Source: Methanofollis formosanus
Lineage (GTDB): Archaea > Halobacteriota > Methanomicrobia > Methanomicrobiales > Methanofollaceae
Reading direction: 5' to 3'
Assembly (NCBI RefSeq): GCF_019633745.1
Contig: NZ_CP037968.1
Coordinates: 2,610,789 to 2,674,788 of the forward strand
Length of the DNA stretch: 64,000 nt
Made by a program: the position numbers and the translations under genes. Below, piece by piece: positions 1-64,000 of this stretch. The notes below the pieces were generated by a model. It saw only the letters and a program-made list of their open reading frames with translations. It had not been told where the DNA came from and searched no databases. Every line of letters starts with the position of its first letter. The stretch's first letter is position 1.

Positions 1-2
1 GT

Positions 3-134
3 CATGGTTTCGGCACCATGACGCTGATCCATGACTGGTCCGGTCTGGCGCTCTGTGTGCTCGCTCTGGTGCATGTGGCGATGCACTGGCGGTGGCTCGC
101 GGCAATGACACGGAAAAAACTGCATATGAGGTGA
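3..134 (+). CDS. C-terminal fragment of a DUF4405-like integral membrane protein
   Basis: This frame is open from the left edge to TGA at 132-134, so only the last ~43 residues are present. The visible part has a hydrophobic helix with histidines at its ends: an HDWSG motif followed by LVHVAMHWRW and a short basic tail (TRKKLHMR). This His/Trp pattern is typical of the last helix of DUF4405 proteins, which resemble the haem-binding membrane helices of cytochrome b, so a membrane electron-transfer role is possible but inferred. The stop codon overlaps the start of the next gene (TGATG), suggesting translational coupling with the secreted Cys-rich protein. The start lies outside the window. Confidence 0.55.
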   Translation, partial: HGFGTMTLIHDWSGLALCVLALVHVAMHWRWLAAMTRKKLHMR

Positions 135-454
135 TGGGACTGCAGGGAAGAGATTTTTTTTATGGTGTGCAGATGATCGTGCTCCTCGGCATGGCCATGA
201 GCTGTGCGGGGTGTATGGGCGAGGGCGCTCCGGCGGGCGTCGGGGACGACCTGACGGTGGCAACGCAGGAGGAGGAGGCATGCGGCGACGCCGACACGCT
301 GGCGACCGGGGAGTCGGGTGATGCGGAGGAGAATTCCTCTTCCCTTGCCGGCACCTGCCCGTTCGGGAACCACTGCTGCGGGTCGCCGGGGTGCTCGTTG
401 TGGACTGATTTGAATGAGGACGGGCGGTGCGACCTGGGGGTGACGGCTGAATGA
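134..454 (+). CDS. Small secreted or lipid-anchored Cys-rich protein
   Basis: This is a 106-residue protein whose ATG at 134 overlaps the upstream stop codon; a longer in-frame start at 92 lies inside the upstream gene. An N-terminal hydrophobic segment (residues ~8-24) ends in SCAGC, which fits a signal peptide, possibly with a lipobox. The middle is acidic and low in complexity. The C-terminus holds CPFGNHCCGSPGC followed by LWTDLNEDGRCDLG. The Asp-rich D.N.DG.CD loop resembles a calcium-binding loop, and the clustered Cys could bind metal or form disulfides. Similar C.PG.C..Y.D.N.DG.CD segments are common in methanogen membrane redox proteins (general knowledge). Function is unknown; the pairing with a DUF4405-like protein suggests a membrane redox role. 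Confidence 0.65.
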   Translation: MGLQGRDFFYGVQMIVLLGMAMSCAGCMGEGAPAGVGDDLTVATQEEEACGDADTLATGESGDAEENSSSLAGTCPFGNHCCGSPGCSLWTDLNEDGRCDLGVTAE

Positions 455-829
455 ACCTTTTTTCGGGATAAGATTCTTCGAAATCGGGGCGATATCCTCG
501 CGTCTCTTCCGCCCCTTCCGTGGCCGTGCTGGGTGGCCCTGGCGTTTGGTATTACTTGCAATCATATGGGCCATCAGCGGGCCTGGTGAGGGGTGGTTTC
601 CTCTTGGCGTTGGATGAATAAAGGGCGTTATGGGGGGATCGGAAACGAAGGCCGATACGGACCCGGATCAGGGGTGTGGTTCGTGAAATGGGGGGTGATA
701 TGGGGGTATTTGGGGGTGGGTCTCAGTCATGTTCCCGGGGTTTTCTGCATTATCGATGGTGCGGACTATCGGCATGATGGGGGAGATATTGGACGTTGAA
801 TCTGGAAATGATCTGAAAAAACGAGTCGA
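455..829. other. Intergenic stretch with no recognised feature
   Basis: No coding frame here shows convincing archaeal codon usage or a recognisable product. A T-run (TTTTTT) just after the stop at 454 could help terminate the upstream pair. A 68-codon frame at 593-799 is Gly/Trp-rich and looks like a chance reading of G-rich DNA. Confidence 0.4.
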
Positions 830-994
830 TTAATGTTTTGCCATCATTTCGAGAGTTTCCCGGTTCTCTGCGATGGAGTCGGCAAGTGCTTTCCGCTCGG
901 ATTCTGTGAGGCCGGGGCCCATGAACGCATGCCTTCGCCGCGGTGCTGGCGGGAGGTCAGAGTGGGTTTTGTCGATCTCCGTCTCCGGGCTCAT
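830..994 (-). CDS. Small hypothetical protein (54 aa)
   Basis: This frame encodes 54 residues from an ATG at 994, preceded on the minus strand by GGTGA about 6 bases upstream, a good archaeal ribosome-binding site. A longer in-frame start at 1054 lacks such a site and overlaps the promoter region. The protein is hydrophilic: an acidic/proline N-terminus, a basic RRRHAF patch, then a helical LTESERKALADSIAENRETLEMM segment (abridged here by description, residues ~31-52). No signal peptide or membrane segment is visible and no family is recognised. It is transcribed away from the coiled-coil membrane protein on the plus strand and probably shares the palindromic promoter at 1053-1068. Confidence 0.5.
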   Translation of the reverse strand: MSPETEIDKTHSDLPPAPRRRHAFMGPGLTESERKALADSIAENRETLEMMAKH

Positions 995-1052
995 TGTCTT
1001 CACCCTGTTTAGACTTTGGAATCGTGTTCTGATCAGGATGCGTCTCTGGAGC

Positions 1053-1068
1053 AATAATATATATTATT
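1053..1068. promoter_or_regulatory. Perfect 16-bp AT palindrome serving as a bidirectional TATA region
   Basis: The sequence AATAATATATATTATT is its own reverse complement and lies between a minus-strand gene (start 994) and a plus-strand gene (start ~1172). A symmetric TATA element could recruit TBP in both orientations. Assignment as a promoter is inference from position and composition. Confidence 0.45.
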
Positions 1069-1171
1069 CCTCTAACTCGGATGACAGATACGGGCTCCGG
1101 GAACACTGCCTCAAATCATGCCATAAGATAATTTGGATACCCATAAATCCTCATGGACTGATTCCCCTCCC

Positions 1172-1588
1172 ATGCAAATTCCAGATGAGTGGGTGGGGGC
1201 GTTGGTGGTCGGACTCATCTTGCTCGTGTTGGGGCAGGTGGTGCTGTCATGGCGGGCATATTATCAGTACAAAGATGAGGTCCGGGATCAGGTCGATGGA
1301 AAAATCGGGAGCCTCACCTCGTCTCTAGAGAACCTGAACGCTAAAACTGAGAACTGCACCATCCGGATCGAGAACATATACGCACGCTTGGAGTCCTTTG
1401 AAAGCAAATACGACCAGGCCGACAGAGAACTCTGGAATAGAACGGATCAGATCGAGCGAAGACTCCAGGATAAGAACTCCCAACTGAAGGAAGAATTATT
1501 AGCGTTGCAGACCACTTCTGACCTGTTGATGAAGGCCGGTCTCCTGGGTTCGGAGGAGATATACAAGAAACGAAGAGGGGATGACTGA
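1172..1588 (+). CDS. Single-pass membrane protein with long coiled coil
   Basis: From the ATG at 1172 the product is 138 residues; an in-frame TTG at 1133 would add 13 residues but has no better support. After a short N-terminus (MQIPDEW) there is one transmembrane helix (residues ~8-28, rich in Leu/Val/Gly), then ~100 residues of charged heptad-like sequence (SLENLNAKTEN, RTDQIERRLQDKN, LKEELLALQTT), predicted to be a coiled coil facing one side of the membrane. The basic KKRRGDD tail overlaps the next gene. The stop codon shares bases with the next start (TGATG), so the two small membrane proteins are probably co-translated. No named family is recognised. Confidence 0.6.
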   Translation: MQIPDEWVGALVVGLILLVLGQVVLSWRAYYQYKDEVRDQVDGKIGSLTSSLENLNAKTENCTIRIENIYARLESFESKYDQADRELWNRTDQIERRLQDKNSQLKEELLALQTTSDLLMKAGLLGSEEIYKKRRGDD

Positions 1589-1803
1589 TGCCGTTGACGC
1601 CTGCACAATTTGAAAGGATGGAGTACCTCTTAGGCAAGGCTCAACACACGTCGCTGACCCCGAATGAACAAGATGAATTACGGCGATATGTTGTCGTTGA
1701 GCAGCCGGGAGCAGAGGACGTTACGTTTGAAACCGTCGTGACGCTGGGACTGATCATCGTCGGTGCGTATCTGCTGTACAAATATCTTGAGTCCGCGGCC
1801 TGA
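1588..1803 (+). CDS. Small C-tail-anchored membrane protein (71 aa)
   Basis: The ATG at 1588 overlaps the stop of the upstream coiled-coil protein. The first ~45 residues are soluble and contain a helical motif (TPAQFERMEYLLGKAQ) followed by LTPNEQDELRRYV. A single hydrophobic helix (TVVTLGLIIVGAYLLYKYL) closes the protein. The arrangement suggests a tail-anchored partner of the preceding coiled-coil protein. No family or function is recognised. Confidence 0.55.
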   Translation: MPLTPAQFERMEYLLGKAQHTSLTPNEQDELRRYVVVEQPGAEDVTFETVVTLGLIIVGAYLLYKYLESAA

Positions 1804-2077
1804 AAATGTCGCGCTGATTCACAGAACTTTTTTCATGCGGCATGACCAGGACGTGCTTCTGGTCCGGTGCCACTTCCCATTTTTCACACGCCTCTGCACG
1901 GCCATAACGATTGCCCGGAAGCGATCATGAAGAGGGTGGTGCCGACCCATCCCTATCTTTGTCGGGGGCATGGTTTCATCCAGATGAATGGGGCACCCCG
2001 ACGCACGACCGCCCATTATCAGGCGGGTGCACTATCGAAAAAACATCCCAAAAAACAACAAAAACAAAGAGAAGCAA

Positions 2078-2150
2078 TGGGCCCGGTGCGACTCGAACGC
2101 ACGACCTCCCGGTTATCAGCCGGGTGCACCACCGACTATGCTACGGGCCC
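2078..2150 (-). tRNA. tRNA-Ile (anticodon GAU)
   Basis: Read on the minus strand the 73-nt sequence folds as a cloverleaf. The acceptor stem GGGCCCG pairs with CGGGCCC and the discriminator base is A. The anticodon arm CCGGCTGATAACCGG carries GAT, giving isoleucine. The T arm has GTTCGAGTC. No intron is seen and CCA is not encoded. A TATA-like TTTAAATC lies about 45 bases upstream (about 2193-2203). Confidence 0.93.
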
Positions 2151-2192
2151 TCTTCGGTGCCTGTTAGTGCCTGTAAATGTTGTACGAACACA

Positions 2193-2203
2193 GATTTAAA
2201 GGT
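2193..2203 (-). promoter_or_regulatory. TATA box for tRNA-Ile
   Basis: On the minus strand CCTTTAAATCTG lies about 45 bases upstream of the tRNA 5' end, the usual spacing for archaeal tRNA promoters with a short leader. Confidence 0.45.
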
Positions 2204-2285
2204 TGCGCCGTCTCCTGCCCCACGACCCGCCCCCGTGACAGATCATTAAAAAGGAGTCAGGCGTACATACCATGGGACGCAGAAT

Positions 2286-4061
2286 ATGGTGAAACGATAC
2301 CTCCTTGGGAACGAAGCCATCGCCCATGCCTGCATCGAAGCGGGCATCGACTTCGCGAGCGGCTATCCCGGAACACCGTCGTCCGAGGTGGTCGACACAC
2401 TCAGGGCGCAGAAGGAGCGGGAGTTCTACATCGAATGGTCGGTGAACGAGAAAGTGGCCTTCGAGAACGCCCTCGCCGCATCCTGGTGCGGGCTCCGCTC
2501 GATGGTGACCATGAAGCACGTGGGCCTCAACGTCGCCGCCGACCCCCTGATGACCAGCGCCTACACCGGGGCGAAGGGGGGGTTCGTCGTCCTCTCGGCC
2601 GACGACCCCTACGCCCACTCCTCGCAGAACGAGCAGGACACCCGGCGCTACGCCCACTTCGCAAAGATCCCCTGCATGGTCCCCGCGAGCGTGCAGGAGG
2701 CGCACGACATGATGAAGGACGCCTTCGCCCTCTCCGAAGCGGTGGGCCTGCCGGTGCTGTACCGGCCGACGACCAGGATCTGCCACTCCAAGGGCGACGT
2801 CGACCTGGGCGACGTGAGCGAGGAGCACCGCACCGGCGCCTTCGAGAAGGACCCGACGCAGTACGTCGTGGTCCCGGCGCACACCCGCGTGCTCCACAAG
2901 CGGCTCAACGAGAAGCAGCCCGCGGTCAGGAAGGCCGTCCACGCCCTCGGGTACAACACCGCCGAGGTCCGCGGGAAGGCCGCGGTCGTCGCCTGCGGGA
3001 TCGCCGCCTCCTACGTGCGCGAGGTGCTCCCGGCCGACGTCTCCTTCATGAAGATCGGGTGCTTCCCGGTCGACCCGGCCTGGATGGAGGAGTTCGTCCG
3101 GGCGCACGAGACCGTGCTGATCGTCGAGGAGGGCGCACCGATCGTCGAAGAGCGGCTCCGCCAACTTTCCTGCGGCGTGAAGGTCTTCGGGCAGATGGAC
3201 GGGATCGTCCCCAAAGAGGGCGAGTTCTCCCCGGCCGTCGTCGCCGACGCCATGGTGCAGGCCGGGATCCTCGCGGCCTCGCCTGTCCCGGCGCCCGCCG
3301 CCCCGGCCGCCGGCCTCCCGCCAAGGCCGCCGATCCTCTGTGCCGGGTGCCCGCACCGCTCGGTCTTCTACGCGATCAAGCGGGCCTTCCCTGACGGCAT
3401 CTACCCCTCAGACATCGGGTGCTACACCCTCGGCCTCCAGCTCGGCACCGTGGACACCACCATCTGCATGGGCGCCTCGGTCACCGTCGGGAGCGGCATC
3501 GCTCACTCTGGTGAAGAACGGCCGGTCGTCGCCACCATCGGCGACTCGACCTTCCTCCACACCGGTATCCAGGGGCTCATCAACGCGGTGTACAACAACG
3601 CCGAGATTACCCTGGTCATCCTGGACAACCGGATCACTGCGATGACCGGCCACCAGCCCAACCCATGCACCGGGGAGACGGCGATGGGCGAAGCAACTGT
3701 TCCGGTCTCCCTGGAAGCCCTCTGCCGGGCATGCGGCGTGCAGTTCGTCGAGACCGTCGACCCCTACGACTTCACCGCCACCCTCCAGGTGCTCAAGGAG
3801 GCGAAGGCTCGGCCCGGCGTCAAGGTGGTCATCGCCAAACAGGCCTGCGTCATCACCGCGAAGCGGGCGAAGGTCAGGCGGGGCCGGTACGTCGTCGACC
3901 CCGAGGTCTGCACCGCGTGCGGCGCCTGCCTCAGGTTCGGGTGCCCGGCCATCGGGCGCGACGAGAACGACAAAGCCGTGATCAACGAACTCTGCAACGG
4001 CTGCGGGGTCTGCGCCGACCTCTGCCCCACCGGCGCCATCGGAAAGGAGGGACGGAGATGA
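2286..4061 (+). CDS. iorA: Indolepyruvate:ferredoxin oxidoreductase, alpha subunit
   Basis: This 591-residue protein has the full length and layout of IorA, which with IorB oxidatively decarboxylates (or, in methanogens, can form) aryl-pyruvates using thiamine pyrophosphate and ferredoxin. The N-terminal pyrimidine-binding domain starts with GNEAIAHACIEAG and contains the GYPGTPSSEV motif. The TPP diphosphate-binding motif is near residue 419 (GDSTFLHTGIQGL with the following NN). Two C-terminal [4Fe-4S] motifs are seen at ~543-555 (CTACGACLRFGCP) and ~570-581 (CNGCGVCADLCP). The stop overlaps iorB (ATGA), so subunits are co-translated. A TATA-like CATTAAAAAGG lies upstream near 2247-2257. 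In methanogens the enzyme links aromatic amino acid metabolism to the ferredoxin pool. Confidence 0.93.
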   Translation: MVKRYLLGNEAIAHACIEAGIDFASGYPGTPSSEVVDTLRAQKEREFYIEWSVNEKVAFENALAASWCGLRSMVTMKHVGLNVAADPLMTSAYTGAKGGFVVLSADDPYAHSSQNEQDTRRYAHFAKIPCMVPASVQEAHDMMKDAFALSEAVGLPVLYRPTTRICHSKGDVDLGDVSEEHRTGAFEKDPTQYVVVPAHTRVLHKRLNEKQPAVRKAVHALGYNTAEVRGKAAVVACGIAASYVREVLPADVSFMKIGCFPVDPAWMEEFVRAHETVLIVEEGAPIVEERLRQLSCGVKVFGQMDGIVPKEGEFSPAVVADAMVQAGILAASPVPAPAAPAAGLPPRPPILCAGCPHRSVFYAIKRAFPDGIYPSDIGCYTLGLQLGTVDTTICMGASVTVGSGIAHSGEERPVVATIGDSTFLHTGIQGLINAVYNNAEITLVILDNRITAMTGHQPNPCTGETAMGEATVPVSLEALCRACGVQFVETVDPYDFTATLQVLKEAKARPGVKVVIAKQACVITAKRAKVRRGRYVVDPEVCTACGACLRFGCPAIGRDENDKAVINELCNGCGVCADLCPTGAIGKEGRR

Positions 4062-4645
4062 ACAGCAGTTTTGACGTACTGATCGTGGGTATCGGCGGGC
4101 AGGGCACCATCCTTGCCTCGAACATCATCGGCGAGGCCTGCCTCATCGAGGAGACCCCGATCAAGGGCGTGGAGACCCACGGCATGGCCCAGCGCGGCGG
4201 GTCGGTGGAGAGCCACGTCAGGATCGGCGGGGAGTTCGGCCCCCTCATCGTGCCGGGCGGCGCCGACCTGATGATCGCCCTCGACCTCCTGGAGGCGGTG
4301 CGGTACCGCCACTACCTCAAGAAGGGAGCGCGGATCCTCGTCAACGACCACACCGTCGTCCCCACCTCGGTCCACACCCAGGGCCTGGAAATGCCGGGCC
4401 GCGACGCCCTCGTCGCCGACCTCGCCGACTTCGACCTCACCATGGTCGACGCCGCGGGCCTCGCCACCGAGGCCGGCAACCTCATTGTGCAGAACGTCGT
4501 GATGCTCGGCGCCGCGGCGCCCTCCTTCCCGCTCAAACCCGAGAGCCTGGAAGAAGCGGTGCGGCGCTCGGTCCCGCCAAAGACCCTCGACCTCAACCTC
4601 AGGGCCTTTGCCCTGGGACGCGAGGCCGGGCTGAAGAAGGAATGA
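4058..4645 (+). CDS. iorB: Indolepyruvate:ferredoxin oxidoreductase, beta subunit
   Basis: This 195-residue protein is the gamma/beta-type pyruvate oxidoreductase domain that pairs with IorA. The N-terminus VLIVGIGGQGTILASNIIG is the diagnostic glycine-rich motif of the family, followed by VKGVETHGMAQRGG-type sequence (here IKGVETHGMAQRGGSV). The start overlaps the iorA stop by four bases, which fixes it; the longer upstream frame is only a shadow of iorA. Length and order match the standard iorAB operon. No further gene follows in the same direction. Confidence 0.93.
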   Translation: MNSSFDVLIVGIGGQGTILASNIIGEACLIEETPIKGVETHGMAQRGGSVESHVRIGGEFGPLIVPGGADLMIALDLLEAVRYRHYLKKGARILVNDHTVVPTSVHTQGLEMPGRDALVADLADFDLTMVDAAGLATEAGNLIVQNVVMLGAAAPSFPLKPESLEEAVRRSVPPKTLDLNLRAFALGREAGLKKE

Positions 4646-5171
4646 GCGGGGGATCTTTCCCCCCTCGGGTTTTTTGAAGAATGAACGCGGGAGCGGAGCG
4701 GCCGTCTTCGATCTCTTGTTTCTCTTTCTGGTGTCGCCGCAAGGGTTTGAGGATTGGAGCGGACGGCACACCGCCAGAGAGATGGGAGAGGGCTCGCCGG
4801 ATCCACCTCATCGCCGCCCCCGCCAATCGCCACCGTCGAGGGTTCGGGTTCCCCGAACCCTCGTATTATGAGGATAGGGGTGGACGGCACATCGTAGAAA
4901 ATATGGGCTCTGGAGAATTGCTCATGAGGCGAACGCATGCCTCAAGCATATGTGATGAAAATTTCTCATCGCTCGATCGCTCTTTTTCAAGACCGGAGAA
5001 TGGGTGGATACCTCGCGTCATCGCCGCCCCCGCCTATCCTCTCTCCGGCAGGGTCCGGGGGCGCAACCCCCGGCGCGAGACGGCAGGAAAAATTCTACGA
5101 AGTGAGGGCGGCACATCTGATCGTCACGCCACCAAAAAATATCCCGGGCCGCCATCGCCCCCACAAAAAAA
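4646..5171. repeat. Intergenic gap with composite dispersed repeats and a hairpin
   Basis: No credible gene is present. A perfect 12-bp stem with a 3-base loop (CGAGGGTTCGGG / CCCGAACCCTCG) occupies 4837-4863 inside a CGCC...AAGGATAGGGGTGG frame. At about 4932-4996 there is a copy of the head element (GCATGCCTCAAGCATA followed by TGATGAAAATTTCTCATCG). At about 5020-5150 a GC-rich element contains GGGTCCGGGGGCGCAACCCC followed by CGGCGCGAGACGGC. Both element types recur at most other large gaps in this window. Confidence 0.6.
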
Positions 5172-5708
5172 TTATTTCGACTTCGCCCCTTCCTTCAGGA
5201 ACGCGAGGGTCTTGCCCAGCGCCTCGACCATCTCCTCCTCGCCGGTGAGATACTCCTGGAGGGCGCGGTAGAGCATGAGCATCAGGTCATAGCCATAGAT
5301 CTCCACCGCCTCCGCGGGGGCGAGGGGGCAGAAGTACGAGTCGACCATCTGGCCGTCGGCGCTGTACATCAGTTCGGCGAACTCGCCCTTCTCGGTGAGG
5401 ACGCAGTACTGGTCGGCCACCTGCTTGCTCGCATCGTCGGGACGGTACGGCATCGGATCGGTCTTGCCCAGCACGATCATCTTCTCCCGGTAGTACAGGG
5501 GCTTGAAGATCTGGCCCTGTGCGTCCTGCCGCCCGGCCTCCAGGAGACTGACCCCGACCTCCCCGATGAGGGGCGCCGCCATCTCGCCCATCCGCACGAG
5601 CAGGTCGGCCTCCCGCCCGGCAAGGTCGCCGGCGAGATGTTCCTTCTCCTCTTTCGCCGCTTTGATCCGGTTGATAAGGGCCGCAAGCCCTGCTTCGATC
5701 TCGTCCAT
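5172..5708 (-). CDS. Uncharacterised coiled-coil protein (178 aa)
   Basis: This soluble protein begins MDEIEAGLAALINRIKAAKEEKEHLAGDLAG, whose heptad-like pattern predicts an N-terminal coiled coil (described over residues 1-45). The rest is a mixed alpha/beta region with LYYREKMIVLGKTDPMPYRP and CVLTEKGEFAELMYSADGQ, which looks like a small beta-rich domain, then a helical C-terminus (LMLMLYRALQEYL). No catalytic motif is recognised. The start lies two bases after the stop of the tRNA methylthiotransferase gene, so the two are almost certainly co-transcribed. A role linked to that enzyme is possible but not shown. Similar proteins are expected mainly in related methanogens. Confidence 0.7.
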   Translation of the reverse strand: MDEIEAGLAALINRIKAAKEEKEHLAGDLAGREADLLVRMGEMAAPLIGEVGVSLLEAGRQDAQGQIFKPLYYREKMIVLGKTDPMPYRPDDASKQVADQYCVLTEKGEFAELMYSADGQMVDSYFCPLAPAEAVEIYGYDLMLMLYRALQEYLTGEEEMVEALGKTLAFLKEGAKSK

Positions 5709-5710
5709 GC

Positions 5711-6976
5711 CTAATGCTCCGTTGGTACTGAATTTGACCTATCACTATATGTAGACCCTTCGTTCAGCCTTCCGGTCAGGTACACCGTCCGGTTCCCGGT
5801 CACCTCCACCTCGACCCAGGTCCCGGGCTTCAGGTCGCCCTGGACCACGATCTCGCGGTACGCCTGGTCGCGGGCCACCACCGAGCCCGGCCGCTTCTGC
5901 CCCACGACCACCGCCCGCACGACCTGGCCCAGCACCGCCTCGTTCTTCTCAGAAAAGATCCGCTTGACCGCGGCGTCCAGACGACGTGAACGCGCCTTCA
6001 CCACCCGTCCGGGGATCTGCTTCAGGTCGGCCGCCGGCGTGCCCGGCCGCACCGAGTAGCGCGTGATGTTCACCTTGTCGGGCCTGACCCGCTCGACCAT
6101 CGCCAGGGTCTCCTCGAAGTCCTCCTCGGTCTCGGTCGGGTAGCCGACGATGAGGTCGGTGCAGACCCGCACCCCCGGCACCCCGGCGCGGAAGGCGGCG
6201 ACGACCTCCTCGAACTCCGCGACCGTGTTGCCCCGCCGCATCGAAGCGAGCACCCGGTCGCACCCGGACTGGACCGGGAGGTGGACGAAGGAGAAGACCT
6301 TCTCGTTTCGGCACGCCTCCACCAGGGCATCGAGCGAGTCGAGCGCCGTCGCCGGGTTCATCATCCCCAGGCGCAGCCTGAACTCGCCCGGCACCGCCGT
6401 CATCGCCCGCACCAGGTCGGGCAGACGCCCGTCGCCGGTTTCAAGCCCCCAGGCGCTCACGTCCTGCGCCGTCACCTGCACCTCCGCGACCCCGCCGGCC
6501 ACGAGGGCCGCCAGGTCCTCGCAGACCCGATCCGCCGGCCGGCTCTGCAGCCTCCCCCGCGCCGCACGGGTGATGCAGTAGGCGCATCGGCCCACGCACC
6601 CTGAGGAGATCTGGAGGATCCCGACCGCGCCCCCCGTCTGCGCACACCCCGCCGGCCAGCGCCGGTCGATCTCGGCCGGGAGGACGAGGCGCGCGTGCGG
6701 CGCCGCGGCCAGGACCGCCTCCCCCATGACCACCGGCATGCACCCGGTGACCACCAGGTCGCGGTCCGCGCACGCCCGGATCCGCCTGAGCATATGGCGC
6801 TCGGTCCGGCCGATGACGATACAGGTGTTGACGACGACCAGATCGGCCGCCGCCGGATCGTCGACGATCTGACACCCCTGCCCCTCCAGGATCCCGGCCA
6901 ACCGGTGAGAATCGGCCTGGTTGTAGGTGCATCCGTAGGTCTCGATCCACACCCGCCTGTCCCTGAACTCGTCCAT
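5711..6976 (-). CDS. tRNA N6-threonylcarbamoyladenosine (t6A37) methylthiotransferase, MiaB/CDKAL1 family
   Basis: This 421-residue radical SAM enzyme would add a methylthio group to t6A37 in tRNAs decoding ANN codons. The N-terminal UPF0004 domain has Cys in ETYGCTYNQADSHRL and VVNTCIVIGRTE. The radical SAM domain has CVGRCAYC (CxxxCxxC), and a C-terminal TRAM domain follows (TGNRTVYLTGRL). The order and length match archaeal CDKAL1-like proteins rather than bacterial MiaB. ATG at 6976 (MDEFRDRRVWIETYG) is chosen because AGAGGG lies just upstream and alignment to the family starts there; an in-frame GTG at 6997 would add seven residues. It is divergent from nadX across a short region holding a 14-bp palindrome. 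Confidence 0.88.
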   Translation of the reverse strand: MDEFRDRRVWIETYGCTYNQADSHRLAGILEGQGCQIVDDPAAADLVVVNTCIVIGRTERHMLRRIRACADRDLVVTGCMPVVMGEAVLAAAPHARLVLPAEIDRRWPAGCAQTGGAVGILQISSGCVGRCAYCITRAARGRLQSRPADRVCEDLAALVAGGVAEVQVTAQDVSAWGLETGDGRLPDLVRAMTAVPGEFRLRLGMMNPATALDSLDALVEACRNEKVFSFVHLPVQSGCDRVLASMRRGNTVAEFEEVVAAFRAGVPGVRVCTDLIVGYPTETEEDFEETLAMVERVRPDKVNITRYSVRPGTPAADLKQIPGRVVKARSRRLDAAVKRIFSEKNEAVLGQVVRAVVVGQKRPGSVVARDQAYREIVVQGDLKPGTWVEVEVTGNRTVYLTGRLNEGSTYSDRSNSVPTEH

Positions 6977-7004
6977 CCCTATACCCTCTGTTCCCACCCC
7001 ATAT

Positions 7005-7018
7005 CAGTCTGCAGACTG
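7005..7018. promoter_or_regulatory. Perfect 14-bp palindrome between the methylthiotransferase and NAD genes
   Basis: CAGTCTGCAGACTG is perfectly symmetric and lies in the 109-bp region between two divergent starts (6976 minus and 7086 plus). It abuts a TATA-like GATAT about 27 bases upstream of the minus-strand start. It has the look of a dimeric repressor operator; this is inference from symmetry and location. Confidence 0.4.
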
Positions 7019-7085
7019 CGGCCGCAGAGGGCGCCGGATCTCCCCCAGCACAACCCTTAACCCCCCTTCCACCTATCATATACAG

Positions 7086-7847
7086 ATGCTCACCATAGGC
7101 CTGCTAGGGTGCGGCAATATCGGGAATATCATAATTAAAAATCATGTAGGAGTCGATATTGTCGCCCTTTTTGACCAGATGCCCGGACGTGCAGAGGAGG
7201 CTGGGAAACTCTGCGACGCGAAGGCGTTTGGAAATATCGAAGACTTTCTCAATGAAGACTACGATATCGTTGTTGAAGCGGCTTCCATCGATGCCGCTCA
7301 GAAATATGCCGCCTCGGTTCTTGAACATGGGAAAGACCTTGTCGTCATGAGCGTCGGAGTCTTTGCCGACGAACTGTTCAGACAGGAGATCACCGACCTC
7401 GCCTCGTCCCTCGGCCAAAAGATCTATATTCCGAGCGGGGCGATCTTCGGACTCGACAACCTCAAGATCGGGCAAGTCTCAGGGATCACCAGACTGCTGC
7501 TGCGCACGACCAAGAACCCGCGGTCCCTCAATATCGAAGAGTGCGCCGAACGCACGTGCCTCTTCTCAGGGATGGCGAACGAGTGCATCAGGCACTATCC
7601 CAAGAATACCAACGTCTCGGTCGCCCTCGAACTCGCCGCCGGCAGGGACGTGGAGGTGGAACTCTGGGCCGACCCGAGCGTCGACAGGAACGTGCACGAG
7701 ATCTTCATCGAAGGCGACTTCGGTGAGGCGACGATCACCGTGAAGAACCTGCCGAGCCCGGACAACCCGGCGACCAGCTACCTTGCCGCGCTCTCGATCG
7801 TGACCCTGCTCAAGAACCTCGGCGAACCGATGAGAGTGGGAACATGA
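7086..7847 (+). CDS. nadX: L-aspartate dehydrogenase (NAD biosynthesis)
   Basis: This 253-residue protein oxidises L-aspartate to iminoaspartate with NAD(P)+, replacing L-aspartate oxidase (NadB) in anaerobes. The N-terminal Rossmann motif is TIGLLGCGNIGNIIIKN. Later family features include VEAASIDAAQKYAASVLEHG and the SGAIFGLDNLK segment that precedes the catalytic domain. Length fits the archaeal NadX family. The stop overlaps the nadA start by four bases, so the unstable iminoaspartate intermediate is made by an enzyme co-translated with its consumer. The gene heads the nadX-nadA-nadC operon. Confidence 0.93.
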   Translation: MLTIGLLGCGNIGNIIIKNHVGVDIVALFDQMPGRAEEAGKLCDAKAFGNIEDFLNEDYDIVVEAASIDAAQKYAASVLEHGKDLVVMSVGVFADELFRQEITDLASSLGQKIYIPSGAIFGLDNLKIGQVSGITRLLLRTTKNPRSLNIEECAERTCLFSGMANECIRHYPKNTNVSVALELAAGRDVEVELWADPSVDRNVHEIFIEGDFGEATITVKNLPSPDNPATSYLAALSIVTLLKNLGEPMRVGT

Positions 7848-8737
7848 TCCAGGACGAAATACGGAAACTCAAAGAAGAACAGGGCGCGGTGATCCTCGCC
7901 CACAACTACCAGATACCTGAGGTCCAGGACATCGCCGACTTTGTAGGCGACAGCCTGGAACTCGCGATCAAGGCCAAGGAAGCCACCGCCGACGTGCTCA
8001 TCTTCTGCGGGGTCGAGTTCATGGCCGAGACCGCGAAGATCCTCAACCCCTCGAGAAAGGTCATCCTCCCGGTGGAGAACGCCGGGTGTCCGCTCGCCGA
8101 CTGTCTCACCCCGGAGATGGTCCGCGAGGCGAGGGCCCGCCACCCTGACGCCGCCGTGGTGCTGTACGTCAACTCGACGATCGAGTCCAAGGCCGAGGCC
8201 GATATCACCTGCACCTCGGCGAACGCCGTCGAGGTGGTGCGGTCCCTTGCCGAGGAGACGGTGCTCTTCGGGCCCGACGCCAACCTGGCGCACTATGTCG
8301 CAGCGCAGGTGCCGGAGAAGATGGTCATCCCCCTCCCGGAGGGCGGCCACTGCCCGGTCCACCGGAAATACACGCTCGCCGACGTCGAGGCCGGGCACGC
8401 ACGGGGCGACGCCGTGGTCTGCCACCCCGAATGCGACCCCGCGATCCAGGAGGCTTCAGACCTTATCGCCTCCACCGGCGGGATGGCCAGACAGGCGCAC
8501 CTCCACCAGAACTGGACGGTGCTCACCGAGGAGGGGATGGCCTACCGTCTCGGCCGCCTCTTCCCTGATCGCACCTTCCATGCCGTCGAGGGCGTCGTCT
8601 GCGAGGACATGAAGCGCACGACCCTCGAAGACGTGCTCAGGGCCCTCGAGACCGGGGAGTACGAGGTGACCATCGACGATGAGGTCGCCGCCCGTGCCCG
8701 CACGGCCATCGAGCGGATGATCGCCCTCAGGGGGTGA
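7844..8737 (+). CDS. nadA: Quinolinate synthase
   Basis: This 297-residue [4Fe-4S] enzyme condenses iminoaspartate with dihydroxyacetone phosphate to give quinolinate. Characteristic motifs include ILAHNYQIPEVQDIADFVGDS at the N-terminus (only part quoted: AHNYQIPEVQ), FCGVEFMAETAKIL, the GCPLAD cluster cysteine, YVNS, TSANA, FGPDANLA, HPECDP with the second cluster Cys, and STGGM. The third Cys is in VVCEDMKRTTLEDV near the C-terminus. Length and motif order match the family. Stop-start overlaps join it to nadX (ATGA) and nadC (GTGA). Confidence 0.95.
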   Translation: MIQDEIRKLKEEQGAVILAHNYQIPEVQDIADFVGDSLELAIKAKEATADVLIFCGVEFMAETAKILNPSRKVILPVENAGCPLADCLTPEMVREARARHPDAAVVLYVNSTIESKAEADITCTSANAVEVVRSLAEETVLFGPDANLAHYVAAQVPEKMVIPLPEGGHCPVHRKYTLADVEAGHARGDAVVCHPECDPAIQEASDLIASTGGMARQAHLHQNWTVLTEEGMAYRLGRLFPDRTFHAVEGVVCEDMKRTTLEDVLRALETGEYEVTIDDEVAARARTAIERMIALRG

Positions 8738-9576
8738 GAAGCACGACCGTCGACCTCGGGCGCCTCGTCTCGTTCCTGGAGGAGGACGCCCCCTTCGGCG
8801 ACATCACCTCCGAGGCCGTGGTGCCCGCGGAGGTCGTGCTCGCCGCGGCGGTCAGGACGCGGGAACGCTGCGTCATCGCCGGGCTTGAGGAGGGCGTCGC
8901 CCTCTTCAGACACCTCGGCGTCGAGGCCGAGGCGACGGTCGAGGACGGCGCGGAGGTCGACCCCGGCACGACGGTGATGACCGTCTCCGGGCCGGCCCGC
9001 GCCGTCCTCCTGGGCGAACGCACGGTCCTCAACATCATCGGCCGGATGAGTGGGATCGCCACCGCGACGCGGGCGGCAGTGCGGGCGGTGGAGGCCGCCG
9101 ACCCCCATCTGAAGGTCGCCTCCACGCGGAAGACCGCGCCCGGCCTCCGGGCCCTGGACAAGAAGGCCGCGGTCCTCGGCGGGGCGGAGGCCCACCGCCT
9201 CTCCCTCTCCGACATGGTCCTCATCAAGGACAACCACCTCGGCCTCGTCGGGTTCGAGGAGGCGGTGCGGCGGGCCCGCGCCTACACCCTCTATCACAAG
9301 GTGGAGATCGAGGTGGAGACGGCCGAAGACGCCGTCGTCGCCGCAAAGGCCGGCGCAGACCTGATCCTCCTCGACAACATGGATCCTGCGGCGGTCGCCG
9401 GCGCAATCAAGGCGCTTCAGGCGGCCGGTCTGCGCGACCGCGTCCTCGTCGAGGTCTCGGGGGGAATAACGCCCGAAACCGCCCCTGATTACGGGGGGAC
9501 CGGGGCCGACCTGGTCAGCATGGGTGCCCTGACCCATACGGTCAGGAACGTGGACGTCGGGCTCGATATCGTCTGA
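8734..9576 (+). CDS. nadC: Nicotinate-nucleotide pyrophosphorylase (quinolinate phosphoribosyltransferase)
   Basis: This 280-residue enzyme converts quinolinate and PRPP to nicotinate mononucleotide, the last step of the local pathway. Family motifs visible are DAPFGDITSEA near residue 17, LNIIGRMSGIAT, STRKTAPGLRALDKKAV-type sequence (here STRKTAPGLRALDKKAA), HRLSLSDMVLIKDNHL, IEVEVETA-like IEIEVETAEDA and the SGGITPE loop. The GTG start overlaps the nadA stop (GTGA), which fixes it. It is the final gene of the operon; an 8-bp inverted repeat follows. Confidence 0.95.
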   Translation: MRSTTVDLGRLVSFLEEDAPFGDITSEAVVPAEVVLAAAVRTRERCVIAGLEEGVALFRHLGVEAEATVEDGAEVDPGTTVMTVSGPARAVLLGERTVLNIIGRMSGIATATRAAVRAVEAADPHLKVASTRKTAPGLRALDKKAAVLGGAEAHRLSLSDMVLIKDNHLGLVGFEEAVRRARAYTLYHKVEIEVETAEDAVVAAKAGADLILLDNMDPAAVAGAIKALQAAGLRDRVLVEVSGGITPETAPDYGGTGADLVSMGALTHTVRNVDVGLDIV

Positions 9577-9600
9577 ATAATGAGTATATGGGGGGGACGC

Positions 9601-9632
9601 ACTTCCCGTCATAGCCGGGCGTAGCGGGAAGT
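9601..9632 (+). terminator. Inverted repeat after nadC
   Basis: ACTTCCCG at 9601-9608 pairs with CGGGAAGT at 9625-9632 around a 16-base loop. It lies between nadC and the next plus-strand gene and could form a terminator or attenuating hairpin, although no long T-run follows. Confidence 0.35.
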
Positions 9633-9680
9633 TTGATAAGATTTCACACCGTACTGATTAAGTCATTTCAGGATTGGAGC

Positions 9681-10706
9681 ATGGGAGCAGACATTCAGGA
9701 TATCAATCGTCGGGAAGGTGAGATGGAGGATTCGCTGGAAGAGGAGATCGACGGCCTGGTCCTCGACCTCAAGGACCCGAACCTCGCCGCCAGGTGGGAG
9801 GCGGTCGCCTCCCTCGTGGAGATCGGAGCACCTGCTGTCCCGCGGCTCATCGAGGCCCTCCAAGACCGGAACAAATACGTGCGCTGGGGTGCGGCAGAGG
9901 CCCTCGGTAAGATCGGGGACGACCGGGCGGTCGAGGCCCTGGTCAGGGTGCTGAGAGATAAAGACAAGGACGTCAGGTGGAAGGCGGCGATCAGTCTCGG
10001 CGGGATGCAGGCCGCGGGCGCCGTCTGCGCCCTGATCAAGGCGCTCAGGGACGAGGACCCGGACGTCAGGTGGGGGGCGGCGACCGGGCTCGGCGAGATC
10101 GGCGACCCGCGCGCGGTGGACTATCTCCTCGAGGCCCTGCAGGAGAAGGACGGGACCGACGGCCGGGACGGGATCGTCTTCGCCCTCGGCGAACTCGGCG
10201 ACCACCGGGCGGTCGGGCCCCTCATCGAGGCGCTGGAGGACAGGAACTACGAGATCAGGTTCGAGGCCGCGAAGGCCCTGGGCAAGATCGGCGACCCGGC
10301 GGCCGAAGCGCCCCTCCTCGAACGCCTCGCCGACCGGAACTGGGAGGTGCGGCTCGTCGCCGCGGAGGCGGTCGTCAAGATCGGCGGCAGCCATGTGGTC
10401 GAGTCCCTCCTCGCCCTCCTCACCGACGACTCGGCCGACGTGCGCCGGACGGCCGTCGAGATCCTCGGCGAGATCGGCGACCCCCGCGCCGTGGAACCCC
10501 TCGTCGCCGTGCTCAGGCACGACGAGAACTGCCGGTACGAGGCCGCGGAGGCCCTGGGCAAGATCGGGGACGTCAGGGCCTTTGTCCCGCTCCAGCAGAT
10601 CTACGATTTCTGCGAGCCCTGCGTCAGGGTCGCGGTCCTCAACTCGCTCTCGGCGATCCAGAGAAAAAATAGAAATTTCGCCGACCTCTCGGTCAGCGGA
10701 CAATAA
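9681..10706 (+). CDS. HEAT-repeat (PBS-lyase-like) scaffold protein
   Basis: The product is 341 residues from ATG 9681, which has AGGA seven bases upstream; a TTG at 9633 and an ATG at 9723 are alternatives. After a short acidic leader the whole protein consists of about ten tandem ~31-residue HEAT-like repeats with consensus VRWxAAxALGxIGDxRAVxPLIxAL (examples: VRWGAAEALGKIGDDRAV, IRFEAAKALGKIGDPAAE). Such solenoids mediate protein-protein contacts; some archaeal and cyanobacterial members act on phycobiliprotein-like or modification enzymes, but no partner is indicated here. The last ~40 residues diverge from the repeat (YDFCEPCVRVAVLNSLSAIQ). The end overlaps the convergent Usp gene by 14 bases. 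Confidence 0.85.
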   Translation: MGADIQDINRREGEMEDSLEEEIDGLVLDLKDPNLAARWEAVASLVEIGAPAVPRLIEALQDRNKYVRWGAAEALGKIGDDRAVEALVRVLRDKDKDVRWKAAISLGGMQAAGAVCALIKALRDEDPDVRWGAATGLGEIGDPRAVDYLLEALQEKDGTDGRDGIVFALGELGDHRAVGPLIEALEDRNYEIRFEAAKALGKIGDPAAEAPLLERLADRNWEVRLVAAEAVVKIGGSHVVESLLALLTDDSADVRRTAVEILGEIGDPRAVEPLVAVLRHDENCRYEAAEALGKIGDVRAFVPLQQIYDFCEPCVRVAVLNSLSAIQRKNRNFADLSVSGQ

Positions 10707-11145
10707 GCACCGGGGTCTCGATCTCCCCGCTGATCTCGCCCAGGGTGCTGCCCAGTTGCAGACGGCCGGTCCGGCCGTGGGCGCCCATCACGACGAGCGA
10801 ATACCCGCCGGCGTTGATCTCCCCGACGATCTCCTCTCTTCTGCTCCCTTCGGCGACTCTGGCGGTGCACCGGCACCCTTCTTCGGCGCAGTACGTCTTG
10901 AGGCTCTCGAGTTCGCTCATGATGCTCTGGTGCATCGAGTCCCAGATGTTCTGTTCGTAGGTGCCGATGATGTCGCACTTGTTGCTCTGGGTGCAGTAGT
11001 TGAAGGCCATCACCCGCGCCTCCCGCCGGTCCATGACGGAGAGGAGTACGATCTCGGCGTCTTTTTTCTTTTTTGCGATTGAGATGGCGTGGAGGGCCGC
11101 TTTGTGCCCCCACTTGGAGCCGTCGATGAGTGCCAGTATTTTCAT
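10693..11145 (-). CDS. Universal stress protein (UspA family), ATP-binding type
   Basis: This 150-residue single-domain Usp starts MKILALIDGSKWGHKAALHA. The ATP-binding C-terminal loop is VVMGAHGRTGRLQLGSTLGE, close to the family G-xx-G-x(9)-G-S motif but two residues shorter between the glycines. ATG 11145 has GGTGA eight bases upstream, positioned across the stop of the upstream permease; an alternative start at 11154 overlaps that stop (ATGA). A much longer frame upstream is only a shadow of the permease. The gene follows the ArsB/NhaD-type permease directly, suggesting that Usp modulates or senses the state of the transporter (inference). A second such pair, with the order reversed, is at 16789-18620. 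Confidence 0.88.
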   Translation of the reverse strand: MKILALIDGSKWGHKAALHAISIAKKKKDAEIVLLSVMDRREARVMAFNYCTQSNKCDIIGTYEQNIWDSMHQSIMSELESLKTYCAEEGCRCTARVAEGSRREEIVGEINAGGYSLVVMGAHGRTGRLQLGSTLGEISGEIETPVLIVR

Positions 11146-11153
11146 TGTCATCA

Positions 11154-12431
11154 TCACCACATGAAGCGCAGCCAGAGGAGGCCGAGGCCGATCGCCACGC
11201 TCAGGACGAGGACGATCATTCCTATCTTCAGGAATTCGATGAAGCTGATATTTATGCCTTCCCGCTCGGCGACCCCCAGGACCACCACGTTGGCCGAGGC
11301 ACCGATGGCCGTCCCGTTTCCGCCCAGACAGGCGCCCAGGGAGAGGGCCCACCAGAGGGGACCGACGTCCATCGCCGTGCCCATGTCCTGGATGAGGGGG
11401 ATGAGCGTGGCGGTGAGCGGGATGTTGTCGACGAAGGCCGAGGCGATGGCCGAGAACCAGGCGATGATGATCATCGCCTCGCCGGTGGAGGAGACGTGGC
11501 CGACGACGAACTCCGCGACCTGGGCGATGAGCCCGGTCTCGACGAGGGCGCCGACGATGACGAAGAGTCCGCCGAAGAAGAAGAGGGCGGGCCATTCGAT
11601 CTTCTCCAGGATCTCTTCGGGCGGCACGCGGCTCCAGAAGAGGATGAGCGCCGCACCGGTCAGGGCCACGACGGCGGGTTCGACGCCGAGGCTGCCGTGC
11701 ACGAAGAAGAGGACGACGACCAGGAGGATGGTGACCACCGACTTGGTGAAGAGGGCGCGGTCTTTGATCGCCGCCCGTTCGTCCAGGGCTTCGAGGCTGC
11801 GCACGATCTCTCCCATCGCCTCCTCTCCGACGGCGATCTTCTTGCGGTAGAGGAGGGCCAGGAAGAGGATGACCACCACGAAGTCGACGGCGACGATCGG
11901 GCCCATCGTGAAGAGGAAGTCGTTGAACCCGAGGCCGGCGGCCGATCCGATCATGATGTTCGGGGGGTCGCCGATGAGCGTCGCTGCGCCGCCCACGTTG
12001 GAGGCGAAGATCTCGGTGAGCAGGAAGGGCACCGGGTTGAGCTTCATCACCCCCGCGATGTACAGGAGCATCGGGGTGAGGAGGAGCACCGTCGTCACGT
12101 TGTCCAGGAAGGCGCTCGTCACCGCGGTCACGATGGCGAAGAGGACCAGCACGCGCATGGGGCTGCCTCCCGAGAGTTTGGCGGTCTTGATCGCGATGTA
12201 CTCGAAGAGCCCGCTCCCGCGTGCGGTGTTCACGATGATCATCATCCCCATCAGGAGGAAGATGGTGCCGAGGTCCAGGTATTCGGGGATCTTGTCCCAG
12301 GGGACGATCCCGGCGAAGGCGATCACCGCGGCGCCGGCCATCGCCGCCACTGCCCGGTGGATCCGTTCGTCGATGATCAGGGCGTAGGTGAAGAGGAAGA
12401 TCGCGATGGCGATGAGTTCAGGGCCGGTCAT
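11154..12431 (-). CDS. ArsB/NhaD-type ion permease, copy 1
   Basis: This 425-residue integral membrane protein has about 10-12 hydrophobic helices and the SLC13/ArsB/NhaD (IT superfamily) pattern. Signature stretches are LDLGTIFLLMGMMIIVNTA, FLDNVTTVLLLTPM in the first half and FVDNIPLTATLIPLIQDMG in the second half, plus LIGDPPNIMIGSAAG and LGACLGGNGTAIGASANVV. The duplicated DN(V/I)xxT re-entrant motifs mark the transport path. Substrate could be Na+/H+ (NhaD-like), arsenite or an organic anion; sequence alone does not decide. It is followed by a Usp gene with overlapping stop/start. A close paralogue lies 4.4 kb to the right, with roughly four-fifths identical residues in the compared N-terminal stretch. 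Confidence 0.85.
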   Translation of the reverse strand: MTGPELIAIAIFLFTYALIIDERIHRAVAAMAGAAVIAFAGIVPWDKIPEYLDLGTIFLLMGMMIIVNTARGSGLFEYIAIKTAKLSGGSPMRVLVLFAIVTAVTSAFLDNVTTVLLLTPMLLYIAGVMKLNPVPFLLTEIFASNVGGAATLIGDPPNIMIGSAAGLGFNDFLFTMGPIVAVDFVVVILFLALLYRKKIAVGEEAMGEIVRSLEALDERAAIKDRALFTKSVVTILLVVVLFFVHGSLGVEPAVVALTGAALILFWSRVPPEEILEKIEWPALFFFGGLFVIVGALVETGLIAQVAEFVVGHVSSTGEAMIIIAWFSAIASAFVDNIPLTATLIPLIQDMGTAMDVGPLWWALSLGACLGGNGTAIGASANVVVLGVAEREGINISFIEFLKIGMIVLVLSVAIGLGLLWLRFMW

Positions 12432-13152
12432 GGCGCTTCCTCCGATTGTTCGTGAGTGTGTGGCTCATAGGGTATGGTGTCCGTGTTCTTTGCCTCCCGG
12501 AGAAGGTCGATTGGTGGGGGGAGAGTGACGGCATGTCACGCTCCTCTGGTGTGCAGAAGAAATGTTGTTGCTCACGCCACATCAGCCTTGCGAAAAATAG
12601 AGATCTGGAGAAATTCCCCGGATAGATCTCAGTGTGGAGGATCAGCCCTCAAAGGCTGGAAGCCTTCTCATGCTCACTCCACTCGCACCCCGTAAGAAGA
12701 TAGAATCAGGGGCGACAGCCCTCCCTTCTGGATCGTCTCTTCTGTGTGGGGCGGCAGGGTGTTGTGTTTCCATCCGCTGCCGTGTCATGTATGCTTGAGG
12801 GGTGCTTTCGCTTCATGAACAATTACCATGAAAATGATCCTGACGATCCTCTCTTCAGGTTTTCATGAGAGTTTGAACTTGCCATATCACGTTGAAGCCG
12901 ATACGCAGAGGATAGAAAATTCCTCTGATGGATCGGCCGCCCCTAATCGTCAAATCTTTCCCGCAATCTCGCGCCGGGGGCTCTGCCCCCGGACCCCCAC
13001 GACGAGGATAGCCGGGGGGCGGCGATGAAACCAGATCTTCCAAAGGTTCTGTCGCGAGGATTGGGATCCCGCCCACACACCGTAGCGCAGCTCAGAAAAT
13101 TTTCATCCCGTATGCTTGAGCCTAGGTTCATGCCTGATTCTACAGATTCCAA
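12432..13152. repeat. 720-bp gap with dispersed repeats, no gene
   Basis: The left part (12432-12780) shows no credible frame. A degenerate head element is seen around 12790-12850 (TTCATGAACAATTACCATGAAA) and another in inverted sense near 13095-13140 (GAAAATTTTCATCCCGTATG followed by CTTGAGC). Between them, at about 12940-13025, is an inverted copy of the GC-rich hairpin element: AATCTTTCCCGCAATCTCGC followed by GCCGGGGGCTCTGCCCCCGG and ACGAGGATAGCCGGGGGGCG. Confidence 0.6.
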
Positions 13153-14304
13153 TTATGCGCATTTCTTCCTGAAGGAAATACAGCACCATAACAGAACAAG
13201 TGCGAAAGCCGAACTTATCGCAATAAATCCCGGCACCGGTGACATTCTGTCATCTTCGCCTGCTAATGCAGCATTATCTCTGGTGTGCTCATCAAGCTCG
13301 ATCAGATAAATCTCCCGTCCGTCGCTCATGATGATCGTATCGCCTGTCGGGCTCCAGTAGAGTTCGCGGGATACCGGAGGACCAAGTGGTTTTACCGTCT
13401 GCTGCGCACTTCCGTCCCAATCCATTACTTTGACTTCCCCGCAGGACGAGTAGGCAATCTTCCGACCTGAGGGGCTCCATCCGAGCGCCATTCCACCCGA
13501 ACATCCATCATCGGTAAGCTGGCACCCGCCGCTACCGTCCGGACGAATCGTCCACACATCCATAGAAAAATACGCGATATCTTTCTCTTCAGGACTCCAT
13601 TTTGGATTAAACGCCCATTTCAAGAGGAGTGGCGTCTTTTTTCCACCTGAAACATCGGCAATCCAGATATCATATCTGCTATCTGCAAAGGATGGTATTG
13701 CGATTTGATCTCCAGATGGACTCCAGGATATTCTTACATCAATAGTGTCCACCAGTTGGTAATCACATACTTCACCGTCAAAAACGCGGTGCTGGTTGCT
13801 GCCGTCCGCTTTCATGACCCAAAGTTCCCGGGATCCGGATCTGTTCGAGAAGAATGCAATTTTCGTTCCGTCCGGGCTCCAGGAGATGAAGAAATCGTCG
13901 TAAGGAGCGTTGGTGAGACGGATTGCCCCGGTTCCGTCGCTCCTGATAGCCCATACGTCGAGTTCCTCTCCGTCGCTCTGTGAAAATGCGATCTCATCTC
14001 CTGCCGGGCTCCAGCCGGGATGCACAACGGGTGAGTCCACCGGCAGCCGGGTCTTTTCCGAACCGTCGCTACGCATAATCCAGAGAGAAGAATTTCCCTG
14101 ATATGCAATCCGTGTTCCGTCGGGGCTCCAACTGGGGTATAGACACGTCCCTTCAATGTGGGCATCGGTTAATTGAACAGGATCGCGAACGTCTGCGGAT
14201 GCTGCGTGAACCAGTAGGATAAAAAGAAGGAACATCGTGATGCACGGGATCGAGAGCCCATGGAAGTATTGTTTATTATATGGCGAACTGCGAGGTCTAT
14301 TCAT
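13153..14304 (-). CDS. Membrane-anchored TolB/WD40-like (PD40) beta-propeller protein
   Basis: The 383-residue product starts at ATG 14304, preceded by GAGGAT about 9 bases upstream; a longer frame to 14373 overlaps the neighbour. An N-terminal signal segment (CITMFLLFILLVHAASA, residues ~20-36) is followed by repeated PD40 blades: PSWSPDGTRIAYQGN, PGWSPAGDEIAFSQSDG, ISWSPDGTKIAFFSNRSG, SWSPSGDQIAIPSF, KWSPEEKDIAYFS, GWSPSGRKIAYSS and YWSPTGDTIIMSDG, about seven in all. A C-terminal hydrophobic helix (GFIAISSAFALVLLW) with a basic CISFRKKCA tail would anchor it in the membrane. It overlaps the Ig-like gene by eight bases and is the last gene of a three-gene cassette of lower GC than its surroundings. 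Function unknown; propellers of this kind bind ligands or proteins at the surface. Confidence 0.8.
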   Translation of the reverse strand: MNRPRSSPYNKQYFHGLSIPCITMFLLFILLVHAASADVRDPVQLTDAHIEGTCLYPSWSPDGTRIAYQGNSSLWIMRSDGSEKTRLPVDSPVVHPGWSPAGDEIAFSQSDGEELDVWAIRSDGTGAIRLTNAPYDDFFISWSPDGTKIAFFSNRSGSRELWVMKADGSNQHRVFDGEVCDYQLVDTIDVRISWSPSGDQIAIPSFADSRYDIWIADVSGGKKTPLLLKWAFNPKWSPEEKDIAYFSMDVWTIRPDGSGGCQLTDDGCSGGMALGWSPSGRKIAYSSCGEVKVMDWDGSAQQTVKPLGPPVSRELYWSPTGDTIIMSDGREIYLIELDEHTRDNAALAGEDDRMSPVPGFIAISSAFALVLLWCCISFRKKCA

Positions 14305-15220
14305 ATGCCGGATCCTCTGCAGCATGGATAGTAACTTTTTTATCACATTCGAACCAGAATTCGGGCACTCCAAACAACCATGGGTTAAACTCGAAACTTA
14401 TCGTCTCTCCTGATCTGACACGAACAGACCAGCGTAATACATAGGCTACATCCGCTTGTTCCGATGAAAAACTCCAATCATAATCAACTTTTTGAACATC
14501 ATATGCATATGTGGGAGGTCTTACTAGAGCGAGAATGAGATCGGTACAATCCAGAAAGAAACCGGCAAATGGAACCGGCTCCAAGCATAGTGAAAAAAGA
14601 GCCTCATATAATTCATAATTAGGTTTCTGCAGTTCCTCTACTGGCCATGCTCCAACACAATTCGGATCAAGCGAGATATATAACTCCTGACTCGTCTGGT
14701 TACTGTTTTCCTGTACTGTAATACCCATCCCTCGTATTCCTGGATAACGACTGTCCTCATCATCTCTCATCATCCCTGCTGCAGCTAATCTGAAGTCATA
14801 TAGCCAGTCTCCATCATACAGTTCACATTTTCCCATATATTCTATAACAACCGAAAAAAATGCGGCAACTGTATGACCCGGGTTCCCAGGGTAATCTTTG
14901 ACTACCGATAGTACTTCTTGAAGCGTGCTCTGGGGAAGCCATATCACATCCCAGTTCCAGTAGTTCTCCCCGGACCCATTTTCGTTCGCCGCGACCACCC
15001 GCACCGTGTGCTCCCCGAGCGGGGCGCTCTGGAAGGTGTATGATGCCTGCTGGACGCCTGATCCGCTCGTGTGCACCAGTTCTCTGTCCAGGTAGAACGT
15101 CAGCGTGGCGGGCTGGTCGCACGAGGCCGTGAACGTCCGCTCCGCCCCGACGGGATCGCCGACATCCGGATCTGCCGGGCTGACCCGTGTTACCACCGGC
15201 GGATATACAACGCTTCCCAT
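14297..15220 (-). CDS. Protein with N-terminal Ig-like domain and unknown C-terminal domain
   Basis: This 307-residue protein starts at ATG 15220 with GGAGGTG just upstream, inside the end of the previous gene. Residues ~8-90 form an Ig-like beta sandwich (VVTRVSPADPDVGDPVGAER, LTFYLDRELVHTSG, GEHTVRVVAANENGSG) like those in archaeal surface proteins, yet no signal peptide is seen. The C-terminal ~210 residues match nothing I recognise; they include ELYISLDPNCVGAWPVEEL, a hydrophobic ALFSLCLEPVPFAGFFLD stretch and a beta-rich end (VLRWSVRVRSGETISFEF). Base composition changes inside the gene near 14,940: the Ig part is GC-rich like the genome, the rest is clearly AT-richer, suggesting a fusion of pieces with different histories. 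Confidence 0.65.
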   Translation of the reverse strand: MGSVVYPPVVTRVSPADPDVGDPVGAERTFTASCDQPATLTFYLDRELVHTSGSGVQQASYTFQSAPLGEHTVRVVAANENGSGENYWNWDVIWLPQSTLQEVLSVVKDYPGNPGHTVAAFFSVVIEYMGKCELYDGDWLYDFRLAAAGMMRDDEDSRYPGIRGMGITVQENSNQTSQELYISLDPNCVGAWPVEELQKPNYELYEALFSLCLEPVPFAGFFLDCTDLILALVRPPTYAYDVQKVDYDWSFSSEQADVAYVLRWSVRVRSGETISFEFNPWLFGVPEFWFECDKKVTIHAAEDPAYE

Positions 15221-15223
15221 GCC

Positions 15224-16273
15224 TCACACCTCCAGGTACCCCTCGCGGATCAGATGCTGCGGAAGCACCCATCCGTTGCAGAACACCGTATTGCCGTCCC
15301 TCCAGACCGGCTCGGGTGAAACATACTTCTGGTGAACCCAGAATCGGTTGTTAAACTGGCAAAACGGCTCCCCCTCCGGACACAGGGGCGTTCCGGGAGG
15401 TTGCTGCTTGATGGTCGAGAAGAGGGTATGGTAATCTCCGGACAGCGGCTCTCGAATCCGCTTTCTCTCCAGATCGAGGTACAGGGTAGGCTGGTAACAG
15501 ATAAGAGAACCGTGATCCGGTCGGTCCTGGAGCTTCATTTTGTCGGCCCCGCTGGCACCGATGATCGCAATATCGTATTTTTCCTTGCGTAACCTCTCCA
15601 TGAAAGCAGCGTAATCGAACCGGAACCAGGTGAGCGAAGGAAAGATATCCCAATATTCGGCAGGAAAAGAACCGACGGCTATTACCTTCCCGATTCCTCT
15701 TGGGAGCTCCATCTCCGGTTCGATCGGTTCTGCGGCAATTTGATCCGCATGATACAGGATTTTATCCGTACCGACACAGGGACCGTCGAGGACGGCGGGA
15801 GTTTTTGTCAGGATGGTCTGCACATTCCGGTCATGGACACGATCCCAGAATGCCATGAGATCCTGCGAGGGGCCAATTCCGTGTCTTCTCTTGCTCCATA
15901 GCTGTTTGAAGAAATCAGAAACATATTCCTTCCAGTTTTCGCGTGCATCATATGAAACGACTTCATTGATGTTCTCGAACAGGTCGACGTATACGGCACG
16001 CAGCGGGGCATAGGCAAACGTGATCTCCATGATATAAGCATCGTACCCCGCGGGGACCCACTGTTCGAACGCACTTTTACTCCGTGCCGCCTCCAGCGGA
16101 ACCGAATAGTGATAGCAATCCTCGAACAAATACCGGTGAACGTCATTCTGATCTTTATTCGTCTGGAGGCACGCTACACGTTTACCTTCATTTCGTAACT
16201 GTTTCTCAAGCAGGATGGCCGTGGTAGTTTTTCCCTGATCCGGGATCGAGGCAAGTACGTAGAGGTCTGTCAT
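15224..16273 (-). CDS. BioD/CobQ-like P-loop NTPase of unknown function
   Basis: The 349-residue protein starts at ATG 16273 with AGGTGA upstream (a GTG one codon earlier is the alternative). The N-terminus is DLYVLASIPDQGKTTTAILL, a P-loop of the dethiobiotin-synthetase/AAA_26 type with QGKTT, followed by LRNEGKRVACLQTNK. VPAGYDAYIMEITFAYAP corresponds to the strand and acidic residue that follow in this fold. A second alpha/beta region contains IGKVIAVGSFPAEYWDIFPS and YDIAIIGASGADKM. The C-terminal ~60 residues carry PLCPEGEPFCQFNNRFWVHQ and VFCNGWVLP, whose Cys and aromatic residues suggest a small extra domain. It heads a three-gene unit with the Ig-like and propeller proteins (spacing 3 bp, then an 8-bp overlap). 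The reaction is unknown. Confidence 0.65.
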   Translation of the reverse strand: MTDLYVLASIPDQGKTTTAILLEKQLRNEGKRVACLQTNKDQNDVHRYLFEDCYHYSVPLEAARSKSAFEQWVPAGYDAYIMEITFAYAPLRAVYVDLFENINEVVSYDARENWKEYVSDFFKQLWSKRRHGIGPSQDLMAFWDRVHDRNVQTILTKTPAVLDGPCVGTDKILYHADQIAAEPIEPEMELPRGIGKVIAVGSFPAEYWDIFPSLTWFRFDYAAFMERLRKEKYDIAIIGASGADKMKLQDRPDHGSLICYQPTLYLDLERKRIREPLSGDYHTLFSTIKQQPPGTPLCPEGEPFCQFNNRFWVHQKYVSPEPVWRDGNTVFCNGWVLPQHLIREGYLEV

Positions 16274-16788
16274 CACGTCACCTGTTGTATACTATATCTG
16301 AATTGGATGGTCGCCAATAATTGTTATTATATATTATTTCGTTATTATTTAGATATAAGATTTTATAAATTGGTATTATTTAATGAAATCATACGTGCCA
16401 AACTAATGTCAGCCAAGAGAAGAATCAATCAGTCTGGAAAACTGTTTGGAGGAGGTAAAACATCAAACGCAAGACGATTTCAAAATAGGCCCCTTTTAAT
16501 CGCTCCTGTGGCGAAAGCACCCCCAGGCATATCTCATGAACATTTTTCATCGCAGATCTTCTGGGTGTGGAGAGATCCTCGATCCCTCTCCTTGTGACAG
16601 GGCGGTAGGGAGGGCACCCCTCAATCGCCATCCCCCCTATCTTCGTGAAGATGGGGGGGAAGGTAGCGTCGAAGATCCTGGCGAGCGTGATGCCGTCTTC
16701 GGTTCTCTCTTTTGCGGGGAGGGTCCGGGAGGGGGGGGCAACCCCTCTCCCGGTCAAGAGCTTATCCCAAAAAAACAACCCTCCTCCC
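16274..16788. repeat. AT-rich leader region plus dispersed repeat
   Basis: 16,285-16,420 is unusually AT-rich for this genome (long runs such as TTGTTATTATATATTATTTC) and probably contains the promoter of the three-gene cassette on the minus strand. At about 16,515-16,570 there is a head-element relative (GCATATCTCATGAACATTTT). At about 16,600-16,765 lies a diverged GC-rich element with CCCCCTATCTTCGTGAAGAT, GGGTCCGGGAGGGGGGGGCA and ACCCCTCTCCCGG. No gene is supported. Confidence 0.55.
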
Positions 16789-18063
16789 TCACGTAAACAT
16801 GAGGAGGAGGATCCCGAGGCCCACGGCCACGGTCACGAAGAGGATGAGCGCACCCATCTTGAGGAACTCCATGAACGAGATGGAGATCCCCTCGCGCTCG
16901 GCGATCCCGATGACCACGACGTTCGCCGAGGCGGCGATGGCCGTCCCGTTCCCGCCCATGCAGGCGCCAAGAGAGAGGGCCCACCAGAGGGGTTCGACCT
17001 CCATCGTCATCCCCATGTCCTGGATGAGGGGGATGAGGGTGGCGGTGAGCGGGATGTTGTCCACGATCGCCGAGGCGATGGCCGAGAACCAGGCGATGAT
17101 GATCATCGCCTCGCCGGTGGTGTGGACGTGGCTGACCACGAACTCCGCCACCTGGGAGATGAGCCCGGTCTCGACGAGGGCACCGACGATGATGAAGAGC
17201 CCGCCGAAGAAGAAGAGGGCGGGCCACTCGATCTTCTCCAGGATCTCTTCGGGGGGCAGGCGGCTCCAGAAGAGGATGATCGCCGCGCCGGTCAGCGCCA
17301 CGATCGCCGGCTCGACCCCGAGACTGCCGTGCACGAAGAAGAGGGCGACGACCAGGAGGATCGTGATCACCGACTTGTTGAAGAGCGAACGGTCCAGGAT
17401 CGCCGCCCTTTCGTCGAGGTCGTCGATGGTCTTTGCGATCGATCTCTGCTCCTCAGGCTCGACCCGCAGCTGCTTGCCGTAGATGAAGTAGAGCATGACC
17501 AGCATGATGATCATGTCGACGACGACGACCGGTCCCATGGTCATGAGAAAGTCGTTGAAGCCGAGGCCGGCGGCCGATCCGATCATGATGTTGGGCGGGT
17601 CGCCGATGAGCGTCGCTGCGCCGCCCACGTTGGATGCGAAGATCTCGGAGAGCAGGAAGGGCACCGGGTTGAGCTTCATCAGTTTCGCGATGTACAGGAG
17701 CATCGGGGTGAGGAGGAGCACCGTCGTGACGTTGTCCAGGAAGGCGCTCGTCACCGCGGTGACGATCGAGAAGAGGATCAGCACCCGCATCGGGCTGCCC
17801 TTCGCGAGTTTGGCGGTCCTGATCGCGATATACTCGAAAAGCCCGCTCCCGCGTGCGGTGTTCACGATGATCATCATCCCCATCAGGAGGAAGATCGTCC
17901 CGAGGTCCAGGTATTCAGGGACCTTTTCCCAGGGGACGACCTGGGAGAAGGTGATCACCGCCGCCCCGGCCATCGCCGCAACGGCCCGGTGGATCCGTTC
18001 GTCGATGATGAGGGCGTAGGTGACGAGAAATACCCCTATTGCAAGGATTTCTGCTTCTATCAT
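16789..18063 (-). CDS. ArsB/NhaD-type ion permease, copy 2
   Basis: This 424-residue paralogue of the permease at 11154-12431 has the same motifs: LDLGTIFLLMGMMIIVNTA, FLDNVTTVLLLTPM, LIGDPPNIMIGSAAG, IVDNIPLTATLIPLIQDMG and LGACMGGNGTAIAASANVV. The two genes remain similar at DNA level over long stretches (for example CAGGAAGGGCACCGGGTTGA is shared exactly). Differences are concentrated in the central loop, where copy 2 has the charged GKQLRVEPEEQRSIAKTIDD and copy 1 has YRKKIAVGEEAMGEIV. It follows a Usp gene by 11 bases. Substrate is not determinable from sequence; Na+/H+ exchange or oxyanion efflux are the main family roles. Confidence 0.85.
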   Translation of the reverse strand: MIEAEILAIGVFLVTYALIIDERIHRAVAAMAGAAVITFSQVVPWEKVPEYLDLGTIFLLMGMMIIVNTARGSGLFEYIAIRTAKLAKGSPMRVLILFSIVTAVTSAFLDNVTTVLLLTPMLLYIAKLMKLNPVPFLLSEIFASNVGGAATLIGDPPNIMIGSAAGLGFNDFLMTMGPVVVVDMIIMLVMLYFIYGKQLRVEPEEQRSIAKTIDDLDERAAILDRSLFNKSVITILLVVALFFVHGSLGVEPAIVALTGAAIILFWSRLPPEEILEKIEWPALFFFGGLFIIVGALVETGLISQVAEFVVSHVHTTGEAMIIIAWFSAIASAIVDNIPLTATLIPLIQDMGMTMEVEPLWWALSLGACMGGNGTAIAASANVVVIGIAEREGISISFMEFLKMGALILFVTVAVGLGILLLMFT

Positions 18064-18074
18064 GGCTGATATCT

Positions 18075-18620
18075 CTAGTAGACAATGATCGGGATGTCAG
18101 CGGTCTGGGCGAGTTTGAGGGTGACCGAACTCAGGGGCGAGATCTCGGTCGTCGAGGCCCCGTACTGCTTCGAGACCACGATCATGTCGTGCTCTCCGGC
18201 GAGTTCGAGGATGTTCTCATATTTCTTTCCTGAGAAGAGCCTGCTCTTCACCGAGAGCCCGGCGGCTTCAAGTTCCGATACCGCCCGTTTGAGGAGCTCT
18301 TCTCCGAAGGCTTCGCGTTTCTGTTTAAAGTCCTGGATCACCGCCTCGTCGAGGCTGTCTTCGACGATCCTGATTACCTCCATGTCGATGATGTACACCA
18401 GCGAGACTGTCGCCCCCTCGTAGGTCGAGAGGGTCTCGTACAGGACCGGCGGGATCTCCTTCACGAAGTAGTCGAGCGGCATGAGGATGGAGGCGACCTC
18501 CGGTATCCTGGCCTCTTCTTCGGTGAGAAGGAACTCGCGGTACTCCCTGACGACGGTGTCGTACCGCTTCCCGGCCACGTCCTTGAACTTTCTCTGAATC
18601 AATGAAGTAAAATACCCCAT
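18075..18620 (-). CDS. Universal stress protein family, ATP-motif-lacking, with N-terminal extension
   Basis: The 181-residue product starts at ATG 18620 (MGYFTSLIQRKFKDVAGKRY). The first ~45 residues are a charged helical extension; the Usp fold follows (ASILMPLDYFVKEIPPVLYE, ATVSLVYIIDMEVIRIVEDS, GEHDMIVVSKQYG, TADIPIIVY). The family G-xx-G-x(9)-G-S/T ATP-binding loop is replaced by KQYGASTTEISPLSSVTLKL, so nucleotide binding is doubtful. It lies 11 bases upstream of permease copy 2 and probably is its regulatory partner. A TTAAAG-type TATA lies about 30 bases upstream (near 18,651). The much longer open frame extending to 19181 is a shadow of the archaemetzincin gene. Confidence 0.8.
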   Translation of the reverse strand: MGYFTSLIQRKFKDVAGKRYDTVVREYREFLLTEEEARIPEVASILMPLDYFVKEIPPVLYETLSTYEGATVSLVYIIDMEVIRIVEDSLDEAVIQDFKQKREAFGEELLKRAVSELEAAGLSVKSRLFSGKKYENILELAGEHDMIVVSKQYGASTTEISPLSSVTLKLAQTADIPIIVY

Positions 18621-18652
18621 TGTGATCCCGTGATAGTATGATAGGCGGGCCT

Positions 18653-19198
18653 TTAACACTTCTCCCCTGAGGGGCCGTCCCGGAGGCGGGCGCGGCAGGC
18701 CGGACAGAGGCGCATCCGTTTCCGGTCCAGGTCGTCGAGGGTCTCGGGCTTGAACATCACGCATTCGGGGTCGGCGCAGTGCTCCAGGCCGAGGAGGTGG
18801 CCGATCTCGTGCGCCCCTTCTTTCGCCACCCGGTCGGCGAGGTCGTCGAAGGCGGAGGGCCGGCCGTAATAGGCGTTGTCCAGGCGGGCGAGGGAGACGA
18901 CGGCGCACCCGGTGGAGGGGCGGGCCAGGCCGAAGACGAAGTCGCACCCGTCGATGAAGAGGTCGTGGGTGACGACGAGGAGGGCGGGGTCGCGGGAGTC
19001 GGCCCGGCGTTTCATGAAGAGGACGCGTTCGAGGACGGCGCGGGCGTCGTACTGGTTGCGTTCCGGGTGATAGCCGTTGATCAACCCTTCCGCGTCGGCG
19101 TGGCCGGGCGAGGTGCCGAGGACCAGGTCGATCCGCCGCCCCACCGGCATCTGCAGACCGGTCGGGACCTGATGGTCCCAAATAATCGTGACGCCCAT
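18653..19198 (-). CDS. amzA: Archaemetzincin (zinc metalloprotease)
   Basis: This 181-residue protein has the metzincin zinc site HEIGHLLGLEH (HExxHxxGxxH) followed by the family-specific Cys cluster: CADPECVMF, then LCPACRARL near the C-terminus, matching the CX4CMX17CXXC second zinc site. N-terminal residues GVTIIWDHQVPTGLQMPVGR match the archaeal family start. ATG 19198 is chosen because the frame beyond it runs into the divergent gene and a TATA-like TTTATA lies 30 bases upstream, predicting a leaderless transcript. The natural substrate of archaemetzincins is not known. Only 15 bases separate it from the divergent UPF0146 start. Confidence 0.92.
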   Translation of the reverse strand: MGVTIIWDHQVPTGLQMPVGRRIDLVLGTSPGHADAEGLINGYHPERNQYDARAVLERVLFMKRRADSRDPALLVVTHDLFIDGCDFVFGLARPSTGCAVVSLARLDNAYYGRPSAFDDLADRVAKEGAHEIGHLLGLEHCADPECVMFKPETLDDLDRKRMRLCPACRARLRDGPSGEKC

Positions 19199-19233
19199 GA
19201 TAGGTAGATATTCGTGGCGTCCGAGTATAAACG
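19179..19233. promoter_or_regulatory. Interleaved divergent promoters of amzA and UPF0146
   Basis: The two start codons (19198 minus, 19214 plus) are 15 bases apart. CAAATAATC at 19179-19187, inside amzA, lies about 31 bases before the plus-strand GTG. CGTTTATAC (minus strand, 19225-19233), inside the UPF0146 gene, lies about 30 bases before the amzA ATG. Each promoter would therefore be embedded in the other gene and both transcripts would be leaderless. Confidence 0.5.
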
Positions 19234-19627
19234 TATTGAAGGCTGTATCGCAGCGTATATTGCCAGCCGGTATACCGACATCGTCGAGATCGGTATCGGG
19301 AGAAATCCTGACGTCGCTGTCCGGTGCCGCGAGGCCGGGCTGCGGGTGCGGGCGACCGACATCAGAGAACCCCCCGTGGTGGCGGGGGTGGCGACGAGGC
19401 GAGACGACGTCTTCACCCCCGCCCTCCCCTGGTACGCGGGCGCCGACCTCGTCTATGCGGTGCGGCCCGGGGTCGAGATGGTCCCGGCGCTCATCGCCCT
19501 TGCCCGGCGGTTGGGGTGCGACCTCCTGGTCTATCACCTGGGCGACGAGGTCTATCTGGACGGCGGGGAGCGGATCGAGTGCGGGGTTCGGCTGCATAGG
19601 TATTCTCGCGCCCCGAAGCGATCGTGA
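19214..19627 (+). CDS. UPF0146 family protein
   Basis: This 137-residue protein matches the archaeal UPF0146 family, a shortened Rossmann-like fold related to SAM-dependent methyltransferases. Visible motifs are DIVEIGIGRNPDVAVRCREA, VRATDIREP, VFTPALPWYAGADLVYAVRP (quoted in part) and LVYHLGDEVY near the end. The GTG start at 19214 is fixed by the short divergent spacing. The D-I-R-E motif after the first strand is where methyltransferases bind the SAM ribose, but catalysis has not been shown for the family. A tandem repeat array begins directly after the stop. Confidence 0.85.
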   Translation: MASEYKRIEGCIAAYIASRYTDIVEIGIGRNPDVAVRCREAGLRVRATDIREPPVVAGVATRRDDVFTPALPWYAGADLVYAVRPGVEMVPALIALARRLGCDLLVYHLGDEVYLDGGERIECGVRLHRYSRAPKRS

Positions 19628-19639
19628 CGAAGTAAGGCG

Positions 19640-20700
19640 GAGGGGGAGATCGTGACGGGGCCGTCCCCGCCCTATCCTCTCGCGAGATTGCGGAAAAGAT
19701 CCGATGATGAGGGGACGGCCCGTTCTGATCATGACGCTGTCCTGTCGTCATGACCCCGAAGATTGAACCCGGATGGGAGAGGGCGATCTTTTTTCAGCGG
19801 GACTACGCGCCCTGTGCCGTCCCCCGTCCTATCTTCTCGCGAGAGGGCAGGACAGATTCGATGATGAGGGGACGGCATGTTCTGATCAGCACGCTGTCCT
19901 GGTGCCATGACCCCGAAGATAGAACCTGGACGGGAGAGTGCCGATCTACTCTCAGCGGGATCATGCGTTTCGTGCCGTCCCCCGTCCTATCCTTTCGCGA
20001 GAGGGCAGGACAGATCGTGCGAGGTGGGACGGCACGTTTGGATCATCACGCCGTCCCACTTTCATGACCCCGGAGATTGGAGCGGGACAGAAGGGCGCCG
20101 ATCTTTTTTCAGCAGGACCACCGCACCTCCGCGTGCCGTCCCCCGCCCTCTCCTCTCGCGAGACGGCAGAACAAATCGTGCGAGGTGGGACGGCATGTCC
20201 TGATCGTTACACTGTCCTGTCGTCATGACCCCGAGGATAGAACCCAGACGGGAGAGGGGCGATCTTTTTTCAGCGGGACTACGGCAGCCCCGTGCCGCCC
20301 CCGCCCTATCTTCTCGCGAGATGGCAGAAGGGATCGAGTGATGGGGGGCGGCATGTCCTGATCGTTACGCTGTCCTGTCGTCATGACCCCGAAGATTGAA
20401 CCCGGACGGGAGAGGGCGGTCATTCATTCAGCGGGATCATCCTGCCCCTTGCCGCCCCCCGCCCTATCTTCTCGCGAGATTGCGGAAAAGATCCGATGAT
20501 GCGGGGACGGCACATCGATCACCACACCCGCCCTGTCGTCATGACCCCGAAGATTGAACCCGGACGGGAGAGGGCGATCATTCGTTCAGCGGGATCACCC
20601 TGCCCCGTGCCGTCCCCCATCCTCTCTTCTCGCGAGATTGCGGGAAAGATCCGATGATGGGGGGGCGGCATATTCTGATCATCACACCTTCCCCCGATCA
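19640..20700 (+). repeat. Tandem array 1: about seven copies of a ~157-bp unit
   Basis: The unit recurs with CATGACCCCGAAGATTGAAC-type anchors at about 19749, 19906, 20063, 20224, 20382 and 20540 (spacings 157, 157, 161, 158, 158). Each unit has the order CATGACCCCGAAGATTGAAC, CGGGAGAGGGCGATC, TTCAGCGGGATCA, GCCGTCCCCCGTCCTATCTT, the 10-bp palindrome TCTCGCGAGA, a GCGGAAAAGATCCGATGATG-like part, GGGGACGGCA, then TGATCATCACGCTGTCCTGT. GCCGTCCCC and GGGGACGGC form inverted ends of a potential stem-loop. No open frame is conserved from copy to copy. A second array in the opposite orientation is at 33.5-34.6 kb. Confidence 0.9.
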
Positions 20701-20769
20701 CCAACAACAAAGACCGGGACGACACCCGAAACAATCCGGAAAAAAGAGGCGAGGCACCGACCCCGCGCC

Positions 20770-22182
20770 TTAGAAGGCGTCGAAGAGGGTGGCCTGGTTC
20801 ACCTTCGGCTGCGCCTTCTCGGGCTTTTCGGGCTCGGGCTCGGGTGCCGGTGCCGGTGCGGGTGGGTCGTCGCGGGACGTTTTCTCTTTTTTCTTCCGCT
20901 CCTTCTCCCGCTCTTTCTCCTTCTCCTTCTCTCTCTTCTTCCGCTCCCGCTCGATGGCCTTGAGCTCCTTCGCCACCTCCTTCGACCGGGCCTTGTCATG
21001 GAGGAAGAAGTCGAGTTCGTCGGCGTCGAGGGCGAGCGCCTCGGCATACGCGAGGGGATCTTCGTCGACGAGGAGGGTGACGAGCGGGAGATACTCCTCC
21101 CTGATGGTGTGCTGCGGGAGGGAAAGGGCGTGCGAGAGTTTCTGCATCACCGTGGCCCGGATTGCCTTCTGTTTCCGGGCGCTGCCCATCCGCCGCCACC
21201 GGGCCGGGGGCATCAGCCGCCCGTGGGCCCCTGTGCCGCCCGCAGCCGCCTTGACGCCGAGGAGCATGGTGGCGGTGGCGTATTTCCAGAGCGCATAGTA
21301 CTGCCGCCGCCTAGTGAGCCCGAGCCAGACGTCGGCCCGTGCGAGGGGGACGTACGCCCGCATCTCGGCCTCGGGACGCTGGAGGGTGGCGAGGTTGCCC
21401 TCGAGCCACTGGAGCACGGCCTCAGGGTCGTCGTCCACCGCCATCTTGAGGTCCATCAACTCCTTGTCCGACTTTCTCCCCGCGTAGGTGGAGGCGACCA
21501 GGTCGAAGATCGTCGCCCGCTGATCCTTCTGGGCGGCGTGCACATCCGCCGCCTCGACCTTCTCCCTCCCCAGGGAGGAGGCGTAGAGCATGTTGACCGC
21601 CGCCCTGACGTCGCCGCCGGCCGCCCCCGCGATCGCCTCGAGGGCCTCCTGTGAGCAGACGATCCGCTCGCACCGGCAGATCTCCCTGAGCCGCGGCACG
21701 ACGGACCGGGCCTGGATGGCCCTGAACTGGACCGGTTCCCCGATGGCCCGCAGTTCCTTCGGGAGGCCGTACAGGTCGTTGGCGATGAGGAGGATCGGCT
21801 GGCAGGAATGCCTGACGATCTCGATGATCGCGCGGGCCCCGCCGCGGTCCGCGGTCCCGTGGAGGTTGTCGGCCTCGTCGAGGAGGATCAGCTTCCGCTC
21901 GGCTCCGAGGAGGCTTGCCGTGGCGCTCGAAGTGCCGGCCACCCGTTCCAGCACGGCCTTCGTCCGCTGGTCGCTCGCGTTCAGTTCGACGACCTCCCAG
22001 CGCATGTCGCGTGCCAGGGCGTGGGCGCTCGAGGTCTTGCCCACGCCGGGCTTCCCGTACAGGATCAGGGGCGGACTCTCCCGCGTCCACGACCTGGCCC
22101 ATTCGTAGATCTGGCGCACGGCTGGCCCGTTCCCGACGAGGTCCTGGAGGCTCTGCGGGCGGTACTTCTCGGTCCAGTCCAT
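20770..22182 (-). CDS. rfcL: Replication factor C, large subunit
   Basis: This 470-residue clamp-loader subunit loads PCNA during DNA replication together with RfcS. ATG 22182 gives the family start [21 protein letters not shown] 22194 would add four residues. The AAA+ domain shows Walker [16 protein letters not shown], Walker [13 protein letters not shown] and the arginine-finger region [18 protein letters not shown]. Domain III and the collar are helical. The C-terminal ~70 residues are extremely Lys/Glu-rich ([14 protein letters not shown]), then Pro-rich, and end with QATLFDAF, a PCNA-interacting (PIP-box-like) motif as in other archaeal RfcL proteins. The 3' end abuts repeat array 1. Confidence 0.94.
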
Positions 22183-22325
22183 ATGCAGGATCATAGGGGC
22201 GGGGATCTCAAATATGCAGTGGTATGGCCCGCGGCTCTGCCTGCCTGAGGCTCCGGTGCGCAATCAAATACATTATCTTTGATGAAAAAGAGTACCATAC
22301 AAGCTTACAGGATGTTGGTGTTATC

Positions 22326-23333
22326 GTGGTAGACAACTGTTCCCCCGATTCGGTTGCCAGATCGGTCCGGGAATACGAGGGGGTTACGAGGAAGCGCGGG
22401 ATCGGTGAGTTGATTGAGTGTCTCAGGATCACCGATCAGCCCGATGTCGTGGCGTCCTTCGGAGAAGACGCCGCTGTGATCCGGCAGGACGATCTGGCCC
22501 TCCTCCTGGCAGCAGACGGGATCTGGAGCAAACTGATGGAAGCCGACCCCTTCTGGGCCGGGTATTGCGCGGTGCTGGTGAATGTGCACGACATCGCCGC
22601 CATGGGCGGACGGCCCCTGGCGATGGTCGACGTCCTCTCCTTCACCAGCGGTGACCTCCGCAACGAGGTGACGAGGGGGATGCAGGCGGCGTCCGAACAG
22701 TTCGGCGTCCCGATCGTGGGCGGCCACCTCCACCCGGACACCCCGTACTCGGTCATCGACCTGGCGATCATGGGCTCGATGCCGATCGACGACGTCCTCT
22801 ACTCGAGCACCGCCGAGGCCGGCGACCGCGTCGTCGCGGCGATCGATCTCGACGGCCGGGTGCACCCCTCCTGCCTGATGAACTGGGACTCGGTGACGAT
22901 GAAGTCGGCCGGCGAGGTGCGCCGGCAGATCGGGGTGATGCAGGAACTCGCGAGCCGCCACCTGGTGACGGCGGCCAAGGACATCTCCAACCCTGGGGTC
23001 ATCGGCACGCTGGGCATGCTCCTCGAGACCTCCAAGAAGGGGGCCGAGGTCGAACTCGACGCCATCCCGCGCCCCGACCTCCAGGCCAACGGCCTCACCT
23101 TCGAGCACTGGGTGCGGATGTACCCGGGCATGGGCTTCATCATGACCTGTCATGACGAGCACACCGAGGAGGTCTGCCGGCTCTTCGAGGAGACCGGGAT
23201 GACGGCGCGGCCGATCGGGTGGGTGAACGACTCGCGCTCGCTCTCGGTCTCGTACGAAGGAGTCAACACCTCGGTCTTCGACCTGGAGACCGAGGGGATT
23301 ATGCGGATCATCAACACCACAGACCTGGTATGA
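22326..23333 (+). CDS. Methanogenesis marker protein 2 (AIR synthase/PurM-related)
   Basis: The 335-residue product from GTG 22326 (GGTG six bases upstream) begins VDNCSPDSVARSVREYEGVT, matching the family start; an ATG at 22224 would add an unrelated leader. It is a PurM-like ATP-grasp-type dimer fold: FGEDAAVIRQDDLALLLAADG, NVHDIAAMGGRPLAMVDVLS (partly quoted) and AKDISNPGVIGTLGMLLE are the glycine/Asp-rich nucleotide-binding motifs of AIR synthases. The protein belongs to the set found in essentially all methanogens (marker 2), with unproven reaction; an ATP-dependent step in maturation of methanogenesis enzymes is suspected. The stop overlaps mtxX (ATGA). Confidence 0.88.
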   Translation: MVDNCSPDSVARSVREYEGVTRKRGIGELIECLRITDQPDVVASFGEDAAVIRQDDLALLLAADGIWSKLMEADPFWAGYCAVLVNVHDIAAMGGRPLAMVDVLSFTSGDLRNEVTRGMQAASEQFGVPIVGGHLHPDTPYSVIDLAIMGSMPIDDVLYSSTAEAGDRVVAAIDLDGRVHPSCLMNWDSVTMKSAGEVRRQIGVMQELASRHLVTAAKDISNPGVIGTLGMLLETSKKGAEVELDAIPRPDLQANGLTFEHWVRMYPGMGFIMTCHDEHTEEVCRLFEETGMTARPIGWVNDSRSLSVSYEGVNTSVFDLETEGIMRIINTTDLV

Positions 23334-24082
23334 GGATCGGGATCGGGGCCGGCGGCGACCCGGAGAAGGTCGCCGCGAGTGTCAGAAGGGTCGCGGACCG
23401 CGTGCAGGCCGTCTGTTACTGCCGGCCGGGCGCGATGGACGGTATGGGGGTCGAGACGCGGGAGAGCGAGCGGCCCTGGGAGACGATGGTCGACGACCTC
23501 CTGGCCGGGCGGATCGCGGGGGCGGTGCGGGGCACCCTGCCGGCGAACGAGACGCTGCGGTGCCTGAAGGAGGGGTGCGGCGTCGACCATCTGGAACGGA
23601 TCGCCCTCCTGGAGACGGCCGACGGCGTGCGGTTCCTCTTCGCCCCGGTCGGGGTGGACGAGGGATGGACGGTCGCCGAAAAACTCGCGTTTGTCGAGAA
23701 GGCGCGGCCGATCGCGCGTGCGTTCGGTCTTTCAGATCGCGTCGCCGTCCTCTCGGGCGGGCGGTACGGCGACGTGGGCCGCCACCCGGCGGTGGACCGT
23801 TCCCTCGCCGACGCCGAACTGGTCGCCCGTCTGGGCGGTGCGGAGCACGGCGAGGTGCTCATCGAGGAGGCGGTGCGGCGCTGTGGGGTGGTCATCGCCC
23901 CGGACGGCATCTCCGGCAACCTGATCTTTCGCACGCTCACCTTCCTCGGGAAGGGGGCGGGACATGGGGCGCCGGTGGTCAATATTGGCGTGGTTTTTGT
24001 GGATTCTTCGCGCGCCTCCCCCGATTATACGAGTGCCCTCCTCCTCGCCGCCTCGATGGCCGGATCAGGGAAAACCGATTAA
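23330..24082 (+). CDS. mtxX: Methanogenesis marker protein 4, MtxX
   Basis: This 250-residue protein matches MtxX, which is related to the phosphate acetyl/butyryl-transferase fold and is conserved in methanogens. The N-terminus is RIGIGAGGDPEKVAASVRRV, with AVRGTLPANETLRCLKE, LAPVGVDEG-like FAPVGVDEGWT, VAVLSGGRYGDVGRH and VIAPDGISGNLIFRTLTFLG following. The start overlaps the marker 2 stop (ATGA), implying co-translation. Its biochemical role is unknown; earlier naming as a methyltransferase subunit is not supported by catalytic motifs here. Confidence 0.87.
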   Translation: MRIGIGAGGDPEKVAASVRRVADRVQAVCYCRPGAMDGMGVETRESERPWETMVDDLLAGRIAGAVRGTLPANETLRCLKEGCGVDHLERIALLETADGVRFLFAPVGVDEGWTVAEKLAFVEKARPIARAFGLSDRVAVLSGGRYGDVGRHPAVDRSLADAELVARLGGAEHGEVLIEEAVRRCGVVIAPDGISGNLIFRTLTFLGKGAGHGAPVVNIGVVFVDSSRASPDYTSALLLAASMAGSGKTD

Positions 24083-24215
24083 ATCCATTATTTTCTCAAA
24101 ATCTCATCATATCTTTTTCAAATTTTTTTGGCGAATCTCCTTCACCCAAACCGGGTGTGAACCCAGATTCCCTCCCTAATGCGATATCGAAAGCCATAAT
24201 GAGCGGTTCAAGTAG

Positions 24216-24228
24216 AAATATTTAAATA
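24216..24228 (+). promoter_or_regulatory. TATA box of the histone gene
   Basis: AAATATTTAAATA, preceded by a purine-rich BRE-like AGTAG, lies about 40-49 bases before the histone ATG. A start of transcription near 24,250 would give a short leader carrying GAGGTAATTG. Confidence 0.65.
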
Positions 24229-24264
24229 CTCTTCGAGAAACTGATATTCTAGAGGTAATTGGAC

Positions 24265-24471
24265 ATGGCAGACTTACCAATTGCAGCGGTTGTTAGAATC
24301 GCCAAGAAGAACGGTGCAGAGAGAGTCGGCAGCGATGCAGCAGCGGCCCTTGTCGCAAAGGCCGAGGCTTACATCGCCGGCCTGACCAAGGAGGCCAACC
24401 GCCTTGCTCAGCACGCTGGTCGCAAGACGATCAAGGAAGAGGACGTTGAACTCGCGGCAAAGTCCGCCTGA
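24265..24471 (+). CDS. Archaeal histone (HMf-like)
   Basis: This 68-residue histone-fold protein starts MADLPIAAVVRIAKKNGAER. ATG 24265 is preferred over an ATG two codons earlier because GAGGTAATTGG sits at normal spacing. The three histone helices are visible: ADLPIAAVVRIAKKNG, the long helix with DAAAALVAKAEAYIAGL, and TIKEEDVELAAKSA. Key residues for DNA contact and dimerisation are present (RVGSDA, RKTIKEEDV). It is monocistronic with its own strong TATA box and a pyrimidine-rich tail after the stop. Confidence 0.95.
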   Translation: MADLPIAAVVRIAKKNGAERVGSDAAAALVAKAEAYIAGLTKEANRLAQHAGRKTIKEEDVELAAKSA

Positions 24472-25282
24472 ACCCCCCCTCTTTCTTTCCTGAACGCTGT
24501 TTGGACGTTTCGTTTCTCTTCTGTTGTTTTTCTGCCGGTGAGTCCGTGGGCTTGCCAGAGTTCTGTCCTGAATGGCCGGTTGTGGAGAATTGGGCCTGAA
24601 GCGAGAATGCCCTTCAAGCATACGGGATGAACATTTCTCGTCGCTTGATCACTCTTTTTCAAGACTGGAGACTCGATGGAGACCTAGTTCAATCGCCGCC
24701 CCACCTATCCTCTGTCCGTGGGAGTCCGGGGATGGAAACCCCCGGCGCGAGATGACGGTGAGGAGTCTGCGATTGAAGGCGGCACGCCTGATCACCACGC
24801 CTTCCCAAACATCGGCGCCGGGGGCTCTGCCCCCTGACCCCCGGGATGAAGATAGGGCGGGGAAGGCAGAGAAAAAAAATTGTTCAGAAGGTGTCTATGT
24901 TCTTTGCGTATGGGCCCACGCCTGGTGCAGGTGTTTTCAAATCTCCATCAAAATCTCAAGGGTCGATATTCGGGATCATTTTCATAGTAATTCAGCATGG
25001 GGCGAGATCACGCCGCAAGCATACGCGATTGAACGTTCCTGTGGGTCTCCAGTGTGGGCATGGATCCTTGCTCTGCCTTCTGAGCAGGATGCCCCCCGGA
25101 TCACCCCTTCGTTGCCGCCCCGCCCCTATCTTCGTCGTGGGGGGTCCGGGTTTTTTCCCCCGGCGCGAGACGGTGGTGAAGATTCTGTGATTGGGGGTGG
25201 CCCGTCTGATCCGTCCGCCCTCGTCCGTATGGAGTCTGAATATCGGGAAATCAACCCGGCTGAAAAAAAAGGGGGGGGGCGG
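24472..25282. repeat. 810-bp gap with two sets of dispersed repeats
   Basis: A head element is at about 24,600-24,665 (CTTCAAGCATACGGGATGAA, then CATTTCTCGTCGCTTGATCA and CTCTTTTTCAAGACTGG), closely matching 4932-4996. GC-rich elements follow at about 24,690-24,790, 24,812-24,870 (GGGGGCTCTGCCCCCTGACC) and 25,105-25,210 (CCCCTATCTTCGTCGTGGGG, GGCGCGAGACGGTGGTGAAG). A partial second head element is near 25,012-25,045. No credible gene was seen; longer frames here run through the repeats. Confidence 0.6.
25262..25279 (-). terminator. C9/T8 tract after the beta-helix gene
   Basis: Just beyond the stop at 25283, the minus strand reads nine C then eight T. A T-rich tract is the usual archaeal intrinsic termination signal. 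The homopolymers may also be length-variable. Confidence 0.5.
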
Positions 25283-27397
25283 TTACTCCCTTCTCCTGAT
25301 CGCCATCGCGGCGATCGCCCAGGCGACGACGAGCATCGCCGTGGGGAAGGGCGTCTGCGTCTCAGCCGGAGTCGTGTCCGTCGCCGTCGCCGCTGTCGTG
25401 AGCGTTACGGGCGTCTCCGCCGGTGCTGCGGCGGTCATCACGGCCGTCATCTCCGCCACGGGGGTGGCCGTGGTGTTCACCGGTGCTGCGGTGCTCTCGC
25501 CTGACGAACCGGCCGATGGGGCGGCGGTCGTGGTGGTCGTGGTCGGGTCATCGCGGGAGGAGAGCGGGCGGGCGCCCGCCGGTTCGGTCGAGGAGACCGT
25601 CGTCGCCACCATGGTGGGGGCCGGTTCGCTCCGGCACGTCAGCGGGAGGGAGTCGGTGCCGAACCCCTCGATGTTCAGCGGTTCGTCGCAGATCCCGTCG
25701 CCGTCGGCGTCAGCAGCCCATTCGGAGATGTTCTGTGCGGGGTCCCGGAGCCACAGGTTGCCGCCGAGGAACGATCCGCCGGCGATGTTTCGACCGCCGT
25801 GGCGGGGGGTGTTGAGCACGGCGCCGGCGGAGTCCTCTGCGTAGATGTTGGTGGGGTTGTCGAAACGGCAGTTGGTGATGATGGCACGCTCGCAGGACGA
25901 GATGTGCGCCCCGCCGCCGCCGATCGCGGTGTTGCCGGTGAAGACAGTGCCGGTGAGCGTGGCGCCCTGGCATTCCCAGAAGCATGTCCCCCCGCCTAAG
26001 TTGGTCGCAGTGTTGTCGGTGAAGACGGTGTCGGTGAGCGTGGAGTCCTCACACAACTGGAAGAATGTCCCGCTACCCGTTTCTGCGGAGTTGTCGGCGA
26101 GGGTGGTGCCGGTGAGCGTAGTGCGACGGCACATATCAACGAATGCCCCGCCACCGTACCGATCCGCGTTGTTTTCGGAGAAGGTGGTGCCGGTGAGCGC
26201 GAGGTCATTGGAGCCCGAGAAACAGGCCCCTCCACCTGCTTTTGCGCTGTTGCCGGTGAAGACGGTGTCGGTGATCGTGGCGTCGGATGATGTAATGAAG
26301 GATACCCCGCCACCGAACCGATCCGCGTTGTTTTCGGTGAAGGCGGTGCCGGTGAGCGCGAGGTCATCGGAGTCCGAGAAACATACCCCGCCACCTGCTT
26401 TTGCGCTGTTGCCGGTGAAGGCGGTGTCGGTGATCGTGGCGCCGGATGATGTAACGAAAGATACCCCGCCACCGAAACCTTCGTCCGCGTGGTTGCCGGA
26501 GAACGTGGCGTCGGCGATCGAGGTGCCGGACGATGCATGGAAGTGTGCGCCGCCACCGAAATCTCCGTCCGCGCGGTTGTCGGAGAAGGTGGCGTCGGTG
26601 AGCGTGACGCCGCTGCACTTCTCGAACGAGGTCCCGCCGCCGCGCTTTGCGTGGTTGGCGGTGAACGCGATGGAGGTGAGCGCGACGTCGCGGCAGGAGT
26701 CGAACCGCGCCCCGCCGCCGTCCCCGTCCGCGGTGTTGCGCGTGAAGCCGGTGTCGGTGATCGTGACGCCCTCGCACTCGTAGCAGTATGCGCCGCCGCC
26801 CCACACTGCGTGGTTGTCGGTGAAGGTCGACTCTGTGATCCTGAGGTCGTCGACGTAGCGGGCGGAGAGCGCCCCGCCACGGGTCGGGTTCCCGTTCGCC
26901 GCGTTCCCGGTGAAGGTGCAGTCGGTGATGATGAGGCCCTGGAGATGGTCTTCGGCGGTCCCGAAGGCGTTGACCGCCGCGCCCTGGGTTCTGTCACGCT
27001 CCAGCAGGTTGCCTGAGATCTCGAGGTCGTACAGCACGGTGTCATCCGCGGCGCCGGTGAGGGTGAAGGCCGGAGCGGCGTGCGAGGTGCAGGTGATGAG
27101 CGGTTGGGCGGGCGACCCTCCCCATCGTCTGATGGTCACGCCGGGGACGTCGATGGTGATCCCGCCTTCGTAGGGATGGCCCTCGGCCCCCCAGATATGG
27201 ATGATGTCGCCCGCCCCGATGCGGGAGATGTCGTGGAGACTGGTGCGGTTCTCGCCGCCTTCGATATAGGAGACGTGCCAGACACGTCCGTGATAGACGG
27301 GAATGCCGCTGACCGCCAGGACGAGGCAGGTCAGGGCTATCACCAGCAAGAGTACGAGCAAGGGAATTTTTTTCCGGAAGGGGGGGATTTTTTTCAT
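25283..27397 (-). CDS. Secreted, membrane-anchored beta-helix protein with Pmp-like repeats
   Basis: The 704-residue product starts at ATG 27397, preceded by a perfect AAGGAGGT site; the longer frame to 27886 is a shadow. MKKIPPFRKKIPLLVLLLVI is a signal sequence. After a GAGDIIHIWGAEGHPYEGGI lead-in, residues ~115-600 hold about 18 tandem ~25-residue repeats of the form DxTFTxNxAxxxGGGAxFxx (e.g. FTGNSAKAGGGVCFSDSDD). The FxxN and GGGA motifs resemble those of chlamydial polymorphic membrane proteins and predict a right-handed parallel beta-helix. A D.DGDGICD calcium-loop-like motif follows. A Thr/Ala/Pro-rich stalk leads to a C-terminal helix (TAMLVVAWAIAAMAIRRRE). Likely a cell-surface adhesin; the ligand is unknown. 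It resembles the next gene closely. Confidence 0.82.
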   Translation of the reverse strand: MKKIPPFRKKIPLLVLLLVIALTCLVLAVSGIPVYHGRVWHVSYIEGGENRTSLHDISRIGAGDIIHIWGAEGHPYEGGITIDVPGVTIRRWGGSPAQPLITCTSHAAPAFTLTGAADDTVLYDLEISGNLLERDRTQGAAVNAFGTAEDHLQGLIITDCTFTGNAANGNPTRGGALSARYVDDLRITESTFTDNHAVWGGGAYCYECEGVTITDTGFTRNTADGDGGGARFDSCRDVALTSIAFTANHAKRGGGTSFEKCSGVTLTDATFSDNRADGDFGGGAHFHASSGTSIADATFSGNHADEGFGGGVSFVTSSGATITDTAFTGNSAKAGGGVCFSDSDDLALTGTAFTENNADRFGGGVSFITSSDATITDTVFTGNSAKAGGGACFSGSNDLALTGTTFSENNADRYGGGAFVDMCRRTTLTGTTLADNSAETGSGTFFQLCEDSTLTDTVFTDNTATNLGGGTCFWECQGATLTGTVFTGNTAIGGGGAHISSCERAIITNCRFDNPTNIYAEDSAGAVLNTPRHGGRNIAGGSFLGGNLWLRDPAQNISEWAADADGDGICDEPLNIEGFGTDSLPLTCRSEPAPTMVATTVSSTEPAGARPLSSRDDPTTTTTTAAPSAGSSGESTAAPVNTTATPVAEMTAVMTAAAPAETPVTLTTAATATDTTPAETQTPFPTAMLVVAWAIAAMAIRRRE

Positions 27398-27439
27398 TGC
27401 AGACCTCCTTGGGAATCGGACGGGGCAAGATTCGCGGAA

Positions 27440-27464
27440 TTGAATTTTAGATATAATATATGTT
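27440..27464 (-). promoter_or_regulatory. Promoter of the 704-aa beta-helix gene
   Basis: On the minus strand ACATATATTATATCTAAAAT lies about 45-65 bases upstream of the start codon. A related AT-rich sequence (ACATATAACATCTAAAATAT) sits at about 33,203-33,222 before the 1858-aa paralogue, so the two genes share promoter and leader sequence. Confidence 0.5.
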
Positions 27465-27534
27465 TTTATTTTGGATTGTGTGCGTCGAAAAAGGCCGAAA
27501 TGCGCATCGATTCGGTAAAAATAGAGGTGGTGGT

Positions 27535-30500
27535 CTACCTCATCCTCCAGGCCGCGAATGCGGCGAGGAGGAGAGCAACCGCCCCCCCGACGACGAGCAG
27601 CATCGTGGGGAAGGGCGGTTCGGTTTTGGTGGGGGTCGCCGTGCCTGCGGCCGGCGGCGGCGGGAGGGTCTCGACCGTCTCGGCCGCTGCGGCGGGCGTC
27701 ATCACCGGCGTCGAGACCGCAGAGGGTTCGCCGCCGATCGCAAAGAGGAAGAAGCCCGGACTCTTTGCCGAGAAGTGCCAGGAGGTCTCGTCCTCCCCGT
27801 CGACCTCGGTGGGGAGGGGGTGCCACGCGTCGTCGTAGCGGTACAGCACGACGTCTGCCGGTTCGAGGCCGTGCTCTTCGAGCCACGTCTTCGGGACGCT
27901 AAAGAGGAAGAGAGCGCCCTCGACCGCGTCCTCGGTCGTGTGGTAGAGTTTCACGTCGTCGTACTCGTAGACCGACCCTGCGGGTGCGTCGACGCCGGAG
28001 GGACAGACGGTCTTTTCAACGGTGATCATGATCTTCGGGATCGTTTCTGCGGCCGTCACCCGCACCCCAGAGATGGCCGCGCCCCTCGTCTTCATGGAGG
28101 CGCTCTCTCCGGCCGGGATCGAGGCGGCAGACGCTGCCGAGATGGGTGATTGGCCGCTGTTGGATTCAGAGGATGGAGTCGCCGGGGGTTCGAGGACGGT
28201 GACGGTCCCAGTGGTGGCGTTGGTAAACTCTCCGGTGCTCACCGTGAGGGTGAGCGGGTAGGTGCCGGCCTTCTCGTAGGTGACGCTCCGGTTGATCTCG
28301 GCGGGGCTCGTGCCCTCGACCGCCCGGCCGTCGCCGAGGTCGAGGTGCCATCTCTCAGGCATCCCGGCGCCGCTGACATTGACGCCGACGGTGAAGGGTG
28401 CGTTGCCTTCGGCGGCGGTGAGGTGGAGGACGGGTGCGGGCATGCCGGCGGTGACGTTCACGGTGCGGACGAGGGTGACGAGGTCGCTCCCCTCGCCCCA
28501 TCCCGCCATCAGGGTGGCGGTGTACCGCCCGGCCTTCTCGTAGGTGTGAGACGGCCAGTAGCACGGGCTCGATTCGTTGCCGTCGCCGAAGGTCCAGGTG
28601 TGGCGGTCGGGTTCGGGGTCGGTGAAGCCGGTGTCGAAGGAGACATTGAGGGGTGCGAAGCCCTGCGAGGGTCTGGCGTAGCCCCTGATATCGACCTCGC
28701 CGATCTCGACGATCACCGGTTCGGTCGTGCCTGCGGTGAGGTTGAGTGTTGCCCGTCCGTAGGTCGTCGGGCCGACGATCTCGAGGGTGTGGTTCCCGGC
28801 CGGGAGGAAGAAGGCGTCGGCGGCGTGCGGGCCTGGGATGCAGTAGGACGCCGCCCTCACCGGTGCGGGGGCCGGGAAGTGGTCGGCGGTGCGGGTGGTG
28901 TTGATGCCGTCGACGTAGACGAACCCGCCGTGAGCGGAGGCGCGGACGAGCACGGTGCCGCGGTTCCCGCCGTCCGCGAGCGGGAGGTGGTCGGTGCCGA
29001 GGCCGTCGATGGTCAACGGCTGGTCGCAGATGCCGTCGCAGTCGTCGTCCGCACACCATTCGGAGATGTTCTGGGCGGGATCATTCAGCCAGAGGTTGCC
29101 GCCCAGGTACGGGCCGCCGGCGATGTTCGTGCCGGGGGTGTAGGTACCGTTGAGGGCGGCGGCGGAAGAACCGATTGCATAGATGTTAGTGGGGTTGTCG
29201 AAGCGGCAGTTGGTGATGGTGGCGTCATCGCAACTTCTGAAGCATGCCCCGCCGCCGCAACCGTCTTCTGCGGTGTTGCGGGTGAAGGTGGTGCCGGTGA
29301 TCGTGGCGGCATCGCAGTGATCGAAGTCTGCCCCGCCGCCGGCGTCTGCTTTGTTGCCGGTGAACGCCGTCCCCTCCACCAGGAGGTCGGCGACATATTC
29401 GGCATAGAGCGCACCGCCGTATGTATCTGTCCCGGTCACCGTATCGGTCACTGTATTCCCGGCAAAGGTGCAGTTCGTTATGGTGAGACGCTGTAAGGGG
29501 TCTCCTTGAGTCCCGATGGCGTCGATCCCGGCGCCGCGGCTTTTATCATAGTTCAGGTGGTTGTTGGAGATGTTGAGGTCGAGGAAGGTGGCGTTGTCCG
29601 CGGTGACGGTGAACGCCGACGTGCCTGAGCGATTGGTGATGAGCGGTTGCACCGGCGACCCTTCCCACCGCTTCACGGTGACGTTCGGTTTGTCGATGAC
29701 GATCCCGCCCTCGTACGTATGCCCCTCCACGCCCCAGACATGGATGGTGTTGCCCTCACCGATCTCGGGGATCTCCTGGAGACTGCTGAAGTTCCCGCTG
29801 ATCTTCGAGACGTACCAGTCTATCGGGTGTGTGCTCTCCATGAGGTCGAAGGTGAGGGGGTCGTTCGCGCCGGCGGTGACGGTGATCGTCTGTTCACCGG
29901 TGAAGGACCCCTCCTTCTGCACCGAGACCGTGCGGTTGCCGACCGGGAGGTAGAAGGGGTTGTTCGCGGTGCGGGTGGTGTTGGTGCCGTCGACGTAGAC
30001 GAAGGCGTCGGCGGGCGTGGCGTTGATCTGCACCGTGCCGCCGCCGTGCATGAGGGGGAGGTGGTCGGTGCCGAGTTCCGTGTTCTGCGGATCGTCGCAG
30101 ATGCCGTCGAAGTCGGCGTCCTTACCCTGTTGCGAGAGCCAGAGGTTGCCGCCGAGGTACGGGCCGCCGGCGATGTTGGTGCCTCGGGTGCGGGCGGTGT
30201 TGAGGGTGGCGGAGGAGTCCATTGCATAGATGTTGGTGGGGTTGTCGAAGCGGCAGTTGGTGATGGTGGCGTTCGCGGAATCGTAGAAGTACGCCCCGCC
30301 GCCGTTGTTTGCGGTGTTGTGGGTGATGGTGGTGTTGGTGAACGTGGCGTTCTCGCACCCCCCGAAGTATGCTCCCCCGCCGTGTTGTGCGGTGTTGTGG
30401 GTGATGGTGGTGTTGGTGAACGTGGCGGCATCGCAGGTATCAAAAAGTGCTCCCCCGCCGTGTTGTGCGGTGTTGTGGGTGAAGGTGGTGGTGGTGAACG

Positions 30501-33111
30501 TGGCGGCATCGCAGCTATCGAAGTATGCCCCGCCGCCGTTGGTCGCGGTGTTGTGGGTGATGGTGGTGTTGGTGAACGTGGCGGCATCGCAGGTATCAAA
30601 AAGTGCTCCCCCGCCGCTGTTGCCTGCGGTGTTATGGGTGATGGTGGTGGTGGTGATCGTGGCGTTCATGCACTCCAAGAAGTATGCCCCGCCGCCGACG
30701 GGTGCGGTGTTGTTGGTGAAGGTGGTGGCGGTGAGCGTGGCGTTGTGGGAGTCCGTGAACACTGCCCCGCCGCCCCTCCTGGCGGTGTTGCCGGTGAACT
30801 TCGTTCCCGCCACCAGGAGGTCGTCGACGTACCTGGCAGAGAGCGCACCGCCGTATGCAGATGTCCCTTCAACCGCGTTCTCGGTGAAGGTGCAGTCGGC
30901 GACGGTGAGGCGCTGTATGTGGCTTGTATCAAGCCCGGTGGCGTTGATCCCGGCGCCGCGGCTATAATCAAAGTTCAGGTGGTTCCCGGAGATGTTGAGG
31001 TCGCGGAAGGTGGCGTTGTCGGCGGTGACGGTGAACGCCGACGTGCCGGAGGTGCTGGTGATGAGCGGTTGGGCGGGTGATCCTTCCCAGCGTTTCACGG
31101 TCACGTTCGGTGCGTCGATGGTGATGCCGCCTTCGTAGGTGTACCGCGCCTCGCCCCAGATGTGAATGGTGTCGCCCTGCCCGATCTCGGGGATCTCGGA
31201 GATGTCGGTGACGTTCAGGTTGCCGCTGATCTTCGAGACGTACCAGTCTATCGGGTGTTTGCTCTCGATGAGGGTGAAGTCGAGGGGTTCGTTCCCGGCG
31301 GGGGCGACGGTGATCGTCCGCTCACCGGTGAAGAACCCCTCCTTCTGCACCGAAATCGTGTGGTTCCCGACCGGGAGGTAGAAGGGGTTGTCCGCGGTGC
31401 GGGTGGTGTTCGTGCCGTTGACGAAGACGAAGGCGCCGCCGGAGGGCGTGGCGTTGATCTGCACGGTGCCGCCGCTGTGCATGAGGGGGAGGTGGTCGGT
31501 GCCGAGTTCCGTGTTCTGCGGATCGTCGCAGATGCCGTCGAAGTCGGCGTCCGCGCCCCGCTCGGAGATGTTCTGTCCAGGATCATTCAGCCAGAGGTTG
31601 CCGCCGAGGTACGGCCCGCCAGCGATGTTCGTGCCGGAGGTGCGGGCGGTGTTGAGGGCGGCGGTGGAATTATACGCATAGATGTTGGTGGGGTTGTCGA
31701 AGCGGCAGTTGGTGACGGTGGCGTCATCGCAACTTCTGAAGCATGCCCCGCCGCCGTCGGATGCGGTGTTGTCGGTGAAGGTGGTGCCGGTGATCGTGGC
31801 GGCATAGCAACCACTGAAGGATGCCCCGCCGCCGCTGTTGCCTGCGGTGTTATGGGTGAAGGTGGTGCCGGTGAGCGTGGCGTTCTTGGAATCCCTGAAT
31901 TCTGCCCCGCCGGCGGCGTATTGTGCGTTGTTGCCGGTGAAGGTGGCATTGGTGAGCGTGGCGGCATTGCACATGTCGAAGCCTGCCCCGCCGGCGGCGT
32001 ATTGTGCGTTGTTGCCGGTGAAGGTGGCATTGGTGAGCGTGGCGGCATCGCAGAAGTAGAACCATGCCCCGCCGCAACAAATTGCGTTGTTGCCGGTGAA
32101 GGTGGTGTTGGCGAGCGTGGCGTCATTGGAACTCCAGAAGCATGCCCCGCCGCCGTTGTGACCTGCGGAGTTGCCGGTGAACGCCGTCCCCTCCACCAGG
32201 AGGTCGGCGACATATTTGGCATAGAGCGCACCGCCGCGTGTATTCCTCCCGATCACTGTGTTCCCGGCAAAGGTGCAGTTCGTTATGGTGAGGCGCTTCA
32301 GGTGGTTTTCTAAAGACCCGGTGGCGTTGATCCCGGCGCCGAGGCTGGAATCATAGTTCAGGTGGTTCCCGGAGATGTTGAGGCCGCGGAACGTCGCGTT
32401 GTCTGCGGTGACGGTGAACGCCGACGTGCCGGAGGTGCTGGTGATGAGGGGTTGCACCGGCGATCCTTCCCACCGTTTCATGGTGACGTTCGGTGTGTCG
32501 ATGACGATCCCGCCCTCGTACGTATGCCCGGCCGCGCCCCAGATGTGGACGGTGTCGCCCGCACCGAGGTCGGTGATATTCAGGAGACCGGTGACGTTCC
32601 CGGTGCCCGGCACCGGAGAGACATACCAGTCCCTCGGATGACCGGCACCGGCGCCGTCCGCCCGGACGACCGCCGCCGGTGCGGGTGCGGCGGCGGTGAC
32701 GTTGATGTCGACCGAAGAGGTGTTGGTGACGGCCGCGCTCTCGTTGACGGCGGTGAGGCCGACGACGTGGGTGCCGGGCGTGTGGAACGTATGGGTGAAG
32801 TCAGATCCGTTCCCGACCACCGCGACGCCGTCGACCGTCCAGGTCCAGAGATCGACCGCGAGGCCTTTCGCCGCGCTCGTGAACCTGACCGTCAGCGGCA
32901 CCGGACCGGTGGGCGGATCGGCGGCGACCGAGAGGTCGAGCACCGGGGCGGTGGCGTTCGTGATGTTCAGAGGCGGTTCGGGTGGCGCAATGGTTTCAGG
33001 CGGCCTCGCGTCCTCCTCGCCGCCGGCGACCGGCAGGACGAGACAGAGCAGAACCGTGAGTAAAACGATGAAAAGAGCTACATTTTTTCGGAAGGGGGGA
33101 TTTTTGTTCAT
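27535..33111 (-). CDS. Giant modular surface protein: PKD, three beta-helix/PEGA modules, PGF-pre-PGF domain
   Basis: This 1858-residue protein starts at ATG 33111 with GAGGAGG upstream. Order: signal sequence (~1-30); PKD-like domain (~50-135); beta-helix module 1 (~160-545) starting DWYVSPVPGTGN; PEGA domain (~547-615); module 2 (~618-1020), PEGA (~1023-1095); module 3 (~1100-1380), PEGA-like (~1384-1475); two PKD domains (~1480-1640, with WTFGDGNESS and DLGDGRAVEG); a PGF-pre-PGF domain (~1677-1793, VPKTWLEEHGLEPADVVLYR); Thr/Pro stalk; and a C-terminal membrane helix ending AAWRMR. Each module begins with HIWG..(G)HTYEGGI and contains FTGNxAxxGGGA repeats. The D.DFDGICD motif closes each. 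Long DNA repeats between modules indicate internal duplication. Likely a surface adhesin. Confidence 0.85.
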   Translation of the reverse strand: MNKNPPFRKNVALFIVLLTVLLCLVLPVAGGEEDARPPETIAPPEPPLNITNATAPVLDLSVAADPPTGPVPLTVRFTSAAKGLAVDLWTWTVDGVAVVGNGSDFTHTFHTPGTHVVGLTAVNESAAVTNTSSVDINVTAAAPAPAAVVRADGAGAGHPRDWYVSPVPGTGNVTGLLNITDLGAGDTVHIWGAAGHTYEGGIVIDTPNVTMKRWEGSPVQPLITSTSGTSAFTVTADNATFRGLNISGNHLNYDSSLGAGINATGSLENHLKRLTITNCTFAGNTVIGRNTRGGALYAKYVADLLVEGTAFTGNSAGHNGGGACFWSSNDATLANTTFTGNNAICCGGAWFYFCDAATLTNATFTGNNAQYAAGGAGFDMCNAATLTNATFTGNNAQYAAGGAEFRDSKNATLTGTTFTHNTAGNSGGGASFSGCYAATITGTTFTDNTASDGGGACFRSCDDATVTNCRFDNPTNIYAYNSTAALNTARTSGTNIAGGPYLGGNLWLNDPGQNISERGADADFDGICDDPQNTELGTDHLPLMHSGGTVQINATPSGGAFVFVNGTNTTRTADNPFYLPVGNHTISVQKEGFFTGERTITVAPAGNEPLDFTLIESKHPIDWYVSKISGNLNVTDISEIPEIGQGDTIHIWGEARYTYEGGITIDAPNVTVKRWEGSPAQPLITSTSGTSAFTVTADNATFRDLNISGNHLNFDYSRGAGINATGLDTSHIQRLTVADCTFTENAVEGTSAYGGALSARYVDDLLVAGTKFTGNTARRGGGAVFTDSHNATLTATTFTNNTAPVGGGAYFLECMNATITTTTITHNTAGNSGGGALFDTCDAATFTNTTITHNTATNGGGAYFDSCDAATFTTTTFTHNTAQHGGGALFDTCDAATFTNTTITHNTAQHGGGAYFGGCENATFTNTTITHNTANNGGGAYFYDSANATITNCRFDNPTNIYAMDSSATLNTARTRGTNIAGGPYLGGNLWLSQQGKDADFDGICDDPQNTELGTDHLPLMHGGGTVQINATPADAFVYVDGTNTTRTANNPFYLPVGNRTVSVQKEGSFTGEQTITVTAGANDPLTFDLMESTHPIDWYVSKISGNFSSLQEIPEIGEGNTIHVWGVEGHTYEGGIVIDKPNVTVKRWEGSPVQPLITNRSGTSAFTVTADNATFLDLNISNNHLNYDKSRGAGIDAIGTQGDPLQRLTITNCTFAGNTVTDTVTGTDTYGGALYAEYVADLLVEGTAFTGNKADAGGGADFDHCDAATITGTTFTRNTAEDGCGGGACFRSCDDATITNCRFDNPTNIYAIGSSAAALNGTYTPGTNIAGGPYLGGNLWLNDPAQNISEWCADDDCDGICDQPLTIDGLGTDHLPLADGGNRGTVLVRASAHGGFVYVDGINTTRTADHFPAPAPVRAASYCIPGPHAADAFFLPAGNHTLEIVGPTTYGRATLNLTAGTTEPVIVEIGEVDIRGYARPSQGFAPLNVSFDTGFTDPEPDRHTWTFGDGNESSPCYWPSHTYEKAGRYTATLMAGWGEGSDLVTLVRTVNVTAGMPAPVLHLTAAEGNAPFTVGVNVSGAGMPERWHLDLGDGRAVEGTSPAEINRSVTYEKAGTYPLTLTVSTGEFTNATTGTVTVLEPPATPSSESNSGQSPISAASAASIPAGESASMKTRGAAISGVRVTAAETIPKIMITVEKTVCPSGVDAPAGSVYEYDDVKLYHTTEDAVEGALFLFSVPKTWLEEHGLEPADVVLYRYDDAWHPLPTEVDGEDETSWHFSAKSPGFFLFAIGGEPSAVSTPVMTPAAAAETVETLPPPPAAGTATPTKTEPPFPTMLLVVGGAVALLLAAFAAWRMR
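30046..30121. repeat. 76-bp perfect direct repeat, copy A (inside the giant surface gene)
   Basis: From GTGCATGAGGGGGAGGTGGT to CGAAGTCGGCGTCC this segment is identical to 31477-31552. The distance of 1431 bp equals 477 codons exactly. Confidence 0.85.
31477..31552. repeat. 76-bp perfect direct repeat, copy B (inside the giant surface gene)
   Basis: Identical to 30046-30121; together the pair brackets one beta-helix/PEGA module. Recombination between them would keep the reading frame. Confidence 0.85.
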
Positions 33112-33534
33112 TTCAAGCCTCCTCGGGAAACGAACGCCGGTCTCATGGGGTGTGAGGCGACACCATTCTCGTCGGGCGCGTAAGATTCGCTGAGTTATAT
33201 TTTAGATGTTATATGTGTTTTTGTTTTGAACTTGATCGGCCGCGAAAGAACGAATGGGGGATAGATTGGAGAGAATGGGGAGAAGAGAAATTCGAGAACT
33301 CCAGAAGCCGGTGAAATAACGGCAGAGATGGAAGAGGGCCGCATCTGCCGCCCCCGCCATCCTCTCTCCGTGGCGGGCCCGGAGGGCGCTTGAGAAAGCC
33401 GGAGACTTTCGAGGAAACCTCCGGCGCGAGACGCCGGTGAAGATTCTTCAATTGGGGGCGGCCCGTCTGATCGCCACGCCTCCCCCCATCAATCGCGCCG
33501 GGGGCGCTGCCCCCTGACCATCGGGATGACGATA
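33112..33534. repeat. Leader of the surface gene plus GC-rich dispersed element
   Basis: 33,112-33,230 holds the leader and AT-rich promoter of the giant surface gene on the minus strand (TATTTTAGATGTTATATGTG on plus). From about 33,340 to 33,534 there is a composite GC-rich element: CGCCCCCGCCATCCTCTCTC, GGAGACTTTCGAGGAAACCT, CCGGCGCGAGACGCCGGTGA and a second copy with GCCGGGGGCGCTGCCCCCTG. The element runs directly into tandem array 2. Confidence 0.55.
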
Positions 33535-34560
33535 GGGGGGCGGCACGGGGCGCGTGATCCCGCTGAAAAGCGATCGGCTCTTTCCTGTCCCGCTCCTATC
33601 TTCGGGGTCATGACAACGGGAAAGATGTGGTGAACAGCCGTGCCGCCCCCTCATCACCTGGGACTGTTCTGTCGTCTCGCGAGAGGATAGGGCGGGGGAC
33701 GGCACGGGGTGGTGTGATCCCGCTGAAAAGCGATCGGCCCTTTCCCTTCCTGGGTCTATCTTCGGGGTCATGACGGCGAGACGGCGTGATGATCAGGCGT
33801 GCCGTCCCCTCATCACTAGGGACTGTTCTGCCGTCTCGCGAGAGGATAGGGCGGGGGACGGCACGAGGCGTGATCCCTTCGAAAAAAGATCAACTCTCTC
33901 CCGTCCCGGTCCAATCTTCGGGGTCATGACGGCGAGACGGCGTGATGATCCAAACGTGCCGTCCCCCTCATCACCGAATCTGTCCCACCCCCTCGCGAAA
34001 GGATAGGGCGGGGGACGGCACGCGGCGTGATCCCTCCGAAAAAAGATCAACTCTCTCCCGTCCCGGTTCAATCTTCGGGGTCATGACAACGGGAAAGATG
34101 TGATGATCAGGTGTGCCGTCCCGCATCATCGGATCTTTCCCGCAATCTCGCGAGAAGATAGGACGGGGGACGGCACGAGGCGCGTGATCCCGCTGAAAAG
34201 CGATCGGCCTTTTCCCGTCCGGGTTCAATCTTCGGGGTCATGACGGCGAGACGGCGTGGTGATCAGCCGTGCCGTCCCCAATCACCGGTTCTGTTCTGTC
34301 GTCTCGCGAGAAGATAGGGCCGGGGACGGCACGGGGTGGTGTGATCCCGCTGAAAAGCGATCGGCCCTTTCCCGTCCTGGGTCTATCTTCGGGGTCATGA
34401 CAACGGGAAAGATGTGATGATCAGGTGTGCCGTCCCCTCATCATCGGATCTTTCCCGCAATCTCGCGAGAAGATAGGACGGGGGACGGCACGAGGCGTGA
34501 TTAATCCGAAAAAAGATCGGGCCTCTCCGATCCGGTTCTATCCTCGGGGTCCCCCCCGCA
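33535..34560 (-). repeat. Tandem array 2: about six copies of the ~157-bp unit, inverted relative to array 1
   Basis: The palindrome CTCGCGAG recurs at about 33675, 33835, 33991, 34147, 34303 and 34462 (spacings 160, 156, 156, 156, 159). Read on the minus strand, each unit matches those of array 1: CATGACCCCGAAGATTGAAC, CCGGACGGGA, TTTTCAGCGGGATCAC, GTGCCGTCCCCCGTCCTATC, TTCTCGCGAGA, TTGCGGGAAAGATCCGATGA, GGGGACGGCAC. GTGCCGTCCC and GGGACGGCAC form the ends of a long potential stem-loop. No conserved reading frame is present across the copies. Confidence 0.9.
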
Positions 34561-34674
34561 GAGATAGTCATCAAGAGCATTTCTCCGGAGCCAAAAAAGA
34601 GCGATCAAGCGACGAGAAATGTTCAACCGCGTAGGTAAAACTACAGAGCCCCGAAAAAAAAGTATCTCAGGCCC

Positions 34675-35253
34675 TCACAGCGTGCCTTTCGTGCTCGGCA
34701 CACCCTTCCGGCCGTCCCGTGCGACCGCCTTCCTGAGGGCGACGCCGAAGGCCTTGTAGACCGCCTCGGCGATGTGGTGGTCGTTGCGCCCGTAGAACCG
34801 CACATGGGCCGTCACCCCGGCCTTCGTGCAAAGACTGTAGAAGAAGTGCTCGAAGAGCGTGGTGTCGATTCCGCCGACCATGGGGGCGTTGAACGACCCC
34901 GTGAAGACCAGGTAGCCCCGGCCGCCGACGTCCAGGGCGACCGTCGCGAGCGCCTCGTCCATCGGGATCGAGGCGTCGGCGAAACGCGTGATCCCCGCAC
35001 CGTCGCCGACCGCCTCCTTCAAAGCGGCGCCGAGCACGATCCCCACGTCCTCGACCAGGTGGTGGGCGTCCACCTCCAGGTCGCCCGCCGCATCCACCCG
35101 GAGGGCGAAGCCGCCGTGCTTCGCGAACGAGGTGAGCATATGGTCGAGGAAAGGCAGGCCGGTCTCGATCCTGCTCTCCCCCTCGCCCTCCAGGTCCAGG
35201 GCGAGGTCGATCCTCGTCTCCTTCGTCTCTCTCCGTATCGAACTTTGTCTCAT
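34675..35253 (-). CDS. hisB: Imidazoleglycerol-phosphate dehydratase
   Basis: This 192-residue monofunctional HisB dehydrates imidazoleglycerol phosphate in histidine synthesis. Manganese-binding and family motifs are [29 protein letters not shown], the E/D-rich [27 protein letters not shown] and [14 protein letters not shown]. Length and motif order match the standard enzyme. Its start overlaps the hisA stop (ATGA), making it the third gene of hisG-hisA-hisB. The gene ends about 115 bases from repeat array 2. Confidence 0.95.
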
Positions 35254-35960
35254 CGTGCCGCCTCCAGTGCCTCTTCAAGCGTGATCTTCCCGCTGTACAG
35301 CGCCGACCCGAGCACCACGCCCGCGACCCCCAGGTCGCGGAGCGCCCGCACGTCCTCCGCGCTCGTCACCCCGCCGGCCACGACCACCGGGAGGTGGGTC
35401 CGCTCCAGCAGACGTGCGACCGGTTCGGTCTCGATACCCTGGCAGAGCCCTTCGACCGCCACGTTGGTGAAGAGCAGCGAACCCGCCCCGAGCATCTCGA
35501 AGCGTTGCGCCCAGGCAAGATAGTCGCCGGCCTCCTCCTGCCAGCCCTCGATGACCACCGCCCCGCCCCGTGCGTCGACGCCGGCCATCACCTGCTCGGG
35601 CCCAAACTCCAGGGAGAGATCGCGGACGATCTCGGGCTCGCGGACCGCCACCGTGCCCAGGATCACCCGGCCGACTCCCGTCTCCAGCCAGGCGCGGGCA
35701 TCCTCGCGGCTCCGGATCCCGCCGCCGAGCTGCACGAAGACCCCGGTCTCCTCGACCACCTCGCGGATCATCTCCGCGTTTGCCTGCGCCGACCCGAAGG
35801 CCCCGTCCAGGTTCACCACATGGAGCGCCTCGGCCCCCGCGTCCAGCCACCGGCGTGCGTTCTCAAGCGGCGTCCCGAAGGCCCGGGCACTCTCGCGCTT
35901 TCCCTGCACCAGCTGCACGCACTGCCCGCCCAGGATATCGACTGCCGGAAAGACGATCAT
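35250..35960 (-). CDS. hisA: Phosphoribosylformimino-5-aminoimidazole carboxamide ribotide isomerase
   Basis: This 236-residue TIM-barrel enzyme carries out the Amadori rearrangement of ProFAR to PRFAR. The N-terminal catalytic strand is [20 protein letters not shown] with the Asp in AVDILGG. The two phosphate-binding repeats are [17 protein letters not shown] and [19 protein letters not shown], and the second half has the VDARGG segment with catalytic Asp. It sits six bases after hisG and overlaps hisB by four, fitting a his operon. Confidence 0.95.
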
Positions 35961-35966
35961 AGGCGT

Positions 35967-36830
35967 TCAGGGGATCATCCGCTCGATCGACATCACCAGG
36001 ATATCACGGGCACCCGCCCGCTTCAACTGGTTGATGAGTTGATACACGCACTCCTCGGCCACCACCGCATGGACCGCGACCAGCCCCTCCTTCGAGGCCA
36101 CGTCCATCACCGTCGGCCCGCCCAGGCCAGGAAGCACCTCCTCGATCGCCGGCAGAGCCTCGCGCTGGGCGTTCATCATCAGGTAACACTGCCCCTGCGC
36201 CCGCACCACGCTCTCCAGGGCGAGGAGCACCTCGTGCACCTTCTCCTTCTTCTCGGTGAGGGCGGTGCGGTTCGCGATGACGCCCGTGCTCGACCTGAGC
36301 ACCTCGGCGATCACCCTGAGCCGGTTCGTCCTGATGGTCGTCCCCGAACTCGTCAGGTCCACGATGGCGTCGGCGATCCCCAGATACGGCGTCGCCTCGC
36401 AGGCCCCGCCGACCGGCACGATCGTCACCGAGACCCCGTGCCGTTCGAAGAACGTCCTGGTGATCGTCGGAAACTCGGTCGCCACCCGCGCCCCGTCGAG
36501 GTCGACGACCTCCACGACCGCCGAGTCCTCGGGCACCGCCGCCACCAGGGTGGCGCCGCCCATCTTCAGGTCGAGGAGTTCTTCCACGTCAGAGCCCCGC
36601 TCCATCACCATGTCGTGACCGGTGATCCCGATGTCTGCGGCGCCGTTGGCCACATATTCCGGGATATCGACAGGACGGGCAAAGAGCACCTCGATCTCGG
36701 GGTCCACGGTCTTCGCGACGAGTTTGCGCTCCCCGCTCCCGACCAGATGGATCCCGCTCTTTTCCACAAGTTCGCGGACCGGCTGGGCGATCCGCCCCTT
36801 GTTCGGTAATGCCAGGCGGATAGAGGTCAT
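35967..36830 (-). CDS. hisG: ATP phosphoribosyltransferase, long form
   Basis: This 287-residue enzyme starts histidine synthesis by joining ATP and PRPP. It is the long HisG type with a C-terminal regulatory ACT-like domain, which mediates histidine feedback inhibition in this class. Motifs: RLALPNKGRIAQPVRELVE at the start, GAADIGITGHDMV, and the PRPP loop AIVDLTSSGTTIRTNRLRVI (E-[VI]-x-D-lv-x-[ST]-G-x-T type). C-terminal GLGGPTVMDVASKEGLVAVH and GARDILVMSIERMI belong to the regulatory domain. ATG 36830 is preferred over a TTG three codons upstream. It is the first gene of the his cluster. Confidence 0.93.
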   Translation of the reverse strand: MTSIRLALPNKGRIAQPVRELVEKSGIHLVGSGERKLVAKTVDPEIEVLFARPVDIPEYVANGAADIGITGHDMVMERGSDVEELLDLKMGGATLVAAVPEDSAVVEVVDLDGARVATEFPTITRTFFERHGVSVTIVPVGGACEATPYLGIADAIVDLTSSGTTIRTNRLRVIAEVLRSSTGVIANRTALTEKKEKVHEVLLALESVVRAQGQCYLMMNAQREALPAIEEVLPGLGGPTVMDVASKEGLVAVHAVVAEECVYQLINQLKRAGARDILVMSIERMIP

Positions 36831-36861
36831 GGTTTTCAAAAAATGGTGGGTTTATTCGAAA

Positions 36862-38067
36862 TCAGAAGGTCTTCAGGTCGCCCCTGACGACCTTCTCGGT
36901 GATACCGGCGATGTCATCGAGACCGGTGTCGATGATCGCCTCGACCGCAGGCTGGACCTCGGCGAGGTCGACGCCCTTTCTCGGGATGATCTGGGCGCTC
37001 GCCACCAGCGGCTGGTCGATGGGGTGGCCGATCTGGGAGAGGAGCCTGATATAGATCTCCTGGATCCCGTCCACCTCGGCGACGCAGGTGTTCCCGAGCT
37101 GCGTCGCGAGGAGGTTGTAGATCTTGCCGATATGGTTGATCGGGTTCTTCCCGCTCGTCGCCTCCATGCTCATCGGGCGGTTGGGGGTGATCAGCCCGTT
37201 GCACCGGTTGCCCCGGCCCACCGAGCCGTCGTCGCCCATCTCGGCCGAGGTGCCGTTGACGGTGAGGAAGACGCTGCCGTTGTTGATGTCGTCGGCGGTG
37301 TTGACGAAGACCTGCGTCTTTCTGCCGGTGAACTGCGGGGCGATCCCCTGCAGGCTCTCCTTGAGTTTCTCGACCGCCTCGACGTACTCGCCGACGTCGG
37401 CGAGGTAGCGGTCGACCATCGCCACCGCGAGGGTGAGGGTGATCTCGTCGCCGTCACGCAGGCCCATCACCTTCACGTCGGTCCCGATCTCCGGGTGGCG
37501 GGGGCGGTAGGCGGTGTCGATATAGTCGGAGACGCCCTTGACCAGGCTCTCGGCCTCGCTGAACGGGGCGTGGCCCACGCCAAACGAAGTGTCGTTGGCC
37601 CGCATCACCCTGGTGCCGCCGCAGGTCTTGAAGACGTCGCGCAGGTCGGTCGACCCGGTCCCCATCCGGCAGTCGACGATGATGTCGCGTTCCATGTTCA
37701 TGATGGGGATGATGCTCTTCACATAGGCCCTGGCCGCCTCGACGGCGATGGCGTCGGCCGGGATGTTGATCCCGTCGAAGGTCTTGGTGGCCCGTCCGGT
37801 GAGGAGGGCGTAGATCGGCTTGACGACCTTGCCGCCGCCGAAACAGGGGATGGACTCGCCGGCGACGATCTCGCCCTGGTCGGTGTTGTGGTGGAGGTAC
37901 ACCCCGCACTCGTCCATGTACGCCCGGCAGAGCGCCCGCGAGATTGCCTCCGCGATCCCGTCGGCGATGCTGTCAGGGTGACCGATACCCTTGCGCTCGA
38001 CCAGTTCGATCTGCTGTTGTTCGGTGGGGGTCTGTTCGATCTGCTCTACCCTGATATTCCTGATCAT
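36862..38067 (-). CDS. mat: S-adenosylmethionine synthetase, archaeal type
   Basis: This 401-residue enzyme makes S-adenosylmethionine from methionine and ATP. It belongs to the archaeal AdoMet synthetase family, which differs from bacterial MetK in sequence. Motifs: [20 protein letters not shown] near the start, [20 protein letters not shown] (trimmed), [20 protein letters not shown] (trimmed), [20 protein letters not shown] and GRNCNGLITP-like [23 protein letters not shown] 38067 has GAGGG five bases upstream. A TATA-like sequence at 38092-38102 suggests its own promoter, separate from the dacZ operon that ends 57 bases upstream. Confidence 0.95.
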
Positions 38068-38091
38068 AATAACCCTCAATCTTGTGGATGG

Positions 38092-38102
38092 TACATAAAA
38101 TG
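38092..38102 (-). promoter_or_regulatory. TATA box of mat
   Basis: On the minus strand CATTTTATGTA lies about 25-35 bases before the mat ATG, in the short gap after dacZ. Confidence 0.45.
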
Positions 38103-38124
38103 CTTGGGCATCATTTAACCATTT

Positions 38125-38922
38125 CTAACTGGTGATCCTGATATCCGACCGGATCGTAATCGTACAGACGCCGTCACGGAAGACTCTCACCAATCCGCCG
38201 CTCTCCGAGACCGTCACCCCGACGGCAGGCATCACCGCGGTGATCGCCGCCGTCGCCAGGTGCCGCCCGCCCAGGCCCGGCGGGAGGTCGACGACCTTCG
38301 CGTTGACGTCGAGGTACGTCCCGGCCGACTGGAGCGTCCCTTCGGTGTCCAGGACGAAGACCCCGTCGATCTGCGCGAACTCCTTGACGCTCTCCCAGTT
38401 CTCGCGGTTTGTGACGTCGCGGTAGGCCGGGTCGTGCCCCGCGTACGGGTTGAGGATCGCCTGGTGGGAGTGGCGGGCGATCTTTGTCGGGTCGCCGATG
38501 ACGAAGGCGGTCCCGATCGCCCTGCCCTCCCGTCCTTCGACGGCGATCTCGAGGGCCAGGTTGAGGACGGCGTACATCACGTCCCTGGGGACGATGTCCT
38601 CGTACTCCTTGATATTGACGAAGTTCTTCGCCTTCTCCAGGTCGAAGACCAGGATGGCGTACGGGAAGACCGCCACCACCGTCCCGTCCTCGAACCGGTC
38701 CTTCAGGTAGACCTGCACCGCGGCGTCGAGCATATGGTGCTCGCAGACCGAGAGGATCTCGCACATCGAGAGGTCCTTGAGGATGTCGAGCTGCAGGTCC
38801 TGGACCCAGATCAGCGGCACCTTTGCCTGGCAGGTGCAGGGGCGGGTGAAGGCGACGACCGCCCGTGCCCCGATCTCTTCGGCGAGGTCCGCCCCGGTCT
38901 GGACAAGGAGTTGCTCGTTCAT
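38125..38922 (-). CDS. dacZ: Diadenylate cyclase, archaeal DacZ type
   Basis: This 265-residue protein matches archaeal DacZ, which makes cyclic di-AMP from two ATP. The N-terminal ~120 residues form the archaeal-specific domain (VVAFTRPCTCQAKVPLIWVQ). The C-terminal DisA_N/DAC domain has GRAIGTAFVIGDP, then the catalytic DG motif in IDGVFVLDTEGTL and the ATP-binding GGRHLATAAIT in place of the bacterial GxRHRAA. These are the two DAC active-site segments. The start overlaps the sucD stop (ATGA), making dacZ the last gene of a fum-kor-suc operon. In other archaea c-di-AMP is linked to osmotic balance; the coupling with carbon metabolism is notable. Confidence 0.88.
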   Translation of the reverse strand: MNEQLLVQTGADLAEEIGARAVVAFTRPCTCQAKVPLIWVQDLQLDILKDLSMCEILSVCEHHMLDAAVQVYLKDRFEDGTVVAVFPYAILVFDLEKAKNFVNIKEYEDIVPRDVMYAVLNLALEIAVEGREGRAIGTAFVIGDPTKIARHSHQAILNPYAGHDPAYRDVTNRENWESVKEFAQIDGVFVLDTEGTLQSAGTYLDVNAKVVDLPPGLGGRHLATAAITAVMPAVGVTVSESGGLVRVFRDGVCTITIRSDIRITS

Positions 38923-39785
38923 AGGAGTCTTTTGATGATGCCGGGGATCTCGGAGGGCCGCGAGGCGACGTCGACCCCCATCGCTTTGAGCCGCTGGATC
39001 TTGGACTTCGCGTCGCCCTCGCCGCCGGCGATGATCGCACCCGCGTGGCCCATCCGTTTGTTCGGCGGGGCGGTGACCCCGGCGATGTAGGCCGCGATGG
39101 GCAGGTCGGTCGACTTTACGCCTTCCTCTTCCAGGTTGCCGCCGACCTCGCCGATGAGCACCACGGCTTTGGTCTGCGGGTCTTCCTCGAAGCGGGCCAG
39201 GGTGTCGGCGAAGGTCTGGCCGATGACCGGGTCGCCCCCGATCCCGACGACCGTGGACTGGCCGATGCCCGCCCTCGTCAGTTCGTCGACGACCTCGTAG
39301 GTGAGTGTCCCGCTCCGCGAGACGACCCCGACGTGGCCGCGGGAGGAGAGGTGGGCCGGCATGATCCCGAGTTTCAGTTCGCCGGGTGAGAGGAGGCCCG
39401 GACAGTTCGGGCCGATGACCGTGCAGCCCATCGTCTCCGCGTACCCGATCGCCTTCATGGCGTCGTGGACCGGGATATGTTCGGTGACCGCCACGATCAG
39501 GTCGAGCCCCGCGTGGGCGCCTTCCATGATCGAGTCACCGGCCGCACCGGCCGGGACGAAGAGGACGCTCGACGTCGCGTCGTGTTCGGCCAGCGCTTCC
39601 TTGACGGTGTCGTAGACCGGGACGCCGCAGACCTCGCGGCCGCCCTTGCCGGGCGTGACCCCGGCGACGACGCCTCTGCCCCCGACCGAGCGGGCATACT
39701 CGTTCATCAGGTTGATATGGAACGAACCCTGTTTGCCGGTCGCGCCCTGCACGATGACGCCCGTGTCTTTGTCGCCGTAAATCAT
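38919..39785 (-). CDS. sucD: Succinyl-CoA ligase (ADP-forming), alpha subunit
   Basis: This 288-residue subunit holds the CoA-binding domain and the phosphohistidine. Motifs: [20 protein letters not shown] (SucD CoA-binding start), [53 protein letters not shown] (trimmed) and [20 protein letters not shown], whose His is the phosphorylated residue. Overlaps of four bases link it to sucC and dacZ. In methanogens it works between succinate and 2-oxoglutarate in the reductive direction. Confidence 0.95.
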
Positions 39786-40867
39786 GCGGTCACCTCCACC
39801 GCGGCCTTGACGGCCTCGTCCATGCTCCCGAGCATCTGGTAGCCGTGCCCGGCCAGGATCTCTTTCCCTTCTTTCTCGTTGGTGCCGGCGAGCCGGACGA
39901 TCACCGGCTGTTCGACGCCGGCCTCGATGATCCCGCGGGCCACCTCGTCGCAGCGGGTGATCCCGCCCAGGAGGTTGACGATGATCACTTTGACGTCGGG
40001 CATATCGGCGACCAGTTCGACGGCGTATTTCACGCGGTCCTTGTCGGCGCCGCCGCCGACGTCCAGGAAGTTCGCCGCCTTCCCGCCGAAGTGTTCGATG
40101 AGGTCCAGGGTGGACATTGTCAGCCCGGCGCCGTTGCCGATGACCCCGATCGAACCGTCGAGTTCGACGTAGGAGAACCCGTGCCGCTCGGCCTCGCGCT
40201 CGCGGCGGGTGAGGTCGCGGTTCACCGCGATCTCCTGGCGGGCCAGGGCGTTGTCGTCGATGATCAGTTTGGCGTCCGCGGCATAGACCCCCTGCGGGGT
40301 GGTGACCAGCGGGTTGATCTCGGCGAGGAGGGCGTCGCGGTCGCAGAAGACGTGGTAGAGTTTGTTGATCGTCTCGCCGACCTCGGCCGGGGCGTCCCGG
40401 ATCAGTTCGCGCAGCAGGAACCGCGGGATATTGCGGAGGAGCGGCGTGAACGAGACCTTCCGGATCGCGTCCGGGTTGGTCTTTGCCGTCTCCTCGATAT
40501 TGACGCCGCCGGTATCGGCGAAGAGGACGACCGGGTGTTTGGTCGAACGGTCGATGGTGATGCTGACGTAGTACTCGTGCTGGATGTCAAGGCGCTCCTC
40601 GATGAGCACCCTGGCGACCTTGACGCCCTTGATCTCGCGGGCGAAGAGTTCGCGGGCGGCGATGACCGCCGTGTCGGTGTCGGCCATCAGGACGCCGCCG
40701 GCCTTCCCCCGTCCGCCGACGTCGACCTGCGCCTTCACCACGACGTTGGGCCCGACCTTGCGGAGGTTGAGGACCGCCTCCTCGTGGTCGCTGATCAGGA
40801 CGCCCCTGGGCACCTGGATCCCGTGCTGTTTAAACAGTTCTTTTGCTTCGAATTCAAGCAGTTTCAT
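39782..40867 (-). CDS. sucC: Succinyl-CoA ligase (ADP-forming), beta subunit
   Basis: This 361-residue ATP-grasp subunit binds ATP and pairs with SucD. The N-terminus MKLLEFEAKELFKQHGIQVP and VVKAQVDVGGRGKAGGVLMA are the nucleotide-binding region; EINPLVTT with the Mg-binding Glu, SYVELDGSIGVIGNGAGLTM-type sequence (trimmed) and FLDVGGGADKDRVKYAVELV (trimmed) follow, and NLLGGITRCDEVARGI contacts the alpha subunit. Its start lies 14 bases inside the end of korC and its stop overlaps sucD. Length is normal for the archaeal form. Confidence 0.95.
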   Translation of the reverse strand: MKLLEFEAKELFKQHGIQVPRGVLISDHEEAVLNLRKVGPNVVVKAQVDVGGRGKAGGVLMADTDTAVIAARELFAREIKGVKVARVLIEERLDIQHEYYVSITIDRSTKHPVVLFADTGGVNIEETAKTNPDAIRKVSFTPLLRNIPRFLLRELIRDAPAEVGETINKLYHVFCDRDALLAEINPLVTTPQGVYAADAKLIIDDNALARQEIAVNRDLTRREREAERHGFSYVELDGSIGVIGNGAGLTMSTLDLIEHFGGKAANFLDVGGGADKDRVKYAVELVADMPDVKVIIVNLLGGITRCDEVARGIIEAGVEQPVIVRLAGTNEKEGKEILAGHGYQMLGSMDEAVKAAVEVTA

Positions 40868-41402
40868 TCTGCATACTCCTTGTGCCGAGGTCGAAACCGA
40901 GTTTCAGCGCCCGCATATTGAGGTCCTCGGTCCCCTTCGGGACCGAGTCGAGGACGGCCTTCTCGATCGCCTCTCTGGAGACGATCTCGGTGGTCGCAAT
41001 CAGCGCACCGAGCATCACGATGTTCGCGACGATCACCCGGTTCAGGGTGAACTTCGCCTCGTAGGTCGCCGGGATGGAGTGGAACCGGCACGCGGGCCGG
41101 TCCTGCACGAGACCGTCGTCGAGGAGCATCACCGCTCCTTCCGGCGCCCCGGCGCCGTACTTGAGGAAGCCTTCCTGCGACATGATCACATAGATGTCGG
41201 GCTCGGTCACCTCGGGGTACAAAACCGGTTCGTCGTCGATGACGACGGCGCTCATCGACGCCCCGCCCCGCGCCTCGGGGCCGTAGACCTGCGTCTGGAC
41301 GGCGTACTTCTCGTCGTAGATCGCCGCCGCCCGGCCGAGGATGACGGCCGAGAGGATGATCCCCTGGCCGCCGAAGCCCGAGAACCGCACTTCGTGTCTC
41401 AT
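40854..41402 (-). CDS. korC: 2-oxoglutarate:ferredoxin oxidoreductase, gamma subunit
   Basis: This 182-residue protein is the gamma-domain subunit of Kor. It begins EVRFSGFGGQGIILSAVILG, the glycine-rich motif of the family, followed by QTQVYGPEARGGASMSAVVI (trimmed). It interacts with the TPP subunit and takes part in the CoA-dependent step. ATGA overlap with korB and a 14-base overlap with sucC place it in the middle of the operon. Order korD-A-B-C is that of other methanogens. Confidence 0.94.
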   Translation of the reverse strand: MRHEVRFSGFGGQGIILSAVILGRAAAIYDEKYAVQTQVYGPEARGGASMSAVVIDDEPVLYPEVTEPDIYVIMSQEGFLKYGAGAPEGAVMLLDDGLVQDRPACRFHSIPATYEAKFTLNRVIVANIVMLGALIATTEIVSREAIEKAVLDSVPKGTEDLNMRALKLGFDLGTRSMQNETA

Positions 41403-42193
41403 TCTTCAGGCACCCCCATCGCCGGCCGGTTCCGCCGCACGAACTCGCCCACCGGGAACTTGTCCGCGGGGAGCGGTCGGCCTTCGGCCTCCATCTGTTT
41501 CCATTTTTTCATCAGGACGGCATGGTCGCGCATCCACAGGATCATCGAGTGGGCGTCGCGGAGTTTGTTCCGCCGCCCGTACCCGGTCGGGCACTGGACC
41601 AGGGCCTCGACGAGCGAGAAGCCCGGGGTCTCCAGCCCGGCCTGCACCGCCCGCGTCAGTTCCTTCACATGGTACGAGGTCCAGCGGGAGACATAGTTCG
41701 CACCGGCCGCCACCGCGAGGGAGGCGAGGTCGAAGGGGGCCTCGTGGCACCCGTACGGCGTCGTGGTCGAGATGGCGCCGAGCGGGGTGCACGGGCTCCC
41801 CTGCCCGCCGGTCATCCCGTAGATGTAGTTGTTCATGCAGACGACGGTGAGGTCGATGTTCCTCCGGCAGGCATGGATGAAGTGGTTGCCGCCGATCGCC
41901 GCCATGTCGCCATCGCCGGTGAAGACCACGACGTGGAGGTCGGGCCGGCTGAGTTTCACGCCGGTGGCGAAGGGGATCGCCCGGCCGTGGGTGGTGTGGA
42001 GGGAGTCGGTGACGATGTACCCCGGCGCCCTGGACGAACACCCGATCCCTGAGATGAAGACCGTGTCCTCGGGCTCCCAGCCCATCTGGTTCACGGCGTT
42101 GAGGGTGCAGTTGATCACCGTGCCGTTCCCGCACCCGGTGCAGTAGATGTGGGGCATGCGGTCTTCCCGCAGCCACTCCCGAAAGTCTTTCAC
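41399..42193 (-). CDS. korB: 2-oxoglutarate:ferredoxin oxidoreductase, beta subunit
   Basis: From GTG 42193 the product is 264 residues; the GTG overlaps the korA stop (GTGA), and the longer frame upstream is a shadow of korA. It carries the TPP-binding domain: PHIYCTGCGNGTVINCTLNA at the N-terminus, GIGCSSRAPGYI, HGRAIPFATGVKLSRPDLHV and the GDGDMAAIGGNHFIHACRRN diphosphate motif ending in NN (NNYIYGMTGGQ). Together with KorA/C/D it reductively carboxylates succinyl-CoA to 2-oxoglutarate with reduced ferredoxin. Confidence 0.94.
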   Translation of the reverse strand: MKDFREWLREDRMPHIYCTGCGNGTVINCTLNAVNQMGWEPEDTVFISGIGCSSRAPGYIVTDSLHTTHGRAIPFATGVKLSRPDLHVVVFTGDGDMAAIGGNHFIHACRRNIDLTVVCMNNYIYGMTGGQGSPCTPLGAISTTTPYGCHEAPFDLASLAVAAGANYVSRWTSYHVKELTRAVQAGLETPGFSLVEALVQCPTGYGRRNKLRDAHSMILWMRDHAVLMKKWKQMEAEGRPLPADKFPVGEFVRRNRPAMGVPEE

Positions 42194-43290
42194 AGGTATT
42201 CCTCCGCCGTCTTGGCGAGCCGCGCCGGGGTGTGCAGTTCGCCGCCGAGTTCGGGCACCGGGACGACCGGCACCGCGGTGTGGCTGGCGACCTCCCGCGC
42301 GATCTGCCCGAGGTTCAGTTCGGGGACTAAAAAGACCCTGGCGTTTGTGAACTCCTGCAGCGCGAAGTCGGGGAAGGGCCAGACCACCCGCAGGCGCAGG
42401 GAACCGACCCGTTCGTCGTCCATGTCCCTGACCGCTTGTTTCACCGAGCGTCCGGGCGATCCGTACGAGACGAAGACCACCTCGGCGTCCGGGTTGGTCA
42501 CCTCGTAGTCGGCCATCTCCCGGCGCGCCCCCTCGACTTTCCCGACGAGCCGCCTGACCAGGCGGTCGTGGACCTCGGGGTCGGTGGAGGAGGGGTAGCC
42601 CCGCTCGTCGTGGGTGAGTCCGGTGACGTGCACCCCGTAGCCCTGGCCGAAGGTCGGGAACCCGGGGACGCCGTCTTCGCCCGCGGCGAAGGGGAGCGCA
42701 CCCTTCTCGAGCGGCCGGCGCTCGACGATCTCGACGGCGTCGGGCACCTCGATCCGCTCGCGCATATGCGCGATGATCTCGTCGGTCATCACGAAGGTCG
42801 GCACCCGGTACCGGTCCGAGAGGTTGAAGGCCTTTGCGGTCAGTTCGTACATCTCCTGCACCGACCCCGGGCTGACGGCGATGACCGCGATGTCGCCGTG
42901 CGACCCGAACCGGCACTGCATCATGTCGCCCTGGGAGGCGCGGGTCGGCTGACCGGTGCTCGGCCCGCCGCGCTGGACATTGACGACGACGCACGGGGTC
43001 TCGGTCATGATCGCATAGCCGAGGTTCTCCATCATCAGGGAGAAACCCGGACCCGAGGTGGCGGTCATGGACCGCTTCCCGGTCCACGAGGCGCCGATCA
43101 CCGAGGCGATGCTTGCCAGTTCGTCTTCCATCTGGACAAAGACGCCGCCGACCTTCGGAAGGCGTCTGGCCATGTGTTCGGCGACCTCGGTCGAGGGCGT
43201 GATCGGGTAGCCCCCGAAGAACCGGCACCCGGCCGCGAGGGCACCTTCGGCACAGGCGGTGTTGCCCTGCCAGAACTCAAGACGCGTCAC
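42190..43290 (-). CDS. korA: 2-oxoglutarate:ferredoxin oxidoreductase, alpha subunit
   Basis: This 366-residue subunit contains the pyrimidine-binding and transketolase-C-like domains. The start LEFWQGNTACAEGALAAGCR and FFGGYPITPSTEVAEHMARR are typical of KorA, as are SGPGFSLMMENLGYAIMTET (trimmed), QRGGPSTGQPTRASQGDMMQ and TDEIIAHMRE. The second half has the transketolase C-terminal fold (VVWPFPDFALQEF). The start overlaps korD by four bases. Length is normal. Confidence 0.94.
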   Translation of the reverse strand: MTRLEFWQGNTACAEGALAAGCRFFGGYPITPSTEVAEHMARRLPKVGGVFVQMEDELASIASVIGASWTGKRSMTATSGPGFSLMMENLGYAIMTETPCVVVNVQRGGPSTGQPTRASQGDMMQCRFGSHGDIAVIAVSPGSVQEMYELTAKAFNLSDRYRVPTFVMTDEIIAHMRERIEVPDAVEIVERRPLEKGALPFAAGEDGVPGFPTFGQGYGVHVTGLTHDERGYPSSTDPEVHDRLVRRLVGKVEGARREMADYEVTNPDAEVVFVSYGSPGRSVKQAVRDMDDERVGSLRLRVVWPFPDFALQEFTNARVFLVPELNLGQIAREVASHTAVPVVPVPELGGELHTPARLAKTAEEYL

Positions 43291-43559
43291 TCCTCAATCA
43301 CCACCTTTTCCGGTGTGTAGGGATCTTCGTCCACCCAGGTGATCGCCTGGTCTGGGCAGATCATCTGGCAGACGCCGCAGAGCACCCGCCCGTACAACTT
43401 CTGCAACCGGCAGTTGGTGCAGCGCTCGGGGCGGTCGAGGACAGGCACCACCACGCCCTTGTGGTTCGGTTTCGTCCCCTCCTGAAAGATCTTATATGGG
43501 CAGACCAGGGTGCAGAGGTTGCAGCCCTTGCACCTGGTCTCGTCGATGATGAGTTTCAT
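43287..43559 (-). CDS. korD: 2-oxoglutarate:ferredoxin oxidoreductase, delta (ferredoxin-like) subunit
   Basis: This 90-residue polyferredoxin subunit has CKGCNLCTLVCP (first [4Fe-4S] motif, residues ~9-20) and a second, spaced Cys set: CTNCRLQKLYGRVLCGVCQM followed by ICPDQAI. It conducts electrons between ferredoxin and the TPP subunit. The second motif is unusual in having a long insert between the first pair and the later Cys residues, as seen in other methanogen KorD proteins. ATGA overlaps join it to fumB and korA. Confidence 0.92.
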   Translation of the reverse strand: MKLIIDETRCKGCNLCTLVCPYKIFQEGTKPNHKGVVVPVLDRPERCTNCRLQKLYGRVLCGVCQMICPDQAITWVDEDPYTPEKVVIEE

Positions 43560-44116
43560 AAACCCGGTCCTTTATAACTATTGAACTGCTGGTCAAATTG
43601 TAGTTTTGCCTTCTGCCTCACGGCCTCGAAGAGGTCGCCGCCGTGGGCGTCGATCCCGACGATAAGCGGGAGATGGTCGAGTTCGATCTCCCAGACCGCC
43701 TCGGCCATCCCGAGGTCTTCAAAAGAGACGCCTTTCACCTGCATACGGGCGGCGGCAAGGGCGGCGCACCCTCCGGTGAAGGCGAGGTAGACCCCGCGGC
43801 CCCGGAGTTCGTCCCTGACCCGCTCGTCCATGCCGCCTTTGCCGACGAGGGCGCGGACGCCGGCGTCGAGGAGAAAGCCCGAGAGGGCGTTCATCCGCGC
43901 CGAGGTGGTCGGGCCGGCGGCGACGACTTCTTTTCTGTCCCGGATCACCGGGCCGCAGTGGTAGACCGCCGCACCCACGGGATCGAAGGGGATGCCCTCC
44001 TCCATCATCCGGAGGTGCGCCTCGTCCCGTGCGGTATACACCGTCCCAGACAGGGTGACGGCGTCGCCGGCACGGAGGTCGAGCACCTCGTCGCCGAGCG
44101 GCGTGGTCAGGTCCAT
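43556..44116 (-). CDS. fumB: Fumarate hydratase class I, beta subunit
   Basis: This 186-residue subunit is the C-terminal half of class I fumarase. ATG 44116 (MDLTTPLGDEVLDLRAGDAV) has GGAGGTGGAG just upstream, inside the end of fumA; the frame open to 44161 is an overlap artefact. Motifs: GTVYTARDEAH, HCGPVIRDRKEVVAAGPTTS (trimmed), ALVGKGGMDERV and AFTGGCAALAAARM. It overlaps fumA by ten bases and korD by four. With FumA it interconverts malate and fumarate in the reductive branch. Confidence 0.93.
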   Translation of the reverse strand: MDLTTPLGDEVLDLRAGDAVTLSGTVYTARDEAHLRMMEEGIPFDPVGAAVYHCGPVIRDRKEVVAAGPTTSARMNALSGFLLDAGVRALVGKGGMDERVRDELRGRGVYLAFTGGCAALAAARMQVKGVSFEDLGMAEAVWEIELDHLPLIVGIDAHGGDLFEAVRQKAKLQFDQQFNSYKGPGL

Positions 44117-44955
44117 TGCTCCACCTCCACTTTTCTGGTCGCCCGCCTGGACGCCCAGCACTGGACGTTGACCGCCACCGGGAGGGAGGCGGTGTGGCAG
44201 TGGCCCCGCTTCACCTTGACGGCGAGAGCGGTGACCGCCCCGCCCAGGCCCATCGGCCCGATCCCGAGGGCGTTGACGGCGTCGCAGAGGTCCTGCTCGA
44301 AAGGGTCCATCTCGTCGATCGAAAGGAGCAGCGCCTCTTTTGCAAGCGCCGCCGCCCCGTCGAAGGTGGCGCCGATCCCGACCCCGAGGACGACCGGCGG
44401 GCAGGGTTTGCCGCCGGCGAGGAGCATCGTCTCCGCGACGAACCGGGCGATCTCGCCTTTCTGCGAGGGAAGAAGCATCGCGATCCGCGAACAGTTCTCG
44501 GCGCCCGCTCCTTTGGGAAGGACGGTGACCGTCAACTCCTCGCCGGGCCGCACATGAATCGTCGGCATCCCGCCGCCGGTATTGTCTTTCGTATTCTCCC
44601 GGGTGAGCGGGTCGACGACGTTGGGCCTGAGCGGGACCTCGGCCGTCGCCCGGCGTACCCCTTCCGCCACCGCCTCGTACAGGTCGGCGGTCGCCGGCAC
44701 CGAGGGCGGGAGGGTGAGATAGACGACCGGGACGCCGGTGTCCTGGCAGAGGGGGAGCCCGCGCTCCCCGGCATAGCGGATATTTTCCCGAATGTTCTCG
44801 AGCTGGGCCCGTGCGGTCGGGTCCTGTTCTCGCTCGAGTGCCCGGCCGATCGCCGCGTTCACGTCGGCGGGAAGGGAAGTCTCGGCCTCATGGAGTGCGG
44901 ACGCCGTTGCCGCGGCGACTGCCTCCAGAAGTCCGGATGACGCGCTCTCCATCAT
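44107..44955 (-). CDS. fumA: Fumarate hydratase class I, alpha subunit
   Basis: This 282-residue subunit binds the catalytic [4Fe-4S] cluster. Three cluster Cys are visible: LPLCQDTGVPVVYL (about residue 70), GAGAENCSRIAMLLP (about 155) and GGKPCPPVVLGVGIGATFDG (about 190). The remaining sequence (RPNVVDPLTRENTKDNTGGG) matches the archaeal two-subunit fumarase. It heads the nine-gene operon. A TATA-like TAAAAAATATG about 29 bases before the ATG at 44955 suggests a leaderless transcript. Confidence 0.93.
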   Translation of the reverse strand: MMESASSGLLEAVAAATASALHEAETSLPADVNAAIGRALEREQDPTARAQLENIRENIRYAGERGLPLCQDTGVPVVYLTLPPSVPATADLYEAVAEGVRRATAEVPLRPNVVDPLTRENTKDNTGGGMPTIHVRPGEELTVTVLPKGAGAENCSRIAMLLPSQKGEIARFVAETMLLAGGKPCPPVVLGVGIGATFDGAAALAKEALLLSIDEMDPFEQDLCDAVNALGIGPMGLGGAVTALAVKVKRGHCHTASLPVAVNVQCWASRRATRKVEVEQWT

Positions 44956-44977
44956 CGGTTATAATGGACGAGGAGGG

Positions 44978-44990
44978 CTAAAAAATATGC
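44978..44990 (-). promoter_or_regulatory. TATA box of the fum-kor-suc-dacZ operon
   Basis: On the minus strand GCATATTTTTTAG lies about 25-35 bases before the fumA start, the spacing expected for a leaderless archaeal transcript. Confidence 0.5.
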
Positions 44991-45002
44991 TGTCGAACTT
45001 CT

Positions 45003-45038
45003 CTCTCCCGCTGCCTCGCGGCAGGGGAGAGAAAAAAA
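45003..45038 (-). terminator. Hairpin and T-run after L10e
   Basis: Downstream of the L10e stop the minus strand reads a T7 run followed by a strong hairpin (CTCTCCC-CTGCC / GGCAG-CGGGAGAG). The T-run is a plausible archaeal termination site; the hairpin may protect the 3' end. Confidence 0.5.
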
Positions 45039-45049
45039 GGATGATAGTA

Positions 45050-45562
45050 TTAGTTCTCTGCTTTCTCTTCGACGACCACGCGGATCGGCGACGGCAGCTT
45101 GTATCCGCCGTGCTTGAGGGCGTCCTTGGCCTTCTCGATCTGGTTCTTGCTGGTGTAGACCGTGAAGATCTTCTGCCCCGGGTTGACCCTGGCGGCGGTC
45201 CCGACCGCCTTGCCGAAGGCCATCCGCATCCCTTCTGAGACACGGTCCGCACCGGCACCGGTGGCCTGCTTGTTCTCACGCAGCACGTGATGCGGGTAGG
45301 TGCGGAGCTTGAGGTGGTAGCCTGCACGCCCGATCTCCTTCATCAGACGCCTGTTGATGTTGACACGCGCCGCTTCGAGCGCCGTGTGGCGGATCTGACA
45401 GGACTCCTCCACCACGAGCGTGATCTCCACCGGGAATTCACCGCTGAGGTTGCCCATATCAAACTGCACGATCCTGCTGCCGGGCACACCGCCCATATAT
45501 TCTCGCCGTGTATATGCCTTCTTGGCGAGATTCCTATACATTACTCCAGGTTTACGTACCAT
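45050..45562 (-). CDS. rpl10e: 50S ribosomal protein L10e (uL16)
   Basis: This 170-residue protein matches archaeal L10e, the counterpart of bacterial L16. It begins [20 protein letters not shown], includes [20 protein letters not shown] and the conserved loop [20 protein letters not shown], and ends VVEEKAEN. Length is normal. It appears monocistronic: its TATA box (CTTATAAAG) lies about 30 bases upstream and a T-run follows the gene. Confidence 0.96.
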
Positions 45563-46148
45563 TCCTCACAACGCCTCGCCGTAAGTTCGTGCTTTATAAG
45601 ATGGTGATTTTTCTTAATAAAGGTTACTGGGGCGGAGGAGCATGGCGCATGAAGCGAACGCACGCCTTCTCAGCCGTACCGCTTGAAAAGCGTCTCATGC
45701 TCTGCTGAAATCCTCATCGATTTTCCGCGACCTCCCGGCCGCCTCCATCGTCGCTTGCCGTGGCGCCGGGGGATGGAAGACGTCTGATCGGGGTGCCTTC
45801 CTCAACGCTCACGCCGGGGGCTAGCACCCCGGAACCCCCGGGATGGCGATAGGTGCGGGAAGGCCACTCCCGAGATCCCGGGGAGAGCACCATTCAAGGC
45901 AACCCCCTGATTATTTTCTTAAGACAGGATCGCAGGAGGAACACCGCTCATTGCCGCCCCTCGGCTAGCTTCGTCGGGGGGGTCCGGGGGTGAAACCCCC
46001 GGCGCGAGACGGCGGTGAAAATCTTTCTGTGGGGCGGCCCGTCTGAACGCCCACCTCTCTCCATCATACGCGCCGGAGATTCTGCCCCCGGACCTTGAGG
46101 ATGAAGAATGGGCAGGCGGGATTGAACCGAAAGGAAAGCGCCCTCATC
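45563..46148. repeat. 586-bp gap with promoter and dispersed repeats
   Basis: Next to L10e is its promoter. At about 45,645-45,705 there is a diverged head element (CATGAAGCGAACGCACGCCT). From about 45,735 to 46,110 several GC-rich elements follow, with TCACGCCGGGGGCTAGCACC, CCCCCGGGATGGCGATAGGT, GGGTCCGGGGGTGAAACCCC and CGGCGCGAGACGGCGGTGAA. No gene is supported. Confidence 0.55.
45591..45600 (-). promoter_or_regulatory. TATA box of rpl10e
   Basis: On the minus strand CTTATAAAGC lies about 30-38 bases upstream of the L10e ATG. Confidence 0.55.
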
Positions 46149-46607
46149 TCACCCCGTGGCGATGCTGTATCCCCCGGCCCCGTATGAGGACCGCTCCACC
46201 GGCTCCCCGAGACCTTCGGGCAGTGTGGGATCGTATTTCGTTGCATTCCTGAAGCACGCCTCCGCTTCGGCGTCCTTCTCCATGTTCGTCAGGATGGTCC
46301 CTTTCAGGTACCAGGCCAGGCCGTACTCGGGGTCCAGTCCGAGCGCTCTCTCGCAACTCGCCAGGGCCTCGTCATACCGGTTGTAATTGTTGTTGTAGAA
46401 CATCCCCCGGATGCACCACGCGGTGGCGTTCTCCGGGTCTGACGCGACCATCTCGTCGTAGTATTTCTGGCTCTCGTTCACCCGCTCTTTGAATGCGGAG
46501 AGGTTGGAGGTATCCGAATTTCCGGTGTCGGCGGCGATGCACCCGCCGGTATACACCATCAGAATCCCGATGCAGCAGAGCGAGAGTGTGAGGAGTGGAG
46601 ACTTCAT
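46149..46607 (-). CDS. TPR-repeat lipoprotein
   Basis: This 152-residue protein has an N-terminal signal segment (LLTLSLCCIGILMVYTGGC) with a lipobox-like TGGC at residues ~20-23. About two and a half tetratricopeptide repeats follow: DPENATAWCIRGMFYNNNYN, RYDEALASCERALGLDPEYG and LAWYLKGTILTNMEKDAEAE. Such repeats bind proteins on the outside of the membrane; the partner is unknown. The start is supported by a TATA sequence about 23 bases upstream (ATATAATAATAG), predicting an almost leaderless transcript. It stands alone between two repeat-filled gaps. Confidence 0.75.
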   Translation of the reverse strand: MKSPLLTLSLCCIGILMVYTGGCIAADTGNSDTSNLSAFKERVNESQKYYDEMVASDPENATAWCIRGMFYNNNYNRYDEALASCERALGLDPEYGLAWYLKGTILTNMEKDAEAEACFRNATKYDPTLPEGLGEPVERSSYGAGGYSIATG

Positions 46608-46622
46608 CTCTCGATCATTCGT

Positions 46623-46636
46623 CTATTATTATATGT
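46623..46636 (-). promoter_or_regulatory. TATA box of the TPR lipoprotein gene
   Basis: On the minus strand ACATATAATAATAG precedes the start codon by roughly 16-29 bases. Confidence 0.4.
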
Positions 46637-46639
46637 GGG

Positions 46640-47290
46640 CATCGATCGATCCGGGAAGGCCACTCCTGAGATCCCGAAGAGAAGAACGATCCAGAATAAG
46701 ACACTTCCTGCCGCCCCTCGTCAATCCCCATGGCCGGGGTCCGGGCCCCCTCCCAGACGCGAGAGAACAGCCCGGCATTCCTCGTTTTTTGCCGGGACAT
46801 TCGTTCTGATCGACGTGCCTTCCTCAACGCTCGCGCCGGGGGCTCTGCCCCCGGAACCCCCGGGATGGCGATAGGGCCGGGAAGGCAGCAGAAAACGATC
46901 ATGATGAGCATGCCCCCCCGCCCCTCGGCTATCTTCGTCGTGGGGGTCCGGGGGTGCAACCCCCGGCGCGAGACGGCGGCAAAGATTCTGCACCTGGGGC
47001 GGGAGGTCTGATCGATCGACATGCCTTCCCCCACGCTCGCGCCGGGAAGGCCGCACGAACGATCCCGAAGAGAGGAGGAGTTGCCGTCCCCCGTCAATCC
47101 CCATGGCCGGGATCCGGGGCCCCTCCCAGACGCGAGAGGACAGTCCGGCATGCCTCGTTTTTTGGTGGGGCGGGTGGTCTGATTGATCGCCGTGCCTTCC
47201 TCAACGTTCGCGCCGGGGGCGCTGCCCCCCCTCCCCCGGGACGGCGATAGGGCCGGGAAGGCAGAGAAAACGATCATGATGAGCGGGCAG
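46640..47290. repeat. Gap with a ~205-bp direct duplication and GC-rich hairpin elements
   Basis: Two related segments, about 46,705-46,915 and 47,082-47,283, share CGTCAATCCCCATGGCCGGG, CTCCCAGACGCGAGAG, CCTCGTTTTTTG, GTGCCTTCCTCAACG, CGCGCCGGGGGC, GGCGATAGGGCCGGGAAGGC and AAACGATCATGATGAGC in the same order. Between them lies a GC-rich element with CGGCTATCTTCGTCGTGGGG and GGGGTGCAACCCCCGGCGCG. The gap 46,608-47,357 contains no credible gene. Confidence 0.65.
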
Positions 47291-47357
47291 TCGCTCCCCG
47301 ACCAGAACCCTCGGTAAAAAAGTATCCCGGCCCCTTCGGGGCCGTTGCCCGGGGACT

Positions 47358-48110
47358 TCAGTCGCCCTGGTTCTGGATCAACGAGAGCACGTACCGCCGG
47401 ACCTGGGCGAACTCGACGCTCGTCCGGTCGCGGGGGCGCTTCTGCGGCACCGTCACGACCTCCCGCACATTCGACGGCCGCGGGGAGAGGACGACGACGC
47501 GGTCGGAGAGATAGACCGCCTCGTCCACGCTGTGGGTGACGAAGATCACCGTCTTCTTCGTCTTCTGCCAGATCTCGAGGAGTTCTTCCTGCATCGTGTT
47601 CCTGGTCTGGGCGTCGAGGGCCCCGAAGGGCTCGTCCATCAGGAGCACCTGGGGCTCGGCGCAGAGGGCGCGGGCCACCGCGACCCGCTGGCGCATCCCG
47701 CCGGAGAGTTCGTACGGATGGCTGTTCTCGAACTCCTCGAGCCCGACGAGTTTGAGGTACTCCCGCGCCTTCGCGTACCGCTCCTCCTTCGGGACGCCCC
47801 GGACCTCGAGCCCGAAGGCGGTGTTGTCGATGATCGTCCGCCAGGGGTACAGCGAGTACTCCTGGAAGATCATCGCGAGTTCCGGCGCCGGCCCGTCGAT
47901 CTCCTTGCCGTTGATCTCGGCCCGCCCGCCTGACGGGGTGTCGAGCCCCGCGATGATCCGCAGGAGCGTCGTCTTCCCGCACCCTGAGGGCCCCAGGATA
48001 CAGATGAACTCGCCGTCCTCGACCTCCAGGTTGACGTCGCGGAGCGCCGTCACCTCCTCGCCCTTCTCGTTGACGAAGACCTTTGATACATGCTTGATCG
48101 AGAGCGTCAT
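47358..48110 (-). CDS. ABC transporter ATPase, SsuB/TauB/NrtD family
   Basis: This 250-residue ATPase powers the adjacent permease. Motifs: Walker A GPSGCGKTT, Q-loop in MIFQEYSLYPWRTI, signature LSGGMRQRVAVARALC and Walker B VLLMDEPFGALD, with the switch His in VIFVTHSVDEAVYLSDRVVV. The YSLYPW sequence after the Q-loop is typical of the nitrate/sulfonate/taurine family. ATG 48110 overlaps the permease stop (ATGA); the longer frame is a permease shadow. It is the last gene of the binding protein-permease-ATPase unit. Substrate is not clear from sequence. Confidence 0.9.
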   Translation of the reverse strand: MTLSIKHVSKVFVNEKGEEVTALRDVNLEVEDGEFICILGPSGCGKTTLLRIIAGLDTPSGGRAEINGKEIDGPAPELAMIFQEYSLYPWRTIIDNTAFGLEVRGVPKEERYAKAREYLKLVGLEEFENSHPYELSGGMRQRVAVARALCAEPQVLLMDEPFGALDAQTRNTMQEELLEIWQKTKKTVIFVTHSVDEAVYLSDRVVVLSPRPSNVREVVTVPQKRPRDRTSVEFAQVRRYVLSLIQNQGD

Positions 48111-48922
48111 CTGGTCATCCCCCTCCAGGTAAACTTCCGGCTCTCGACGGCCCTGAAGACCCCGTCGATGAGCAGGCCGATGAACCCGATGACGATCATC
48201 CCGGCGATGATCACCTGCACCTGCCCCCAGTTGTAGGCATACATGATCAGGTAGCCCAGGCCCGACGTCGTGCCGGGCAGCATCTCGGCCGCCACCACGC
48301 ACATCCAGGAGATCCCGAACCCAACCCGCAGGCCGGTCCAGATCGTCGGGAGGGCGGCGGGCATGATCACCTTCGCCAGGATCTGCCGCTGGTTTGCCCC
48401 GAAGGTGAGCGCCGACTCGACCCAGGTCCGGTTCACCGACTTCACACCGTCGACGGTGTTGAGCAGCACCGGGAAGACCGCCCCGATGAAGATGATGAAG
48501 GTCATCGAGAGGAGCCCGGTCTTGAACCACGCGAGGGCGAGCGGGATCCAGGCGAGCGGCGGGATGGGCCTGAAGAGCTGCACCGTCGTGTCGACGAAGT
48601 CCTCGGCCCGCGGCCAGTAGCCCATCACCATGCCCAGCGGGATCCCGACCGCGGCCGCGAGCCCGAAGCCCATCGCTACCCTCTCGATGGAGAGGAGGGC
48701 GTTGTTGATGAGGCTCCCGCTCCCCAGGATGTCGGTGGTGGGACTGGCCAGCACCGCGAGCACCGACTCCAGCCGCGGCAGGATGAACTCGTTGTTGATG
48801 AGGACCGCGGCGATCTCCCAGCAAATGATGAGAAGAATAGGGAGGATGGCCCCGATGGCCCTCCTCCGCAAGACGGTACTTTTCTGTTTCTGTGATCTCG
48901 TGGGTGTGTTCGTTCTTTGCAT
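48107..48922 (-). CDS. ABC transporter permease, SsuC/TauC/NrtB family
   Basis: This 271-residue membrane protein has about six hydrophobic helices, starting ILPILLIICWEIAAVLIN. The cytoplasmic EAA loop is ALTFGANQRQILAKVIMPAA followed by LPTIWTGLRVG, which docks on the ATPase. The sequence FRPIPPLAWIPLALAWF is strongly conserved in this family. The gene's start codon overlaps the stop of the binding-protein gene at 48,922, and its own stop overlaps the ATPase gene. No substrate can be assigned from the permease alone. Confidence 0.9.
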   Translation of the reverse strand: MQRTNTPTRSQKQKSTVLRRRAIGAILPILLIICWEIAAVLINNEFILPRLESVLAVLASPTTDILGSGSLINNALLSIERVAMGFGLAAAVGIPLGMVMGYWPRAEDFVDTTVQLFRPIPPLAWIPLALAWFKTGLLSMTFIIFIGAVFPVLLNTVDGVKSVNRTWVESALTFGANQRQILAKVIMPAALPTIWTGLRVGFGISWMCVVAAEMLPGTTSGLGYLIMYAYNWGQVQVIIAGMIVIGFIGLLIDGVFRAVESRKFTWRGMTR

Positions 48923-50145
48923 CAGACCTCTTTCACCACCAGTCCGCTGTCTTTGAGGGCGAACTTGAGCATGACGTCCTGGATGGAGCCTTTGAGCGGG
49001 GCCGCAATTTTCAGCGGTTTACCCTCGGCTGCTCTGCTGTTCGCCCAGTCGACGAAGGACGGCCAGTCGTTGACGGGTGCGGATGCAGCCACGACGAGTC
49101 CGGATCCCTCAGTATTAACGGGTTGGACGATCTTAATAGGTGTTCCTTTGTCGATGGCGCTGATCGCCGGCGGGGCGCCGACCCAGGCCATCTGGATGTT
49201 GTCGGTGGCGGCAAGCTGCATCAGGGCCGGCCCGGCGGCGCCTGAGACGAGCGTGACGTCGGCGATCTTCTCGCCGTTGACGATCAGGTCGAGGTTTTCA
49301 GGCCTGGACTGGGACGGGTCCTTGGGCTTGAGGGCGATGCCGTAGTTCTCCTCGAAGTATTCCCACTTCTTGATCGCAACAAAGAGCGAGGCGTGGTGGT
49401 CGGACATGAGGTAGCCGATGCCGAGTTTTCCGACCGGTGCCGGGGTCGCGATCTCGCCGGCGTCGATCATCTTCTTGCCTTCGGTGTACGGCTGGGTGTT
49501 GAAGAGCAGGGCGCGGCGCTCCTCCTTGGTGGTGCCCTTCAGGGTGCCGGTGAGGTAGCCGAGTTCGTCCTGGGCGTCGACGAAGAGGTTAACCCCGTCC
49601 ATCCACTGCTCGGAGGGTTCGCTGGTGAACTTGATCGTCGGGATCGCCTTCTCCAGGACGTCGACCGAGCTGACGGAGACGTCGCCGTAGGTGAAGTTGC
49701 CCTTGCCGACGAGCCAGTCGGCGACGATCGCGGCGGACTCGTCCTGGTGCTCGTTGACGTACTGGTTGCCGAGGGTCGCGAGGGCGCTGACGGCGTTGAC
49801 GGTGTCGGGGTGCTCCGCGGCGAAGTCGTCACGGGTGACGACGACACAGCAGGGGTGGTCCTTCCACATGTCCTCGGGCGGGAGGTCCTGGGAGTACGAG
49901 GCGACCGTGCCGATCCCGCTGACGGTGGCGATCTCCACGAAGGGCTGCCATGCGATGTATCCGTCGATCTCGCCGGTCGAGAGGAGCATCGGCATGGGGC
50001 CGACGCCCTGGCTGTAGGTGACGCCGACTTCGGCGCCTTCGGTCGTGGGTGTCGTCGGGGTCTCGGGTTCCGAGACGCATCCGGCGACGACGAGAAGAGC
50101 TGCGAGTCCGATGGCGAGGACTGCAGCGAGCATCTTGTTTGCCAT
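48922..50145 (-). CDS. ABC transporter substrate-binding lipoprotein with apparently permuted halves
   Basis: The 407-residue product starts MANKMLAAVLAIGLAALLVV, with lipobox VAGC, then a Thr/Pro linker. Residues ~38-230 (VGVTYSQGVGPMPMLLSTGE, IDGYIAWQPFVEIATVSG, DHPCCVVVTRDDFAAEHPD) correspond to the part that is normally C-terminal in SsuA/NrtA-like proteins. Residues ~235-407 (LGIGYLMSDHHASLFVAIKK, LMQLAATDNIQMAWVGAPPA, ISAIDKGTPIKIVQP, PLKIAAPLKGSIQDVMLKFA) look like the normal N-terminal part, and the protein ends where the first half would normally continue. The order is therefore swapped while all elements seem present. A TATA at 50166-50177 predicts a leaderless transcript. The bound ligand is unknown. 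Confidence 0.82.
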   Translation of the reverse strand: MANKMLAAVLAIGLAALLVVAGCVSEPETPTTPTTEGAEVGVTYSQGVGPMPMLLSTGEIDGYIAWQPFVEIATVSGIGTVASYSQDLPPEDMWKDHPCCVVVTRDDFAAEHPDTVNAVSALATLGNQYVNEHQDESAAIVADWLVGKGNFTYGDVSVSSVDVLEKAIPTIKFTSEPSEQWMDGVNLFVDAQDELGYLTGTLKGTTKEERRALLFNTQPYTEGKKMIDAGEIATPAPVGKLGIGYLMSDHHASLFVAIKKWEYFEENYGIALKPKDPSQSRPENLDLIVNGEKIADVTLVSGAAGPALMQLAATDNIQMAWVGAPPAISAIDKGTPIKIVQPVNTEGSGLVVAASAPVNDWPSFVDWANSRAAEGKPLKIAAPLKGSIQDVMLKFALKDSGLVVKEV

Positions 50146-50165
50146 GGGGTACTGGTCAGTCTCAC

Positions 50166-50177
50166 GCTATATATAGG
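50166..50177 (-). promoter_or_regulatory. TATA box of the ABC transporter operon
   Basis: On the minus strand CCTATATATAGC lies about 21-32 bases before the binding-protein ATG, consistent with a leaderless transcript. Confidence 0.55.
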
Positions 50178-50234
50178 TCGTCGTCTTTTCATCGCAAAAT
50201 TGCCCGATTGTGTCTATCGTGGCTTGTTTGTGTC

Positions 50235-50304
50235 GGTTTGTCCGGGTTCCGTCCCCCTTCGTCCTCTCCATCCCGCTTTCCGGTGTGGACATGCGGGACA
50301 AACC
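50235..50304. promoter_or_regulatory. Widely spaced 9-bp inverted repeat in the divergent region
   Basis: GGTTTGTCC at 50235-50243 and GGACAAACC at 50296-50304 are exact inverted copies. They lie between the divergent ABC operon and HTH regulator starts, close to the regulator start. They could be paired operator half-sites; this is inference. Confidence 0.3.
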
Positions 50305-50335
50305 TTCATCATGTTTGACCCAGAAGAGATAGATC

Positions 50336-50869
50336 ATGATTCAGGCAGACCCGGTCGAGCGCATCATCAAGGCCGCCCTCATCTCCGACGAGGAGTTCGT
50401 GACGGTCCTCCAGCATGTACTGAAGAACGACCTGCGGGTGAGCGTGCGCGAGCTCTCGGAGCGGAGCGGGGTCGCCCAGAGCACACTCTATAAGGTGCTC
50501 ACCGGCAAACGTTCGCCCACGCTCCCCACCATGCGGGCGATCGTCAATACGGTCAGATCCTTCTCCCGTACGCCTGACGAAGCCTTCATCGGGCTCATCG
50601 CCGCACGCTACGTCCTGGAATCCATCCAGGAGCGGACGGCGGTCGTCGACGGTCACGAGTTCAGGGTACGGGAGTACCCGGTCTATACCTTTGAGGACGC
50701 GATCGTCGCTGCCGTGCGGGCCGAGCGGGAGGGGGCGGTGGCGGTCGTCTGCGCCCCCATCGCCTCTTCGACCATCGAGCAGGTGATCCGCATCCCGGTG
50801 ACGACGATCGTGCCAAAGGACAGTGTCCAGCGGGCGATCGAGTCGGCGGCGCGCAAGGCGTGGCTGTGA
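50336..50869 (+). CDS. HTH-domain transcriptional regulator with C-terminal sensor-like domain
   Basis: This 177-residue protein has an XRE-type helix-turn-helix around residues 33-70 (VSVRELSERSGVAQSTLYKV, LTGKRSPTLPTMRAIVN). The C-terminal ~75 residues form an alpha/beta domain (VREYPVYTFEDAIVAAVRAE, AVAVVCAPIASSTIEQVIRI, PVTTIVPKDSVQRAIESAA) that resembles the ligand-sensing half of PrpR-like/phosphotransfer-sensing regulators. It is divergent from the ABC transporter operon across 190 bases, so it is the prime candidate for its regulator. The effector is unknown. Confidence 0.75.
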   Translation: MIQADPVERIIKAALISDEEFVTVLQHVLKNDLRVSVRELSERSGVAQSTLYKVLTGKRSPTLPTMRAIVNTVRSFSRTPDEAFIGLIAARYVLESIQERTAVVDGHEFRVREYPVYTFEDAIVAAVRAEREGAVAVVCAPIASSTIEQVIRIPVTTIVPKDSVQRAIESAARKAWL

Positions 50870-50899
50870 GCCGATCGGTTGCTCTGATCTTTTTGTTCT

Positions 50900-50980
50900 G
50901 CGGTTCCCCCTAATCGCTCCTCAGTGGGGTTTGGAGAACCCGAACCCCTGTATCGCGAAGATAGGGGTGGCACGGCCGAT
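50900..50980. repeat. Short dispersed element
   Basis: TTCCCCCTAATCGCTCCTCA, then GGGGTTTGGAGAACCCGAAC and CGAAGATAGGGGTGGCACGG form a short relative of the element at 4820-4890, with an imperfect hairpin in the middle. Confidence 0.4.
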
Positions 50981-51025
50981 CGTCGTGCCGGTTCACACCA
51001 TGAGCGCCCGCCGCCTCCTTTCTCC

Positions 51026-51442
51026 TCACTGCAGAAGCCCGTCGACAATCTCCAGAAACGCCTCCGCCCGATCGACGGCGTTCCGGGCTTCCCCCTCCGA
51101 GACCGTCCCGGCCATGTCGTAGACCGTGATGTGCCGTTTTCTCCGCATCCGGTCGAAGGCGAGGACGGCCTCGCGGTCCAGAAAGAGTTCGGCGAACCTG
51201 ACCACCGCGATGTGCTGGTTTGTCCCGGCGGGGCGGTAGCCCTTCGAGAACATCAGCGCCCGTCCGGCCTGGAGCATGGCGTTGTAGGCGATGGTGTAGG
51301 CCCAGTCGGCGTTGCCGGCGAGCATGGTGCCGGCGACGGCGGCGTCCCGGCGTGCGAGGGCCATCGCGTTCTCCACCGCGCCGGGTTCGGGGCGGAATTT
51401 CTTGATGAGGCCCCGTCGTCTCAGGTCGTCAGTCGGTTCCAA
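51026..51442 (-). CDS. HEPN-domain protein (putative RNase toxin)
   Basis: This 138-residue all-helical protein matches HEPN domains that pair with minimal nucleotidyltransferases. The catalytic-type motif is in RMRRKRHITVYD (R-x(4-6)-H followed by x-x-x-Y), expected in ribonuclease HEPNs. Other features are AMALARRDAAVAGTMLAGNA and IAYNAMLQAGRALMFSKGYR. The TTG start at 51442 overlaps the end of the MNT gene by 14 bases. Together they form a HEPN/MNT pair; in characterised pairs the MNT protein inactivates the HEPN toxin, often by adenylylating the Tyr of the RHxxxY motif. Confidence 0.8.
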   Translation of the reverse strand: MEPTDDLRRRGLIKKFRPEPGAVENAMALARRDAAVAGTMLAGNADWAYTIAYNAMLQAGRALMFSKGYRPAGTNQHIAVVRFAELFLDREAVLAFDRMRRKRHITVYDMAGTVSEGEARNAVDRAEAFLEIVDGLLQ

Positions 51443-51989
51443 TCAGCATCACCTTCGGTCCTTTCAGCACGTTCGCGACGAAAGGATCGTCGTCGGCGGT
51501 CCGCTCCGCCATCTCTTCGGGCGTGAAGAGGGCATAGTTGATCTCCCGTCCGAGCGTCTCCTCGGTCTCCTGCACCGCGACGATCAACCGGTCTTCGTCC
51601 ACCGTCCCGACGATGAAGAGGTCGATGTCGCTCTCCGCGCCCGCCTCGCCGCGGGCGAATGAGCCGTAGATGAACATCCGGTCGATGGCCCCGACGTCGT
51701 CGAGGCGCTCGGCGATCACCTTCGCCACCCCCTCGGTCTTGAGGATGATGGCGGTCAACTCCTCGTACAGAGGAAAAGAGCGGTCCACCCCATAATAATG
51801 GGCGTTCCCCCGCCGGGTGCTGGTGAGCAGCCCGAACTCCTCGAGGTTCGCGAGTTCCCGCCTGACGGCGTTGAGGTTCTCCCCGGTGATGCGCTGGACC
51901 TCGCGGAGGTACATCTCGCGGCCCGGGTTCATGAGGAAGAGCGTGAGGAGTTTCACCCGCGTCTTCGAGGGGATGAGCCGTTCGAGCAT
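51429..51989 (-). CDS. MNT nucleotidyltransferase fused to N-terminal HTH
   Basis: This 186-residue protein has a winged-helix ArsR-like domain at residues ~1-75 (TRVKLLTLFLMNPGREMYLR, ENLNAVRRELANLEEFGLL, TRRGNAHYYGVDRSF) and a minimal nucleotidyltransferase domain after it. The NTase signature is FIYGSFARGEAGAESDIDLF (G-S-x(10)-D-x-D). A third acidic residue can be placed in the later strand (EINYALFTPEE). It overlaps the HEPN gene downstream. The HTH suggests that the antitoxin side also represses the operon. Confidence 0.82.
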   Translation of the reverse strand: MLERLIPSKTRVKLLTLFLMNPGREMYLREVQRITGENLNAVRRELANLEEFGLLTSTRRGNAHYYGVDRSFPLYEELTAIILKTEGVAKVIAERLDDVGAIDRMFIYGSFARGEAGAESDIDLFIVGTVDEDRLIVAVQETEETLGREINYALFTPEEMAERTADDDPFVANVLKGPKVMLIGTD

Positions 51990-52350
51990 GTATCAAGAAT
52001 GTATACGAGAGTATAAAAAATGTGTTCAAGGGCGGGGAGATGGTGCGGCCGGGAGGTACTATGTATGGGCTCGCGGGATCCTTCCTGGTGCGGTATGCCG
52101 GAGGCATGCTTTTTGCTTCATGCCTGATTCTGCGGACCCCTCTCCCTATTATTCGCTGTTCTCTCTCCTGATATGCATAGGGCCATCCCACAAAGCAGAT
52201 ATATAAATCCCACACGATTTTACGACATGGATGCCGTGGCCCGGTGCTCGTCTCCGGCCGGGTCGATGGAACTCCCTTGCACTCCGGTGCCTGCATCCGG
52301 CCCTTCCCGGAGGCCGATGGTACAGGAGGGGAACCGGAGAGGTGAACGGT
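51990..52350. other. Leader region of the lipoprotein gene with a TATA box
   Basis: About 52,085-52,130 carries a degenerate head element (GGCATGCTTTTTGCTTCATG). GATATATAAATCC at about 52,197-52,209 is a strong TATA candidate for the plus-strand lipoprotein, which would then have a leader of ~115 bases. An ATG at 52,227 opens a 71-codon frame overlapping the gene in another frame; it could be a leader peptide but is more likely chance. Confidence 0.4.
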
Positions 52351-52980
52351 ATGAGAAGAAGAACCGGATTATTGTTCGTATTGCTCGTCATGACGCTGTT
52401 CGCATCCGGGTGTGCGGGATCTGTTTCCGCACAACAGGGTGACCGTGAAGAGCGTGATCTGAATGAACCTGTTGGGCCCACGCTTGAAGAATATGCGAAC
52501 GCCATTCGAGAGTTGAAATCACATGAAATCGTTCTGGGCATTTATGGGGATCTTCCGGAATTCAAAGATGCACATGACCGACGCGCCTGGTATGATCGAT
52601 TGGACGATTTTCACGATGAGACCTTTGACTCGATAGCGAGGCCTCGCCTCTACCCGGACGGCCCGGTTATCGGGTACGGGTATGATGTCGAGGGGTATCT
52701 CGACGTCGGGATTCCTGACACCATGCCCGAAGAACATCTGGAGGACACCATGGATGCACTCTATCGACTCATTGATGAAGAAGGGAGAGAGATGGGTTTT
52801 GACGCCATTCCCGTCAAATTCAGGAGTGTCGATCCGGACAGTCTCGTGCTCCATACTGTTGTGCTTGAGCATCCTCAGGACCGATCATCGATCGAAGGGA
52901 TACGGATTCAGGCCCTTGTGGGAATGGATATTCTCGGTATCCGGGATCTCATTTCAGAATGTACCATCTCCGAGAGATGA
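52351..52980 (+). CDS. Hypothetical lipoprotein (209 aa)
   Basis: ATG 52351 is preceded by GAGGTGA at five bases, much better than the in-frame ATG at 52231. The N-terminus MRRRTGLLFVLLVMTLFASG with C at the lipobox (ASGC) marks a secreted lipoprotein. The mature part is acidic, with EYANAIRELKSHEIVLGIYG, DRRAWYDRLDDFHDETFDSI, VIGYGYDVEGYLDVGIPDTM (each abridged) and LYRLIDEEGREMGFDAIPVK. The pattern suggests a small alpha/beta domain like those found in some secreted protease- or nuclease-associated proteins, but no family is recognised. GC content is lower than in neighbouring genes, which may indicate transfer. Confidence 0.6.
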   Translation: MRRRTGLLFVLLVMTLFASGCAGSVSAQQGDREERDLNEPVGPTLEEYANAIRELKSHEIVLGIYGDLPEFKDAHDRRAWYDRLDDFHDETFDSIARPRLYPDGPVIGYGYDVEGYLDVGIPDTMPEEHLEDTMDALYRLIDEEGREMGFDAIPVKFRSVDPDSLVLHTVVLEHPQDRSSIEGIRIQALVGMDILGIRDLISECTISER

Positions 52981-53518
52981 AATATCGGCCTTGCAGGATC
53001 GGGCATGATGCGAGAGCATGCCTCAGGCATACGTCATGAAAATCGCTCAGAGCAGCGTTTCGTGGTGTGGAGGGATCCTTGCTTTTCACCCACGATATGG
53101 CAACGGGTTGGAACAATGCTCAATCGCCGCCCCTCGGCTATCTTCGTCGTGGGGGGTTCGGGGGGTGCAACCCCCCGGCGCGAGATTACATGAAAGATTC
53201 TATGATATGGGGCGGCACGCCTGATCATCACGCCTTCCCATACCCTCCCGCCGGGGGCTCTGCCCCCGGACTCCCGGGATGGCGATAGGGCCGGGAAGGC
53301 CGAGAGAAGACCATGAAGATGGGTTGCGATCCTCTCAATCTTCATCGGTGGGAGGTCAAGGGGGGACGACCGGAGGGAGTCAAGAAGATCTCTGATCTTT
53401 GAGCGGCCAGCCCCCCGGCGGAGGGTATGCTTTCAAGATTCCTGGGAAGAAGATCTTCGATTCGGGAGACTTCCGGGATCGGAAGGGTGACATCCTATCG
53501 GTCGCTATAGACTCTGCC
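52981..53518. repeat. 540-bp gap with head and GC-rich dispersed elements
   Basis: A head element at about 53,005-53,090 reads GAGAGCATGCCTCAGGCATA, GTCATGAAAATCGCTC, GTGGTGTGGAGGGATCC. A GC-rich element follows at about 53,120-53,235 (CGGCTATCTTCGTCGTGGGG, GGGGTGCAACCCCCCGGCGC, CATGAAAGATTCTATGATAT) and a second hairpin at about 53,245-53,305 (GCCGGGGGCTCTGCCCCCGG, GATGGCGATAGGGCCGGGAA). No gene is seen before the antitoxin. Confidence 0.6.
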
Positions 53519-53773
53519 ATGGGAGCCACGACGGTGTGGATGTCACCCGAAACCAAGAAGCGGCTGAAGGAGATGAAGCGGCATCCCCGGGAGACCTACG
53601 AGGACGTGATCCTCAGGCTGATCGACACCGCCGAAGACCCCGAGCCCCTCAGCGACGAGGCGATCCGGGGGATTGAAGAGTCACGCAAAGACATCAGAGC
53701 CGGCCGCCTTCTCCCCCTCGATGAGGCCCGCGCAGAACTTCGGGCTGCATGGCGTACCGAAGATCCAGAATGA
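53519..53773 (+). CDS. Ribbon-helix-helix-type antitoxin, apparently orphaned
   Basis: From ATG 53519 the product is 84 residues (MGATTVWMSPETKKRLKEMK); the longer frame starting at 53399 runs through repeat DNA. It has the layout of small VapB/RelB-like antitoxins: an N-terminal DNA-binding strand-helix-helix (TTVWMSPETKKRLKEMKRHP, ETYEDVILRLID) and an acidic C-terminal tail (SDEAIRGIEESRKDIRAGRL, PLDEARAELRAAW). Such tails wrap around the toxin. Downstream, where the RelE-type toxin would overlap the last codons, only a short broken remnant remains. Confidence 0.65.
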   Translation: MGATTVWMSPETKKRLKEMKRHPRETYEDVILRLIDTAEDPEPLSDEAIRGIEESRKDIRAGRLLPLDEARAELRAAWRTEDPE

Positions 53774-53837
53774 TGTGTCGATGATCGTGGTGGTCGAAGT
53801 GGGCCACCGATCAAAGCATGCGGTCGCCCCCTCTTGA
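53749..53837 (+). pseudogene. Remnant of a RelE/ParE-type toxin gene
   Basis: An ATG at 53749, overlapping the antitoxin end as expected for a toxin start, reads MAYRRSRMMCR and then stops. In another frame, from 53754 to the stop at 53835-53837, the DNA reads KIQNDVSMIVVVEVGHRSKH. The VVVEVGHR(S) segment is the typical C-terminal strand of RelE/ParE toxins. The simplest reading is an internal deletion and frameshift that left only the two ends of the toxin. Confidence 0.5.
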
Positions 53838-54082
53838 TCCTCCACGTTGCGGCCTCCCCCAATCGCCGTCGTGGGGGGAACGAGCGTTCGTGAGTTCGAG
53901 AAGACGGAGTCTTCGAATGCCGGGGTTCCCCCCGGCAGAGCCCATGAGCACACTCACCTGATCCGCCACTCCGCCCCCGCCTCATCCCCGGCACACACCG
54001 GATTTTTTCCCTCTCCTGCTCCCCTCCTCCCTCCCGCCGTCCCCACAAGTTCATTTCCTCTCGGGCCGCAAGGTACACCACC
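53838..54082. other. Leader region of argH with a degenerate GC-rich element
   Basis: About 53,850-53,945 has CGGCCTCCCCCAATCGCCGT, GTGGGGGGAACGAGCGTTCG and GGGGTTCCCCCCGGCAGAG, related to the dispersed hairpin elements. No gene is seen. Confidence 0.4.
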
Positions 54083-55564
54083 ATGCATCGTGATCTGCTG
54101 CGGCGAGGCAGACTCAGTGACGACCGTACCGGCGAGGTAATGCACTTCCTCTCCTCGATGACGGCCGATCACTGGATCGCCGAGATGGATATCCAGGTGG
54201 ACATGGCCCACCTCCTGATGCTCCGGGAGAAGGAGATCATCGGGGAGGACGCGGCCAGGGCGCTGATGGGCGCGCTGCTTTCGTTCCACGAGGACGGCGT
54301 CCCCGAAGAGGCCTACGACGAATGTTTTGAGGACATCCACGCCGGGAAAGAGGCGGCGCTCATCGCCCGCGTCGGCGAGGAGTTCGGCGGCCGCCTGCAC
54401 ATGGGCCGGTCCAGGAACGACGAGGTGGCGACCTGCATCAGGATGCGCCTGCGCGAAGAACTGCTCGGGTGTATGGCGGCGGTCTGCGACCTCAGACGGG
54501 TGCTGCTCGACCTGGCCGCGGCGCACCGCGAGACGATCATGCCGGGCTTCACGCACCTCCAGCACGCCCAGCCGACCACCCTCGCTCACCACCTCCTCGC
54601 CTACGAGGCGGCCTTCGGGCGGGACTTCGGGCGGCTCGCCGACGCCTACGGCCGGGTGAACGAGTGTCCCCTCGGTGCGGCGGCCTTCGCCTCCACCGGA
54701 TACCCCATCGACCGGGCGATGACCGCCGGCCTCCTCGGGTTCGAGCGGCCGATGGGCAACTCGATGGACGCCGTCGCCACCCGCGACTTCGCCCTCGAAA
54801 GCCTCTCGGCCTGCACCGTGATGATGACCAACGCGAGCCGTCTCTGCGAGGAGATGGTCGTCTGGTCGAGTGCCTTCGTCCGGTTCGTGCAGCTCGCCGA
54901 CGGTTACTCCTCCACCAGTTCGATCATGCCCCAGAAGAAGAACCCGGACACCGCCGAGATCATGCGGGCAAAGGCCGGGACCGTCGCCGGGGCGCTCGCC
55001 GGGGCGACGACCATCACGAAAGGGCTCCCGATGAGCTACAACCGCGACCTCCAGGAACTCACCCCCCACCTCTGGCGGGGCGTCGCCGCCGCGCGCGAGA
55101 GTCTGGTCGTCCTGGCCGGGATGCTCTCCACCGCGACCTTCGATACCGACCGGATGGCCGCGGAGTCTGACCGCGGCTTCTCGACCGCGACCGAACTCGC
55201 CGACGTCCTGGTCCGCGAGTACGGTCTGCCCTTCAGGACGGCGCACTCGGTCGTCGGCCGCGCCGTGAAACAGGGCGCCCTCGACCTCGCCACCCTGGAA
55301 GCGGCGGCCGAGGAGGTCGCCGGGCTCTCGCTCACCGAGCGGGGCCTCACCGCCGAACGGGTGGCCGCCGCCCTCGATCCGGCGATCAGCGTCGCCGAAC
55401 GCAACGCCATCGGCGGCCCGGCACCCGACGAGACGGCGCGGGCCGTGGCGGCACGGAACACAGACCTTGCGGCCGACGAGGCCGCGACCGCCGGGCTGGC
55501 GAAAGCCATCGAGACGGCCCTCGCCCGCCTGGTCGACGAAGCCAGGAGGCTCGCAGAAGCATGA
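54083..55564 (+). CDS. argH: Argininosuccinate lyase
   Basis: This 493-residue enzyme splits argininosuccinate into arginine and fumarate. Family motifs: RDLLRRGRLSDDRTGEVMHF near the start, HMGRSRNDEVATCIRMRLRE, PGFTHLQHAQPTTLAHHLLA (trimmed) and the signature SSIMPQKKNPDTAEIMRAKA. The C-terminal domain (FRTAHSVVGRAVKQG) is normal. ATG 54083 has AAGG upstream. It overlaps gatD by four bases, an unusual but probably incidental link between arginine synthesis and tRNA charging. Confidence 0.95.
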   Translation: MHRDLLRRGRLSDDRTGEVMHFLSSMTADHWIAEMDIQVDMAHLLMLREKEIIGEDAARALMGALLSFHEDGVPEEAYDECFEDIHAGKEAALIARVGEEFGGRLHMGRSRNDEVATCIRMRLREELLGCMAAVCDLRRVLLDLAAAHRETIMPGFTHLQHAQPTTLAHHLLAYEAAFGRDFGRLADAYGRVNECPLGAAAFASTGYPIDRAMTAGLLGFERPMGNSMDAVATRDFALESLSACTVMMTNASRLCEEMVVWSSAFVRFVQLADGYSSTSSIMPQKKNPDTAEIMRAKAGTVAGALAGATTITKGLPMSYNRDLQELTPHLWRGVAAARESLVVLAGMLSTATFDTDRMAAESDRGFSTATELADVLVREYGLPFRTAHSVVGRAVKQGALDLATLEAAAEEVAGLSLTERGLTAERVAAALDPAISVAERNAIGGPAPDETARAVAARNTDLAADEAATAGLAKAIETALARLVDEARRLAEA

Positions 55565-56799
55565 GTACCTATATGACCGGCGACATCGTCGCCGCCTCCG
55601 CCCGGGGCCACCCGGTGGAAGGGATCTATATCACCGACCGCGACGGCATGGCGGTCCTCAAACTGAAGAGCGGCTACAACATCGGCGTGGACCATGAGAC
55701 CTGCACCCTGGTGCGGCGTGCCGGCGACCAGCCCGCCCCCGCGGTCCCGACGGTGACGCAGGACGAGAACCTGCCAGAACTCGCGATCATCTCCACCGGC
55801 GGCACCATCGCCTCCAAGATCGACTACCGCACCGGCGCCGTCACCAGCCAGTTCACCGCCGACGACATCCTCAGGGCGGTGCCCGGCCTCACCACGGTCG
55901 CGCGATACCGCGCCGAGGTGCTCGCCACCATCCTCTCCGAGAACATGACCCCGTCCACCTGGCAGGCCCTGGCCAGGGCGGCGCACGCCGCCGTCAGCGA
56001 CGGGGCGAAAGGCGTCATCGTCACCCACGGCACCGACACCCTGGCCTACTCGGCCTCGGCCCTCTCCTTCATGCTCGACACCCCGGCCCCGGTCGTCTTC
56101 GTCGGGTCGCAGCGGTCGGCCGACCGCCCGAGCAGCGACAACGTGATGAACGCCATGTGTGCGGCCGCCGCCGCACGGAGCGACCTGGGCGAGGTGGCGG
56201 TGGCGATGCACGCCACCACCGACGACGACCTCTGCGCCGTCCACCGCGGGACGAGAGTGAGAAAGATGCACACCTCCCGCCGCGACGCCTTCCAGAGCCA
56301 CGAGATGGCGCCGGTCGCCACCGTCGCCTACCCCTCGCTCAAGGTCGACCTCTCCCCCGAGGCGGTCCGCCGGGGCGAGACCGAACCGGCGCTGCACGCC
56401 GACCTCGAGGAACGCTGCGGGCTCCTGTACTTCTATCCCGGCATGCCCGAGGAGGCCGTCCGGGTCTACGAAGATTTCAAAGGCCTGGTCATCGCCGGCA
56501 CCGGCCTGGGTCATGTGAGTTCAGGGTGCATCGGCGCCCTCCGCGAGATGGTCGACGCCGGGACCACCGTCGTCATGACCTCGCAGTGCCTCCACGGCCG
56601 GGTCTGCGACCGGGTCTACGACACCGGCCGCGACCTCCTCGCCGCAGGCGTCGTCGAGGGCGAGGACATGCTCCCCGAGACCGCGCTCACCAAACTGATG
56701 TGGGTGCTGGGCAATGTTGACGACACCGAGGAGGCCCGGAGGCTGATGGCCACCGACCTCAAAGGCGAGATCAAAAGGAGGTCAGACTATGGACTTTAA
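55561..56799 (+). CDS. gatD: Glutamyl-tRNA(Gln) amidotransferase subunit D
   Basis: This 412-residue subunit is the asparaginase-like amidase of archaeal GatDE, which converts Glu-tRNA(Gln) to Gln-tRNA(Gln). A short N-terminal beta domain (~1-70) precedes the asparaginase domain. Active-site motifs are LAIISTGGTIASKIDYRTGA (first catalytic Thr) and VIVTHGTDTLAYSASALSFM (second Thr and Asp), with FVGSQRSADRPSSDNVMNAM after them. The catalytic Lys region is in VRKMHTSRRDAFQSH. Its end overlaps gatE by 11 bases. Confidence 0.95.
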   Translation: MSTYMTGDIVAASARGHPVEGIYITDRDGMAVLKLKSGYNIGVDHETCTLVRRAGDQPAPAVPTVTQDENLPELAIISTGGTIASKIDYRTGAVTSQFTADDILRAVPGLTTVARYRAEVLATILSENMTPSTWQALARAAHAAVSDGAKGVIVTHGTDTLAYSASALSFMLDTPAPVVFVGSQRSADRPSSDNVMNAMCAAAAARSDLGEVAVAMHATTDDDLCAVHRGTRVRKMHTSRRDAFQSHEMAPVATVAYPSLKVDLSPEAVRRGETEPALHADLEERCGLLYFYPGMPEEAVRVYEDFKGLVIAGTGLGHVSSGCIGALREMVDAGTTVVMTSQCLHGRVCDRVYDTGRDLLAAGVVEGEDMLPETALTKLMWVLGNVDDTEEARRLMATDLKGEIKRRSDYGL

Positions 56800-58618
56800 G
56801 GCGCTCGGGCTCATGGCCGGGATCGAGATCCACCAGCAGCTCGACACCAAAGAGAAACTCTTCTGCCACTGCCCCACCACGCTCCGGGAGACCGAGGAGC
56901 ACACCGGCGAGTTCGTCCGGTACCTCCACGCGACGGTCTCCGAGATGGGCGAGGTCGATCGGGCGGCGGCCGAAGAGATGATGAACCGCCGGCAGTTCCG
57001 CTACTTCGCCTACGACACCACCTGTCTGGTGGAGAACGACGAGGAACCCCCGGCCCCGATGAACCAGGAGGCCCTCGAGATCGCCCTCCAGGTCGCCAAG
57101 ACCTTCGAGATGCACCCGGTCGAACAGGTGCACACCATGCGCAAACTCGTCATCGACGGCTCGAACACCAGCGGGTTCCAGCGGACGGCGATGGTGGCGC
57201 TTGCCGGCGTCCTGCCCGGCGACGGCGAGGTCGAGACCATCTGTCTCGAAGAGGAGGCGGCCCAGCGCGTCGTGGACGGCACCTTCTCCCTCGACCGCCT
57301 GGGCATCCCGCTCGTCGAGATCACCACCTCGCCCTGCATGCACACCCCCGAGGCGGTCCAGGAGACGGCCCGCCACATCGGGATGGTGCTCAGGTCCACC
57401 GGCCGGGTGAAGCGCGGCCTGGGGACGATCCGCCAGGACGTCAACGTCTCGATCAAAGACGGCGCCCGCGTCGAGATCAAGGGCGTGCAGGAACTCGACC
57501 TCATCGCCGAGGTGGTCCGCCGCGAGGTGACGCGGCAGGTGAACCTCCTCGCCATCCGCGACGAACTCCGCGCCCGCAACGCCTCGGTCGGCGAGGAGAC
57601 CCACGACGTCACCGCCCTCTTCGCGGAGACGAACTCCTCCATCCTCAAACGGGCGAAGTCGATTCTCGCCGTCGTCCTGCCGGGCTTCGCCGGCCTGGTC
57701 GGTCGCGAGGTCCAGCCCGGCCGGAGGCTCGGCACCGAGATCTCCGACTACGTGAAGAAGTGCGGGCTGGGCGGGATCTTCCACACCGACGAACTCCCGG
57801 CCTACGGCGTCACCGCCGAGGAGGTCGCCATGCTCCGCGCGCACCTCGGCGCCGCCGATGGGGACGCGGTCATCCTCATCTCAGGCAGCGTGGAGAAGGC
57901 CGCCTGCGGCGCGAAGCAGGTCCGCCACCGCGCCCGCCTCGCCCTCGAAGGCGTGCCCGAGGAGACCAGGAAGATGCTCGACGAGGGGAACACCGCCTAC
58001 ATGCGTCCCCTCCCAGGCGCCGCCAGGATGTATCCGGAGACCGACGTCCTCCCGGTGACGATCACCGACGAACGCTGGTCGGCCGTCGAGGTGCCAGAAC
58101 TCCTCTCCGACCTGGCACGCCGGATGGAAGAGGAACTCGGCCTCGACCCCGCGGTGGCCAGGCAGGCCGCCTACTCCGAGCACCTCCCGCTCTTCAGGGC
58201 GGCGGTGCAGGCCGGGATCAGGCCCAACCTCGCGGCGCGGACGGTGCTCGGCACCCTCAAGGAACTCTCCAGGGCCGGCGTGGCCGTCGAGGCGGTCGCC
58301 GACCAGGACGTCCTGACCGTCCTCGCCGCCGTCGAGGCGGGCGAGGTCGCCAAAGAAGCGGTCCCCGACCTGCTCACCGAGGTCGCAGGCGGGACGCCGG
58401 CGGCAGAAGCGGTCGAGGAGCACGCCGGCGGGGTCTCGGCCGAAGACCTGGCCGCGATCGTCGCGAAGATCGTCGCCGACCGGATCGAGTTCGTCCAGGA
58501 CAAACAGATGCGGGCCCTCGGGCCGCTGATGGGCGTCGTGATGGAAGAGGTCCGCGGAAAAGTCGACGGCAAGAAGGTGAGCGAGGCGCTGCGGGCCGAG
58601 ATCTCGCGGGTGATCTGA
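56789..58618 (+). CDS. gatE: Glutamyl-tRNA(Gln) amidotransferase subunit E
   Basis: This 609-residue kinase-like subunit phosphorylates Glu-tRNA(Gln) and passes it to the amidated product using ammonia from GatD. GatB/E motifs: GLMAGIEIHQQLDTKEKLFC at the N-terminus, TSGFQRTAMVALAG, IPLVEITTSPCMHTPEAVQE and GTIRQDVNVSIKDGARVEIK. The family-specific AspRS-like insert (~270-400) and the helical/YqeY tRNA-binding tail (ALGPLMGVVMEEVRGKVDGK, VSEALRAEI) are both present. Length matches the archaeal subunit. Confidence 0.95.
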   Translation: MDFKALGLMAGIEIHQQLDTKEKLFCHCPTTLRETEEHTGEFVRYLHATVSEMGEVDRAAAEEMMNRRQFRYFAYDTTCLVENDEEPPAPMNQEALEIALQVAKTFEMHPVEQVHTMRKLVIDGSNTSGFQRTAMVALAGVLPGDGEVETICLEEEAAQRVVDGTFSLDRLGIPLVEITTSPCMHTPEAVQETARHIGMVLRSTGRVKRGLGTIRQDVNVSIKDGARVEIKGVQELDLIAEVVRREVTRQVNLLAIRDELRARNASVGEETHDVTALFAETNSSILKRAKSILAVVLPGFAGLVGREVQPGRRLGTEISDYVKKCGLGGIFHTDELPAYGVTAEEVAMLRAHLGAADGDAVILISGSVEKAACGAKQVRHRARLALEGVPEETRKMLDEGNTAYMRPLPGAARMYPETDVLPVTITDERWSAVEVPELLSDLARRMEEELGLDPAVARQAAYSEHLPLFRAAVQAGIRPNLAARTVLGTLKELSRAGVAVEAVADQDVLTVLAAVEAGEVAKEAVPDLLTEVAGGTPAAEAVEEHAGGVSAEDLAAIVAKIVADRIEFVQDKQMRALGPLMGVVMEEVRGKVDGKKVSEALRAEISRVI

Positions 58619-58620
58619 GC

Positions 58621-58634
58621 AACATCTTTAAACC
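58621..58634 (+). promoter_or_regulatory. TATA box of the RGG-box protein gene
   Basis: AACATCTTTAAACC lies about 35-45 bases before the ATG at 58667, with GGGAG near the start codon as ribosome-binding site. Confidence 0.45.
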
Positions 58635-58666
58635 ACGTATTGAGTAAATATATAGGGAGTCTGATT

Positions 58667-58978
58667 ATGGGAAAAACAGGAACCACGACCTGGGCCCAGG
58701 TGAAGAATGTCAGAGGCAAGATCCGCCTGGTCCGGGCACAAGAGGCAACCCAGAAGAAGCCGGGGCCGAACCAGCGCTTTAAGGCGTCGGCAACCCTGAA
58801 GAAGATCGCAATCCAGGCCGAGCGCCAGCAGGGCCGTGGCGGTCGCGGCGGCCGTGGCGGTGCTCGTCGCGGTGGTCGCGGTGGTCGCGGCGGCCAGGAA
58901 ATGAACGACCAGCGCGTCCGCCGGCGGATGATCCGCTCCAAGGCGACCGCAATGGGCGTGAAGCAGAAGTCCAGGTGA
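58667..58978 (+). CDS. Small basic RGG-box protein (DUF5350-like)
   Basis: ATG 58667 (MGKTGTTTWAQVKNVRGKIR) follows GGGAG; a start at 58640 lies too near the TATA box. The 103-residue protein is very basic. Residues ~1-50 resemble a short conserved methanogen family (TTWAQVKNVRGKIRLVRAQE, KKPGPNQRFKASATLKK), which I place with DUF5350. An RGG-type repeat then covers residues ~58-83 (QGRGGRGGRGGARRGGRGGR), unusual in archaea, before a basic tail (RVRRRMIRSKATAMGVKQKS). RGG boxes usually bind RNA, so an RNA- or ribosome-associated role is likely. The repeat is encoded by GGCGGTCGC-like codons and could vary in length. Confidence 0.75.
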   Translation: MGKTGTTTWAQVKNVRGKIRLVRAQEATQKKPGPNQRFKASATLKKIAIQAERQQGRGGRGGRGGARRGGRGGRGGQEMNDQRVRRRMIRSKATAMGVKQKSR

Positions 58979-59000
58979 TACCTGCTCCCACCCCCAAATT

Positions 59001-59012
59001 ATCTTTTATATC
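59001..59012 (+). promoter_or_regulatory. TATA box of the 118-aa gene
   Basis: ATCTTTTATATC lies about 20-31 bases before the ATG at 59032, consistent with a leaderless transcript. Confidence 0.5.
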
Positions 59013-59031
59013 TCAGGCGTCCATTCATTGT

Positions 59032-59388
59032 ATGGATCCAAAGACTGCCGTTTTGAACTACCAGTACGGCGAAAGAGCCAAATCCGAACTTATTCTGGCC
59101 TCGAGACTCGTTGCAAGCATGCCGGGTTTCCCGAGCGGCGAGAGGATGGGCGGGAAGCGGATGCTCTTGATGGTGCTCGAAGGCGTCAGGTCTGAGATCG
59201 CCTTCGCTCACGGGAGCAGCGGGCACGACGGGTTCAGGAAGGCCCTCGAGGCCATGGACGCCGCGATCGCCGCGGCCGAAGGACTGAACTTCGAGGAGGC
59301 CGTCGAGAAGATCGCCGAGGCCGTCTCGGCGTCGACGACGGTGGCCCAGGAGTCCTGGGAGGCGCTCGCCGGTCATGGACTCCTCTGA
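59032..59388 (+). CDS. Conserved hypothetical helical protein (118 aa)
   Basis: The product starts MDPKTAVLNYQYGERAKSEL at ATG 59032, which fits a leaderless transcript from the TATA box at 59001. It is all-helical and soluble: ELILASRLVASMPGFPSGER, MLLMVLEGVRSEIAFAHGS, FRKALEAMDAAIAAAEGLNF and EAVEKIAEAVSASTTVAQES. The fold may be a helical bundle, but no family is recognised. Its end overlaps the nitroreductase start by 14 bases, suggesting a shared operon with the downstream genes. Confidence 0.65.
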   Translation: MDPKTAVLNYQYGERAKSELILASRLVASMPGFPSGERMGGKRMLLMVLEGVRSEIAFAHGSSGHDGFRKALEAMDAAIAAAEGLNFEEAVEKIAEAVSASTTVAQESWEALAGHGLL

Positions 59389-59905
59389 GTTTCTCTCGTT
59401 CCTCGAGAGCCGCCAGACGGTCAGGGACTACGCCCCTGACGAGGAGGTGACCGGGGAGGAGACCGACTTCATCATCAGGGCCGCGACCACGGCGCCGAGC
59501 GCCGGCAACCGCGAGGCCTGGGACGTCGTCGTGGTGCGGGCCGAAGACCAGCGGGAGGCCCTCGCGGAGGCCGCCTTCGACCAGGCGCATATCAGAAACG
59601 CCCCGGTCGTCTTCGTCGTCTGCGCCAACTATGTCAGGTCGATGTCGCGCTACGGGGACCGGGGCATCCTTTATGCCCTCGAGGACGCAACCATTGCCTG
59701 TACCTATATGATGCTCGCCGCCCATGCCCTCAGGCTTCACGCCTGCTGGACGGGCGCCTTTGAAGAGGAAAACGTCAGAGAAGTCCTCAACGTCCCGCCG
59801 CACATCCGTCCGGTGGCCCTCCTTGCCGTCGGCAGGGGCGAGGTGCCGGCCGCCCGGACCGACCGGATGCCGGTGGGCGAGCATGTTCACCGAGAGACCT
59901 GGTAA
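59375..59905 (+). CDS. Nitroreductase family protein
   Basis: This 176-residue FMN-binding protein has the nitroreductase start (FLSFLESRQTVRDYAPDEEV) with the family R-S/Q-x-R motif, and TTAPSAGNREAWDVVVVRAE with the A-P-S-x-x-N FMN-binding segment. The later part has DATIACTYMMLAAHALRLHA (trimmed) and VNVPPHIRPVALLAVGRGE-like sequence. Family members reduce flavins, quinones or nitro compounds; the physiological substrate here is unknown. Confidence 0.88.
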   Translation: MDSSEFLSFLESRQTVRDYAPDEEVTGEETDFIIRAATTAPSAGNREAWDVVVVRAEDQREALAEAAFDQAHIRNAPVVFVVCANYVRSMSRYGDRGILYALEDATIACTYMMLAAHALRLHACWTGAFEEENVREVLNVPPHIRPVALLAVGRGEVPAARTDRMPVGEHVHRETW

Positions 59906-59926
59906 CCATTTCGGAATGTGAGATTC

Positions 59927-60265
59927 ATGACCAACTATCTTGTCACCCTCGAGTCAGCATGGGTCGTCAAGGACGTCAAGTCCCTGGACGACGCCGTGGG
60001 AATCGCGATCAGCGAGGCGGGCAAACGCCTCAACCCCTCGGCAAAGTTTGTCGAGATCGAGAGCGGGTACAGCCAGTGCCCGTTCTGTGAAGAAGACCTG
60101 AACTGTGCACTGGTCGTTGCGAACACCGCCCTGGTCGGGCTCATGCTCTCGATGAAGGTCTTCAACGCCGAGTCGCCGGAGCATGCGCAGCGGATCGCGA
60201 AGTCGGTCGTCGGCAGGGCGCTGCGCACCGTGCCTCTCAAAGTCACGGATGTGCAGGAGATATGA
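59927..60265 (+). CDS. UPF0212 (DUF555) family protein
   Basis: This 112-residue protein is typical of archaeal UPF0212: [40 protein letters not shown], a CPFCEED zinc-ribbon-like Cys pair and [23 protein letters not shown] 59927 has GTGAG five bases upstream; an in-frame GTG at 59918 is the alternative. The Cys pair may bind metal. Its stop overlaps the PfkB gene (ATGA). Function is unknown. Confidence 0.85.
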
Positions 60266-61146
60266 TCAGCGTCGTCGGGCACACGGCCATCGACCACATC
60301 TGCACGGTGCCCTATTTCCCTGAGCGGCACACCTCGGTCTCCACCCTGGACCACCAGATCTTTTTTGGCGGCGGGGCGGCGAACATCGCCGTGGGGATCG
60401 CGACGCTGGGCGAACCCTGCGAACTGGTCAGTGCGGTCGGCTCGGACTTTCCGGGCAGCGTCTACGAGCAGAAGCTGGACGAACTCGGGGTCGGGCGCCG
60501 GTTCTTCGAGGTGCCCGACCGCCCGACGGCGACGGCCTTCATGTTCAACGACGTCGGCGGCGACCAGATCACCTACTTCGACTGGGGCGCCTCGGCGATC
60601 TTCGCGGAGGCCGAGGCCCCGGCCCTGGAGTTCGTGCATATGGCGACCGCCGACCCGTCCTTCAACGTGCAGGTCGCGGAGAGGAGCGAGTTCGCCTCCT
60701 TCGATCCCGGCCAGGACATCCACCGGTACACGAAGGAGCAGTTCGAGGCGATCCTTGAGAACATCAACATCCTCTTCGCGAACCGGCACGAGGCAAAGCA
60801 GATGGCCGAGACGATCGGGACGACGGTGCACGACCTGGCGGCCATGGTGGACCTCGCGGTCTTCACGATGGACTCGCGGGGGTGCATGCTCTGCGTCGAC
60901 GGCGAGGAGAAGCAGGTCCCGGCGATCCGCGTCGAAGCGGCCGACCCGACGGGAGCGGGCGATGCCTTCAGGGCCGGGTTCCTGACCGCCTACGCTCGCG
61001 GCTACGAGCCGGTGCGCTGCTGCACCGTCGGGACGACGGCGGCCTCCTTCGCGGTGGAGAAGGTCGGGTGCCAGACCAACCTCCCGACCTGGGAGCGGCT
61101 GGCCCGGCGGCATGAGGAGCATTTCGGACCGATTGTGAAGAGGTGA
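60262..61146 (+). CDS. PfkB-family carbohydrate/nucleoside kinase
   Basis: This 294-residue ribokinase-fold kinase has the N-terminal PfkB motif [20 protein letters not shown] and the C-terminal signature [20 protein letters not shown] with the catalytic Asp. An ATP-binding [20 protein letters not shown] stretch precedes it. Substrate could be a sugar, nucleoside or sugar phosphate; archaeal relatives include nucleoside kinases and ADP-dependent enzymes, but the sequence does not decide. It overlaps UPF0212 and is followed six bases later by the Dph6-like gene. Confidence 0.88.
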
Positions 61147-61152
61147 AAAGAG

Positions 61153-61809
61153 ATGACATGGGCGGCATTGACATCCGGCGGCAAGGACTCGGTCCTTGCC
61201 GTGCAGCGGGCGATCGACGCCGGGATCGAGGTCTCGGCCCTGGTGACGGTCAGGCCCGAGAACCCGCATTCGTATATGTTCCATTCGGCCAACCTGGACG
61301 CGGTCAGGGTGATGGCCGAAGTCGCCGGGATGGAGTATCACGAGATCCCGTCGGCCGGGAAGAAGGAGGAGGAGATCGTCGAGATGGAGGAGGGCCTCGC
61401 CGCCCTCGGGCTCGACGGGATCGTCACCGGGGCGGTGGCCTCGACGTACCAGCGTTCACGCCTGGAGGCGATCGCGGGCCGGCTCGGGATGCAGCTCTAT
61501 GCCCCGCTCTGGCATATGGACTATGCCGCCCTCCTCCGCGAGGTGGCGGCCCGCCTCGATGCGATCATCGTCGTCTGTGCTGCCGAGGGCCTGACCGAAG
61601 AGTTCCTGGGGGCGCATATCGACGATGCGACGGTGGAGCGCCTTCTGGATCTTGAGCGGCGCTACCGGATCAACCCGGCGGGCGAGGGGGGTGAATACGA
61701 GAGCCTCACCCTCGACGCCCCCTTCTTCTCCAGGCCGCTCACCTACGCTTCGGCCGAGCGGCGGTCGGTCGGCGACCGGCACGAACTGCTCCTCAAGGGA
61801 TTCGCATGA
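61153..61809 (+). CDS. dph6: Diphthine-ammonia ligase-like ATP pyrophosphatase
   Basis: This 218-residue protein has the PP-loop motif ALTSGGKDSVLAVQRAIDAG and the ATP_bind_4/Dph6 features TGAVASTYQRSRLEAIAGRL and INPAGEGGEYESLTLDAPFF. Dph6 amidates diphthine on elongation factor 2, the last step of diphthamide synthesis. The GEGGEYE motif and length support this assignment over other PP-loop families. It overlaps the DUF2070 gene (ATGA). Confidence 0.85.
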   Translation: MTWAALTSGGKDSVLAVQRAIDAGIEVSALVTVRPENPHSYMFHSANLDAVRVMAEVAGMEYHEIPSAGKKEEEIVEMEEGLAALGLDGIVTGAVASTYQRSRLEAIAGRLGMQLYAPLWHMDYAALLREVAARLDAIIVVCAAEGLTEEFLGAHIDDATVERLLDLERRYRINPAGEGGEYESLTLDAPFFSRPLTYASAERRSVGDRHELLLKGFA

Positions 61810-63554
61810 ACGAACGGGCCGATGGAAGCGATGTCAGGATGGCCGGGCTCGCCCGGTACATTTTCACCGCGCCGTCCTGGCCGCGGTCTCTTGCGATCAT
61901 CGTCGCCCTCGGTCTGCTCATCGACGGGGTGAGTCTGCGGTCAGGCGACACCTATCCATTCTTCGGCACCCTGTGCTTCACGGTGCCGGCGGTGCTCGCA
62001 ACGTTTCTCACCAAACCGCTCCTGATGGAGCGGGGCAAGGTGATCACCTGGAACCGTTCGGCCCTGCTGGCGGCGGCGGGCACGGTCTTTGCGGTGATCG
62101 TCACGCTCTTCTCGGTGATCCTGGGACAGAGCGCCCTGTTGCCGCTGACGTTCGCCATCGCGATGGGCCTGGTCTTCGGGCTGCGTCTGCTGGTCATCGC
62201 GGCCATCGCCGACTACCGTCTCTCCCATGTGGTGATGCCGGCCCTGCCGCAGAGCGCCTTCGGCGTGGTCTTTGCCACGCTCTCGTTCGGGCAGGAGTAC
62301 CTGCTCCTGGGCGTGGTCCTTCACCTGGTCTTCGGGTTCGGGTGCGTGCTCTTCGTCTGGTTTGTGGAGCGGCCGCTGAACAAGGGCTTCCATATCAGCG
62401 CCTTCAACTTCATCAACACCTTCATCGAGCATATGACCGACGGCTCGAAGAGCATGGAGGACTTCTTCCGGGATATCGGGGAGGAGGTCTCGGTCCCGCA
62501 GGTGAGTCTTGCCTTCCGGCGGGACGGAACGCGTGACATCCTCTTCACGGTCCCGAACGTCCATCCCGGCCCGATGGGGGAGATCGGCGGCGGCAACCTG
62601 ACGCGGGCGGTCTACGAGGCCTTCCCTGAGGAGGTGCTCACCGCCCACGGGTGTTCGACGCACGATTTCAACCTGGTCTCGGCGTCGGAGAGCGAGAAGG
62701 TCGTCGCGGCGGTGCAGGACTCGCTCGAAGGGCTTGCCTACTCCCCGCTCGCGGGGCCGTCCCGCCGCACCCGCGTGGGGTCGGTGGAGGTGCTCGCGCA
62801 GCCGATGGGCGACGCCCTCCTGATGGTCTCGACGCGCTGGCCGCAGAAGACCGAGGACGTCGACTTCGCGATCGGGATGGCGGTGATGGCCGAGGCGCAC
62901 CGGTGCTTTGCGCACTGCGCCTTCGTCGACGCCCACAACTGCATGGCCGACGTCGCTTCGCCGGTGCACATCGCCTCGAAGGAAGGCAACGAGTATCTCG
63001 CCGTGGCCGAGCGCTGCATCTCCGACTCGGCCGGCGGGGCGGTGCACGCCTTCCGCGCCGGGGCGGCCCGCGTGCCCCTCCCGTTCAGCCGCGAGGAGGG
63101 GATCGGCGACCTCGGGGTGCAGGCGCTGGTCGTCGAGACCGCGGGGCAGCGGACGGCCTATGTCCTCTTCGACGGCAACAACATGGTCACCGACCTCCGG
63201 CCTGAGGTGCTCAAGGCGGTCCGCGGTCTCGTCGACGAGTGCGAGGTGATGACCTCGGACTCGCACGTCGTCAACACCGTCACCGGCAAGAACCCGGTCG
63301 GCCTCCACGTGAGCCCCGACATCCTGGCGGGTTTCGCGAAGCAGGCGGTGGAGGAGGCGCTCGCCGACCTCGGCGATGCGGAGGTGGCCTCGGCCTCGGC
63401 CGCCTGCGAGGATGTCCTGGTCTTTGGCTCCAACCGGATCTCGGAACTCGCGAGCACGGTGAACGCGATGCTCGTCTTCATCCCGCCGCTCTCCCTGGCG
63501 GTGCTGCTGGTGGCGTTTTTGCTGTCGGTGCTCGCGTATGTGGTGATTGTTTAG
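61806..63554 (+). CDS. DUF2070 family membrane protein
   Basis: This 582-residue archaeal protein has an N-terminal membrane domain (~residues 20-200, about six helices, e.g. SLAIIVALGLLIDGVSLRSG and LLPLTFAIAMGLVFGLRLLV), a large soluble domain (~200-555) and two hydrophobic helices at the C-terminus (LSLAVLLVAFLLSVLAYVVI). The soluble domain has FTVPNVHPGPMGEIGGGNLT and AHGCSTHDFNLVSASESEKV, with conserved His/Asp residues that could bind a metal and suggest hydrolase activity. Family function is unknown. An intrinsic-type hairpin follows the stop. Confidence 0.88.
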   Translation: MNERADGSDVRMAGLARYIFTAPSWPRSLAIIVALGLLIDGVSLRSGDTYPFFGTLCFTVPAVLATFLTKPLLMERGKVITWNRSALLAAAGTVFAVIVTLFSVILGQSALLPLTFAIAMGLVFGLRLLVIAAIADYRLSHVVMPALPQSAFGVVFATLSFGQEYLLLGVVLHLVFGFGCVLFVWFVERPLNKGFHISAFNFINTFIEHMTDGSKSMEDFFRDIGEEVSVPQVSLAFRRDGTRDILFTVPNVHPGPMGEIGGGNLTRAVYEAFPEEVLTAHGCSTHDFNLVSASESEKVVAAVQDSLEGLAYSPLAGPSRRTRVGSVEVLAQPMGDALLMVSTRWPQKTEDVDFAIGMAVMAEAHRCFAHCAFVDAHNCMADVASPVHIASKEGNEYLAVAERCISDSAGGAVHAFRAGAARVPLPFSREEGIGDLGVQALVVETAGQRTAYVLFDGNNMVTDLRPEVLKAVRGLVDECEVMTSDSHVVNTVTGKNPVGLHVSPDILAGFAKQAVEEALADLGDAEVASASAACEDVLVFGSNRISELASTVNAMLVFIPPLSLAVLLVAFLLSVLAYVVIV

Positions 63555-63583
63555 AGGTGCCTTGGGGCACCTCTGGTTTTTTT
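63553..63583 (+). terminator. Rho-independent-like terminator after DUF2070
   Basis: AGAGGTGCC (63553-63561) pairs exactly with GGCACCTCT (63566-63574) around a TTGG loop, followed within two bases by seven T. It begins inside the stop codon of the DUF2070 gene. Confidence 0.75.
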
Positions 63584-63894
63584 GGGGGGGTGGACGCCCC
63601 TGTGTCTTTCACCGTATTCGCCCCGGAGTCCTCTCGAAGATGGCCTGTTCAGCATCCTTTGTCAGGTTAGGAAATGAGGAGGAGAATTAGGGCGTGTGTC
63701 TATCCCTCTACCTGTGGTGTCAGGTAGCGGCGGGGTATATGGGGCTGATTGATGCTGATGAGCAGAGATTCTTGAGCATAGCAGACAAAACAGAGCACAG
63801 ACGTTATCAAGACTGAAAAACGATTGGAAGTGATCGATTAGAATGAAAAAATATATTTTCTTGATTAATTTAGAATATAGATGAGAGAGCATTA
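63584..63894. other. AT-rich transition region
   Basis: From about 63,660 the base composition drops sharply from GC-rich to AT-rich, as the window leaves the operon. No convincing gene is seen in 63,584-63,894; an 80-codon minus-strand frame (63662-63904) is low-complexity. TATA-like AATATATTTTC near 63,850 probably belongs to the next gene. Confidence 0.4.
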
Positions 63895-64000
63895 ATGGTT
63901 TCATATGAGGATGTTTTGAAAAAAAGTGACCTTACTGATTTCAGAATTAGTTCATTTTTAAAAAACAGAACGATATCAAATATAATAAAATCTATTCCAT
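63895..64000 (+). CDS. Start of an AT-rich gene running off the right edge
   Basis: From ATG 63895 an open frame continues to the window end: 35 residues beginning MVSYEDVLKKSDLTDFRISS, then FLKNRTISNIIKSIP. GAGAG lies about 7 bases upstream and a TATA-like sequence about 40 bases upstream. Codon use is AT-rich and unlike the neighbouring genes, suggesting an acquired gene. Too little is present to assign a family. Confidence 0.4.
   Translation, partial: MVSYEDVLKKSDLTDFRISSFLKNRTISNIIKSIP

Follow-up and report, generated by a model that had tools for sequence, protein, structure and literature searches.

A putative cassette-swapping surface module of methanogenic archaea that combines a predicted NTPase, an Ig-domain protein and an exchangeable membrane partner

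The window, i.e., the whole stretch of 64,000 nucleotides from Methanofollis formosanus analysed here, contains a three-gene unit on the minus strand (13153-16276) located between two paralogous permease genes. A gene for a P-loop NTPase is followed after 3 bp by a gene for a protein with an Ig-like domain (14297-15220), which overlaps by 8 bp with a gene for an exported propeller protein. The ORF coordinates confirm this arrangement, and sequence and composition confirm the AT-rich leader, as both had been read from the sequence in the original prediction. The features are:

12601..16786, no strand assigned: inserted segment of approximately 4.19 kb between the two paralogous permease genes
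13153..14304, minus strand: cognate partner with signal peptide, PD40 beta-propeller and C-terminal PGF-TM-basic tail (from PD40, signal and TM predictions)
14297..14944, minus strand: variable C-terminal domain of type T3 (from homology and GC content)
14945..15220, minus strand: constant N-terminal Ig/PKD-like domain, aa 1-92, with the exchange point (from AF2, Foldseek and DNA homology)
15224..16276, minus strand: constant gene, SIMIBI-like P-loop NTPase of an apparently undescribed family (from AF2, Foldseek and alignment)
16277..16420, minus strand: AT-rich leader with a TATA-like box of the TTTATAAAA type (from sequence and composition)

The GC content of the module is 51.4%. Segments of the same size taken across the window average 63.6% (sd 3.6), and only 1.3% of them are as low. 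The flanking permease genes are 85% identical to each other over 1255 bp. Nine further genomes from the genus have the same pair next to each other, with a gap of 134-201 bp and in one case 752 bp, while the gap in the window measures 4370 bp. Contiguous homology to one relative (G003) breaks off at 12600 and picks up again at 16787; in G003 these two points are only 8 bp apart. Because the permeases stand side by side in the relatives and the homology breaks at 12600/16787, approximately 4.19 kb were gained here, and the module is supported as an acquired, recent insertion in this genome. This is in good agreement with the original prediction of an acquired module, distinct in composition from its neighbours and placed between near-duplicate permease genes. 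The repeats that it had placed on both sides of the module fared less well. The left one exists (approximately 12935-13029), but it is a member of a dispersed intergenic repeat and not specific to the insertion. Four near-exact copies of its core, GGGGGCTCTGCCCCCGGACCCCC, occur in the window (12976-12998, 24820-24842, 46838-46860 and 53253-53275), where none is expected by chance. The flanking repeats were therefore rejected as transposon ends. Inverted repeats around the module are weak and imperfect (27 nt at 81%, 18 nt at 83%), and the module genes come without a transposase or integrase. No relatives of the NTPase were found in viral contigs or in phage and plasmid collections, and cargo of a virus, phage or plasmid was rejected on these grounds. 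Elsewhere, the window holds two arrays of a 157-158 bp unit (19660-20685 and 33535-34551), with about 6.5 copies each and apparently in opposite orientation.

The NTPase reaches the cut-off of none of the models in Pfam, NCBIfam and PADLOC. Its AF2 model (pLDDT 88.6) resembles, in the N-terminal half, the SIMIBI NTPases ParF, Soj, SRP54, FlhF and MeaB (Foldseek probability 1.0, with modest E-values of about 1e-3). The likeness to the ParA/Soj, SRP54/FlhF and MeaB proteins lies in the fold of this half. In contrast to them, the NTPase has a C-terminal domain of its own with conserved Cys260 and Cys333, and it matches no sequence family above cut-off. The alignment shows the loop SIPDQGKT in the window and SxPxQGKT in most members; the deviant Walker A of ParA/MinD with its signature lysine (KGGxxGK[ST]) is absent. 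P-loop NTPase activity is a prediction, and the NTPases of loci L031 and L032, which lack the Walker threonine in the alignment, count against the explanation that we favour below. A CbiA/CobQ-type amidotransferase was considered and rejected, as its matches are sub-threshold only and a glutaminase signature was not recognised by eye. The same genome carries a paralogue of the NTPase with 53% identity elsewhere. Within the order, 17 of 232 genomes encode relatives, and so do 14 of 393 genomes in a sample of the phylum that includes other orders. In a scan of genome contigs, the sole named relative was that of Methanoculleus sp. UBA208, whose 96% identity indicates horizontal transfer.

The second protein is composite. 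An AF2 run on the full protein yielded only the Ig domain (pLDDT mostly above 80), and Foldseek matches it to Ig, Fn3 and CARDB domains. The GC content is 64.9% within this N-terminal domain and 43.1% in the C-terminal part, which ends in HAAEDPAYE. Across loci, the protein starts either with the Ig domain (MG..PPVV) or with a short W-rich stretch (MGWxDWGDW), and its C-terminal parts, labelled T1 to T5 from BLAST clusters and inspection, are unrelated to one another. The T3 domain of the window is homologous only to those of L023 and L030 and to an exported protein in genome G014. Neither T1 nor T3 has a match in Pfam or PDB, and no toxin, adhesin or known recognition domain was found in them. 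In T1, Cys41, Asn44 and His101 are invariant (L049 6809-7375, alignment A4), and their order is reminiscent of transglutaminase- or papain-like enzymes, an assignment without Pfam or PDB support.

The propeller gene runs from an ATG at 14304 to 13153; this ATG is preferred over the listed TTG at 14373, as the signal peptide starts with it. The protein matches PD40 (E 1.8e-19) but scores 111.8 bits against the TolB equivalog TIGR02800, far below its cut-off of 343.15, and an assignment to Tol-Pal was therefore rejected. With TolB/PD40 propeller proteins it shares the PD40 repeats and the export. Unlike TolB, it comes without a Tol-Pal system and is presumably anchored via a C-terminal PGF-type tail. 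The PGF-TM-basic tail was seen by eye and a C-terminal TM segment is present. The window protein has no match to TIGR04126 (PGF-CTERM), which two relatives match below cut-off; the archaeosortase ArtA is encoded in the genome.

The gene order is not a peculiarity of this genome. In approximately 17 loci where the sequence reaches far enough, the gene behind the NTPase encodes a product that starts with MG (MC in two loci), and a gene for a membrane-anchored protein comes next; the distance from the NTPase to the second gene is 0-3 nt in all 11 loci measured. The third position is occupied by PD40 propellers, small single-TM proteins, YIP1-like multi-TM proteins or a PQQ-type propeller, nearly all of them with a signal or TM segment and hydrophobic at the N-terminus. 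Some loci carry tandem extra partner genes, and orphan partners were also seen. The original prediction had asked whether the three genes co-occur in other archaea or fall into unrelated housekeeping families. The gene order recurs in the order and in other orders; profile searches left the NTPase without a model and placed the propeller protein with PD40, and not in such housekeeping families. In line with the original prediction, which did not recognise the combination, it matches no named family. The three-protein set does recur as a unit, but its composition is not fixed: the propeller is one of at least four partner types.

Comparison between loci indicates what is exchanged. DNA matches between them end inside the Ig domain or at its end. 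In DNA, the window and Methanoculleus UBA208 are 92.9% identical through the NTPase gene and 135 nt into the Ig gene; beyond this point they are unrelated, and the whole Ig domain of the window also matches a second, downstream Ig copy in the UBA208 locus (84%). L026 and L027 occupy the same chromosomal site and are 87% identical from upstream of the module to the end of the Ig domain; thereafter L026 carries T1 and L027 carries T2, and similarity returns further downstream. The tree of the NTPases has four closest sister pairs (bootstrap 100) with typeable cassettes, and within each pair the cassettes differ, namely window T3/L024 T5, L026 T1/L027 T2, L028 T4/L029 T2 and L030 T3/L033 T5. Remnant 3' ends of the NTPase gene precede orphan Ig starts in L025, L028 and others. 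At the level of sequence comparison, these data show exchange at the Ig domain and horizontal spread of the module. The recurring module consists of a constant NTPase and N-terminal domain, with the C-terminal domain and its partner exchanged as a cassette.

Domain and partner also vary together. The small membrane partner follows T1 in 9 of 10 cassettes and the other types in none of 11 (Fisher p 3e-5), a p-value that serves as a guide only, as there is some relatedness among the loci and the types were assigned by hand. In two genomes without the NTPase, G451 and G292, T1 and the partner domain are fused in one polypeptide behind a signal peptide, and the partner HMM matches these fusions with E 4e-25 and 2.5e-22. 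This makes the fusion the best evidence for a complex of domain and partner, and for its action outside the cell. We conclude that a type of variable domain pairs with a type of partner, as far as can be read from these arrangements.

By a simple hydropathy rule, a signal peptide is absent from all 24 NTPase-linked variable proteins but present in the four intact homologues that come from genomes lacking the NTPase (T3 in G014; T1 in G451, G292 and G096), so that the contrast rests on four proteins. In G096, T1 ends an exported PKD-Kelch-PKD protein. The other homologues from NTPase-free genomes (G039, G044, G439 and G024) are truncated orphan remnants and uninformative. The simplest reading of these small numbers is that the NTPase-linked variable proteins also act outside the cell and that the NTPase may be involved in getting them there. 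Delivery by a contractile injection system was rejected, since the contractile sheath is missing in 14 of 15 genomes, and no export machinery was identified.

From a biological point of view, we regard the locus, with moderate confidence, as a cassette-swapping surface module of methanogenic archaea, most likely serving recognition or antagonism between related cells. The NTPase would bind the leaderless Ig protein during its translation and would help to target or export it, and outside the cell the partner would bind the variable domain. The most likely use would be to tell kin from non-kin or to act against related cells, and the partner would serve as immunity or receptor protein; we infer this role from the arrangement of the loci. 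The T1-partner fusion argues somewhat against a toxin/immunity pair, for which it would be unusual. It is conceivable, and we suggest it tentatively, that the NTPase stands in for the signal peptide as a dedicated targeting factor, guiding the leaderless Ig protein to an export site while it is being translated. If this is true, it would be a new way to bring exchangeable domains for recognition or effector functions to the surface of archaea, and handling of leaderless proteins by the NTPase would point to an unknown secretion route.

The same fusion, as well as the T1 domain at the end of the G096 protein, would also fit a display without antagonism, which we consider possible but clearly not probable. 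Here, the variable protein is an adhesin or an S-layer-associated ligand, the partner is its anchor, and swapping is antigenic variation, e.g., against viruses or grazers. Ig, PKD and propeller domains are typical of archaeal surface proteins, and a toxin domain was not found. However, the tandem extra partner genes, the orphan partners and the very patchy distribution are more reminiscent of conflict loci, and recognition or antagonism is favoured over such a display.

NTPase loci often lie beside clusters of CobN and ABC transporter genes. Of the 22 NTPase loci, 10 have a CobN gene within 13 kb, where chance would give about 0.5; these include L023, L025, L028, L031, L049, L051, L070 and L072, and three of them probably represent a single site. 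The haem de-chelatase HmuS is one of the CobN relatives, and their archaeal roles are unknown (PMC12583661). Because of this proximity, a link to metals or tetrapyrroles was considered, with the module as an uptake accessory that helps to capture the cofactor; we think it unlikely. The window copy and about half of the loci are not near CobN, orientations are mixed, and an insertion hot spot explains the proximity equally well. A fixed nutrient would also not predict cassette swapping. An operon with CobN was rejected on the mixed orientations, a hot spot being preferred. As a separate observation, L025 carries four tandem paralogous exported binding-protein-like genes (11195-15661) beside the module and the CobN gene.

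The lack of signal peptides in all 24 linked proteins, together with the tight coupling to the NTPase, could also mean that NTPase and Ig protein form a complex inside the cell, e.g., in signalling with the membrane protein as sensor. This is improbable, as relatives of T1 and T3 have signal peptides and the partner domains lie largely outside the membrane. A chance assembly of unrelated genes by one insertion, which the low GC content and the inserted location alone would fit, has hardly any likelihood left, being refuted by the order and spacing conserved across several families and orders and by the co-variation of domain and partner. PADLOC gave no match for the three proteins or for two relatives; known anti-phage defence was rejected on this basis, and for the defence role that the original prediction had mentioned as one possibility, no link to antiviral defence emerged.

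Two known kinds of locus come close to the module in the favoured reading. VARTIG is a hypervariable Ig module of Thermococcales for which its authors report no counterparts outside this group (PMC8416519). Both have an Ig-domain protein whose C-terminal region is replaced by recombination, subfamily-specific membrane proteins downstream, a patchy distribution and no identified toxin. In contrast to VARTIG, a dedicated NTPase precedes the Ig protein, which is leaderless and begins directly with one Ig domain of approximately 92 aa; the domains that are exchanged are not of the Ig type, and the hosts are Methanomicrobiales and related orders. Compared by description, the arCOG07710-type protein of VARTIG, with a long conserved N-terminus, often a signal peptide and several Ig domains, is unlike the module protein, and the C-terminal DNNxxxGG motif of VARTIG is absent from the window protein. 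Since two VARTIG features are present and two are not, we do not file the module as VARTIG, though it would work like it. With polymorphic toxin systems (PMC3482391; archaeal ones are cited in PMC8416519) it shares the constant N-terminus, the exchangeable C-terminus, the adjacent cognate gene and the orphan cassettes. It differs from them in that no toxin domain was recognised (an unrecognised toxin is possible), domain-partner fusions occur, and a secretion system or trafficking domain of known kind is absent. Our best reading is that the module resembles VARTIG and polymorphic-toxin loci and is a member of neither. In the literature searched, no description of it was found, and it apparently belongs to an undescribed family.

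Self/non-self recognition and antagonism are poorly understood in archaea. The module is a candidate methanogen counterpart of the sole described Ig-based cassette system, reported as confined to Thermococcales. With an undescribed NTPase family, several domain families unrecognised by Pfam and a clear exchange point, pairing, export and specificity are directly testable.

A minor observation concerns the loci whose variable protein has the W-x-D/N-rich start. A radical SAM gene is present in 5 of approximately 9 such loci and in none of approximately 15 loci of the Ig type (p about 0.003, hand-counted), at L031 7764-8597, L049 8372-9205, L050 4375-5238, L071 2000-2842 and L074 6056-6898. The start itself (MGWGDWGNWSD and similar) recalls substrates of cyclophane-forming maturases.
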